From NCBI GenBank assembly GCA_963855995.1, contig OY979717.1:1981179-2045178 (forward strand): a stretch of 64,000 bases of DNA, read 5' to 3'. The translations under genes were made by a program, and so were the position numbers. Shown here piece by piece: positions 1-64,000 of this stretch. The stretch comes from Muricea muricata (taxonomy: Eukaryota; Cnidaria; Anthozoa; Malacalcyonacea; Plexauridae). Positions within the stretch are counted from its first letter, which is position 1. Each line of letters begins with the position of its first letter. Under the pieces are notes generated by a model. The model had not been told where the DNA came from. It saw only the letters and a list, made by a program, of their open reading frames with translations, and ran no database searches.

Positions 1-303
1 TTTCCTTGTCAAATTTTATCTAGTTTATTAATTCCTCACATTGTAAAATTTCCTCTGTCTCGTTTCTTTCAAGTTTAGAACTTAAAATTTAAAAAAAACT
101 AGCACCCTGCATTACCCTGTGTTAATGCACGATCGTTAGCCAGTCACATTGAGGATTTTACGCTACTTATATCATAAATTAATTTTAGCTTATATAATTA
201 TGTTGCCTTGAGTACACGTTTTCCCTTCGGAATTAAAAAGAATGATAGAAAAGTAGATTCAGGGGAAGTTCATGATAAAATTTTTCATAAATATTTGACT
301 TAC

Positions 304-3300
304 ATTCTTCCCATTTTCACTGCGAAATGCTATTTGTTGTTGTACTTCAAACATCAAACCATCTGGAACCTTAAAGAGAAAATGAACTACATTTCTTGCT
401 AAGTTCGTCAATGCACATTCAAAGTAATTGATAAACCACACTAATCTCTCTACCTCTCTCTACATTAACATCAATATTATGAAGACGGTCTAATATCGGA
501 ACATCTCTCTGTCTATTCTAGTAACACGATTGAACTTGTATGGTTGTAAAACGTAATAATTGACGTTACAAACCTTGAAAATTTCAGCATAATTTTCCAT
601 GATAAATGACGTAATACGAATTCTCAGAATCTCATTCACGTCTCCTTTTCCACCGAAGATACATGGAACAAATGTCTGAATGACCTGAGGGTAGAATATT
701 ATAGACACTATCACTTAATTTTCAGAACCAATAGTTGTCTTATGCATGCATGCATGCGGTACCCAGAGTATTCTTTACACCAGACATAAATTGTTTACTG
801 TATTTGAGGAACATGCAGGTGAACAAACAGATCTAGCTATGATGTCGAGGACGCATGTTACAAAAGAACGAAACAGCGAAACGATGTGGCGACTGGCGAG
901 ACATCGGAGAAATAGTGAAATATTATTTCCCCATTAGAAATTTTAATTAGCTAACCAGTGGACCAGTTAAATTGCGCCAACATAATCTGTTTGTAACATA
1001 TATTATATAAATTAATAGTATACTATTGTATGTGACATATACAGTAGAGCACATGTGCATGGTTATTTCAACTTACCAGTTCCCGTGTTGGCAAATGGCT
1101 GCTGAGATTTAACTGATGATTCTTTGAAACTTTAATCATAAATCTTAAAAGAAGTTGCAATTGTTCTCTTTTGTTCTTCTCCAACAACAGCAATGTGAGT
1201 TGTAGTGTTCGAATCCCTGACAGTTTACATTTTGTTATTATACCTGAAAAGATGTTTACAAAACGTGTTGCATTGACACAACAGTAACTATAGTTATACA
1301 TTGATAATGATTCGTCTTCTATTCTTGAGTTTCACTGGGGCATTTTGCAGTAAATCTGAGTGGGGGTCGACTCAAAACGTGTTGATGATAAACCTGTACT
1401 GGAGTGAACAAAATCTCACGAAATTGCACATATGGCTGCCAAGCAAAAGGTCAACACATACAGTGAAAAATTATTCCCCTCCAATGAGTGTATATCGATT
1501 TTAGGTTGACTTCCAGTGATCATGAAATTTGTGACGTCAGGTGAAACCCAAGAATAAGGACACTTCTATTATAACTTTATTACAATAATATGCGTAATTG
1601 TTTTTAACAAAAATTATTAGTAGAGAATTTTACAGGATATTAGGTGATCAAATTATTTGCTTTACATTAAATGAATTTTTACTCTAAAAATCATTCTTCG
1701 TGATCTGTGGGCGTGGCATATATATTTTGTGATGAGTTATTTAAAAACAAAAAAATTGTACTGAGCCCGAATGACAAACTTCATGGGCTTCTGCTCTACA
1801 GCCTGAGCGTAGTTCTCTTTAAGGAACAACGCAAATTTTACTATACCTACTGTATATGTAACACGGACAAAACTCTTCAATAATTGCAGCCGCTGTGCGG
1901 TATAATGGCTACAGAAGTCTATCTTAAAATTTTTTATTCAGTTTTTTCTGTAAAATCGAGGTTATAATTCTTAATAAGCGATGTATCTACTGTATCTATA
2001 CCATCTATCTTATCCGTGATTCGTCACTTTTTCAGCTTGTGGACTGCAGCAGAGAGACCTCCTTGTGCGAACCTCTTAGTTAGGCAGAACTTATTAGTTA
2101 AATGAGGTGATATACCTAAACTCCAAGCTCAGTTCTTTTTAATAAATTTTAAATAAAAAGTAAATTATTCAACCTACTGCACTTACCTGATATTTTGGTA
2201 AAAACTGGAATGAAATTAGAGGTGACTAAAGGTTCAGAAAGTAACTCAAAATGTTCTTGAATTGTCTTGAAAACATCATTTTCAAATCCTGAACAACCTA
2301 CTGTACGAGAGTCGACATTGTGAGGCCCTATTGTAAGACACAGCAAATGAATACATCACGATTTAATTGGCAATCAGTATAATGGCATTCAATCAGTTTT
2401 AAATGTTACCACTGGAACTAACTTAGTTAACCACACTGAAGTACACAAAGCGTACGTTACACCCTCAAACCCATGATCCGCTCTGAATGTATGCATATAT
2501 TTGAACACTGCAATTTTTTGTTTTTACAAAGTTGCACTTTAATTCAGTCGTATTTAGCCATACTGAACATGTTCTCAAGAAAAATCAAGGAATGAAAACA
2601 TACACCATGGATAGATTAAACAGCATAATAGCGTATGGCTATAAATTAAAGCATTCGACAAGCATTACAAGTTGAAAGTTGCATCTTAATGAAAATACTC
2701 CCTTATGCCATCTGTGGCCATCTATTAAAATATACCTATCCAAAGAGGTGTCCCTAGGACTGTCAGGTGGCAGCCTGGTTAACACCCTGTGTGTAAGGCA
2801 CCGTGCATGAAGCTCCATAAAAAAGCCTCTAAATTGATGCCTGTCTAACTTTCCCTCTGGTTGTCTTCAGTGGTTTCATGTGCTCACAAGACACTTGCAT
2901 GATTCTTTTATGACAGGGATGGCTTGCTGGAGTGCAGTGGAGGGGTGGTGAGCATCAGACAGTGCAGAATAATGCGTAACTGAATAACTGATGATACTCA
3001 TCTCCAGTGGTCTTAGCAGACCAGATATCCCCCCCCCCCTCAACCAGTCATGCTGGTAAAATATGTGTGAATAAACTTAGTTTTATGTTGTTGATGTTCC
3101 ATGGTTTCCAAAATTGTTTTATGTTGAATAAATGTATTTTAGCCCGCTGATTTGTTTATTCTAAAATACGTCAAAATGCTTGCTAAAGTGATTATAATGG
3201 CTACTGTAATATTTGCTAAAATAAATATGACTGCGAACTTGTACATACAGTGAATGAGACATTTCATGGCAGAGACCAACCACTTTGGCACAGCCTCTGT

Positions 3301-5145
3301 AACTATAAAAGACATGAAATGATTGGTCAGAGTAGCAAATTAGTTACTGAGTGACATAAAATTTAAGGAGGAGAGGGATTTTATAATAAATTGCAAGTGT
3401 CTCAAAACTTTGATCATAAATACAGGCCACTTTTGTAACAGTGGGCAAATTAGATTCAAAACAGGAAATAGTAACAAATGACATGAACTAACAGCAGACA
3501 CATACCATTTCTTAAACCAGATGTAATGTTGCCCAGGACATTTTCCCAACTTAACAAATCAACATCCAAAATGTCATTCAGGGTAGTGACTTTTAATGCT
3601 TGTTGCAATCTACAAATTAAATTGAAGTAAAACATGCAAGTATCAGTGGCGTTTATACATATTAATTTATTCAGACCGTGCAAAACAGAAACTAACAGAG
3701 GCTAAGTATAACTATCACTGGGAACATAATTGGCTGACTTATCCCCCACTGAATATTTTAGTTCCTATTACCATAACAATCTTCAGTTTTTGTGAATTCA
3801 AAAAGTTGTATTGCATTAAATACGTGCAGCTTTTCAAATTATCTTACTTTGCCTTTATTGACAATTAAAAATATGTAAACAACAGCCTTTGAACCCCTTT
3901 TTCACATATAAGGCTGAGTCCTGATGTTACCTTTCAAGGCAAACAGTCATCCACAGCTGATTAGGATCAGTTGGCTGACAGCATTCAGCTTTTTGATTAT
4001 CTGCAGTTGTTTCCACTTGATTCTCACTAGATGTTCCTTGGGGTTCAGCATGACAAAGGTTTTCAGATTCGTCAGTATGACTTGCAATAGATATTCCTTG
4101 ATTCAACTGATTCTCTTCTTGGTCATTACTTGCAGTTGCTCGACATGTATTATCAATAGATTCTTCCTGATCGGTTTTTTTGTTTCCTTGGCGTACAAGC
4201 TTCTCATTATGTTGATCACAATTCATAGTCTCTGTTGCATTTTCATCATCGCTTTCTTCATTTTTTTCCATCAAACTAAAATTATATTCACTTTTCCATT
4301 TTCGAGTCAACCCTGGCATACCCTTTCTTGAATGCTTTCTTCTTAGATGGTCATGAGAATGTTCCTGCTTTGTTTTCACCGCACCTAGATTCTGCAACAC
4401 TAGCCCTGCTTTTCCATTGCTTCCACTCTGTCTCAAGCTAAACTGTGGTGGCATGTTCTTTACTATCTTAGGACTACATTCATTTTCAAACTCTTTAGGA
4501 ATATTTTGCAATCCGTTCCTATTTCCCAAAGGTTTCCTTGTTAGCTGCAGCCTATCTGAAAAGCTAGAATGTCGCTTAAGAGTTGACCCTCTATTTTTAA
4601 CCATTTTTATTTCTGTATTTTCTTTCAAATCACTGGCGGCCCGTGCTCTAGCTTCCTTAAAAACGCCCACCTTGCCTATAAAACTGTATAAATGGCTTTC
4701 TTCAAACACAGGTTTTGCCGATTTAAATTGGTCGAGTACATCTTCAAATACATTTCGTTGTAAAAGCTTTTGACACAGGAGCTTTGCCTGAGTTCGTGAA
4801 ACATTCTGACCAAAATTAGGATTAAATTTCAAGAATTCATGGATCCACGCAAGGGCATCGGAACCGCTAAAGCAATCGTCATAATATTTCATTCGCCATC
4901 TCTTCTTCTTTAATCGAACGCCTGTTTTAAAGTTTCTTACAAGCTCGTTCCACTAAATCAACAGATAAATTGTATTAAATCGGTTTGTTAGCTCAAGTCG
5001 TTTGTTGGTCTAACATAAAAAACGTAAATAATCTGGTCGAGTGTTCATCAACGTTCTGGGGAAGCAAGCCAAATTTACTTACCATTTTAGTCGCTCTAAA
5101 CGGTTCATTCTCAGCAAAAAAAGCAATGCTTTGCCCGGACTCCAT
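304..5145 (-). CDS. DEPDC1: DEPDC1-type DEP and RhoGAP-like domain protein, 8 exons, 3' end missing
   Basis: Exons, in transcription order on the minus strand: 5145-5083, 4952-3931, 3609-3506, 3302-3249, 2300-2187, 1243-1077, 684-574, 369-304. All have GT/AG borders, phases agree at every junction, and together they give 567 codons. Residues about 16-110 are a DEP domain (FRATKMWNEL, then DCFSGSDALAWIHEFL). Exon 2 adds a long low-complexity acidic linker. Exons 3-8 match the inactive RhoGAP-like part of vertebrate DEPDC1/DEPDC1B (VPKWLVSAMKCL, GFENDVFKTIQEHFELLSEP, LQLLLRFMIKVSKN, FIMENYAEIFK). Family members act in mitosis and Rho/Wnt-linked signalling; function here is inferred. Exon 5 joins exon 6 in phase, without the central insert of human DEPDC1A, so the domain order is more like DEPDC1B. 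The terminal exon(s) lie off the left edge. The ATG at 5145 is the first in frame and fits the family N-terminus. Exon 5 could start at 2300 or 2297. Confidence 0.88.
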
Positions 5146-5390
5146 TTTGGTCGCTTTCGATTTGCCCGAAATTCACAAAAAAGAACGAGAAATCATGCCG
5201 ACGTTCGTGAAGATAAAAGTATTGCGTGAGAGTTCTAATCTGGTTCCAATTCAATAAAGAATGTCAATTATGTGATTTTAAATGTTCCGCCGGCGATAAA
5301 CGACAACATTTTATTGGATAGTTAAGTAGTGACGTTTCAGAATACAACTTATTATGGCTTACATAAAGTTTATACCACTATAAAAGCAAT
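5146..5390. promoter_or_regulatory. Shared bidirectional promoter interval between DEPDC1-type gene and METTL1
   Basis: Only 245 bp separate the two start codons, which point away from each other, so both promoters and 5' UTRs must lie here or overlap. No TATA box is obvious at a standard place. An ATTGG pentamer (inverted CCAAT box) is at 5313-5317 and a TGACG half-site (CRE-like) at 5330-5334. CCAAT-containing, TATA-less intervals are typical of bidirectional housekeeping promoters. The assignment rests on gene layout; the two motifs are short and could be chance. Confidence 0.6.
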
Positions 5391-9230
<3,840 letters not shown>

Positions 9231-9579
9231 TATTGCTGTGTGAGCGATTATTTTAAATATGCATCGTAGAATTTTCAGACCAATCTTATTTCCTACCTAC
9301 CCCTGTGCGAGGCCGGTTCTACTGAAACGGAAAAACCTGACTGCGGGAAAGATAGAAGTCTCTATTCTGTAGAAACTGAGCGAACAATGGATGTCAGAGA
9401 GCTTACGCTGGCACAACGGCCACGGCAACTTAAATTAGGCATAAAACTCGGTAACCAATTTATGTTTTGGTCACTAATATGATTCTATCCCCAAGTATCC
9501 CCAACCATAACATTAACCTAACCCCTACTACCCCTAACCGTTGTCTTGGTTACCGAAACATAAATTGATAACCTGAAAC
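9231..9579. other. Intergenic stretch downstream of METTL1
   Basis: No gene is seen. About 9450-9575 holds a small inverted repeat (GGTAACCAATTTATGTTTTG and a reverse-complement-like partner near 9550) separated by a CCTAACCC-rich segment. It is probably a degraded MITE. The last 8 bp (9572-9579, CCTGAAAC) are the left target duplication of the next element. Confidence 0.5.
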
Positions 9580-11219
9580 CACTGAGCTATACTATATATC
9601 TGGAGATCGGGCTCTCGACTTCAAAGTGTCCCCAAAAACATGGCGGATTTGACGTCACTGGGGTAAAGCCATTGAATGGGTAAAGCAAATTGGGTAAAGC
9701 TGGGGTACGCCGTTAATGCGGTTTACCACTGACCAGGGCTCATTCACTTGCGGGCGACACGAAATTCCCCCCCTGATTTAGCGATTGAAATTGTTTTATT
9801 TCTACAATTTACATAGTGTATTAAAAAAATCGTATCGTCGTTTGAAATTATTGTGAATTTATGGTCATGAAATTTAAACCGCCTGCGAATATGATAGCCT
9901 CTGCAGTCAACAGCGGGAAACAGGACGAAAGATATGAAAGCACTTAGGTAAAGTTTTATATTTTACATGGCTAGTAAATTTGAACAACAAAACCTGACCC
10001 AGTGACCCATGAATACTTTAATATTTAGTACTCAGATGCGATGATACCATCATATCAATACAACAAAATTTATACAAATGTCCATGCTTTATTTAAAACA
10101 GCATTTCAGTTGTCTTGGGCTGAAAGAACCTTTGTTTGGTTTTGCTCAACAATTGTATATTGTAAACACAACTTGCATCAAGTTTAACGTACAAAAAAAT
10201 GTACATCTTCAATAAAACTGTTTCACAAATTCGTTTTTACCACTTTTTTCTTAAATTTCTGTTTCGTTTAATATGAGTGGTAATAAATTTTATACATGTC
10301 ATAGTGAATGCTTTTCAGGGGAATTGTACTGAACATTACTAATGCATCAGATAAATGTTAGCCCACATGGAAGTCAATATGACAAGGGCAAGGCCAGGAA
10401 GGTAAGCATTTTTTTCATATTTTCATCAACATAAATCAAAGTACTCTCTCAATCTACACGTATAAATTTAAATTAGTGTGTTCTCAATGGATTGGGATCC
10501 CAAGGAACATTTGCCTGAGTTACAAATTGCATACCTTTACCATTTCAGCAAGATAGTGTCCTTACCTGAACAATATATATTTGGGCTATCCAGAGCAGTG
10601 TCATGCCATTAACACTTAAAGGGTCATATCAATTAATTGTTATCATATGTATGTATAAGTATAATACTTGATATATACTAAAAAACAACTATATTAAATG
10701 AACAATGATTTTATTAATCAAAACAATACCAGTATTAACATATATAATTATTATATACATATATAAATTTATAAGATTTAAATTATGCAGCACCAGCATT
10801 TCATTCATGTTTAGTGAAAAAAAAACATGATAATTGACAAGGGCAGATTTTAGGGGAGGGGATGGGGGTTGTTAGGGATGTGTACTAATACCCCTCCCCT
10901 TAGGAACATCTGCACCTTTCCTGTCAGATGAGAATTGATCTGCCTCTAATAATTGAATATATACTTCACTTTTATAGATTCAGGGCTCTAGATGCCCAAA
11001 AATTCAGGACAGCCAGAAATTGTCAAACTGTAATCATCCAATTAAAATGTAGAGTAAAGAGAAAATTCAGTGGCTGTTAATAGATGAAGACTTAATTAAA
11101 AATTGACTTAATAGAAATAGACATTGTTAACAGAAAATAGACTTGCTATTAATATGAAATTAATAAATACTGGTAATAGCCTAAAAAATTTACAATTCAA
11201 TGTTCAATTTTACAATGTT

Positions 11220-12020
11220 GAAGTTTGCTTTCTCTTCCCCTGTGAGACCATTCACCAGAAAATATCCACATGGTACTTTCCAGTTGGAATTTAAGGAGAC
11301 TGCTATAAACACTAGTGTGTCTTAAGCTTCTGGCAAGGAGTCGTCGTCGACATCAATGCCATAGTCAACAAACCCGCAATACTTCCCTGCCTTACCACGC
11401 CACTAGACATGCTTGTGTATAGACATATCATCCTGGATATGCACCTGGATTTTCTTCTGCGTGACTAACCTTTTCATAAGTTCCTTAGTAAGAGGGTGGT
11501 AAAGGGTTTTTCGTGAACCGTGAATTGCCAATATTTGTTGTTGTGAAATGAGATTTGACAAATTTTTATGCCTATATCTGAGCCATGATTGGCAGCTGGA
11601 CGAGTAGGGATAAGTGCTAAATAACAAAGTACAATGCATTGGTGACAACAATTTTACTAAATGCTTTTATTTTCTTCATTCTTTTCTACATATATTGGCT
11701 GTTTTTACAAAAATTCGTCCGAATTTGAGCTTTCAATGGTGCTTTTTACTTCCTACAGCGTAAAAATAGGCTGATGGGTTAAGAAAGGGGTTAAATTTAC
11801 ACAGTTAAAAACGAGTTCATTAAATTTCGTGAAATTACTAATTTTTTACCTGTGAAATGTGAAATGGCTGTTTTTCCTCTCATGAAACGTGATCCGACAC
11901 CCATCCAACACCTCCCTTTAGCACCCTCTAGTAATTCCATAAAAAGTTTTTTCCAGAATATTAGCACAATCACTACTGACAAGGTTTTCTTTTTTAACTC
12001 ACTTACCACTGTCATCAAGG
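11220..12020 (-). pseudogene. P-type transposase, central and catalytic remnants
   Basis: In minus-strand frames, conceptual translation gives CGFVDYGIDVDDDSLPEA and then, one frame over (about 11,330-11,225), ALVFIAVSLNSNWKVPCGYF. Together they resemble the RNase-H-like catalytic core of P-element and THAP9 transposases (an acidic residue after a GxVDYG-type strand, then a WK.P.GYF segment). Upstream pieces at about 11.8-12.0 kb look like the preceding helical region. Frameshifts and stops separate the pieces, so no functional product is expected. Confidence 0.6.
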
Positions 12021-12467
12021 AGCTTACCTTTTTATTTAACCTACGTGTTTTTTTTTCTGAGATATATTCAATTTCTTCTTCAAACTTTCAACCTGGTCCA
12101 TAAGATCATCAACTTTTCTTCTTAATCTACAAGGAGATCTTATAAAGTAGGAATGATCTTAATCATTTGCCTCATTACTACTCACTTTACTTTGACACTC
12201 ATCAGGTTGTTTCCTTTTTTTCCTGGCTGGCTACTTACAATATTGAAATCCTTCATTCCTAAGTTGTCATTACCATCATGCAGTAACAACTTCAACACAA
12301 CCTGGTCCTTTCCAGAACTGTTTCCTTCAAACCACTAGGCATATTTTGTTTTTCTACGTACACAATAGATATTTATTTGTTTCAGCTGGACAGTGACAAT
12401 AATTGTTTATTATAATTTAAATTATTGTAGATTATTTTAAAATTGACCAACCTACTCAGTATTCAAC

Positions 12468-12472
12468 AGTGC
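12468..12472. repeat. Target-site duplication of the BEL/Pao element (left copy)
   Basis: AGTGC directly precedes the left LTR and recurs at 18580-18584 directly after the right LTR. A perfect 5-bp duplication is typical for BEL/Pao integrases. Confidence 0.9.
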
Positions 12473-12669
12473 TGTATTAGAGTAGAAATATATATGACGG
12501 AAAATAAGCTTGGTTTTATCCTTTACTGATGAAATAACAAGACTAACGATACAATGGTTTGATATAAACTATATTAGATTGTTTAGTTCGAAGAGCACAT
12601 GCAAAAGAGGTTGGACACGCATGCGTCAACTGATCTCAATATGTGTATGTTTAGTTTGTTTCTTCGACA
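12473..12669 (-). repeat. BEL/Pao 3' LTR
   Basis: This 197-bp long terminal repeat is nearly identical to 18383-18579 (one substitution). The pol stop codon (12583-12585) lies inside it. A short purine-rich GGAGGA immediately precedes it in the element's orientation, at the expected polypurine-tract place. Confidence 0.93.
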
Positions 12670-15600
12670 TCCTCCGGGGCGGCGTAAGGTTTTCGTCCAT
12701 TCCGAAATTCTGCTGGTTGCTCTTGTTGCTGCTGCTCTTTTGGGTTTTTCTCTGGTCGATTCTTCCTTCCCCCCAGAACGATCTACATCGGGTTGTTCTT
12801 GACGATCGCTTGTTTCCTTCGACGTGCTTTCGCTTGCTGATAATTCTAAAGGATAAAGCTTACAAATTGGTCTGTTCGTGTGTCCCGTACTTGTTCGAAT
12901 CTTAGCTGCACGAATAAGATCATCTCCTCCTTTGATCAGATCCTCAACTACTGCTAATCTCCAACTGGATCGGGGACCATCATCATGAACTAGGACTACG
13001 TCCCCCCTTTTGATGGTTTGCTTGTTGTCTCCGCTAGAACGATGGTATTCGCGTAATGACGTTAGGTATTCGTGTCGCCATCTTCTCCAAAACCTTTGCA
13101 AGATAACAGCTTGTAATTTCACTCGACGTTGAACATCTGATTCAGTTCCATAATCGGGGTCGGCCAACTCCTCAGGCGAGATTGGAGTATCAAATGGTAA
13201 TGAGGTAATTCTTCTTCCGTACAGTAAGTGGGATGGAGTTAACGGTTCTGCGTCGTTGATATCACTCGGTACAAATGTAATCGGGCGATCATTCAGGATA
13301 GCTTCAACTTCAACAATTAGAGTTTGGAGTTCTTCTAGTGTCACTAATGTCCGACCGAGCGTTTTCCTTATGACTGTTTTCGTCAAACCAATGAGACGTT
13401 CCCAAAAGCCCCCGTACCAAGGGGCTCGCTTGGGTATAAATTTCCACTCAACTCCTTGTCTACTGAAGGTTTCCTTTAGCGATAAGGATTCGAACAATCT
13501 CTTGAGAGTTTCTGCTGAGGCAAGGTAGGTGGAAGCATTGTCAGAGATCATGAGGTAGGGTAGAGACTTACGACTAGAGAATCGACGAAATGCAAGAAGG
13601 AATTTCTTCTCTGAAAGGTTGGATACAATTTCCAAATGGATGGCTCTCGTAACTGCACATGTGAAAAGACAAATGTACGTTTTCTCTTCTCCGGAATGGG
13701 TTCTGACAAAAAGTGGTCCTGCAAAGTCCACTCCCGTCACTGTGAATGGTTTCGTTTCTTTGACTCTTATTGTTGGTAAAGGTGCAGGGTCTGGGACCTT
13801 AAAGGATGTACCGATAACTCTGCGACAGGTGACACAACGTCTAAGCAACTTCTTTACGAACTGCCTTATTGCGATTATCCAGTAACTTTGTCGAACTGCT
13901 GTTATGGTTGCGTTGATACCTGAATGCAACTGTTTGTGATGAGCATCTAAGACGATCAGTTCCGCAAGCCTACAGTTTGGTGGAATTATGTACGGAAATC
14001 TGGTCAGTTCACTTAGTGGGGCGTTATGAATCCGGCCGCCGCAACGAAGATATCCTTCGGTGTCTAGGTATAGGCGAAGTTGTCTTACCAATGGTAAACG
14101 AGTGGATGATGGTGATTTGAGGTTAGCGATTTCTGTGCTGTAATGACGATTTTGACAATTTTTTATCCATACTTTCAAGGCTTCGCGTTTTTCGCTAGGA
14201 GTAATTGGTCCTTCAATTCTTGGTTCGGTTTTGGCAATGTTCTGTAAGAACCGATAAACGTAGGTAGTGACCATTAGAAGTTTTTCTAGTGAACTGTATC
14301 GAGACATATCAATGATCAGGTGTATATCCACGGAATTCGTTTGTTTTTGGTTAGTTCCACTGGAGGCTGTATTCGGTGTTTCTGTCGTGTTTGCCTTCGT
14401 CTCGCTAACTTCAGACTCAAAAACTTCGGTTTCACACAGAGAGAGGTTTATGGTTGACAACGGGTTCCACACAGGCCATTGTGTTTCTTGTAATAACCAG
14501 GTCGGTCCGTTGTTCCAAAGAGAAGACAATTGTAATTGCGAGGTTGTAATTCCACGGGTTAGCAAATCAGCTGGGTTCTGATCTGTTGGGCAGTGGTTCC
14601 ACGTCGACATGGGAAAGAGGCCTTTCATTTCATTTATACGATGCATAACAAATTGCTTCAGCTTTCGATTGCTGTTGATCCAGTATAGAACTATTTCACT
14701 GTCCGACCAAATTTTTGCCTTCAGGTTGGGATATCTGGGACTAAGTGTGTCCAATAGAAATTTAGCTAATCGTGTCCCGATCAGAGCGGCCATAAGCTCT
14801 AACTGAGGAAGGCTTAGTAGCTTTAGAGGTGCGACTCGAGACTTGGCCATGATAGGCGAGGATTGGTTTCCGTTAGTAAGGTAGGCTATACAACCATACG
14901 CTTTTGGACTTGCGTCAACAAATACATGGATGTACGTTGTGGAATTCTGTGCGGGATTTTGGGAGAAGTATTTTCTTTGGAATGTGACATTGGTTGCATC
15001 ACTTAAATCTTTCGCGATGTGTAGCCATTTTGTCTTTAGCTGAAGGGGTAGTGGTTCATCCCATGCCAGCTCTTTCTGCCATAATTCTTGAATTAGTAGT
15101 TTGGCCTTGACAGTCACAGGGGATAAAAGTCCCACAGGATCGTAGATCTTGGAAGAGATTTGTAATACGTGGCGTTTGGTGATAGTTGGTGGTGGTGTGT
15201 ATTCTTTTGCCGGTGTATAACTCAGGGTGTCGGTTGATGGATTCCATTTTAGGCCCAGAATGTTGACAATGGGTTTGGAGTCAGCTGTTCCGTCTTTTGC
15301 AGCAACCTCTTGTAGCGATGGACTATTTGATGCCCACGATTGTAGATGGAAGTTTGCATTCTGCATAATAGATCGAGCTTCATTGTAGTATTGAACAGTG
15401 TCCGTTTCGTTCTCACAGCCAGAGATAACGTTGTCAACGTAGATGTTCTTGATGTCGTGGGCTACGGCCTGATCGTAATTTTGTAGGTGACATCGAAGAG
15501 TGGCGTTCAGCAAAAAGGGGGAGCTAGTGGAGCCAAAGAGGACGGTCTTGAAGCGGAATGTATTTAAGACACTTTCAGGATTCATCGGGTCTGAGAGCCA

Positions 15601-16854
15601 AAGGAATCTGGTAAAATCTCGGTCATTATCGTCAAGACCAACGTGGAGAAAGGCCTTTTCGATATCTGCTGACAGGCCATAGGGGAAGGTCCGGAATCGT
15701 AGAAGGATCGTACACATGTCGTTGAGGAAAGGTGGACCAGTAAGTAAACAGTCGTTCAGACTAGGAGAATTGGGTGATGAGTGGAAGCTACAGTCAAAGA
15801 CAATTCGAACTAGCGTTGTAGATGATTCCTTGTGAACAGGGTGATGTGGGATGTAGTGAACTTTAGTGGTTGTCGTTGTTTCTTCAACCTTTTCAATGAA
15901 CCCTCGTTTTATTTGCTCTTGTATAATGTTTCCATAACTTTTAAGAAGATCTGGAGCAGATGAAAGTCGACGTACCATTGCGCGAGTCCGACGTTCACAA
16001 GCTTTGTAGTTGTCTGGAAGTGGAGGTGCATTATCTTTCCAGGGAAATTTCGTTGTGTAGCTGCCATCTGGGTTTCGGGTAATGGAGGTGGTGATGTAAT
16101 CTTCTAGAAAATCATGTTGTTTATCAGTGTTTGATGGTGGAGTGGTCCCCAAGGACTCGAGGGACCAGAAACGTTCTAGATCGAATTCGGTGTCTTTGGT
16201 GGATGTTACCGTTTGCAGGAAATTAACAAGGGTGCTAGAGGATGAGGAACATGGCAATGGTCCTGAGAGAAGGTATCCTAGCTTTGATGCAACTGCTGTC
16301 GGGCCTTGACCGCGAATTACTTGATCTTCCACTATGTCCCAATAGTGGTCAGCTCCAATTAGTAAAGATATATTGAAATTCTCTTCATCAGTCGTAGGGT
16401 GGGCAAGGGTTAAATTTCGTAGGTGAGGGATTTCATTCATTTGTGTACGATGTGGAATTTGAAGAGGAGTAGCTATTTTATCGATGATGAGAACATGTAA
16501 GGGAATTCGTTCCCCAGTACGGGTGACAAGGTAAACTGTAGCAAGTGGGAGATGGCGTTTGGCAGCAGTTTGGGCCCCAAAGGCTGATAGGGAAATTTCT
16601 TCTGTTTGAGTGAGCTGGATACCAAGTTGGTTGGCAAGACTGGTCGTGATAAAGGATCGTTGGGCACCTTCATCCAGGAGGATGCTTGCATCGCAAAACA
16701 ACTGTCCAGAACTTACAGTTGCAACAGCTGTCTTTAAAAGAGATACATGCCTGACAGTTGGGGAATGGATTGAAGGAACAAGAGTGGCATGAGTAGATCT
16801 CGGTTGTTGTGTATTAGGTTTAACTGGTAGTCGTCTTGCTGAATAGGTGGGTTA
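12583..16854 (-). CDS. pol: BEL/Pao Pol polyprotein (protease, RT, RNase H, integrase)
   Basis: The frame is open from a stop at about 16,854 and has no upstream ATG suited to independent start. Residues below count from the TTG at 16,701 (1,372 aa from there). Protease: LLDEGAQRSF at about 9-18. RT: the NPDGSYTTKFPW lead-in, catalytic D346 in SADIEKAF, and YVDN at 421-424 where most RTs have YVDD. RNase H: FVDAS near 594-598. Integrase: zinc residues H921/H926/C956/C959 and DDE triad D992, D1054, E1101. Pol is in the -1 frame relative to gag and overlaps it by about 120 nt, so it is probably made by -1 frameshifting. No internal stop. The final residues are encoded inside the LTR. Confidence 0.93.
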
Positions 16855-18362
16855 AGGGGTTGATGAGGGGTGAGATGTGCAGTGGGATGTGCAGGGAGAG
16901 TGGGTGGTGGAGGTGACTCGAAATTGGGACATAGGGTGGTATGGTGTTTGCCTCTACACTTTAGGCAGCGGAATCTTGATTGGAAATTGGCAGATTTATG
17001 ATTTCCAAGACAATTAAAACAGAGTTTGTCCTTCTTTGCAATAGCCCATCGTTCTTGACAATCGTTTACAACACTGCAGTTTCGAGTAGGATGTGGGCCC
17101 TTGCAATATGTACATTGTTTGCTTGTGTGTCCCACGGTCTCCCTTGGGCTATAGTCACGTTGTTTCCTATGGGTTTGTGTAAAAAATGAGCCAGCTGTTG
17201 TGTATGCAGGAAATGAGGGTGTTCTTTGTATGGGAGATGTGTGAATACCAGCTTCTAAAATTCTTATTTCTTTTAAGATTGACTCTCTAAGTTGTTGAAA
17301 CTTCCACTCGGGACTGTTGTGATCACGGGCTAGATTTGTTCTTATTTGTTGAGGTAATTTCCCAAGGACAATTGGAACCAAGAGGTCCCCATAACTACTA
17401 TGGGATCTTCCAAGTGATTCTAACCCCCTAATATGACTTTCCATAGTGTCATAGAATAGTTGTAAACTTCCTAGTTCATATTTAGGGTTGGGTAAATCCA
17501 GGAGAGATTGCATGTGTGCATTTATTACTTTGCTGGCATTCCCAAATCGTTCTTTTAGGAGTTGAACAGCTTTGGTATAATTATCATTAGTGAGGGGAAA
17601 CCCAGAGATAGCTCTTGCTGCATCCCCTGTTAGTTGAGCTTTGAGGTAACTAAACTTTTGTATATCACCAAGGGTTGTATTAGAGTGCACAGCTGCCTGG
17701 AATGAATCCCAGAATGTAAACCATTGTAAGGGGTTGCCCGAGAATGTTGGTAGATTTAATTTTGGCAAACGACTATTTTGATTGAAAGAACTGGGGTAAT
17801 GAGGGGTAGTTGCAGGTAATGTTGGTGGATCTTCTGGGGTGTTTACTTGATGTTCTTGTTGCGGTTGTTCTACTACAGGGGGTTGACTGACTTCTTCTGA
17901 CTGTGTGTTTCCAAGTGGGGTATTATTTTGTTGAGCAACTTCAGTGGTTGGGTTTGCATTTGTTGTAGTGTTCAATGGAGTTTGTATATTTGTACTTTGT
18001 GAGATAGCTTGGATAAATTCATGGGAAGGGTTGACTTGGGATAACTCAGTTGATACAAAATTATTAATACTTTGACTTATCTGAGCTGCTGCTTCTTCGA
18101 TCTGTTCCAGAATGTCCTCCGTCTCGAATATTTCTTTCTCAATTTCCTTTGGTTCTTCGATAGCGGCTGCAATTTTTTGGTCTAGTTCTTGAAGAATTGT
18201 TTTCTTTGTTGCTAATTGCTCCTTGATTAGGTTTAGGGATGCGATATCACTGTCCGTTAAAGATTCCTTTTGGATGATGCTCGATGCCTTCTTGAATGTT
18301 TGTGTTAGATGAGCTCGATAACCAGCTCGTGATGCTACGAATTTTGCAAGATTTTCCGCCAT
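16734..18362 (-). CDS. gag: BEL/Pao Gag protein
   Basis: A 542-aa capsid-nucleocapsid precursor. The ATG at 18362 directly follows the primer-binding site. Residues 1-100 are helical and charged, and 130-195 a Gln/Pro/Thr-rich linker. Residues 200-370 match the DUF1759 Gag domain of BEL/Pao (LPTFSGNPLQWFTFWDSF, LKAQLTGDAARAI). Three CCHC-like knuckles follow at 417-429, 448-460 and 466-478. The middle one has Phe460 in place of the final Cys, which should weaken zinc binding. The stop is at 16,734-16,736, within the overlap with pol. Confidence 0.92.
   Translation of the reverse strand: MAENLAKFVASRAGYRAHLTQTFKKASSIIQKESLTDSDIASLNLIKEQLATKKTILQELDQKIAAAIEEPKEIEKEIFETEDILEQIEEAAAQISQSINNFVSTELSQVNPSHEFIQAISQSTNIQTPLNTTTNANPTTEVAQQNNTPLGNTQSEEVSQPPVVEQPQQEHQVNTPEDPPTLPATTPHYPSSFNQNSRLPKLNLPTFSGNPLQWFTFWDSFQAAVHSNTTLGDIQKFSYLKAQLTGDAARAISGFPLTNDNYTKAVQLLKERFGNASKVINAHMQSLLDLPNPKYELGSLQLFYDTMESHIRGLESLGRSHSSYGDLLVPIVLGKLPQQIRTNLARDHNSPEWKFQQLRESILKEIRILEAGIHTSPIQRTPSFPAYTTAGSFFTQTHRKQRDYSPRETVGHTSKQCTYCKGPHPTRNCSVVNDCQERWAIAKKDKLCFNCLGNHKSANFQSRFRCLKCRGKHHTTLCPNFESPPPPTLPAHPTAHLTPHQPLNPPIQQDDYQLNLIHNNRDLLMPLLFLQSIPQLSGMYLF
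16818..16824 (-). promoter_or_regulatory. Candidate -1 frameshift heptamer GTTAAAC in the gag-pol overlap
   Basis: On the minus strand the heptamer reads G TTA AAC in the gag frame, inside the roughly 120-nt overlap between the pol-frame stop at about 16,854 and the gag stop. A -1 slip there enters the pol frame upstream of the protease. GUUAAAC is a known functional slippery sequence (arterivirus ORF1a/1b), but a downstream pseudoknot was not checked. Confidence 0.45.
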
Positions 18363-18380
18363 ATCCTGGTCACGGCACCA
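18363..18380 (-). other. Primer-binding site complementary to tRNA-His
   Basis: The plus strand reads ATCCTGGTCACGGCACCA, matching the 3' end of animal tRNA-His including CCA. It starts two bases inside the 5' LTR and runs straight into the gag ATG. Confidence 0.85.
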
Positions 18381-18382
18381 AG

Positions 18383-18579
18383 TGTATTAGAGTAGAAATA
18401 TATATGACGGAAAATAAGCTTGGTTTTATCCTTTACTGATGAAATAACAAGACTAACGATACAATGGTTTGATATATACTATATTAGATTGTTTAGTTCG
18501 AAGAGCACATGCAAAAGAGGTTGGACACGCATGCGTCAACTGATCTCAATATGTGTATGTTTAGTTTGTTTCTTCGACA
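18383..18579 (-). repeat. BEL/Pao 5' LTR
   Basis: This 197-bp LTR should carry the element's promoter and polyadenylation signals. It is followed by the TSD AGTGC (18580-18584) and differs from the 3' LTR at one base. Confidence 0.93.
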
Positions 18580-19404
18580 AGTGCTAAATTAATCTTTCAG
18601 GCAATTTTAAAACATTGTTACATAAAACAGTTCTACCAACTGTATACACAAATCCGAAACATACAAAAAGAATAAAATCTTGCAAAATTTCTGTGGACTA
18701 ACCTGGATAAACATAACTTTGAAAGGCTCTTAATTCAACAAGAACTTAAAAAATCAAAATTGCTGTTTAATTGTCTTATTATATGAAATAGTTATTAACG
18801 AAATTTCTGATAATGCATGTTTTGTTTCTGTACTAATTACTGTAACCTGAAATATCACATTCTTGACAGTATAACAATTTTTTAGGTATATTTAATAAAA
18901 TCAGAAGTGCACCTATCAGACCTGAAAAGGTACAAATAAAAGGTAAAATGGAATTGTCCCATAAGACAATTAGTCGTCAGAATTATTTTAATTTGTTCCT
19001 TTATCTGCTGTATTAACCCTAGGGGGTTAGTTTCAGTACAGACACTTTTGAAAACATGGTTGAAAAACTACAAGTTTTGGGTTATATTTGACCCCAATTG
19101 ATAATGGCCATGAATGGGATTTGGGGTTGTAAACTGATATTTTTAATATGTCAAACAAAGTGACCTTCCTGACAAACAACCTTCACTTGTAACCTTGATG
19201 TCCTGTTTGTAAATATTGTTTTTATATAGTGAAATAACCTATGGAAATATCATGTGTGCATTATCTAATCTAGTGGGTCATATGTGACCTATGGAATTCT
19301 CAATGTTTATATGCCATTCATTGGCATCTTATTGGATATAGTAAATGTAATATGACACGAGAACAAGGTACAGCACCAACCTCAGCAAGCCACTTAAAGA
19401 TTGT

Positions 19405-19795
19405 GGGTACAGCATATGGCCTCAATACTGCTTTTCCGCCAGGGCCATCTTCTTCAAACATGTCAGTGCTCTGAACATATACGGCTATCTTTCACCGGAA
19501 CAAATTTGGCTGGTCCACCTTTGCTTGCATTTTTTACCCATATGCTGTACAGTGTACAACTCTGGATTTTTCACAAGATCTGGAAAGTACAAATGGATAT
19601 TTCATGCGTAGAAACTTTGATGTCAAGTCGTCAACTGTCAAGCGATTAAAAAAAGTCGTGCATGCGTGATTACTTTTTACAAAAAATATACAAATAGCAG
19701 TCAAAACTATTCAGTATTTATACATACCGATGAAGAGTTAAATCTTTTCCTTTTCCAGCTTGCCAACACCAAAAGACGGAGCAAGAATTGGGCAT
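19405..19795 (-). pseudogene. THAP domain exons of the P-type transposase, frameshifted
   Basis: The first exon, 19795-19728, encodes MPNSCSVFWCWQAGKGKDLTLHR and ends at a GTATGT donor; this is the start of a C2CH THAP zinc finger. The second part, about 19,600-19,405, gives KFVPVKDSRICSEH in one frame and AVLRPYAVPTIFKW in the next. These are the THAP CSxH and AVPTIF hallmarks, separated by a frameshift just after SEH. A further shift lies before the conserved tryptophan segment. The domain is recognisable but cannot be translated whole. Confidence 0.75.
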
Positions 19796-21120
19796 TTTGT
19801 TTTTTCTCAAATCATACAAAATATCGTCTAAAAAACGCCAGGGGGGTGAAAATGTTTTATTTTTAACCCCTTTTTCCGCATTCATTGCTGGTCAGTGGTC
19901 TATACCATAAATTTGTGACGTAAAAATGACGTATTTTTGGCCAAAAGCCGCCATGTTTTCGGGGACACTTTTTTGACTGGCGAGGTATTAGAGCCCGATC
20001 TCCAGATATATTAGTAGAGCTCAGTGCCTGAAACTCCCGTCGGCGTTGCGGTTGCCGTTATGTCGTCACTTGTGATTACGATTTTTCATAGAAATAATAG
20101 ATATAGAATGCGTAATCGGTCACGAATCATGTCTCCACTTTTTTTCGCAAGTGCCCTTTTAAATACGCCATATTGAATTTGACCAGGAGTTGAACTGCAG
20201 AGTGTATATAGAAAGTTCGTCATAAATAAATCACTTAAATAGTATGACATTTACATTCTAGAATATAGTGCTCTTGAAGAAACAAAATGAAATAAAGATA
20301 GTTGTTCCTACAGTCGTGTATTTACCACAAAAAACTGTTGTAGTTTTGCGTAAACATGATTTAATTTTGAAACATTTTGCATTCCCGAAGCATGACTGAA
20401 AATTTCGCTATAAACAAAGCCAAAGTGGCCAAATAATCGTTTTTTCATTGACTTTTGAAGCTTAAGAATATATCTTTAAGTTTCCGTTTCAAAAAACAGC
20501 AGCTATGTAAACTATAGTAAACTATTATGTTGAATGTAAAATGTAATTGTATGAGCAAATATCGATTACTTGAAATTGTCATTGCTAAATTGCATGCCTT
20601 TTAAATATATTTTCTTAAGAAACACAGACAAAAACCAACAAAGGTAACCATTTCGTTCTTTGTAACTATCAATCATCGTAACTGTTTTCATATATATGTA
20701 TTTTAAAACGCTAAAACACACCTGTTGAGACTGTTTTTCACCCCCTGACTCTGTTTTTGAGTTTTATCTTTTTCGGCTTTTGCAGCAATCTTGAAAACTT
20801 GTATTTTGTAACTCCAATTTCTCTGTATTGTCTGCTCAGGACTAATCCTTTCTCGTAAAAAACTCATAAAATTCGTTTTCCTTTGTTTAAAAGTTTTTAT
20901 GAACCATTTTTCCATGTAAAGTCACGAATTTTTATCTTTCTGTAAACTTTGCTTGACAAAAAAACAATCGCACTCCTCGCAACCGCGCCAAATTCTCTGT
21001 GTAAGAGTCTGGGCACAGATCAAGTATATCATAGACAATCCAGAAGACAGGGACTGGAAACGCCAGCTAAAATTTTGATGACGAATTGGGACATCCGTGA
21101 TGTGTGGATGTGCCTGTCAC

Positions 21121-21572
21121 CACCAGTGAACTGTAATACAACTGGAACGCTAACTCAATGCAAAAGTTCAATTAATGGCTGAAGCCAAGTTAGTTTTTCT
21201 GAGTTTTGAGACGAAATACTTAACGCTAAAGATCAGACCGTACATCAAATTGAAGCTATTAAAAAGTTACATTTAATATAAAAAATTGAAGACTTTATGC
21301 AAAAAAAGAAATGCCTTAAAAATACGAAAACAACGGCAATTTCGCAAAATACGGCAAAATTCCCTTCAAATTTTAAGGTGTTTGTCTTTTACCTAAAGCC
21401 TCAAAATTTTTACACCAAATACAACTTTTTAATAGCTTTCATTTGATATACGACCCATTTTGTGACGTTTAGTATTTCAACTCAAAACTCAGAAAAACTG
21501 AATCAAATTGGCTTCAATTTCCCCCCCTGACTTATCGTTCCAGTTTACTTATAGTTCAATGGTCACCACTGG
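21121..21572. mobile_element. 452-bp foldback element with 8-bp TSD
   Basis: Almost the whole element is an imperfect palindrome: arms of about 190 bp share AACTGGAACG, TTTTTCTGAGTTTTGAG and GCTATTAAAAAGTT. Flanks CCTGTCAC at 21113-21120 and 21573-21580 are identical. It is non-coding. Confidence 0.75.
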
Positions 21573-21835
21573 CCTGTCACGTAGCAATTACTTAGTTACC
21601 ACGGTAACAAGTTTTAAAACTAGCATTAAAAACAAAGGCAAATGCACGCAGTTTATTGAAATTATACCTTTAAAAAAACGCATTTTCAGAGTTTTGGGAC
21701 ACTACTCGTTGAGTGGCTATACTAGCAAAGGTAGGTATATTCCAATTTTCATGTATTTATGTTTTATAGTGATGTTAAATGTACAAGTTGGATGGTGCTG
21801 TCGCGAAAATCGCGCACACAGCAACAATTTCAAAA

Positions 21836-22440
21836 CATACTGCCAAAACTAACCCTGTAACATAAAACTAAACAAGCTTTCTCTTTGGAGAGGAAGTTAT
21901 TTCAAATGATAAGATTGTGATCTATCGAATAGGCTATTTTTTATGTGAATTTGGTATTTTATTCGCCAAAAAATGTTCACTGGATTGGACGGGCAAAATT
22001 GAGAATGTAACAAGCCTGTAATGTTTGTTGTCAATGCTTGCTGACAAAACTGACCCTGTAACATAAAACTAAACCTGCTTTGTTGGTAGGAATAAAGATT
22101 TTTCAAATCACAAGACTGCAAGCTATCGAATAGGCTAATTTTTTTAGTCAGTTAGGTCTTTTATGCGGCCAAAACTGTTCATTGAATGTGAGGGGTCAAA
22201 TTACAAATGTAACAAGACGGCAATCAATTGTAGTATTTATACTTTGGAAGTTTGTTGACAAAACTAACCCTGCTAGCGAAAACTAAAATAATTTTATACT
22301 TTGTGTTTAAAATATTCGTAATCACAATACTGCGAGCTATCGAATAGGCTAATTTTTAAGTCAGTTTGGTCTTTTATTCGGCCAAAACTGTTCATTGAAT
22401 GCGAGGGGTCAAATTACAAATGTAACCATAAGTAGCCCAG
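21836..22440. repeat. Three diverged tandem copies of an about 200-bp unit
   Basis: Units begin near 21839, 22039 and 22255. Each runs from ACAAAACTNACCCTG, through CTATCGAATAGGCTA, to a GTTCA(T/C)TG..GG(T/G)CAAA segment ending near AATGTAAC. The second and third are the most alike. Confidence 0.75.
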
Positions 22441-22740
22441 AGAACGCTGCGTGTTTTTATTCGCGTGGCGCTCATCGAATAAAAGACCTAACTGACTAAA
22501 AAAATTAGCCTGTTCGATAGCTTACAGTATTGTGATTACGAATATTTTAAACACAAAGCATAAAATTATTTTGGAAATTTTACATTTTACCGTACCCTAG
22601 TAATTACAAAGTACATGCGCCATCAAAACTTATTATAAAAGAACGAGAAATAATCACGCCATCGCCTACTGACGTTATTCGGGTACGGTAAAGTGTAAAG
22701 TACCCATTATTTTAGTTTTTGCTAGCAGGGTTTCTGTAAA
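22441..22740. repeat. Inverted copy of the same unit, facing the array
   Basis: Part of the third unit (CTTTGTGTTTAAAATATTCG, then CTATCGAATAGGC) recurs in reverse complement here, so 22255-22740 can fold into a long hairpin. The inverted copy is interrupted by the MITE at 22573-22705. Confidence 0.7.
22573..22705. mobile_element. 133-bp hAT-like MITE
   Basis: The inverted ends share TTTACCGTACCC. Perfect 8-bp duplications ATTATTTT are at 22565-22572 and 22706-22713. It interrupts the inverted repeat copy, so it is younger than that structure. Confidence 0.8.
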
Positions 22741-22959
22741 CTTCAGGAATCAAAATGCAAACTTTAGCCAGTAAAACGGAATAAAATTGAAAGTTTCGAG
22801 ATTCTTACCTGCTAGAAGAAACATTTCCACATTATTTTTATAAATCCTTGCGTCCACGAGCGAAAAAAAGCCTATTTTATCTTTGATTTTTTCCCCGAAA
22901 ACAACCAAGCCATAAAAGTTTTTTGCAAAAAACAGGGAGGCGAAGGTCTTTTTAAAAGG

Positions 22960-23099
22960 TCGGGATCGCGGTTGGTCAGTGGTAAATACCTGTAGGCTGA
23001 GGAACCATATGGCGTCAGCAAAGGCGAAAATCCGCCATGTTTTTGGCGACACTTTTTAATGCCGAGCCGCTCCTCCAGATATATTAGTAAAGCTCAGTG
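22960..23099. repeat. Solo right terminal repeat of the P-type family
   Basis: It matches the right end of the P-type element at 19870-20026 (GGTCAGTGGT, ATCCGCCATGTTTTTGG, CTCCAGATATATTAGTA, GCTCAGTG end). No matching left end was found nearby, so it is probably a truncated copy. Confidence 0.7.
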
Positions 23100-23358
23100 G
23101 TATATACAGATAGGGAACTCGCGCGTGTTTCTGTCCCCACTTTTGATGTCACGTCAGCAGTGTACGCGTCAGCCTCTGGCAAGTGTCAAGTGTCTGGCAA
23201 GCGTCTGGCAAGTGTCATGAAAAAATTTAATGAGAAAATAGATAGGAAAAACCCAAATTTCGGCAATAAAACTGCGATTTTAAAAAATATATATTTCTGA
23301 TTTTCGTCAACGTCTCAATTTTTGGGAATGAAGTTAAACCCAAACATTTTGACATGAA

Positions 23359-23472
23359 ATGACTGTTCAAGCGGCCCTTGCTGGCAAGAAAAACGAGAAA
23401 AAAAACGCTAAGGAGTGTGTTTTCAAAGTGTTCATACCTTTATCTGAAGACGATGTGATAATAATACCAACA
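23359..23472 (+). CDS. Possible exon of unknown gene inside the TA-flanked element
   Basis: The 38-codon frame begins at ATG and encodes a Lys/Glu-rich peptide followed by FKVFIPLSEDDVIIIPTG. It ends exactly at a GTAAGT donor, and a possible acceptor with a short open segment follows near 23,580. I do not recognise the family. It could be a relic of the element's own gene, a captured exon, or chance. Confidence 0.25.
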
Positions 23473-23981
23473 GGTAAGTGCAATATTTCTTGTTTTGTCG
23501 TAAAGTTGATCAAAACTATTTGTAATTCACTTGTTTTGTGCTTATACCAACGAAAATGTGGACAAAAAAACACTAGACAGGCAAGTTTCTCTCAAGCAGC
23601 CAGAAGATTCGAACTTGCCTGATGACATGTGAGCAAATGTACATTCCAAGCCATTTATATTTGAATTTTATCCAAAAACAATTCACCCATACACTCATAC
23701 ACTTTGTCTTCGACCAGACCATGTTTTTAATTCTTCACGCCTAACGCTGTCTATTAAATATGCTTGTATTTGTAAAGTATACAATTCTATAGAGATTCAA
23801 GTTTACAAAATTCATATTCCCTTTACACTCTGGTCAGATTATAAAGATAACTACACTGAAAAGGTCCAAATAAACTATTTTGCTTTAACTCAGAATTTAC
23901 ATAATACCCACAAAAACAAGATGGTGAAAAGAAAGCCAGTATCACAGCTGTAGTGACTTGAGCATGCATGGGCAAATACTA

Positions 23982-24419
23982 GCCCTTTTCACACTAGTTG
24001 ACGAACAAGTCGTCTAGACGAACAAATCGTCTATTACTTTGTCCGTGTAATTTGAATTCGGAGAATAGGTAGCAAAGAAAGTATATCTGTGTGCGGTCTT
24101 TGTTCTTGTCTCGTTGGGCGCCATTGTTGTTACTTTGTTTTTTTAGAGCTAGTTCCACGACTCTTCCGGCAGCGACATTTTAATTTGTCCGTGATTTGTT
24201 CGACTCACATGAATTCAAGACGATTTTTGAGGACTTGTTCATCCAGACGAACAAATCGTCTTTTAAAAGTCGTCTTGACCGACGGACAAATAGTCGGACA
24301 AATTCAGACGACTTAGTCGTGTGAAAATTTGTCCGTCCCGTTTTCACGTCAGACGATTTGTCCGTCTGAAACGATTTGTTCGTCTAGACGACTTGTTCGT
24401 CAACTAGTGTGAAAACGGC
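23982..24419. mobile_element. 438-bp MITE built of palindromic 16-mers
   Basis: The inverted ends read GCC(C/G)TTTTCACACTAG and are flanked by TA (23980-23981 and 24420-24421). Both arms contain repeated GACGAACAAGTCGTC and GACGAACAAATCGTC words around TCTAGA, so the DNA is internally self-complementary at several scales. Non-coding. Confidence 0.75.
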
Positions 24420-26106
24420 TACTCTTCATCAAGGTAATTAAAAAACACATATTTTGTTCACTCTTAAGTATGCCCTATTTTCTGAGGTACTTCAGGTTGC
24501 ACCATGAACAGTTTGAATGTATTTGTGAATGCACTACACATAGTGAGATAAGTACATGCAGATATGAAAAATTTGGGTTGACAAACTCATGCTGTATTTT
24601 CTATTTATTGCATTATGTGGTATAGCCATCACTTGCTCATCTCATAAACCTACAAGAAACTTGTTGCACATATAATTTTCAAATCCTCAATTCAAGTTTT
24701 CCCCAATTCACATGAACACATTATGTGCAATATGTTTCTCTGGGATAAAAAGTCTCTCAGCTGGGATAAAAAGTTTGTTGCAGATATTTTTTTATTTTTT
24801 GCCACTTTCAGCTGCAATATACTTTTTAAGTTTTAAAGTGTACTTTTGTTATCTTTTAGTTGCCAACAATCCTTTGGGACTATCCATTGACAAAGACAAG
24901 ATATGGCTAACATTGTTACTGTAATCCTTTTAAGAAAGCCTGTGGCAATCTGTTGTGCTCCAAGACAAATGACTCTTATATACTCTAGACCTATAAACAT
25001 AAAATTTTACCTGTTTTAATTAACTGTAGATAACTGGCTTGAGTAAAGCATTTGATAAGGCACTTATTAGTATGGTTGTTTATGCAATCTTTTATTTACA
25101 TTTAAAGTAATAAAGACTTTAATTATATCACATATTCTGCGGCTGTATTTATATTATTATTATACATATATTATTCATACAAAGTAGATTTCATGTCAAA
25201 TCATCAGTGTTTATCATAGAAAGTTGACAGGGATATGCCATGGTTCTACATTTGTGGCCAAAATATTACACCATATCACTTGACAAGTAAAATCACCAGT
25301 ATGACAAAATCAGTAAAATTATTGCAAAATCAGTAAAAATTAGCGTAAAATGCTAAAGTACTGTACCATAGGTCTACGTACAGTTGTGTGTTTAAGGATT
25401 AACAGAACATAATGGCAGAAAATCATCTGACGTTAAACAGAGTAAATACTAAAGTAGGGCTCATGAGGGCACTGTTGCTCTTTAAACAAAGACAAAGTTC
25501 ACCTTACTATCGGGGTTATCCTTGCTTTTGACTATGACCACACTGATTGATTGACATATAGTAGAAAGTGTATAAACTATAATAACATTAATACATTATT
25601 AAATTTCATGTAAATAGTATTATATATACAAAATTATACTTGTATATTTTTTATTCTTAAGTTTTAAAGTAAAAACATGACTGCTGGAGCAATAAGCAGT
25701 CACTGCACTGCCACTGGTATTTTCAAATGTGTATTGTGGGCTATTATTATTAATGGTTTGACCTGTTTTCCTCAAAACGACCAAAAGAATCGATCAAATT
25801 CAATGGCTATTGTTTTAAAATCAACACCTATGCTTTCTTACTAATTTAAAAGACAGGAAAGTAATAGTTTTACTATTAATTTATCGAAATGAACATCGGA
25901 TTCTCCGGGGTGATGCGGCAGAACTTCACAAGCACCGAGATTGTAAAATATGGCCATGCGGTGCAAAGTTTATATTATTTTATTCTTCGTATTTAGCCCA
26001 TAAATGTGCATCTTTTTAAATAAAAATAACCACTTACTATTTACCTTTCAAATTTGAATCCCAAAATGAAGATCGGTGAAGGAACTTTGCAAAAATATTT
26101 ATTTTT
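24420..26106. other. AT-rich interior of the TA-flanked element
   Basis: No convincing coding sequence, RNA gene or tandem array was seen. Open frames are short and unrecognised. Confidence 0.4.
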
Positions 26107-26444
26107 GTACTTTCGAACGGCGTTTTTCCTATGCTTTTGACTGAAAACACGACGAACGACACTTGCCAGAGCAATTTGCGTGGCGCGTGGAATGACGTGA
26201 GCGTGGGGACACAAAAATTGAGGTTATTGGGTGCGAGTTCCCTATCTGTACATATCTGATCTGTGGTCTGGGACTAGCCAAAATGCCCTTATAAATCCGC
26301 CATTTTGTGGAGACAAATTTTTTACTGAGAAAAGATAGGAGTACGCATTCTATATCTATTATTTCTATGCGATTTTTGCACAAAAACGCGGGAAAATTGT
26401 AAATGAAAACAGAATTCATAAAATTTTAAAATACGAAATCTTCG

Positions 26445-28130
26445 TGAAATTACGGTATTTGCCCATGCTTTATATGGAGATCTGAATAAAGTAAATGTTA
26501 AACAATTTGAGGAGTTATCAGGATGGACAGCTCTAGTTGACTTTCCAACTAGAAAGAATACTTGTTTGGATAATTGTTTGGTCAATTGTCCAAGTGATTT
26601 TTTTGGAAAATGTTTTCCCATCAACATGTTGACAAAAACTGAACACAAAGGAGTCATATTAGCAGCGGGTATAAAGCTTCCACCTATAAGACGGAAAGTC
26701 TAAATTCGTGATCAAAGGCAGAACCGTAAGATGGATTTGTATTTAGCGCTGGCTAGGGAGAATTGGACTGAGGTCCTAGAGAGTACTGACGGTAATCATG
26801 CGGTGAACGAACTTGAGAAAATTATACACAGTAATTTAAATGAATGCATGCTTCTGAGAACTGTTATTATGTCCTCGCGTGATCCGATTTGGATGACTCC
26901 TTTAGTTAAGCATATGTTGCGGGTCAAGTCAAGAGTATCAAAAGAAAACGAGGACCGTCTTACTGTGTTAAGTAAACCAAGGCCGTAGGAAGAAGAAAAA
27001 AGTTAGGGGGGCTCTTCGAGCGCTGAAAGCACAAGTGCTGCTAGGGGGTCCGGGGACACGCCCTCCAAAAATTTTTTTCTATTTTTAGCATGCTTAAACA
27101 TGTTTTTCTGTACTTTTGAGGTTAGTTTTACCATAATCATTGGATTAAAACATGTGTAAGACTGTAAACCGTTAAAAACGTGTATTTACTTCGAGACTCA
27201 AAGATCATTTTAGGGGGGCTTAGCCCCCCTGCCTTCGAAGTTAGGGGGCTTGAGCCCCCCCTGCCCCCGTGGTTCTTACGGCCATGAAGTAAACGAATAG
27301 CTGAGGTTATTAACCAAAATCGAATGAATTATTTAAAGGCCATTGGTACGCGTGATTGGTGGAAACAAGTGGATAACATATCGACGTAATATTATGAAGA
27401 GTAACGTATGAAGAGTAATCCTGCAAAATGTATGAAGACGTAATAGTATGAAGAGTAATCCTGCAAAATGTAAAGAGCTTAGTTTTCGGAAGAAATGTTG
27501 TATTGAAACATTTCCGTTGGTGTTGGGCATTCCACAACAGTCGCCTATTGTTATATTAGGGGTTACTTTTCAGGAAGATAGCAGATTTACATTTGATGTT
27601 TATGAAAAACTTGAAAAGGCAAATTGATGTCTTTTTATTATAAGATCGTTACGCAAGGAAGGAGATAGACAGGAGGAAATCGATCATTTATTCATTACGC
27701 TAGTTTTACCGAACATTACATATGAGCTCTTTCAGTATATGGTGCTTCTAAACCTGAACGTCCAAGATTCAGTGTTTTCTGGAGAGATGTTATAAACGTA
27801 GATACATTTCAAAAGAAATAAGTGTGCATGAGCTGTTAGAAAACCAGGACCGGAAACTTTTTGGTAAAGTGGAAAAATTCAGGATCATCCATTGAAGAGC
27901 ATATTACCAAAGAAGAAGATAAATAGATATGTTTAAGAAACAAGTGCAGTAACTTTCCTAAGATTAACACAGAACGTTTTAAAAGCTCTTATATTAATCG
28001 TTTGATTTTTAAATATAATTTAGCCTTATAAGTAAGATTCTTGTGATAGTAAATTAGTAAATAATTATGGTGTAACATAAGATATGTATTTTTTATCTTA
28101 CGAATGAATAAAGACATTTATTATATGTTA
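26445..28130 (+). pseudogene. LINE (CR1/L2-like) remnant
   Basis: Pieces in plus-strand frames include an endonuclease tail ([17 protein letters not shown]), the endonuclease-to-RT linker with DPIWMTPLVKHMLRVKSRV at 26731-26975, continuing after the MITE as SKRIAEVINQNRMNYLK and GTRDWWKQVD, and a post-RT segment VILGVTFQEDSRFTF..KLEKAN. The RT palm is missing (deleted between about 27,370 and 27,540). The 3' end near 28,080-28,140 has an AATAAA and a TTATAT-rich tail. Several stops make it dead. Confidence 0.75.
26978..27286. mobile_element. 309-bp hAT-like MITE inside the LINE
   Basis: The ends read CA(A/T)GGCCGTA(G/A)GAA in inverted orientation. Perfect 8-bp duplications AAGTAAAC are at 26970-26977 and 27287-27294. 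Removing it rejoins the LINE reading frame (LSK to RIAEV). The interior is GC-rich, with AGGGGG runs and no coding sequence. Confidence 0.88.
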
Positions 28131-28748
28131 TTATATCATATCAAAAGGGTGCGCTATAGAAAACTGCTGGAGATTTATCTATGGGAGTGTCCGGCCAGTT
28201 TCTCGACCTGGTCGACGTCAACGTGGGCACAAGATTTATTTCTTGAAACGCTTGTCTTAGCAATGTAAATATATTTGTAAAAACCATTATTTATAATAGT
28301 ATAGTCATATCATATATATAGCTAATATGCATTTTCCCAGTTGTAATTTCGACATATAGTAATTAAGCATTCCCTTACAATTTATAAAACAGGTTAAGCA
28401 ATGTTTTCTCTTTGTGCTTTATCATGTTCTTTTCAATTTATTACGATAAATTATGAAACCTGACGGGTCAATAATTGTAGTGTTAGCCTGCTCACAGGCT
28501 AGTATAGACATATAGTGTAAAAAGAGCAAATTTTCGGGTGTTGTCGTTGACTGTCTATAACCACGAGAGCCAGGAAGTTGCAAAGCTTTACTTATTCACT
28601 AAGTCGACAGTTGGCTTGGCTCATAACCCAAAAGGACTTTGACCATACTCGCTGTATCTTGTCATTTTCAGAGATCAACATTCATGGAATGAATAGACTT
28701 CATTCTGATACCGGTATCTCAAGTCAGGTTACTTTTACATGTATGTTC
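28131..28748. other. Intergenic region downstream of the HEPN-NACHT-ankyrin gene
   Basis: No gene is seen. It probably holds the 3' UTR and polyadenylation site of the minus-strand gene (TTTATT, the complement of AATAAA, near 28,437). Otherwise it is unremarkable AT-rich DNA. Confidence 0.4.
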
Positions 28749-31700
28749 TCAGTGCTCATCATCCATCTCATCAATAACTTTAAAACCTTCGTCTAGGATT
28801 TCAAGATATTTGTACGACTGGTATTCATTTTTTATTTTTTTGTAAAGAAAGTATACAGGAAAGCGTTTTTCATAATTACCGTTTCCAAGATCTTTCCAAC
28901 CCATTCGTTCTGCAATAAAGTGATTGGTTCTGCGATTGTGTTTTGGCAAACTAGTAAACCATCTCTGAAGTTCCCACATAAAAACAGGGCAGAAACAGTC
29001 TTTCGCATATTGCTCCACCCACATTCTAAATTCTATGTCACTGATACATAAACAGAAGGAAATTTCATTTGCTTTACACTGTCGAATCTTTCGTAACGCA
29101 GCCTTAGCAGGATCGAGATACTCGTCGTGTGTTTCTTTGACTGGAGGACAGTATGACTTGGGTCTAAGACCCTTGCTTTCGGGAAGAAGATCATAAAATC
29201 CAGGACAGCTTGTTACGTCATAGTTTGGGTGTCTTGGAAGCGATTTGTAAGCGAGTACGTTTGTTTCTGCGGACGTTGAATGATATAAATAATTATACAC
29301 CATGTGAAACTCTGCTTCACGATCCGGATACTGCAACATATGCTTAGCATATTCATTATCTTGACGAGAATTTTGGTCTGAAATATGACTCTCTCCTTTC
29401 AATGCATGAACACCGTCATAAAACTGAGCTAAATATCTTGGGGTGATCCAATGTTTGTTAGTGCAGTTCAATGGCAAACTTGGTGCAATTTCATGAGCTT
29501 TTTTGTACACGCGAGTTAACATGTCAACTCCCATAAGTGCAGCAATATGTAATGGCGACATTCCTTCAAATGTCGAATCACACTGGAAACTAGACTGATA
29601 TGGTTTTGTTCTCATTAAAAATTTTTTCAATAACTTTTTGAAAGTGCGACGTTGATAGTGAGGCATTCCTAATTGGGCTGATGCGGGTTGACTGTCCAAA
29701 TTTAACAACATTTGATTCACGTGGTAAATAAAGTCTTCATTGTAAGATGCATTTGCAATTTTCCAAACGCTTTCACCATTGCAATTTTTATCAAGAACGC
29801 TAGCATTCCAGTTGTTGATTAAATATTTAGCCATATGCCATAATCCGTACTTCGCACAGAGATGAAGAGCCTTATCCCCACATGGACAGGACGTCTTCTC
29901 ACGGTAAAAGGTGTACAAAAATTTTTTGGCGTAAAAGTATCGAAGACCACTTGACTGGAGAACACCTAAGCTTGGTGATACATTCTCACCACATTTTTCC
30001 TCCACATTAGCACCGTTTTTTAACAACATCTCTGCTATTTCAGTGTCATTTCTTTCTACAGCATCCATCAGAGCAGTCTTTCCTGAATGATGCTTACAAT
30101 CCAATGATGATTTTCCAAACTGCAACAAAAGCTTTATAATGTCAATGTTACGTTTGGAAACTGCAACATGTAAAACAGTTTCACAAAACATATTATGAAG
30201 ATCATAGAATGATCTATTTGCATGAGACATATTCATTTGTTTGCACGGCAAACATTCGTCTTTTACTTCAGCAGATTCTAAAAGATACTTCACAACGTGG
30301 GAATGGTTTCTTGCGGAAGCATGATGTAGGGAGATGACGTCTGCCTTATCACCGTTCTCGTGCAACAACTTAACAAGATCTAAATGACCTCTTTCTGCTG
30401 CCACGTGCAGTAATCTCGGCACATACTCATCGAAGTGCATAAACGAGGCGTTATGTTTCAACAAAGTATGAACCATTTCTACATGACCATTATAAGTTGC
30501 AATGTGCATTGTGCTTAATTCTTCATACCCCTTCATTTGTATAACGGACTTAAATTCACCCAATGTAGACAAGTCAATAAGAATGCAATTTGCGCAGGTA
30601 TTTTTATCAAGAAATGGTTTTATGTTTTCAACAAATCCAGCTGAGGCAGCGAAGAAAGCTGGTGTTTTCCCTTCGAAGTCAGGAGTATCTACTGAGGAAA
30701 TGTTGGAAAGAAAAACCTCCAACAATGACGTAGCATTCTCTCGTTGAACTAGCTCATGTAGAATGCTCTTCGCATTTTGTCGATTGAGAATTTTGGAAAC
30801 GTTTATACGGTTTAGGTGTTCCTTTTGATAATTCCTTGGTCCACCAGAGTTTAATACGTGTATACACAACCGAAATAGTTCACTGAAAGTAATATTACTA
30901 TCTCTTTGCAGACGGTGAAGAAGAAAATTACTAATGTATTCATGACCTCGCTTCTTCTGGACTGAAAACCCTTTTACACGGTTGCTCTTACTCACTAACC
31001 ATTCAGCAAAAGATTGATGATAAATGCTCACTGTTTCATCTTCCCCAAAATGTAGTAAAGGAGCGACTTGTTCAACAAGATCGCCCATTACTTTATCCTG
31101 ATTTTCACGTTCGAGAATTCCAAAAAAGTCAATTTTTTGTAAAGAACCACTTGCCAGGAGAATTTCAAAAATAATTTCATAGCTACCAAAATCTTTTTTT
31201 ACAAAATATCGTTTAAACAGTTGATAGTACATATCATCCAAACTATTCGGAAATGAATTAAAATCAATTGTACCAGTATTTCCTTCTAGGTTGCTCTTCA
31301 GAATGGTTTTCACAAACAAAAAATTTCCTTCTGCAAGTTCTGTTAATTGTTTGGTCATCTTGTTTATTGAATCCTCTAATGGAGAGATTGCTTTGTACAG
31401 CTTACTAATGAAAGAATATTTTCGTCTCAAATAACTTGAAATGTAAAAACGAATGTCTTCAGTGTTTCGGTCATCGCTGGAATTTATAGTTAATCTTTGT
31501 ACCGTTCGAGGCACTTTTGAAGTCACTGTTGTTCCGTTCTGAGAACTCATAATAACTTTCAACCAGTGAGGAAAATAGCGTAATTTGTAGTGAAGTATGT
31601 CTAATATCGCGGATGTTTCTCCGTCCTTCTCGACACATTCATCTAAAGCGTCGATCACAATATATTTAAATTCAACCGGTTTATTTTTCAATTCTCTCAG

Positions 31701-34116
31701 AGGTCCCACAACTGCCGTAAAGAAACATGCTGTTGGATCGTGTTGACAGTGTTTATTCAACGCTTTTTGTATGTGAACTTTATTACCCACATGATCAGAA
31801 TACTCGCGGATGTTACTCGCAATTTGATCCACCAAATTACGCACAAACCGTGCACCATTCCATTTCTCGTTTTCTGAATAATCGCACACGTGATAGCCAA
31901 CTATGTTGTCGTAAATTGTCCAACTGGAAAACGGTGAACAAATCAATTGCGATAAGAGCGCCGACTTTCCAGATCCCGGGTCTCCGGTGATCAGAACTCC
32001 TACAGGGGCATCAACACTTTGAAAGATGTCACCCAGTTCTCTGAAGAACCAATTTCTGCCGGAAAAATGCTCACGTTTGTAAGACAAAGTAGGTAGGAAG
32101 TCGAATTCACTGAAGCCAAGTGCTGACGTTTGAACAGGACGTAAGCAAGCTAAAATTAAAGAAAAAATGGTCGTCAAAACACTAAAAGGAGGGGGGGGGA
32201 TCGAGGGTAAAATATGGGAACGTAACTATCAGGGGCAAACTAGAAACCGTATGCGCACTCATTAACGACGTGTGAATAAGTCGTTTTTCTAATTATTTAA
32301 CAAACTGTTTTGACCCGTGAATATATTTAAAACATAATTTTGGATTGTTTGAAATAATGAGAACAGTTAAAAACTAAGGCACTGTTCATACTCTCTAAAT
32401 CCCCACCCCCCTCGCAGACCATCACAATTTTTTTTTTATAAATTTTGTAATATCAGGATGATATACGCATGGGGTATTTTAATAAAATGGGTGTCTTTCA
32501 ACAGTCTGGTGAAGACAAGTCTGCAAGTTGGTTGTCAAAACTTGTTATCCACAGGCTAATTGTTACTAGTAGTTGCAAAAGTTGTAATCAAATGTAACAA
32601 GTATAAGAAGTTTGGAAACAATTCGGTAAAATTTAGGGCTTACAGTACTGCTGATGTCAGCATTGCTGTATTTCAGCCAGGTAAAGTTTGCAAACATTTG
32701 CCTTATACGTTTATTGTTAAACATATTGTCGCTTTTGCTCAATGGAGTGGCTTTCAATTCTCTTAAAACTCCTCGTCATCCGCCCTTACCAAAATCAGTT
32801 ACTGGTGACGGATGATTTTGCAAAGCCATAGCTCTGGTTCAGTATACGCTATTTCTACAACAAAAACACCACTTTACCCGGCATTGAAATCTTTTTCAAC
32901 CTAGCCTGTCGCTAAAAAGTTTCCTATGCATAAAATTTGATTATTTCCCCCAATTCAAAAGCAGAAAACTTTGCAATGTTAAAGTTAATAAGGATGCAAG
33001 AATATTTCTGAAATATAAATCGCTATATCTCGAGAAGATGCATATGCTTTTGAAAATACCACTATATAAATAATGAACGTTTTGAACACTTCAACGACTT
33101 GGTTGAACGTTAACTATGTAAATAATAACTTTACTGCCATAATTGGCCTTACCATCATCAGACACCAACAGGGAATTATCATTCACGCACGATAACAATA
33201 ACATAACCACGATTAAAAAAGAAAACAACTTGCAGCAAGCGAATTCTTTTAAAACTCTGACAAGATACGTGAGTAAAATGTTGCAAAAACGAACAAAGTC
33301 TTCTTTGAACGACTCATCAGAAGTGTAGCCTGGACCCTGGGTATTTTCACGTGATGTTAAGATTAATTGAATCATGTTCATCAGCTCGTCTCGCTTTTCT
33401 TCTAAGTTTCTCTCCCGATCAAACTCCCGTTGCCGCGTTAGTTCTTGCAAAACTTCTAAATCTCTGTCTTGTATAATTGAAACATCGGCGTTTCTTACTT
33501 CGCTTATTCCTGGGCGACAATCTTGGACCTCTTTACAAGACAACAATTCAACATCATTCATCAGGCTGTCAACAGCTCTACGCGCGTCTTGCTTTAGGGA
33601 TTCATTAAACTTATAATTAAGTGTATGTGCCCAATCATTTCTTAAATTTCGGACGGACTTAAGCAAGTTCTGATTAACTTTGGAATGTTTGTAAAATATT
33701 AGGAAGTTTAAAAGTCCCGTTAGATCTGTTGTAGCTGGATCCTTTACATCGCACCATTTTGCACCCAAGTCATGCATGAAAACCTTTGCGACTTCCCAAT
33801 AACCATTGGTACGGTCATGCCAGAGAGTACTGTCACTTTGGTAAAATGGAATGTGACTTTTTTTCTTATTCACATGTAATTTCTCTAATGCTCTGCTCAA
33901 CTTACACGAATGACGACAAGGTTTTGTTCCAGGCGTAACCGTACAATTACAGTATCCTCCATATTTTCTTAAAATAGAGTCTTGCAGTTCTCTGGCTTTC
34001 TGCTCAGCATAATGACGTAAGCCTTCAGCTAGGATTTTTATTTCCTCACCAACTGCAATGTAGTTAAGGTATTCTGGGTCACTTCGCAGCTTCTTTAGTT
34101 CTTGAACAGATCCCAT
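28749..34116 (-). CDS. HEPN-transmembrane-NACHT-ankyrin repeat protein, two exons
   Basis: Exon 1 is 34116-33153 and exon 2 is 32149-28749. Donor ATG|GTAAGG and acceptor TTTTAG|CTTGC match in phase 1, giving 1,454 aa. Residues 1-200 are a HEPN-like helical domain: a Cys cluster at 56-71 (CNC..C..C) and R159-N-D-W-A-H164, the Rx4H RNase signature. Residues 220-250 are charged and helical, and about 296-311 hydrophobic, a possible membrane helix. NACHT: Walker A GDPGSGKS at 377-384, Walker B YIVIDALDE at 484-492, HQSFAEWL in the helical arm near 699. Degenerate ankyrin repeats span about 810-1270 (LLHVAAERGHLDLVKLL, TALMDAVERNDTEIAEMLL), then an unrecognised C-terminus of about 180 aa. NACHT and ankyrin parts resemble TANC/ANKRD50-type STAND proteins. 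I infer an intracellular sensor with a possible RNA-cleaving effector. No stops; looks intact. Confidence 0.82.
32150..33152 (-). other. Single intron of the HEPN-NACHT-ankyrin gene
   Basis: About 1 kb, with GT (33152-33151) and AG (32151-32150) ends. It separates the HEPN/TM exon from the NACHT exon. No nested gene was seen; a run of G occurs near 32,190 and of T near 32,435. Confidence 0.7.
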
Positions 34117-34150
34117 TATTTGGCGTGAGATTTACCCTGTGATATAAATA

Positions 34151-35090
<940 letters not shown>

Positions 35091-35094
35091 TCAG

Positions 35095-37112
35095 CAACCT
35101 CGTACCCAGGCTCTTTCTTCGGGGAAGGAAAGACCCTGGTCGGAGCTGGTCACGTGATGTGAAAAAATTTGATTGCCTAAGGGGTGTAGGCTAAGTGTCA
35201 AATTACATGCTTCCACTTTACACACTTTACACTTCGCACTTTACACTTCGGTCGCAAGGAGTGAGTGCTGTGTACAGCCAACTTTATGAATCATGTATAC
35301 TTCAAAATACTTGCTAAGTTTGATTTCTGTTTGCTTTTAAATCATAAAAATATGGTAAACAGATTCTATTGTAAGTAGCAAGTCAGGAAATGAGTACTAA
35401 AAACGTGTGATCGCGCGTATGCTTTGTAACTGTTATTATGTTCTCTCGGCCGCGTCGGGGCTTATATTTACAGTTTATGCAATATCTCAGTACTAAGTTG
35501 TTATTTGGAAACGGTATATACTTCGCATTGATTTACTTGTTAATTTCTCATACAGGAGCCAAGAGTGATGTATGTTCAGGATTTTAGCAGGTTTGGGCAA
35601 GCGTTGCCGTTGATTTGGACAACAGCCAAATAAAACAATGAATGTCCATTCAATCAATTGATTCTAAAACTGCTTGTAGACTGTTTACATGTTATTGATT
35701 TTATTTTGAAATAATCATTTATATTAAACACAATGTACTACAGGAAGATTTTAAGACAATATTTGGTACAAAAAATTGTTAGAGAATCTATGCTACAAAA
35801 TTATACATGTAAAACAAGTAAACTACCGCATGCTTTTGAGGGCAAAATACTGCCCAGTATCTTCTAAATCCAATTGGAATATACCTATATGGCGATCTAC
35901 TCTCGCAGTCTCGCTTTTTTTAACAGAATGATAGCAGATAAGGTTTAGCGAAGTATTTTTCTATTATATATTGTATCTCTAAGGTTTCTGTACCAAAGTG
36001 TCTCTACATTTTGTCAGGAACAGTCAGTATGTATGCATATATTCATCACATAAACTCTATATAAACGCAGAAACTCTCGCACACATAGCATTACTTGATG
36101 AGTTTGTACAGGGATTTTTTATAGTTTCTGTTGATCGACTGTTTGTCTAGTGCGCCATAGTTAGTCGCTAAAATAATGTGCATGTGTATTACGTTCTATG
36201 CAGTAATCATGTAGCGAAGTCTACAGTTAATATATTGATTCTCACAGCAGCATGCAATTGTTTTGAAAATATTCTTGATAAATCAAGCTACAAAGTCAAT
36301 AGCAATGAAAGCTCTTAATAATATTTATGTGGCTGGTGTATATAATAAATATAATAAAGTTATTTGTATATAATTATACGCATATTATACAATACTATAA
36401 TTAAAATGTCCAAGTCATACCGCACGCACGGAAGAATCTTTGGCTTTTTTACATCGTATGAGTTACAATACGTTTGATAAAAGGAATTAAGCTATACTTC
36501 GACATAAATCTTTATCATAGAGTTTCACCACTGCCAAAACGGCATATACTTTGACAGGTTGTAACAGTCGAGAGCATGTTTAGAACATACAGTCACAGTA
36601 CTTGCGCGGGATCGCTGGGTCTCGTTATTTCATAGCAATTCCACATCTCTGCATAACTCAAGGTAAATCCGGAGTTAGGTTAACTTACGTGTCGGATAGG
36701 ATGTATTTCAACCTGGACATCAGTCACATCCATATTGTTCGTTTGATCGGTCGACTTAGAAGATTTTAACACTTGTAGATTGTGTTTTTATACTGAAGCC
36801 GCGAGCATGCTTTTCTCGCGCTGGTTGTCCACTGAAATCCGATCGCTTGACAATGTAATCCAACACTCGATAATATACAGGAAGCCGTATCATAATAAAT
36901 ACGAGTTATTTCACAATCTCTTGTTGCAAAACTAAATTTTATCGTTCTGAAGTTTAACACGCAAGTTATAATTTTTCAAACACAACAAGCCCACTCCTCA
37001 ACTACCCCTCCCTAGCTGAATTTATAATTTATCCCCAAAATCTGGGGATTCACGTGACCAGCCCCGACCAGGGTCTTTCCTTCCCCGAAGAAAGAGCCTG
37101 GGTACGAGGTTG
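35095..37112. mobile_element. 2-kb non-autonomous TIR element with 9-bp TSD (MuLE-like)
   Basis: Inverted ends of about 62 bp starting CAACCTCGTACCCAGGCTCT differ at about one position. Perfect 9-bp duplications TGTGTTCAG are at 35086-35094 and 37113-37121. No coding sequence was recognised in the 2 kb. A 9-bp TSD is typical of Mutator-like elements, but family membership is inferred. Fragments of the same end occur near 5930 and at 51954. Confidence 0.82.
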
Positions 37113-37199
37113 TGTGTTCAGAAGCCATCCTGGTTTAATATATTTATATAATTACAATTAAAACTCCAAACTGATTTCAACAGGCATAAAAAAGGATGA

Positions 37200-37355
37200 A
37201 ATATATATATATATAACTTCAAAAAACAACAACAACGGTTTTTAATTGAAAAATAAAATTTTATTACGTTTCGGGGTCATAATAAAACGTAATAAAATTT
37301 TATTTTTCAATTAAAAAACATTGTTTTTTTTAATATATATATATATATATATATT
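37200..37355. repeat. Inverted repeat around an ACGTTTCGGGG core
   Basis: TTTTAATTGAAAAATAAAAT and its complement flank ACGTTTCGGGGTCATAATAA, all within short AT tracts. The core resembles the CGAAACGT region near Penelope-like element ends. No coding sequence. Confidence 0.55.
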
Positions 37356-37466
37356 AACGCCCTCCTTCGTACATGTTTTTTCCCGACTGCTGTAGGGTTT
37401 GGCTGTCCATGGGCTGTCTTGATAAAGGGCCATTCAACCTTGTGTTAACGTTTGTTCTCCTCCAGA

Positions 37467-37688
37467 TGTATTTCGACAGTACTGTCTTGCTTGCGTGTTT
37501 CTTGATCTTAAATGAAAGTTTGTGGTTTTAAGTCTTGTTTTGAATTCTGTTTCCGCCATTTCTATGTAAATCGTTTCGACAGTACTGTTTTGTTTGCGTG
37601 TTTCTTGATATTGAATGAAAGTTTGTGGTTTTAAATCGTGTTTTGAATTCTGTTTTCGCCATTTCTCTGTAAATCTTAGGGTCTGGTT
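37467..37688. repeat. Two tandem copies of an about 110-bp unit
   Basis: Both copies contain TTCGACAGTACTG, GTTTCTTGAT, AATGAAAGTTTGTGGTTTTA and TTTTGAATTCTGTTT. They are about 90% alike by eye. No gene is seen between 37113 and 37812 otherwise. Confidence 0.8.
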
Positions 37689-37979
37689 CAGTGACTTTCG
37701 CTTGACAAACGACATTGGTTGCTAGGCAATGGTTGCATGGCAATCTGCTTTCTTTCTACAATTGCATCCATCATTATTCGCTTTCTCTTCCCGTAATATT
37801 TTCTTGCTGTTTCGGTGGCCCATAGGTGTCACGGCAACATTTGGCAACATCGACGCGGCAATTTCAATAATTAATATTAAACGACAACACGCGGCAACAT
37901 ATGCATTGGGTCTTCACGACCACTTCAAAAATTCACGGCAACATTTAGAATCTCACGGCGACTTTAAAAATCCATGACA

Positions 37980-38130
37980 ACTTTTAGTAAAATGTCACGG
38001 CAACAATTAAACAAGAATCTCACGGCAACAATTAAACAAGAAACTCACGGCAATAATTGAACAAGAAACTCACGGCAACAATTAAATAAGAAACTCACGG
38101 CAACAATTAAACAAGAATCTCACGGCAACA
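37980..38130. repeat. Tandem CACGGCAACAATTAAACAAG subrepeats in the left inverted repeat
   Basis: About five or six units of 28-30 bp, varying between AATCT and AAACT ends. The complementary array is at about 40,505-40,640 in the right arm. Confidence 0.85.
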
Positions 38131-38194
38131 ACTGAAGATCACGCGGCGGAAGTAGCCTTGCGGAAGTGACCAAGTACCTCACGCTATATCCAAA

Positions 38195-40156
38195 ATGGCG
38201 GATAAAAGCGACGAACATGGACAACATGTGCTGTAAGTTTTATTATAAATCGTGGTTGCTCAAAAGCAAATGGATGGGGGAGGGGGGTATGATTATCGAC
38301 AACCTTTGATTTTTGGGATTTTTTGTTATTTTAATTCATGGATTGGAATCTTAAAATAAACAAAAAGTTTGCTCACTTTGTGAACGATTAATCAATTGAC
38401 CTGTGTATTGTTTTAAATTTTGATTATGGTTGGCCAGTTCATTTAAATAATTTGAATAACAAAGCAAATACAGCCAGAACTGAGTAAACTTAGACATTCA
38501 CCATCTATGTATAGAGACATACTCTATGTGACATTCTCTATGTCTTAATTAAAATTGCATTTGTGTCATATAGATGTTAGGGGCACGTCACTTTAACACA
38601 CTGGGGCAGAACAGTATAGGTTTTAAAAGGTTCTTATTTCCCCCTGCATTCTCATTCATTCCCTGCAAGGACCATGTCCCAACCAATAGTTGGGACATGG
38701 TCCTTGCAGGGAATGAAATAGTTGGCTAACCAATAGCCAACTTGTGCTACCACCACAGCCCGATGGCCTAGAGGAGGACCTCGTACGGCACATGTGTTCA
38801 ATGGCCGATATGGCGTCCATAAATACCAACTCGCAGACCTTTCTCATTCACCTCAACCTTGCGAGGCAGTGTCATCACATCGCTTTCCTCAGGCGCTGTC
38901 ACGTTTCTAGGTTGATATATTCCTCATAAAATCAATTTCAATTGTTTCACAGTCTGATGACCAATTTCGCTTCTAGGTGGATTGCAGAACAACTGCAACA
39001 GCACAGAGGAAACGAGGAGTGGAAAAGTCGTTTCGGCACCTGCTTGGCGAATGATGTTCTCCTGCTGTGGAATGTCTTTCGTATGCCGTGTCCACAACTG
39101 CTCAGTATCGGCTACCACTCCGCGTGCCGCCGTCCGGGTGGGCTGAAGGATGTTATTCATGCCTGCGAAGACCTCATCGACGCTGACCAGCCTCTTCCAA
39201 ACTCCATTCTCATGGCCCAGCAGGAAATGCACAAGTAAAGTACTTAATTAATGTAAAGAAATTCAATTAATATTTCTCGCTATATATAAATATATTTAAA
39301 CATATTATATAAATTATAAACCATTATATATTATATACTAGGTACAGGTTGCGCCTGGAAACGTCTTTCCCTGAGGATCGGATTGGAGACGGGGATGGTT
39401 TTAGCGGTGTCCACGTCCATCGTGTTCTTCAATGGTTCGAAGATGAGGATGCGATTGTCGATGATGCAACACTGTCTGCTTTGCTCTGAAAAAATGTTGA
39501 GGCAAAGCTTGACAGGCGAGACGATCTAGTCGGGACGAGGCATCGATGTAGAATCGTTGGATATGACACCCAGGAGGTAGGTTACGTAACATTAGTATTA
39601 TTAATGTATTAACAGTTGATTCATTAACGATTGTTTTTCCTGTCGCAGGTCTGTGCTGAGGCTGCATGTCATCAACATTTCTCAGAGCAAGGCAGACAGT
39701 GGCTGGAAGCGAGGTTCCATCGTCTTCGTGGCCCACCAGCAGAAGCTGACCCATCTCTTTTGCTTGACATATTCGACGTCGATCAGTATGGTCGTCTGCT
39801 GGTTGACGTACGCGGCGTTCGTGTCGAGCAAACCACCACAATGCTGCAGCGCTGGACGTTAGCAGAAGAATGTGTTCGGGTGGGATGGGCTCACTCCACG
39901 CCTTGGCATATCATCCCTGCCGTCGTTCGAGAGGCACTGCAGTTTGCCATTACCAACAGGGCAGGCGCGTGGGGCCTTCAAACGGACGAATGGCGCTTTC
40001 AAGGTACGTACATGCGATTTGTACACATTAAGTACATCGCTTTCGTCAGTGATTTTTCTCCTACCCATTCTAGCACCATTTCTCTGTCGAAGACTGCACA
40101 GAGAACAGCTTCATCGGGATGGCAGAAGGCGTGAGTTTCGGATGCCACACCATTAA
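38195..40156 (+). CDS. Staphylococcal-nuclease-like protein encoded inside the TIR element (one nonsense codon)
   Basis: Proposed exons are 38195-38232, 38722-38910, 38977-39234, 39342-39576, 39649-40003 and 40074-40156. All have GT/AG borders and consistent phases; the sum is 386 codons including the stop. The C-terminal half has the layout of a thermonuclease (SNase) fold: GDGDGFSG matches the DGDT metal loop; CRIVGYDTQE aligns with the RxxxxDTxE catalytic strand (equivalents of R35, D40, E43); DQYGRLLV holds the second catalytic Arg (R87); ECVRVGWAH and AGAWG match the conserved end. The N-terminal 170 residues are unrecognised. An in-frame TGA near 39,487 lies between DGD and RIVGYD; it could be a CGA-to-TGA transition, making this copy a recent pseudogene. 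The first two exons are the least certain; exon 1 lies within the left inverted repeat. Confidence 0.6.
38655..38717. repeat. Perfect 29-bp-stem hairpin just upstream of exon 2
   Basis: The arms CATTCCCTGCAAGGACCATG.. (left, 38655-38683) and its exact complement (38689-38717) are separated by five bases. A second 9-bp stem (AGTTGGCTA/TAGCCAACT) follows directly. The hairpin overlaps the branch and acceptor region of intron 1 of the nuclease-like gene. Confidence 0.85.
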
Positions 40157-40879
40157 CACTATCAAAATCAAGTAAGAAACTCTATTATATGACAAAATGT
40201 ACTTTGTATCTGCATTCACAGTTTCTATAATGTAATCGACTTTCAATATACTTTCCAATTACTGGCAGTAGACGCATGTAACATTTATTTTAAGATTCCA
40301 ATCAGTGCATTTAAATAACAAAAATCCCAAAAATCAAAGGTTGTCGATAATCATAGCCCACCCCCCTCCCCCATCCATTTGCTTTTGAGCAACCACGATT
40401 TATAATAAAAATTACAGCACATGTTGTCCATGTCCGTCGCTTTTATCCGCCATTTTGGATATGCCGTGAGATACTTGGTCACTTCCGCAAGGCTACTTCC
40501 GCCGTGTGATCTTCAGTTGTTGTCGTGAGATTCTTGTTTAATTGTTGCCGTGAGTTTCTTGTTTAATTATTGCCGTGAGTTTCTTGTTTAATTGTTGCCG
40601 TGAGATTCTTGTTTAATTGTTGTCGTGACATTTTACTAAAAGTTGTCGTGGATTTTTAAAGTCGCCGGGAGATTCTAAATGTTGCCGTGAACTTTTGAAG
40701 TGGCCGTGAAGACCCAATGCATATGTTGCCGCGTGCTGCGTTTAATATTAAAATTGTCGTGTCGATGTTGCCAAATGTTGCCGTGACACCTTTGGGCCAC
40801 CGTAATTTAATATAAAAATCCACCCATACAAAATGAGGTGTCAAAATTGAAAGTCAAGCTTCGAAATAATTTGAAAGTC

Positions 40880-41200
40880 ATGCGTATGGTGGCCGAGAAC
40901 TGCCATTATAAAATCGTATGTATAATTTTTTTTTTATTTTCTGAAAAAAAGTCATGGCAGCATGGCTGAGAACTGCCATTTGAAGAAAAATCATATCGGC
41001 ATGAACGAGAACAGGCATTATAAAATCGTATATATAGAAACAAAATTATTTTATTGTTTTTTTTATTTTTTGAAAAAAGTCACCGGCAGCATGGCCGAGA
41101 ACTGCCATTATAAAATCGTATATATGAAAACAAATTTTTTTTTATTTTCTGAAAAAAATTAATATCGGCATGGTCGAAAACTGCCATTGAAATAACGCAT
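40880..41200. repeat. Tandem array with GGCCGAGAACTGCCATT units (left, forward)
   Basis: About four to five half-units, each with GCCGAGAACTGCCATT, followed either by ATAAAATCGTATATAT and a T-rich run or by TGAAGAAAAATCATATC. The same units recur inverted at 46738-47150 and 49845-49908. Confidence 0.85.
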
Positions 41201-41497
41201 ACGCATATAATGCATGTTTCGTCAATCTCGTTCCCTGAGCCTGCGATTTCGTGTTGATATACAGTTAGAAATGAAGTTTCCCCAGAAGGTTAGGCACTTA
41301 CCTGAAGGGGAGACGTAGTTCTCCGAGGACCTTCGAAGACTGATAGGAGCAATACTGATGCAGATCCGCGGCCAGCAGCGGTCTGGAACCCACTAATTAT
41401 AAATTTTTTGACATGCGCAAAACCCTTCCTCTTATTGAGTGTGTGCTGAGGTAATGATTACAATGGCCGGGTGGGGTGGATAAGACTAACCACAAGG

Positions 41498-41645
41498 CAG
41501 GGGATCAGTATTGCTCCGATCAGTCTTCGAAGGTCCTCGGAGAACTACGTCTCCCCTTCAGGTAAGTGCCTAACCTTCTGGGGAAACTTCATTTCTCCTT
41601 CGTACCTTCTCCGACTGATACTCGCAATACTGATGCAGATGTATA
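41498..41645. repeat. DIRS internal complementary region
   Basis: GGGGAAACTTCATTTC joins TCCTTCGTACCTTCTCCGAC here. The first part is the complement of the left terminus and the second the complement of the right terminus. This is the expected template for circular DNA formation in DIRS elements. Confidence 0.85.
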
Positions 41646-41732
41646 AAGGTGTCATTGAAATCATTTATGAAAACAATCGTACTGATAAATTATGTATTGA
41701 ATAACTGAACTTAATTATATTCAACAAAACTT

Positions 41733-42760
41733 CTAAGAATCTAATGTCAACACAGTACTTGCAAAATTGTTCTTTCCAATTTGCTTATGATAATGTTTTT
41801 CAAACGTGCGAGCAGAAGCCCAATCAGCCGCTTTTAACACTTCCTCAATGGGTAGTCCATGCTCGACAGCGGCTGATGTCGAGGATGACCTTGTAGAGTG
41901 AGCCGTATAGGCGGAGTCGACTCCAGCTAACCCTAAGACTGAACAAATCCATCTAGCAATTGTTTGACTGCCAACTGGTTTGAATGGACGGATATACGAT
42001 AAGAAAAGTTGCTGATACTGTCTGTGGCTTGCAGTACGGAGTGTATAATGTTCAAGACATCGTAAAACACATATAGATGGATTGTTTACGTATCTAGAAA
42101 GATATAGTCGTCGGTTTGGGTGGTTCGGTCTCGAATTTTTAACATATGAAGTTAAAACAAATTCCCAACAGTCAGTCTTCTTGATAACAGAGCCACAATC
42201 CAAGGCTGCGATTTCATGCACCCTGGCGGCCGATGCCAAGGCCACAAGCATCGTTAGTTTGAAAGTTAAGTCCTTGATCGATAATTTCTCTAACGGTTCT
42301 AGCGATGAGAGATACTGCAAAACTGGGCCAACTGACCACGTCGAACAGGTCTTTGGAACAGCAGGTTTTAATTGGAACACGCCTTTCATGAAGCGAGAAA
42401 CAATGGGAAGGTTCCCTAATTGTTGTCCCTCAACAGGATTATGGATTTGGGAAATACATGCCTTGTATACACTTATGGTTCTGTACGCAAGGCCACGCAT
42501 ATTAAATTGTTCTGCTAAAAAATGCCAAGACATCTACGACAGGTGCTGAAAATGGATCCAAGGTCCGTTGCAGACACCAGCTAGACCAGAGCTTCCATGG
42601 TCCTTCATAACGTTTCTGTGTGGTCTGTCGCCATGAGGACTGCAAGATTTTGCACACTTCATCCGAAAGGCCTGTTGCTTGCAGGCGACTCCGGAAAGCG
42701 GCCATACCGCTAGTCTCAACGTTCGCCATAACGGATGGGTCGTCTGAGGGTCGAACGGGA
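41733..42760 (-). pseudogene. DIRS tyrosine recombinase (one frameshift)
   Basis: The C-terminal part, 42533-41733 (266 aa), has catalytic R104 in AARVHE, H212 and R215 in AHSTR, and Y248 in KHYHKQ: the R..HxxR..Y set of tyrosine recombinases. The N-terminal part (CKILQSSWRQTTQKRYEGPW onward) is in another frame, about 42,760-42,515, overlapping the end of the RT-RNase H frame. The two parts are separated by a one-base surplus in a T6 run near 42,517. Catalytic residues are intact, but the protein cannot be made without the missing frame change. A homopolymer sequencing error is possible. Confidence 0.8.
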
Positions 42761-44848
42761 GATAAATTGTCCTCTCTGTCATCGGCAGAAGAGTAGGATA
42801 ATCTATTAACAGTTCCAGTAGCACTGGGTACCAAGGTTGGCCTTTCCATGCTGGAGCTATCAACAATGAGGTTGCCTGATCGTTCCTTATCTTCTGTAAG
42901 ATCCTTGGAAGCAGAACAACAGGAGGATGGATGAATAGGGTCCATTTGTTCCAGTTCTGAAGGAACGCATCCGTCGCAATCGACCCTGGATCGGGGTACC
43001 TGGCTATGTACTTTGGGAGTTGGTTGTTTATCCGCGACGCAAATAGATCCACTTCCGGACGATAATAACGCTGAGTGATATGTTGGAAGATCTTCCTGTC
43101 CAAAGTCCACTCCGTGTGATTGTGGAATTGGCGAGATGCACAGTCTGCGTCGACATTCTCTACTCCTGGAACATGCTTCGCTGTTATCCAGATATTGCGG
43201 CCTAGGCAAAAATTCCATATCTCTGTTGCTAGAGACACAAGTTGCGGAGATCGAGTACCTCCTCTGTCGTTGACGTAACAAACCGCAGTGAAGTTGTCCA
43301 TCAAGAGTAAGATGTGACGGGGCAGTGACTTTATGTCCTTTACAAATGATTGGATGGCTAGATAAGCTGCTTTCAGCTCGAGTACATTGATATTTGCTTT
43401 TTCTTCGTCCATCGCCCATTGACCCCCGGTCTTTCGATCCAGATAAGCTGCCCCCCACCCTTTTTTGGACGAATTCGTCCATATGGTCATGTCGAATGGT
43501 GAGAGAATTAATGACATTTGATTGTGTTGTACAAGTTGAGTTGATGACCACCACTCCAGTTCCTGCAATGCTTGCTTGTTCAGGGCCAGTTGACAATTCT
43601 TGGATGCTTTGAAACAGCCCGTCCTGGTCACACCCGTTATATACTGACGCTGAAGAGCACGGTAATACAATGGGCCTTTCCAGATCCCGATCAATGTGGC
43701 ATGATTCAGTCGCCCCAATAAAGCTGCCAACTGTAAGACTGAGCAATGACGAGCTTTCAAAATGTTCTGGCATTCTGATTGAAGAAGATTGAATTTCTCT
43801 TGTGGAACTGAAACACTCATGTTGGTGGAATTTAGGCAGGCCCCAAGGAACACAACGACTTGGGTTGGGGCTGACGAGCATTTTTCCAGCTTGATCTGGA
43901 AACCCAAGTTCATGAGTAGAGTCATAACTAATTGAAACTGGTGTCGAAGTTCTGCACGATTCTGATGAAGAATTAGAAGATCGTCGAAGTAAATTACCAC
44001 ACAAAGTCCGCTCGAACGGAGTAACGACATCACGGGTTTCAGCAGCTTGGTAAAGGCCCGAGGAGTCCTTCCAACTTGAATTTCTCTTTCCTTATAAATT
44101 GGTTTAACGACTTGAGATTGAATATTGGTCGAGTTTTGGTCGACTGTTTGACCAAAAACACCGTTGACAGGAACTCGTCCTGTACTGGTAGTGTTTCTTT
44201 TATTGCACCTTTTGCGAGCAAATCGTCTATGGCCTCTAGAAACATGTTTCCCTCTTTAAGTTTGGGTTTTGTGATACGCTTTCTCCACTGATGTGGTCTT
44301 AAAATGAAAGGGATTTGATACCCTTGTACTGTTTCTAATATTGTTTTGTCCGAAGTTATTATCTTCCAATTGTCTACAAAATATTTCAATCGACCTGCCA
44401 CCTGGTTGTCTGGAGGATTGATGTGCTTCATTTGAGTCAGGATATAGTCAGCTGCGACTTGGCTCGGTGGAGCCTTTGGAAAATCGTTGAAACTTGGCTG
44501 GTGGCCCTCGGCTTGAAGGATGTTGGACTGTTGTGACAGGGGCTTGCAATGATCCGCGCCTGTCAGACCACTTGCGCTTTCCCATTGACATTGACCAGAA
44601 TTGGCTGGTCGAAAATTGGAACGAAAGGGCTGGTTGGGACGACCTTTGCCATTTTGGGATTTGGGCTGAGAAAAAACTTTAGAATTCGTCTTGGAGTGAT
44701 CGTGTTCACTCTGGACAGCCTCATGAAATTTGTCTGGAAAAAGATGCTGATCAGTAGGAATATCCTCTTTAAGAAGCCGTTTTCCAACATCAGTCAAATA
44801 TTCTGCGAATCTTTTTTTGTCGCCAGGCATTGAGACGGATATTGGCAT
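42534..44848 (-). pseudogene. DIRS reverse transcriptase-RNase H with internal deletion
   Basis: Segment 44848-44039 ends in the RT finger region (TRPIFNLKSLNQFI). Segment 44033-42534 (499 aa) resumes at the palm with VVIYFDDLLIL, then RT thumb and RNase H (TIWTNSSKKGWGAAYL, HILLLMDNFTAVCYVN). At about 44,067-44,072 the finger is joined out of frame to the FTKLLKPV segment. About 70-80 residues are lost, including the first catalytic Asp motif. The deletion makes the RT non-functional. Confidence 0.82.
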
Positions 44849-45512
44849 TTCCTAGTAAGACCAAGGCATCTTCCAAATAGGATTTAATTTCATCTGGGTC
44901 GGGACCATCTGGAACATTTCCGTCATCCTCAACAGTTAAGGGCTCTTCCAAACGCTCCAAGGCAGCAGCAATTGGTCTGGCAACTGCCAAGAATGGGGTT
45001 TGCCTTTCAGCTAAACCTTCGTCGGTGGAGAAAACTTCCTTAGTTTTCTGGAAGCCGAACTTCTGTTTAATATGCTATTTTGCTCCATTCTCCATGGTAG
45101 GAACCACAAGAATGGTATCAGTCCCTTCAATTGGGGGATACTTTTGCATGATGTTAGACCAGACTTCCTTAGAAAGACGCTTGGTAAAGGCTGTCTTTAG
45201 GAAGTTGGTAGTTTCATCTGATAAGGAAACTTGCTTGGTTTCAATATAATATTTACCAAGACGGTCACTGACGGGCAATTCATTAAGCGCATCAGGATTA
45301 TGCAAGTCAGCATTTTGTAATTCGTTAACAGTAGCCTGTTCACGACTTTGTTGACATTCAATAGGCCGTGTCTGAAGGGCCTCTTTAATTAAAGATGGCA
45401 AATTTTGTTGTAGAGTATGGGCTACCTGTTGTGCCACAATTTCATTTAGCTCATCTCTGGTTCTGGTTATGTTTTGTGTGTCAGAGTGGGTACCCTGGAC
45501 AACACTATTCAC
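44790..45512 (-). pseudogene. DIRS Gag-like ORF, stop and frameshift
   Basis: Frame 45512-45075 gives a 145-aa acidic N-terminal part and ends at an in-frame TAG (MENGAK*). The same frame continues in 44990-44790 (VARPIAAALERLEEPLTVED..). A surplus A in an A7 run at about 44,820 then shifts it out of the frame that continues as KKRFAEYLTDVGKRLL into the 44848-44039 segment. Assigned Gag by position and resemblance to the DIRS N-terminal ORF. Confidence 0.65.
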
Positions 45513-46105
45513 CTCGTGCGAGGCTGGTACCTGCAGGTAGGATTAAGACAAGATTGTCTGAATATTGTATTCAACAATAATAAGGACTGCAAGGTTAGCA
45601 ATTGCAGATAATTTCAGACATTGGAATTAAGTCTGATTGTTGAGTGATAATATACCTCCATAAGGTTGTGACCAGCAGAGTTATGCTCTGGCAAGGATAA
45701 TTGCCCCAGTGGACAAAAATAATAATTTATTACTTCTATATTTATTTTCAAAACAAAAGATCTGATCTAGACGCAATAACACTTGTCTTCATTCAACCGC
45801 AAATTAAGCGTATTAATACCTCAAAACACTCAAGGAAGGGAGCTAATATGTACCTACCTTACTGGGCTCCATTACTTGATAATTTTTCCACAGGATTGGC
45901 ACGAAATACGAAGGATAGCAAATATTATTTTTATCGAAAAATTAGTGTGTTCACCGAAGCTTGCCCACGAAAATAAGAGGAAGGGTTTTGCGCATGTCAA
46001 AAAATTTATAATTAGTGGGTTCCAGACCCCTGCTGGCCGCGGATCTGCATCAGTATTGCGAGCAGTGATTGCGAGTATCAGTCGGAGAAGGTACGAAGGA
46101 GAAAC

Positions 46106-46530
46106 AGTAACAGCTGAAATTTTAGAAACAGTTAGATCAACACGAGTGGAAATTGAAAAAATGAGAAATTGTGTGGAAGCACGAGGCCCTAGCAGCGGCG
46201 GGAAATTTCCCGTGTTGACATTGAGTTTTATAATATAGCATTTGTAAATTCTGAACGCTGATTGGCTAAGAGCCGTGTTGATATAACTCTATGTCAACAC
46301 GGAAAATTTCCCGCCACTCTTCTGTTAAAGTTCTTTGTGCTATATTATAAAAGAAATATAAAACATTTTTTCCGTATTGATATACAGTTATATTAACAAT
46401 TGCACACAATTTCTCGTTTTTCCAATTTCCACTCGTGTTGATATAACTGTATATCAACACGGAAAATGTTTTATATTTCTTAAATATCAACACAGCTCTT
46501 AGCCAATCAGCGTTCAGAATTTGCATGATT
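46106..46530. repeat. Foldback repeat flanking the DIRS insertion
   Basis: TGGAAATTGAAAAAATGAGAAA near 46,150 and its complement near 46,420 form arms, with repeated CGTGTTGATATAACT words. TTGATATACAGTTA also occurs just left of the DIRS element (41253-41267), so the DIRS copy probably landed inside this foldback. Confidence 0.6.
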
Positions 46531-46737
46531 TAACCCGGGCGTTCTGTGACCCTTGCCCACGAAGAACTAACGTTGCTAAAGACTAATTTGTCGAATTTTG
46601 AAAGGAGAGAAAATTTGTGTTATGGATTTCCTAATAGAGATCAATCAAGGATAGAGGAATTTCTCGACAATTTCATGTCGATAACATCCACTTGCTTTGT
46701 ACGTTCTCAGTGCCGCGATAAAGCGAAAGGTCACATG

Positions 46738-47150
46738 CCGATATGATTTTTTTTCAAATGGCAGTTCTCGGCCATGCTGCTATGACTTTTTTCAGAAAAT
46801 AGAAAAATAAAATAATTTTGTTTTCATATATACGATTTTATAATGGCAGTTCTCGGCCATGCCGACGTGAATTTTTTTCAAATGGCAGTTCTCGGCCATG
46901 CTGCTATGACATTTTTTCAGAAAATAAAAAAATAAAATAATTCTGTTTTCATATGTACGATTTTATAATGGTAGTTCTCGGCCATGCCGATATGAATTTT
47001 TTCAAATGGCAGTTCTCGGCCATGCTGCTGACTTTTTTCAGAAAAAAGAAAAGAAACAAAAAATTTTGCTTTCATATATACGATTTTATAATGGCAGTTC
47101 TCGGCCATGCCGATATTATTCTTTTTCAAATGGCAGTTCTTGGCCATGCT
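46738..47150. repeat. Tandem array with AATGGCAGTTCTCGGCCATG units (right, inverted)
   Basis: Six to seven half-units in reverse complement to 40880-41200, alternating between AATGGCAGTTCTCGGCCATG following ATACGATTTTATA and the same word following TTTTTTCA. It is interrupted by the Ty3/gypsy element and continues at 49845-49908. Confidence 0.88.
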
Positions 47151-47328
47151 TGTAGTATCCATCCCTTATTAATATATAACAGGCGCAGTAACATTAAGTT
47201 AATTAGTAACCTCTCAGTAATGTTTACTTTTCACTTTGTAATATTATATACTAAATAAGAAGGTTTTAAAACACCAAGGCGGACTGTTGTTTTACTTTTA
47301 ATCCGTGTCTAAGCACCGATACACTACA
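47151..47328 (+). repeat. Ty3/gypsy 5' LTR
   Basis: 178 bp, TG...CA ends, directly followed by the primer-binding site. Confidence 0.93.
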
Positions 47329-47331
47329 TTC

Positions 47332-47342
47332 TGGCGACGAGG
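47332..47342 (+). other. Primer-binding site (tRNA-Ser)
   Basis: TGGCGACGAGG, three bases inside the LTR, complements the 3' end CCTCGTCGCCA of tRNA-Ser(AGY). Confidence 0.75.
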
Positions 47343-47489
47343 ATCATTCATATGAACAATCTGAAACCGAAGAACTCGAACATCTAACAGTATTTTTACA
47401 ACGCAATCGATAAAAGTTCCAAAACGCGAACGAAGCGATAGTCAGTACACACCTATATTTGTTCTACAAAGCGCTTGAACAAATAATTC

Positions 47490-48530
47490 ATGGCGACTTC
47501 AACTAATTTTTCGTTGCCAAATTTCCCCCCGTTTGATGTTCATGTCGATGGCAACGTTGGTCCGTTTTAACCCGTCTGCGCGAACACAACGCCCGCCTGA
47601 ACCGAGACAAATGTACCTTCCGTAAGTCAGAAGTGATCTTCTATGGACACTCCTTTAGCGCTGAAGGAATCAAAGCTGCCCCTCAGAAAGTCAATGCTAT
47701 TAAGACCATGCAACCTCACAGAAGAAGAAACTGCTTTTCGAAGGCTACAGAATGAGCTTACTAGCGACCGGCTCATGGCATACTTCGACCCAAAGAAACC
47801 TACCGATGTGCTCGTTGATGCAAGCTCCACGGGTCTAGGAGCCATTCTAATACAAGATGGTAAAGTCATCAGCTATGGAAGCCGTGCATTGTCTGATGTC
47901 GAAACTCGGTATTCCCAAACAGAACGAGAAATGCTCGCAGTCGTCTGGGCAACTGAACATTATCATCTTTACCTATATGGTGCCAAGTTCACCGTAATCA
48001 CAAGCCTCTGATTGGTATCTTCAAGAGTCACAAACCCACCTCTCCCAGAATCGATCGATGGAAACTGAGATTAATGCCGTACCACTACGAGATAATTTAC
48101 CGGCCAGGAAAGGACGATGCCAATCCTGCCGACTTCATAAGCCGTCATCCAGATCAAGCCACCCCATTTCCAGATAACATCGCTGAAGAGTATGTCAATT
48201 ATCTTTGCAACAACATAATTCCAAAAGCTATGACCTTATCAGAAGTGAAGAAAGAAACACAGAACGATTCCACACTTCAAAAGCTCTCACAAGCAATTGA
48301 CACCAACCACTGGTCTGATCCAGAAATCCAGTCGTACACAAACGTTAAGGATGAACTTCCCGTTTGCAATGATTTGATCCTCCGAGAAACACGTTTGGTC
48401 CTTCCAAAATCACTTCAACGTCAAGCTATCGAGCTGGGACACACGGGTCATCAGGGAATAGTAAAGACCAAGCGACTGTTACGCGAAAAGGTTTGGTTTC
48501 CTTTGATTGACCGGATGGTCTAAGAGAAAA
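47490..48530 (+). pseudogene. Gypsy gag start fused to RT-RNase H remnant
   Basis: ATG at 47490 encodes MATSTNFSLPNFPPFDVHVD, a typical Gag start. At about 47,563 it joins the RT thumb region (REHNARLNRDKCTF..IFYGHSF), so about 2.5 kb is missing. RNase H follows in a different frame (DVLVDASSTGLGAILIQDGK, YSQTEREMLAVVWA). A small deletion near 48,000 removes the conserved TDH motif and shifts the frame again. Confidence 0.8.
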
Positions 48531-49519
48531 TCAAAAACTGTATTTCATGCCAAGCAGCGACACAAGGTACCATGCCAAAACCAGAGCTCTTAAACATAAC
48601 TCCTTTACCTAAAGCCCCATGGAATGAAATCGCCATTGATTTTGTTGGTCCTTTCCCCTCGGGCGAACCCTTACTCGTGGTAATTGCTGAATTCAGCAGA
48701 TTTCCAGAAGTCGAAATCCTCCACTCCACAACTGCCAACACCGTTATCCCAAAACTCGATGGAATTTTCTCTAGACAAGGAATACCCAAAGTCGTGAAAT
48801 CGGACAATGGTCCCCCCTTCAATAGCAACGAATTTGCAAACTTCGCAAATTTTCTTGGATTCGAGCACCGAAAAGTGACACCTTATTGGCCCCAAGCGAA
48901 CGGCGAGGTCGAGCGCTTCATGCGGATACTCGAAAAAGCAATCCGTACAGCCCATCTGGAACAAAAGAATTGGAAACAAGAAATGAGCGCATTCCTACGC
49001 CAGTATCGTGCAATTCCTCATAGTACCACCGATATGTCACCCTCTGAAGCTCTAAACGGTCGCAAATTACAAACGCTTCTTCCTCAGCACACTGAAGTCA
49101 AGCAATCCGATGTCTACAATTCCATCTACGAAAAAGACAGTGGAAAGAAAAGAAAGATGAAAGAATACGCCGACCAACGACGGCATTCTAAAACCAGTCA
49201 AATAAAAGTAGGAGACATAGTCCTAATCCGGCAACCGAAAACAAACAAGTTGTCCACCCCGTTTAATCCACATCCTTACAAGGTCGTAGCAAGAAAAGAA
49301 AGTATGGTCACCGCTGAACGTGGCTCCCACAAAGTTACACGCAATGCTTCGTTTTTTAAAAAGATCGAAGCAATTTCAATCCCACAAAATGAAACAGACG
49401 ACGAAGTCGACGACCCAATACCGAGTGCCCCACACCAGCAGGAACAAACTGTTGGACTCCAACAGCCCAGAAGATCCCAACGGCAAAGACAACCCCCCAA
49501 CAGATTAGCTTATCAATAG
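48074..49519 (+). pseudogene. Gypsy integrase, one stop codon
   Basis: The frame from 48074 (PYHYEIIYRPGKDDANPADF) contains the zinc-binding HTGHQG..CISCQA segment, broken by TAA at 48,521-48,523 between the His and Cys pairs. It continues with the core AIDFVGP, SDNGPPF and GEVERF (the D, D, E triad) and a C-terminal DIVLIRQPKTNK segment. Apart from the stop, the integrase reads through to the TAG at 49,517-49,519. Confidence 0.85.
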
Positions 49520-49655
49520 ACAAACACATTAGTCAATCTAACTCCTGCAATAACATTACTTTAAATTTGAACTTTATTCAGAGCAATTGGACTCGCATAA
49601 AAAAAAATAAAACAGATAAGTATCTAGAACGTCTGAAGAAGGACGCTATCTTAAT

Positions 49656-49666
49656 GTGGGGAGAGA
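49656..49666 (+). other. Polypurine tract
   Basis: GTGGGGAGAGA abuts the 3' LTR. Confidence 0.85.
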
Positions 49667-49844
49667 TGTAGTATCCACCCCTTATTAATATATAACAGGC
49701 GCAGTAACATTAAGTTAATTAGTAACCTCCCAGTAATGTTTACTTTTCACTTTGTAATATTATGTACTAAATAAGAAGGTTTTAAAACACCAAGGCGGAC
49801 TGTTGTTTTTCTTTTAATCCGTGTCGAAGCACCGATACACTACA
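49667..49844 (+). repeat. Ty3/gypsy 3' LTR
   Basis: 178 bp, five substitutions relative to the 5' LTR, followed by the TSD ATGCT. Confidence 0.93.
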
Positions 49845-50099
49845 ATGCTGCTATGACTTTTTTTCAGAAAATAAAAAAGAAAAAAAAATATTTTGTTTTC
49901 ATATGATATTAAAACAGTTGAATCAAAAATTGAGTTGGTGAAATTTGCAGACGACTTGACTTTGGGAGTTCTTGGTACTGAAAGTGGAGATACATCTCGA
50001 GCTGAATTTGATAACGTACAAGCTTGGTCTGAAGAAAACAGAATGCCCCTGAATATGAAATGGTTGTTCATGGTGTCACGCCTGCGACTCTGCCTGACC

Positions 50100-51012
50100 T
50101 AGACTTGGACCAAGTCCGTCTCTCTAAAGTCCGAAGGGAAGCAAGGCCGAGGGGAAGCAAGGTGCATTTACGCGGGAAAGTTTGCGGGAGAGACGGACTT
50201 GGCTCACCTGCAAGCGCGCCAAATTTACCGACTGATTTTTCAGTCGGTAACGCGTCATAACCAGATGCAATAATTTATGCTAATTGTAATTCAGCGGAAA
50301 TAATGACTTGTTCACTGATCATGTTTCAAAATACACACCACCATTCTGTCTATCTTCGTGTCTGGTGTAAATTGCTATGAATTAGCTTCAAGATAGCATT
50401 GAATATGGCTTGCATATACTTGGATACGATAAGATTAAGGACTATCAGCAAAAGGCTGTCGAAGCTTATGTGGTTTCCGTATTTCCGCAAACAATACATA
50501 CGGTTTCATTTGTGTTATCCGGCAATTTCAATCGGGTTATAATTTTAGTTGGAGTAGTTGTACTATCTTCGCTACCTGCCATGCTTCGAGTAGCGTTTGA
50601 AATAAAATTTATCAGTTAACTTCTGCCGCCCGCGAAGCGCCGGCGGGCTTCCTTATTTGTAACAAAATCGCTAAAATAACACCTGGGGCCGGTTGTATAA
50701 GAAAGTGATTAAAGTTAACTATGATTAGTAGAAACGTCAACCAATCAGAACAACGTATTTTATACTTAATCACTATTTAACTACGAAACAGTGATTAAAA
50801 AAGTGATTAAGAGTTTTATACAACCGGCCCCTGGTCTATTAATACCATTTCCCGCCAAAATAACAAATCTGATTCGAAACTGTGCAGGTGAGCCAAGTCC
50901 GTCTCTCCCTCGCGCGCCACTTCGCGGCACGCTCGCTTGCGGCGCGATTATTGCAGTTTCAGTTCCCTCGGTTCTCTTCGCACTTTAGAGAGACGGACTT
51001 GATCCAAGTCTA
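50100..51012. mobile_element. 913-bp TIR element with 9-bp TSD in the LINE
   Basis: Inverted ends TAGACTTGGA(C/T)CAAGTCCG are matched for 30 bp with one difference. Perfect 9-bp duplications TGCCTGACC are at 50091-50099 and 51013-51021. A second inverted AGTCCGTCTCTCC motif pair (about 50,190 and 50,900) lies inside. Mutator-like by TSD length. Non-coding. Confidence 0.88.
50686..50830. mobile_element. 145-bp MITE nested in the 913-bp element
   Basis: Inverted ends GGGCCGGTTGTATAA, with a palindromic interior of GTGATTAA words, flanked by CTG (50683-50685 and 50831-50833). Confidence 0.65.
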
Positions 51013-51953
51013 TGCCTGACCCTATCCCCTCGGTCGAACGAAAGACGTGGTTAAGGATCTTAGGAGTTACCTTGCAAGACAATCCATGCAACTGGGATTT
51101 GCATTCCGAAGAAATGCTCAGGAAAGCAAGTGGAAGGATGTATATTATGAGAGTTTGTAAATATTATGGACTATCACTTGAACAATTAGATCTGCTGTTT
51201 GATGTTATATGTAAACAACGAGTTTGAGTGTTTCATCAGGGGATCCAAACACGAGAAAACGGTATTGTTTTCGAGTGTTTGGTTCCCCTAATGACACACG
51301 AGAAACGAGTTGTTTACATAACATCTCAAACAAAAACATTTCATTGGCTGTTCAATTTATTAAGCGCTAACGGGGGACCTATGAAAGTAATTTGTTTTTG
51401 TCTTTGTGAACAACGGAGATAAGTATTCTACTTCCTGCTTTTGTAAGTTAATTTCTAAAGTCCATTGTAAGACAGAAATGTGTAGGGCGTGTAGAATCTA
51501 TTACAGACCTTGATCATTTGAACATGAGCGAAGAGGGAGTAATTAGGATGAATTTGTAATTATGATTTCAGTTATTAGATGAAAACCGTTTTTGATCTAA
51601 CAACTTTGATGGTATATGATTTTTAGCGTGTTTCCTTGGGTATCCAACGTCAATCATGTGACGAATTAGGGCGAGTTCATTCGCTAATTTGCTCATGAAT
51701 TATTAATGAGTTGGAGATAGCCTAATCATGTCTATATTCACCTTTGCCATTGAATTGTGGGGTTGTGCGTATGAAAGTAAATATCTGAATCAAATAGATA
51801 AATTTATTAAGCGTGTGCACAAGAACGGTATATCAAAAAGAATATTCATCAAAGAAATTCGTGGCAAGAGAGATAAGAGGCTATGGAGGAAAATAACATT
51901 ACCCGATGACAATGCATTGCTTGAGCTATTGCCGCGGAAAAAAGGAACAAGCA

Positions 51954-52560
51954 ACCTCGTACCCAGGCTCTTTACCTACGCCCGGTGCTGCGGAAAAGAC
52001 CCTGGTTGGAGCTGGTCACGTGAACCCCAGATTTTAGGAGTAAATCGAATTAGGCCAAACAAAATAAAATGTTGGTTTCAGGTTTCATAGCCAAATTTTA
52101 TATGGGTAGGTCGGTCGGAAAACATTTTATTTTTTTAGAAATATTTTATCTCTGGAAGTTTGTAGCAAATTGGAGGTATGGTGTAAGCAAGTTAAAACTC
52201 ATTACAGACTCTTAGATTTTTCATTGCTTTAATCTTTTAACAATAGAAACTATTAGCAACAACTAAATGTGTAAAGCCACGCGATTGTTCATGAATAATT
52301 GTCACGCGTCGTTGGTCACGCGTGTTTAGACACGCCACGCGAGATTAGACATGCCAAGCGAGATCACCCGCGAGGGCTAGAGACTATTGTTCTGTTCTTT
52401 GTGTAAAATCATAAAAATGCAAAAATACCAGAAAGAAAATGTCAATAAAATGTTTATGGTCGGTCGTATTTTCAACAGGTCGGTCGGAAACCTGAAACCA
52501 ACATTTTATTTTGTTTGGCCTTAGCGCCTTTTTGCTGCTAAGGGAGGAGTGGTAGGGGAG
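51954..52560. repeat. Truncated copy of the 35-kb MuLE-like end, split by a MITE
   Basis: CAACCTCGTACCCAGGCTCT through GCTGGTCACGTGA..CCCCAGATTTT matches the right end of the element at 35095-37112 in the opposite orientation. The match resumes after the MITE (GGGAGGAGTGGTAGGGG). Confidence 0.6.
52053..52520. mobile_element. 468-bp Harbinger-like MITE
   Basis: Inverted ends GGCCAAACAAAATAAAATGT, matched for at least 34 bp, with TTA duplications on both sides (52050-52052 and 52521-52523). A 3-bp TTA target fits PIF/Harbinger. Confidence 0.82.
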
Positions 52561-53640
52561 CGTACGCGTTTCTCGTGTTTAAGAATTGCTACATTTGTTA
52601 AATAAAAATAATTTTCAGCAAGAAATTGGGGAGAACGTTAGTAAAAAATTGTATTTTTGCTGTTGTGATTTCTTTCTGTGCATGAAACGCGTAATTGGGT
52701 TACACTTAGAGCACAAATGTGGATCAGATTTCAACTTGTCATACATCGCAGCAATTATGTCGAGGAGAAAAATACTTCTATAATCTTTGGATTCGTGTTG
52801 ACGGCGTTTGCAGTTTGTTTCTTAAACTATATACGATAAGAGATACTAAAGGACGCCGATCCGGGATTGTTAGTGCGAAATACAGAGGAACAAGTACCGC
52901 GCAAAACGACGGCAAAATGTGTAAACAATGTTCCGAGTTGACTGAACGTATCGCGATGAGGAAATACATCCACGTAATAATTCAAAGATAAGTCAAAGAC
53001 TCGTCTATACGCGTATATTTAACAATACAATTCCTAAATTGATCCGATATGGCTGCTAGTATGCGCTGTATCTGCGACACATGTAATACACATAAAACAC
53101 AGACAATACAAAGCATATAATATATACTGATTTTGATAGATATCCTTTTATATAAAGGATTACTGTTCTTGAACATTTTTGAAAGAAGTATATGTCTAGA
53201 AGTAATAATGATTTTTTAAACATGTTGCGAAAAATTAGTGTGTAACGTATGTTTAATACATTGTAATTGTTTTTGTATTTATAATGTAAAATTTCTGTGC
53301 ATTGTTAAGGCCCTGTTTAGGGTAGGTATGCAAGTCCCTCCTTTTATTTTAAAGATACAGAATATGCTGTTTCTTACAAACAATGCTGTGTCCCTCTTTT
53401 GATATATGATTATTATTTTTAATTTTCCCTCATATGTATGAGCTGTCGCAATTACGACAAAGTTTATGTCACCAATTCAAAATTTTCCCTTACAGGGCCT
53501 TACAATTTCTTGCTTCATATGTATGCAGCTATGCATTGCTGTTATTATAATACAAATATTGTATATAATATAACAATATGTGCAAATTTCTGTTGCAAAA
53601 GGAGATATTTCACTGCATGGGGCTTATGTTGGGTATTATA
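52561..53640. other. Unassigned AT-rich stretch
   Basis: Short open frames only, none recognised. No clear repeat boundary was seen. Confidence 0.4.
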
Positions 53641-55090
53641 TAGTTCCATATTTACCAAGGAAAGGTAAATGAATCCAGACTTTGACTGTAATCGGTTCGA
53701 TGTGGGAATTATCAGTAACAGTGTTACAAGGGTTATGAGTTAAAGGTTTGGATAATGTTAATAGTGTTCTTGAAAGTTTGCGGGAGAAGCCATTCCATGA
53801 CATGAAAGAAGTGATATTGTTTAATTCAGTTTTGAGGAGTTCATATCGTTGCTGCAAATTTTGTGGGCACGATGAATGAGGGCACGTATCCAAGAAATCT
53901 TTCTCGACCACGGAGTGTAGCTGGAGTAATGTTGGTATTGACCGGTATGGGTTGGTTTGCGGTAGACAGTGGTACCGTTTTGAAGTATTTGAATGTCTAG
54001 GAAATGTATGTCATTGTCAGGAAATTTGTCAACAGTAAACTGTATTTGACTGTGAAATTTCCTTAAAATGTATTTGACAGTTTACTGTATACAAATTTCC
54101 TGACAATGACATACATTTCCTAGACATTCAAATACTTCAAAACGGTACCACTGTCTACCGCAAACCAACCCATACTGGTCAATACCAGCATTACTCCAGC
54201 TACACTCCGTGGTCGAGAAAGGTTTCTTGGATACGTACCCTCATTCATCGTGCCCACAAAATTTGCAGCAACGATGAACTCCTCAAAACTGAATTAAACA
54301 ATATCACTTCTTTCATGTCATGGAATGGCTTCTCCCGCAAACTTTCAAGAACACTATTAACATTATTCAAACCCTCAACTCATAACCCTTGTAACACTGT
54401 CACTGATAATCCCACATCGAACCGATTACAGTCAAAGTCTGGATTCATTTACCTTTCCTTGGTAAATATGGAACTAAACTAACCAATAGCTTCATTCGAA
54501 AAATAAGTCCATTATTAAAATCTCCTTGTAAATTTATTGTCAACTGGAAAACTACTGATGCTAACTGCTTCATCTCACTTAAAGACCAAACGCCAAAAAT
54601 GTATCAAAGCTCCGTTGTCTATGAATTCAAATGCCCTGGATGTAACGCTAACTACGTAGGAAAAACTGGTCGCTGCTTATACACCCGAATAAAAGAACAT
54701 TCGTATCATGACTCTTCCGAGATATACAACCACATTTGTAGCTGCAACGCATTCAACTTTATAAAGAATCTGCTAGAACTAAGTCCTTATGACGAAGATA
54801 GTAATATAAAATGGTCACTAACAGATTTAATATTTACTAACACTAAAATAATCGACAAATCAAAACACTGGTCTCTAATACTTTTTCAAGAGTCTATTGC
54901 TATAAATAGATTGAAACCGTCACTTAACCATGGAACTAAAGCTTCTAAGGATCTATTAATTTTTAACTAATCATATCTTGTTACTTCACTATATATATAA
55001 TTGTACGTATATGTAATATCATCATCATTCATTTCCTGATCATGACCTAGTTTAGTCGAAACGTCGAAATAAATTTTCAATATGTTATCG
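53641..55090 (+). mobile_element. Penelope-like element fragment with an inverted partial copy
   Basis: The plus-strand part, about 54,070-55,090, carries the RT thumb region (DNDIHFLDIQILQNGTTVY, RKPTHTGQYQHYSS), the GIY-YIG ORF, and a 3' end with GTCGAAACGTCGAAATAAA as in other PLE copies. The 53,641-54,050 segment is the reverse complement of about 54,070-54,476, so the fragment is a roughly 840-bp palindrome at its 5' side. The main RT domain is absent. Inverted 5' partial copies are common in PLEs. Confidence 0.8.
54599..54970 (+). pseudogene. Penelope GIY-YIG endonuclease region
   Basis: The open frame encodes 123 aa: VVYEFKCPGCNANYVGKTGR begins the GIY-YIG fold (VYEF as the first, NYVGKT as the second motif), followed by LYTRIKEH, with Arg in the catalytic helix, and a C-terminal ESIAINRLKPSLN segment. 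A Cys pair (CPGC) fits the zinc-binding insertion of animal PLE endonucleases. The frame is a 5'-truncated remnant: the upstream RT frame has stops at about 54,480-54,530, so no full protein is expected. Confidence 0.82.
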
Positions 55091-56029
55091 ATCTTTGGAG
55101 TATATTGTTTTGTATTTTATCAAAATACTCAGTGGTTCCCGTAATTTCTTAGATATTTATATGGCAAAATCACAGACTTACCGATCTGTTTAAAAACAAT
55201 TACAGCTTTCTGGATGGTGACTGGTGAGTTAGAGTAGACATAAAAGCACAGCAATTCTGTCCTACCGTCGCTGTGCTGTTGTGTTTACTCAATTACTCAC
55301 CCAGAAAGCTGCGCAAGCAAAGGCTAAATATTAATAGACTCCGCCAATTTCAAAAAGCGGGACTTCGGGATTGAAAACAGCCGTTTTGAGCATGCGCTGC
55401 GCAAATTATGTAACCAGAAACCAGCTTTTAGTCTTTAAAATAGTATTGAAATATTAGCATATTCCGCCCTCTGACTTTGGGCGTTTCAGTATACTGGGTT
55501 TCAGTTACTAGGTAACAACAAGCACACTGAAAAATTGCGTAAGAACTTGAAAATCCTACCAAATAACAAATAAAAGGCACCAAAAATCGCCATAATCAAC
55601 ATTTAAATTTTCTATATGAGCAAAGCCGCGATTTAGTTTTTCGCATTAATAACTCCTTTTATTTTTTAGGAGATTTTTAGTCCCGCCCGGCGGGATCAGC
55701 GGGACCGCTAGCTACGCCACTGCTAGTAGACTTTCAAACCAACCAAATTTTGTACAACTACATTTACAGTGATGGTCACGTGTAACATTGGCCTTATTCC
55801 AGAAGAGTTTTGCAGGAATTATTAATACAACCTCGATAGATGACCTAAATATTTTTTTACGAAACATGTCTAAGAACGCAGTAAATGATGTTTTTTCCGA
55901 CAATTGGCTTCAGAATTTTTTTTCGGGAGCAACACCCTCGGGGACCCATAACTGTTCATTGGAGAAAGGTCAGCCACGGTCAGATTTTGAGCTGGATCCG
56001 CGCCTAAAATGTCGCTTTGTTACATATCA
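55091..56029. other. Unassigned stretch with one hairpin MITE
   Basis: 55,205-55,315 is an inverted repeat with AGCTTTCTGG..TGA(C/G)T ends. An open frame starting at 55788 encodes NTTSIDDLNIFLRNMSKNAV and more, but I recognise no family. Nothing else stands out. Confidence 0.4.
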
Positions 56030-56590
56030 TTTTATAATACACTTAAAACTATATACACACTATATGCATGTAGTTCCGCGATTTAGGCGGCATTTATGGC
56101 ATTGAATAATCAAAATGATATGCAAACTACTTAAAAGCAATCTAAATTGAGTCTATATACGTCTACAGTGATATTTATACACCGACACACACGTAGCTAC
56201 AAGCCGATAATAGAAATGTAACGTGAAATATTCACTGTTCAGAAGATACAGCTTGCATTATGATAGGACAAAGGACGGTTCTAAATAATACAAACCCAAT
56301 TCATTGTTCTACTTGTGAGCAAAAATGATATGTAATCATTGCATGAGTATGCACTTTACAAAGCGTATTATGCAATTGGCTAAATATACATGTCGACGTG
56401 GCATATGAGCGAGTAACTGAAAACATATTTGATTTAAACATAATAGCTACACTTACCAGTCACAGATTATCACAATTTTGTGCCACAAGTTTCAAATTAA
56501 TCTGTTTTGTGTATCCAAAATGAATCGAAAAATAGTATCTGCATTCACTGCTTTCGACGTGTAAAAACACGTACAATAATTCATATATAT
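56030..56590. repeat. Dispersed repeat, copy 1
   Basis: It aligns in the same orientation with 60,460-61,035 over its whole length (TTTAGGCGGCATTTA, TATGATAGGACAAAGGACGG, ATATACATGTCGACGTGGCA, GTGCTTTCGACGTG-like end), with scattered small indels. Non-coding. Confidence 0.85.
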
Positions 56591-57394
56591 ATTTTTATTC
56601 AAATTTAATTCATACCGGATTTGAGGAAGCCACATTTTTTCCCGGAACTGAAGACCGGATATAGCAAACAATGTTTGTGTTATGTTTCAGTTGTGAATTG
56701 CGAATTACCTATTTAATACCAAGGCGAAGGCGAAGATGTACTACATGAAAAATCTTGAATATAGATAGTCTGCTGACGTGCGTGTGTCGATTAAAACATC
56801 GCGGTCTGTGTTTGCGCAGACTTCAAGGTTTGTAGCATCAATGCATGTATCTTCACGTTGCCCCGCTGTCGAATAAAATTATTCTACTATTGGCTCGTTT
56901 GCCCAAAACCTTTTGCTAAAGCATATAATAGTTTGGTTTAGTACTTTAGTTTAAATGAGAGGATAGCTTCTGAATAGTTGCCACTTTTGAAAAAAAGTGA
57001 GAAAATGATTTTTTTGTAAAGTCTTCATACGGGAGGCGCTTCAAAGTATGGTGGACAGACAAAAAATTGCGAGTCTTCTACAATTTTATCATGATTACAT
57101 ACTAGAAGGGATAGTCTTTGACGATTTTTTAAAATTAAATCTAAACGCAAAATGGCGAGTTTGTACTGGCTGTTTGAAAATCGTCAATTTTGTCTTGTTG
57201 GCAGACGCCCGATTTCAATTATAATCAGCTAAAATTAAAAACCGTAAAATCTCTAAGAAAAAACAAAAAATTCAAAAATCCAAATGCACTTTTAAAGTAA
57301 GCTTACAAACCCTAATAAATGGTAAAAAAATCAAGGAAGATTTATATTTTGACTCAAAGCCAGTGCAGGATTTTACAGACACAGCCTCTTAATT

Positions 57395-58556
57395 GGGTAT
57401 GACTAATTAGCGGAACTGCAGACCACGGAACCAGCGGAAGTGCGGAACCTGCGGAACTCAATAATTTCTCCTTTTTATTGTTCCTTCAACAATCCAAGCG
57501 ATTTATTTACGTGATTTCGTTTAATCACAGGTTCATTTTGCCCATTTGCTAGCGTGCATGGCAGCTTTTTTTTGTCCACCTTCTATTTGCCGGCGTGTAC
57601 GCGTGGGTTTGTGGGAGGATTCCAGTGCTTCGACTTTGAAATATCAGTACATTTACCTGAAATCAAGCTTGAAATGAGAAAAAGATGTGAGGTTCTGCTT
57701 CCTCAAAATTTCAATTTTTTAAATTTTACTGAAAAATCTACAAAAATCCCCATTACATATTTAAGACTGCTTCGTTGCTCGCTCGTTTTATGCATGCTTG
57801 CAAGCTAATCGCAATGGCAGCGATAAAAATCCAGCATAAAAATTTCAAGAGGGAATTTTGAAATACTGTGGGAAGCCGTCTGGTGTCAGCACATTCTCCA
57901 TTAAATTAAAAATGCATTACATGGCCATAATTACAATCAAACCCCTTTAATATTAAGTTTCTTGTACGTTTGCATGGTGAATACAATATATTTATTAAGC
58001 TTTGTGGAAGTATTTACGTGGTGTTCCCTTTAATATTACTGTACAGTTAATACAATAAATCATATTGGAATGAGTAAATCCATACAAATTTACCTTCAAA
58101 AGAAATATTTTGAATAGATTCACCGATCTCGTCCATGTTTCTTGCTCGTGAAGTAAGCAACATACATACGCTAAAAATCAGAAATCTCACATCGTCGACA
58201 TGTTTATGGTAGGCGCATTCCCGCGCCTCCCGCTGTGAGCTACGCGCCTCAATTGCCACGCGCGCATCACGCAACACTTAGCACATCAAAGGGTATAATG
58301 AATAATTATATGGATAATTAAGTAATGGGGGATATGTTGACCTAAATATTTAGGGGGGGGGATTGAAATTTCCAGCATGCAAAACTCCCATCGGTTTCTC
58401 GTTTACTACGTTTCATTTCGATTGAACGATTACCTGTGATTAAACGAAATCACGTAAATAAATCGCTCGGATTGTTGAAGAAACAATGAAAAAAGTGAAA
58501 TTATTGAGTTCCGCAGGTTCCGCGGTCTGCCGTTCCGCTAATTATTAGTCATACCC
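57395..58556. mobile_element. 1.16-kb TIR element with imperfect 9-bp TSD
   Basis: Inverted ends GGGTATGACTAAT..TAGCGGAAC lead into arms of about 140 bp (CACGTAAATAAATCG, GATTGTTGAAG). The flanks CTCTTAATT and CTATTAATT differ at one base. No coding sequence was recognised; the internal frame at 57554-57808 has no known motif. Confidence 0.7.
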
Positions 58557-58754
58557 CTATTAATTAATTTAGTAAAGTCAATAGGGAGCTTACGTAACTA
58601 AGACGACGACGTCCGGTAAAAAAACTCATCAAGCAGAAGTATAGCATAGAAATCTTATCTTGCATTTTCTTTTGTAATGTTTAAAGACATTTTGCTAAAA
58701 ATACTTTGTTAAATATCGCTTTGTTAACTATCATTTTATGCTACATTAAAACTA

Positions 58755-59381
58755 CAGGGTGTATCAAAAAAAGTAGACAGTTTTGAAACGGCTCTCAACC
58801 TCGCGAAGCGGCTTGAAGTATGAAGTTTTTTATTAATATACATTGCTTGGGTACTTACGGTGTAGAATAAATGAAAATATTCTGAAATTTGAATGTTTCA
58901 AACCCAGGGGTGTGCGTATTTTGAAACACATTAAAAATTGATTGCGCACGAAATTTAAACACTTAAAAGTAATTTTGAGTTGGTAGGTAGAAAATATGTT
59001 AGGTGTCTTATTGCTGTTTAAATAAAAAAACCCCTAAAACTATTGAAAATGATCTATTGTTAGAATTTCAATGCCAAGCACTAAATTGAACCCAAGAGTG
59101 GATAAACTATTGACATAACCGTCATAATTAATTGTAATACTCAGTGTTAACCATTTTTATGCCAGACAAAAAACTAAACCTACGAGTGCATATTAAAAAT
59201 GCAATCAAATTTTATGCATGGGTTATTTTAGCCTATTCAATTTAATTTTTAACAATATTCCCATCAGCAAAACAAACGTACTTTACAAAGATATTTTGAT
59301 TTTTTAAAAGTGCTAGCTAGGGCATTCAAATGTTAACAATAGGTGGTTTCAATAGTTTTTGGTTTTTTTGGGGACACCCTG
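58755..59381. mobile_element. 627-bp mariner-like MITE
   Basis: Inverted ends CAGGGTGT(A/C)(T/C)C(A/C)AAAAAAA, flanked by TA at 58753-58754 and 59382-59383. Similar ends at 8010-8430. Non-coding. Confidence 0.75.
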
Positions 59382-60459
59382 TATATTTTTCTCAATAAGA
59401 ATCGTTTTTCTGAAGAAATATTCCAATTTTAATTAAATGTCCCTTGGGAGATGTGTACAAATTAAGTAAATACATAAATTAAACATGCAAAAAGCTAATT
59501 TTGCTAAAAAATATGAAAGTTTGCGCGACGTTTTTAACGGCTTAGACTCGAGCAAATTTTCTGAAATTTTGTACAGCACCAAGTCAAAATTACTTTTAAG
59601 CATATAAGTTTTGTGCGCAAGGTATATTTAAATTGCCGTGAAAGACAGCACCCCCCGGGTGTTGAAGTTTTAAATTTCTCATTTTACCGGTTTATTCTAG
59701 ATTACAAGTACCAAAACAATCTACAGGTGTATGTACCACAGAATACCACACAATTTTCTATCATTCATATTTTATGTCACAAGTATATATCATGGACTAT
59801 TATTGGTTTTTTGGAAAGGTTTTCCCTGTAGTTTTTCTTCTTGTGGGGTGTTGCGGTTAGATTTAGCATATTCTAGTATTTTTGAAGCCTGACATTATTT
59901 GGATAAAATCCTAATGTACCACAGAATACCAGTGTGGCAATAAATAAGTAACGGTTTATCAAATTGAACCAGGATTTGGTCTTTGATGCTGTATGGTAAT
60001 ACTGTATAGATATTGCTATCTAAATTTAGTGGAAGTTTAATACTGCAGTCACTACATAATACCCATGGTATATACTACAATATATCAGGTTTATCAATAA
60101 TGTTGAAAGATCGTGTTCTTTTATTGCAAATTTAATTGCTCCCTGTTATTATTGAATGGCAGGATCAAAAACAACGAATTATATTTAAACTTTATCCTCG
60201 TTACTTTTAAGAATTTTTATTAAAATATTCATTTTTCTTATTTTTGTGTCAATTAACACCAAAATTAATATATATTTACGAGAATAAAGTATTTTGCACG
60301 TTTCTTCCAAATTTTATACTGAAAATAAATACGGCAGGTATTCTGTGGTACCGAGGTATTTTGTGGTACATATATCTGTATTTTAATACAAAACATCGTA
60401 CATTGAGGCGCTTTAACAGAGAGTGATTTCATATTTGTTTTTTATACACCCTGTATATG
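59382..60459. other. Unassigned AT-rich stretch
   Basis: No gene recognised. The word GTACCACAGAATACCA occurs twice (near 59,740 and 59,920), and a similar GTATTCTGTGGTAC lies near 60,350. A lone ACACCCTGTATA end at 60,447-60,458 suggests a lost MITE. Confidence 0.4.
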
Positions 60460-61035
60460 CACACTATACACACGCCATATGCATGCAGAGATGCAGTTCC
60501 TTAATTTAGGCGGCATTTAGGGCATTGAACAATCAAAATGACATGTTAACCAAACTACTTAAAAGCAATTTAAATCAATTGAGTCTATACGTATACAGTG
60601 ATATATGTCCACAGCCTCAGGTACACACGTATCTACAAGCCGATAAACAAACAATAGCAATAGAAATGTAGTGTGAAATATCAGTATGTTCATGCAGAAG
60701 ATATTGCTTGCATTATGATAGGACAAAGGACGGTACTAAATAAATACAAACCCAATTTATTGTTCTACTTGTGAGCAAAAATGATAACATCGCATGAGCA
60801 TGCATTTTACAAGACGTATGAAATTGCTATTTGCTAAATATACATGTCGACGTGGCATGAGCGACTACTGAAAACATATTTGATTTAAACAAACACTTAG
60901 TACTTACCGGTCACCAATTATCAAAATTTTGTGCTGGAAGTTTCAAACTAATCTGCATAGTGTCCTTCAGCATCGATGGGAAATAGTATCTGCATTCAGT
61001 GCTTTCGACGTGATGAACACGTACAATAATACATA
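60460..61035. repeat. Dispersed repeat, copy 2
   Basis: Same orientation as 56030-56590. Copies are alike enough to align by eye throughout. Confidence 0.85.
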
Positions 61036-61140
61036 CTTAAGTTATTAATATATGCTAACCGTACCGGTTTGTGGTAACCGGTTTGTTGATACACACACCT
61101 ATCGTTTAGCGTAGGAAAAATAAAACAGCATATTATTTTG

Positions 61141-62760
61141 CATATTTGGAAACAGCTCACTACAGACAGATATATTCTCGAGATTTTTCCAGGTGCCACT
61201 CGAGCTCGTTTGTTTAGTAAGCGCATGAAGCCTGTATATGCTGCACTCCGCATGCAGGGACACACTAATTTGGGCTATATTGATGACTCATGCACTGCTT
61301 CTTAGGGACACAGTAGAAAAATGTACTCTCAATGTTGAGGCTGCAAGAGCTCCTATGGAAAGTTTAGGGTTCCGCACTCCCCATCTGGAAAAATCAGTGC
61401 TTACCCCCAACACAAGTTATTGGTTTTTTGGGGGTTGATATTAAATTCAACTTTAATAACAGTCATTCCCACAGAAGACAAGATTTTAAAAACCAAGGAA
61501 TATTGTCTATCATTGTTAGGTAACAATGCTCCTACTATACAAGAGCTAGCAGAAGCACTCACAGCTTCTAACGGAAGCTACATGAAGCAAGTGTGCCTCT
61601 CACAGAACTCCCACAGTGATGTCCACTGGTGGGTGGATAACCTTGCCCTGGCCTGTAGACATATTATTCATGACAAACCATCAGTTACAATCCAGTCGGA
61701 TGCATCCAAACTGAGTTGGGGGGGGGGGAGCACACAACAATTAGAGTATTGTGGGTTGATGGTCTAGCCACGGAGTACAACACAGAGGGCTCACTCAGCG
61801 AAAAAAGTGAGCAAAAAAATCCGTAACGCAGATTGGTAGTTGTCAGGGGGTGAATGCCTCGACGCACTTGCTAAGAATTTTATCCCAGCAAGTGCATAGA
61901 GGCATTCATCCCCCTGACAACCTCAAAAGGCTCTGAACTTCGCCGCCATTTTGAATTTTTCAGGGGGTGACCACCACTCTTTAGCGCACGTTTGAGCAAA
62001 AGGCCGTTACGCAAAATCATAGGAAAATAAATGAAGTGAGCCTTCTGTGTAGTACTCTGTGGTCTAGCAGTGAGAAGGCAGCACTTTTTGGTCTTACGTC
62101 ATTTTGTGCAAACGTGTCTGACATTCATGTAAAATTAGGGCTGGATAACACTACAGCTTATATCAATGACATGGAAGGCTCCAAATCTGATGTATTGAAC
62201 CAACTTGCACATGAATTATGGGAATGATGTATTAATCACAATATCTGGGTGACAGCGGCCCATATACCGGGGACCCACAACCTCATTACAGACAAACAAT
62301 CGAGGAAATCCCAGGAGGAACATGAGTGGAGGCTCAGTAAATCAACCTATAATACCCAGGTCTTAATGTTGACTTGTTTACAAGTCGCTTCAATAGTCCG
62401 TTACCAGTTTATGTATCATGGAAGCCTGACCCATACTGTAATTATGTGGATGCATTCCCATTTGATTGGGGAAAATCAACTTTTATGCGTTCCCCCCATT
62501 TAGCTTGATCGAACGCTCTGTTCAGAAAATTGAAATGAAGCAAGCAACAGGAATCGTAGTGCCGCTTTGGCCAACACAGGTGTGGTTCACGCCCCCATTA
62601 CGACTACCATACAGTCAACCATTGATCTTCAACAAAAAACCTGATAAGATTCTGAGTCATCCTTACTACAAGACACACCCAATTCCGAAACTGCAGTTGA
62701 GGTTATGTTCTGTATCAGGCAATCACTTGCTCAGTTCCAATTACCACAGCCAGTAGCCAA
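61141..62760 (+). pseudogene. Second DIRS-like RT-RNase H remnant
   Basis: Fragments in shifting plus-strand frames include the palm LRMQGHTNLGYIDDSCTAS at about 61,230, the connection LKTKEYCLSLLGNNAPTIQEL at about 61,490, RNase H VTIQSDASKLSWGG at about 61,690 and LDNTTAYINDMEGSKSDVLNQL at about 62,150, then WVTAAHIPGTHNLITDKQSR and FYAFPPFSLIERSVQKIEM. This is the RT-RNase H order of DIRS/Ngaro elements. It is a different lineage from the 41-46 kb copy (YIDD against YFDD). Many stops; no recombinase part in the window. Confidence 0.75.
61768..62059. mobile_element. 292-bp hAT-like MITE in the DIRS-like remnant
   Basis: Perfect 8-bp duplications TGGTCTAG are at 61760-61767 and 62060-62067. 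The ends share GAGTAC..ACACAGA.GGCTCACT in inverted orientation. An internal hairpin GGGGGTGAATGCCTC../..GGCATTCATCCCCC lies at the centre. Removing it rejoins the RNase H sequence. Confidence 0.8.
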
Positions 62761-62800
62761 AGTCATCATGGCGTAACATAGAAACAGTACCACACATACA

Positions 62801-64000
62801 TTAGCAAGTGGCTGGACTTCTAAGCGTCGTAAAGGACAGATTGATCAGTTTAAACCGAGCTTGGTTCTCGTTCTCGTTGCTAACCTCCTGTTCGTTGCTA
62901 CGTTCCTTGTCAGCTACCCTTTCAGCGATCTCAAATGCAATGAGCTTCAATTCTGATCGATGTACCGCTAACACTTCTTTCCACCTTTCGCGAGTACCTT
63001 CAACTCGGCACCCTCTGACTAGACCGTCACGACCCGTCACGACCCGTCACGAGTTGTATAATTTTGCCGATTCTCCATTGCGTTGGAGGAGCCGGTTGGT
63101 CCTTCTTGATCAACACCACGTCTCCGACAACAAGATGATGTGGACCGCTTGTCGACTGCTTTCCGTGCATGTTAATTTGCCGTAACTATTTCAGAATCAT
63201 CCTCAGAGATATGAAAAACTACATTCATATTAATCTAGTTTTGCCGTAACTCGTTCAAGTACTTTTTGCCGAACCGAAACCACAAATGCTAAAATCGATC
63301 CTTGCACCTTTCGACATCCCATCCAGGTACAACATTGACTGTTTTTCCAGTACGTTTCCATTTCGCATATCTGTGTCCGTGTATCAAATGAAATGGCTTT
63401 AATGGCTCATCCAGCTCGTCTTCGCTCAAGTATGCCAAAGGCCGATTGTTGATAGCAATTTCCACCTCAAACAAAATTATCTAAAGTTCTTCAATCGTCG
63501 TGTAAGCCCTCCCTAGGATCTTCTTTAAACAGGATTTAACTGTTCGTACATGGCGTTCATAAAATCCTACACACCACGGTGATGCCGGTAGTATAAATTG
63601 TTGCCTAATTCCTTGACGCGACATGTACCGCTCAACGTATCTTAATCGAAAAGTCTTGAAATTGTCATTAATCACGATGTCTGGTATCCCGCGACGAGCA
63701 ATAAAACGTTTGAACCCGTGTAAAAACCTTCAATTGACAAGTCCATAGTGAGTTTCAAGTGAATAGCACGAGATGCACACCTTGTGATATGTACACCTTG
63801 TGATTGTTCTAATTGCTCTTTACATAGAAGTCCGGCAAAATCCAGACCGGTAACTTGAAACGCGCACCCCGAATGGTCGACTCTAAATTCTGATAAATCT
63901 GGTGATGCAGGATTTCTGATACCGCTTACAAACAACACACTTTCGCAAGACATTCTTTCCAGTCTTTCTTTCCCTTTATAATCCTATATCTCGATCGCAT
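62801..64000 (-). pseudogene. BEL/Pao integrase remnant, runs off the right edge
   Basis: In minus-strand frames from the right edge: FQVTGLDFAG and CASRAIHLKLTMDLS (integrase core start), MINDNFKTF with the ASPWCVGFYERHVRTVK segment (the second D is replaced in SDN-to-NDN fashion, the E retained), EVEIAINNRPLAYL, then the C-terminal VVGDVVLIKKDQPAPPTQWRIGKIIQL and GRDGLVRGCRVEG. Frameshifts and stops separate the pieces. It is distinct from the complete BEL at 12-18 kb. Confidence 0.8.
63021..63050. repeat. Triplicated CCGTCACGAC decamer
   Basis: Three tandem CCGTCACGAC copies inside the BEL/Pao C-terminal coding region. They insert about 20 nt and break the GRDG reading frame. Confidence 0.85.

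Follow-up and report, generated by a model that had tools for sequence, protein, structure and literature searches.

IS3EU transposons are marked by TA..TA termini and usually by 6-bp target duplications (PMC10045372), the fungal families having TAYGG..CCRTA termini (PMC12730594). Captured TET/JBP genes are found in fungal transposons, IS3EU among them, and alpha-kinase genes have also been described (PMC12730594). Two further groups invite comparison, namely the Pack-TYPE elements, described in the source from plants (PMC8903248), and KolobokP/KolobokD, in which His-Me finger or DEDDh nucleases are regular Kolobok genes (PMC9587614). Searches of open-licence PMC for a DNA transposon with an SNase turned up no relevant paper.

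The window, i.e. the whole analyzed stretch of 64,000 nucleotides from Muricea muricata (C2:1981179-2045178), contains a unit of ~3 kb (37811-40804 including its end dinucleotides) that is very probably a non-autonomous fold-back derivative of the IS3EU/GingerRoot type, with arms that are right-end versions and a centre composed of a captured GNAT-SNase piece and smaller scraps. It is best read as a single event of gene capture by an animal transposon of the IS3EU type, with the architecture of a Pack-type element. Like Pack-TYPE elements, the unit is non-autonomous, has coding fragments of a gene between terminal inverted repeats (TIRs), and has a homologous gene elsewhere; it differs in being an animal IS3EU-type element present as a single copy without target duplication (PMC8903248). 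Its significance lies in the capture, by an animal IS3EU-type transposon, of gene sequence that retains its exons and introns; the passages of the capture papers treat plants (PMC8903248) and fungi (PMC12730594).

Terminal arms and the end family

The unit was bounded by inverted arms of ~0.5 kb at 37811..38652 (left, minus strand) and 40284..40804 (right, plus strand), with homology to the end family extending up to 38652 on the left and from 40284 on the right. End-to-end alignment of 550 against 521 bases gave 494 matches, 22 mismatches, and 39 gap columns, corresponding to 95.7% identity over aligned bases (494/516, the 39 gap columns left out) and bearing out the near-identical 0.5-kb inverted ends of the initial annotation, whose bounds of 37813..40802 ran from CGG to CCG and missed the end dinucleotides. 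Complementary blocks were identified at 95% (38016-38288/40360-40632 and 37885-38111/40512-40738) and 89% (37810-37874/40741-40805), and 25-bp tandem units occurred in the arms (left arm, ~37970-38136). Both arms aligned with the right end of a ~6-kb transposase-bearing copy at C1:35.54 Mb (L010), the left arm being right-end sequence of the IS3EU-type family inverted relative to the right arm. The right terminus was CCGTA and the left TTCGG in place of TACGG; with its left terminus TT, the unit had no target duplication at its flanks, and transposase was absent from this copy.

Queried with the left arm, the 453-Mb genome (74 contigs) yielded 23 matches. Of these, 14 fell at five both-ended places comprising the window, C5:12.73 (L009), C1:35.54 (L010), C1:50.40 (L011 and L012), and C7:6.95 Mb; the remaining nine were pieces of 48-114 bp. 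The initial annotation had proposed looking for copies with the same ends and comparing their insertion sites, and the four additional copies, none with the nuclease, gave a divided answer on the latter. Perfect 6-bp target duplications were present at two of the five places, outside TA..TA in L010 (CTGGAC/TACGG...CCGTA/CTGGAC) and in the C1:50.40 Mb copy (ATAGCG/TACGG...CTGTA/ATAGCG), where CTGTA is one base off CCRTA. The C7 copy had exact TA..TA-type termini at both found ends and flanks with only 4 bp in common. L009 was a 2-kb fold-back of the L010 right-end type with TG..CA ends, no target duplication, and no match to either L010 gene. Insertion into a TA target, suggested by the TA flanks, was rejected on the 6-bp duplications lying outside TA in two copies.

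An integrase-type open frame in L010 (1457-2557, 367 codons) matched PF24764 (E 2.7e-27), with weak IS481 and IS3 matches below the cut-off. Such transposase sequence was found at three of the four other places and was open in L010 alone; the C7 and C1:50.40 Mb copies retained pieces of both L010 genes, with in-frame stops in the transposase matches of both. Transposase relatives were abundant in the genome (at least 116 matches, from the best 111 of 1345 candidates scored). The second L010 gene (3627-5686, minus strand) was in multiple parts with long open frames and is perhaps HECT/G2E3-like, a label to which Pfam and the PDB gave no support, the gene having no Pfam match. The right end of L010 also included an ATG and GTAAGT donor that would start this opposite-strand gene.

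Judged by these sequence features, the end family fits the IS3EU/GingerRoot superfamily, with which it shares long TIRs and an integrase-core transposase; TA..TA termini occur in some of its copies (TACGG..CCGTA in L010) and 6-bp duplications in two (PMC10045372, PMC12730594). The label "unclassified" is not supported, the ends being IS3EU-type. The window copy departs from the superfamily in lacking transposase and target duplication, in that one of its termini is altered, and in that both its arms are of one end type, and its cargo is an SNase gene whereas the fungal cargo consists of TET/JBP and alpha-kinase genes (PMC12730594). As a TIR element with an additional nuclease gene it is reminiscent of KolobokP/KolobokD, from which it is set apart by the SNase fold and by being one broken IS3EU-type copy (PMC9587614), the transposase of the end family being integrase-type and the nuclease SNase-type.

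The initial annotation had offered two alternatives, a captured nuclease, which fits, and a new self-mobile unit. A new self-mobile element that relies on the SNase-fold protein, either as its transposase or as an indispensable partner, is extremely unlikely and largely refuted: the gene does lie neatly between long inverted ends with all ten invariant active-site-region positions kept, but the nuclease was missing from all four other both-ended places (tblastn with eight SNase-family proteins), three of which have integrase-type sequence, the gene body occurs at C1:29.23 and C1:84.12-84.13 Mb without these ends, and the window unit combines no target duplication with one TGA in its gene. A new superfamily with an SNase transposase was likewise rejected on the four places without SNase and the three with integrase sequence, and the window unit cannot be used to argue for a new class of transposon.

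The nuclease gene and its genomic relatives

A fragment of a GNAT-SNase gene, captured with its introns, occupied 38724..40207 (plus strand). The gene model read from sequence alone contains, as initially annotated, six phase-consistent exons and one TGA; its introns are of the GT..AG type, and it encodes 380 residues, not 385. Putative exon 1 (38195..38232, plus strand) comprises a transposon-derived ATG and GTAAGT donor that also occur in the ends of L009, L010, L012, and L013; the left repeat thus supplies this exon and the right one its mirror copy, as had been proposed, the mirror having the donor GTAATT, not GTAAGT. Putative exon 2 (38737..38910, plus strand) begins at an acceptor inside the coding sequence of full-length relatives and the GNAT part is absent from the window gene, which would make the junction between exons 1 and 2 a new one. 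The following plus-strand exons encode the helical region (exon 3, 38977..39234), GDGDG and RxxxxDTQE (exon 4, 39342..39576), DQYGR (exon 5, 39649..40003), and the C-terminal end with the stop codon (exon 6, 40074..40156). An in-frame TGA interrupts exon 4 (39487-39489), where relatives have a sense codon. The GC-rich coding part was confirmed, with 47-56% GC in exons and 14-40% in introns. The window nuclease appears to be a decaying passenger.

The gene is joined to the arms by scraps. A perfect hairpin (38655..38717, no strand; 29-nt arms and a 5-nt loop) at the left junction contains GGACCATGTCCCA, which recurs in the C1:29.23 Mb gene immediately upstream of the part that was captured, and on the right lies a 78-bp piece of a different fold-back repeat family (40207..40284, plus strand) with matches in the genome search. 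These scraps adjoin both arms and gene directly, a point that speaks, without being decisive, against a history without capture. In such a history, two separate IS3EU-type insertions would have come by chance to flank an SNase gene copy that was in place beforehand and already truncated. They would account for the missing target duplication round the whole unit and for the single nuclease-bearing copy known; they would have to produce arms of the same end type that are mirrored and 95.7% alike, like the L009 fold-back (again not decisive), and we regard them as unlikely compared with capture by a fold-back element.

The centre DNA (38653-40283) gave 26 matches in the genome, including the window itself and its hairpin. 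One was continuous (C1:29234625-29236100, 92% identity, covering window 38724-40207). Two truncated copies near C1:84.12-84.13 Mb accounted for five pieces (78-86%), and the other 18 matches were short and confined to the last 77 bases of the query. The short matches belong to another fold-back repeat family, seen as inverted pairs with long arms in the four loci read (L032-L035; C16, C9, C1, and C5). Family ends were absent around C1:29.23 Mb (27 kb) and C1:84.12-84.13 Mb (20 kb).

Against the C1:29.23 Mb locus, exons 2-6 matched at 160/174, 237/258, 217/235, 333/355, and 79/83 bases and the introns at 282/315; over 368 codons (two gapped), dN was 0.061 and dS 0.098, a ratio of 0.62. A GNAT-like exon was retained upstream at this locus, but the part compared is interrupted by two in-frame stops, one splice donor is damaged, and an arginine of the active site has been lost. 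As the locus is itself broken, it is a sister of the window fragment and not a proven donor.

Outside the window, GNAT-SNase matches were identified at ten places (19 matches from 21 scored candidates), and at seven of the ten one or more matches were interrupted by a stop. At C1:124.17 Mb, the GNAT-type exon and neighbouring exons were open, openness not being established for one nuclease stretch. These numbers, together with related clusters of up to 115 member sequences and the captured TET/JBP genes of fungal IS3EU and other transposons (PMC12730594), could suggest that anthozoan mobile DNA habitually carries GNAT-SNase, picking it up repeatedly, with the window as one case. This is highly unlikely, given that no GNAT-SNase place lay within 10 kb of a transposase match, among the matches listed, and that long inverted repeats do not flank the C1:29.23 or C1:124.17 Mb copies.

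The wider nuclease family

The nuclease belongs to a wide, little described family that is mostly missed by Pfam and has a helical N-terminal region and, in some anthozoan members, a GNAT-like part. The initial annotation rightly recognized a thermonuclease layout, as the DGD, RxxxxDTxE, and DQYGR motifs are present in the window gene and invariant across the family. Ten of 11 active-site-region positions were identical in 38/38 sequences, window included, and the eleventh in 36/38; we take these positions to be equivalent to those of staphylococcal nuclease numbering. The SNase fold was found in the model of a relative, P0018, not of the window product itself, and fold and residues together sustain the description of the product as SNase-like. 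A first structure model from five sequences had a pLDDT of 38.4 and was replaced by one from 28 sequences. The profile alignment suggested earlier was largely negative: the window product had no match to the curated Pfam SNase model, to which 2/28 relatives matched at E <= 1, the better of them at 2e-4. Searched against PDB sequences, the window product and A2 gave no SNase match and only apparent chance matches. From the SNase domains of staphylococcal nuclease and SND1, the family is distinguished by lying mostly under Pfam detection, by the helical N-terminal region and, in some anthozoan members, by the GNAT-like part. The N-terminal part, which is GNAT-like by motif, gave one weak acetyltransferase match (E 0.47) and no Pfam support.

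Named gene relatives were found in the octocoral Paramuricea clavata and, as a fragment, in the coral Oculina patagonica. No relative was confirmed in viral_contigs or genome_contigs, and none was found in phages (query P0001) or PHROGs (four proteins); a viral or prokaryotic home for the nuclease was rejected on these searches. The annotated O. patagonica protein P0086 joins a piece resembling, by eye, a reverse-transcriptase end to an SNase-family fragment and is probably a gene-prediction chimera over mobile DNA. This wide SNase-fold family is the more interesting by-product of the analysis. On a bolder reading, which is very unlikely, the GNAT-SNase genes form an animal nuclease family that keeps its active site complete, has been amplified repeatedly, and is spread along with mobile DNA. 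IS3EU-type elements would take its nuclease half under their own promoter since an enzyme that cuts or degrades DNA would benefit the element or hinder its competitors; were this trade real, the window would hold one trace of it, already in decay.

Possible route of capture and neighboring elements

Template switching during repair is a possible route of such capture. The template switching passages of the consulted sources concern LTR retrotransposons. In the window unit, the hairpin, patchwork centre, and abrupt junctions suggest that the gene piece may have been acquired by replicative template switching during repair. A chimeric transcript would start in the transposon exon 1 and splice to a cryptic acceptor within what used to be the GNAT exon. 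Earlier movement, if any, would have depended on the transposase of relatives, not on the nuclease, and mobilization of the unit in trans after capture is possible; as to movement with cargo, no duplication was found in the window and no cargo in the four other copies.

Several further elements were identified in the window. A Bel/Pao-type LTR retrotransposon (12473-18579, minus strand) encodes a Pao peptidase, reverse transcriptase, and DUF5641 and is delimited by 197-bp direct repeats that are 99% alike (12473-12669 and 18383-18579). At 28749-34131 (minus strand) lies a STAND/NACHT-type ATPase with ankyrin repeats, adjoining a DUF4559 protein that matched HEPN weakly. A tyrosine-recombinase open frame (Phage_integrase) beside frames that by eye are reverse-transcriptase-like (41733-44851, minus strand) is perhaps a DIRS/Ngaro-like element, and inverted repeats lie around it (41267-41359/41504-41596 and 40926-41064/46797-46935). 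Reverse transcriptase/integrase-like frames, Gypsy-like by eye, occur on the plus strand at 47151-49844 between direct repeats 97% alike (47151-47328 and 49667-49844). Finally, a near-perfect inverted repeat (53705-54413, 96-97%) with a 33-nt centre duplicates a reverse-transcriptase-like frame.
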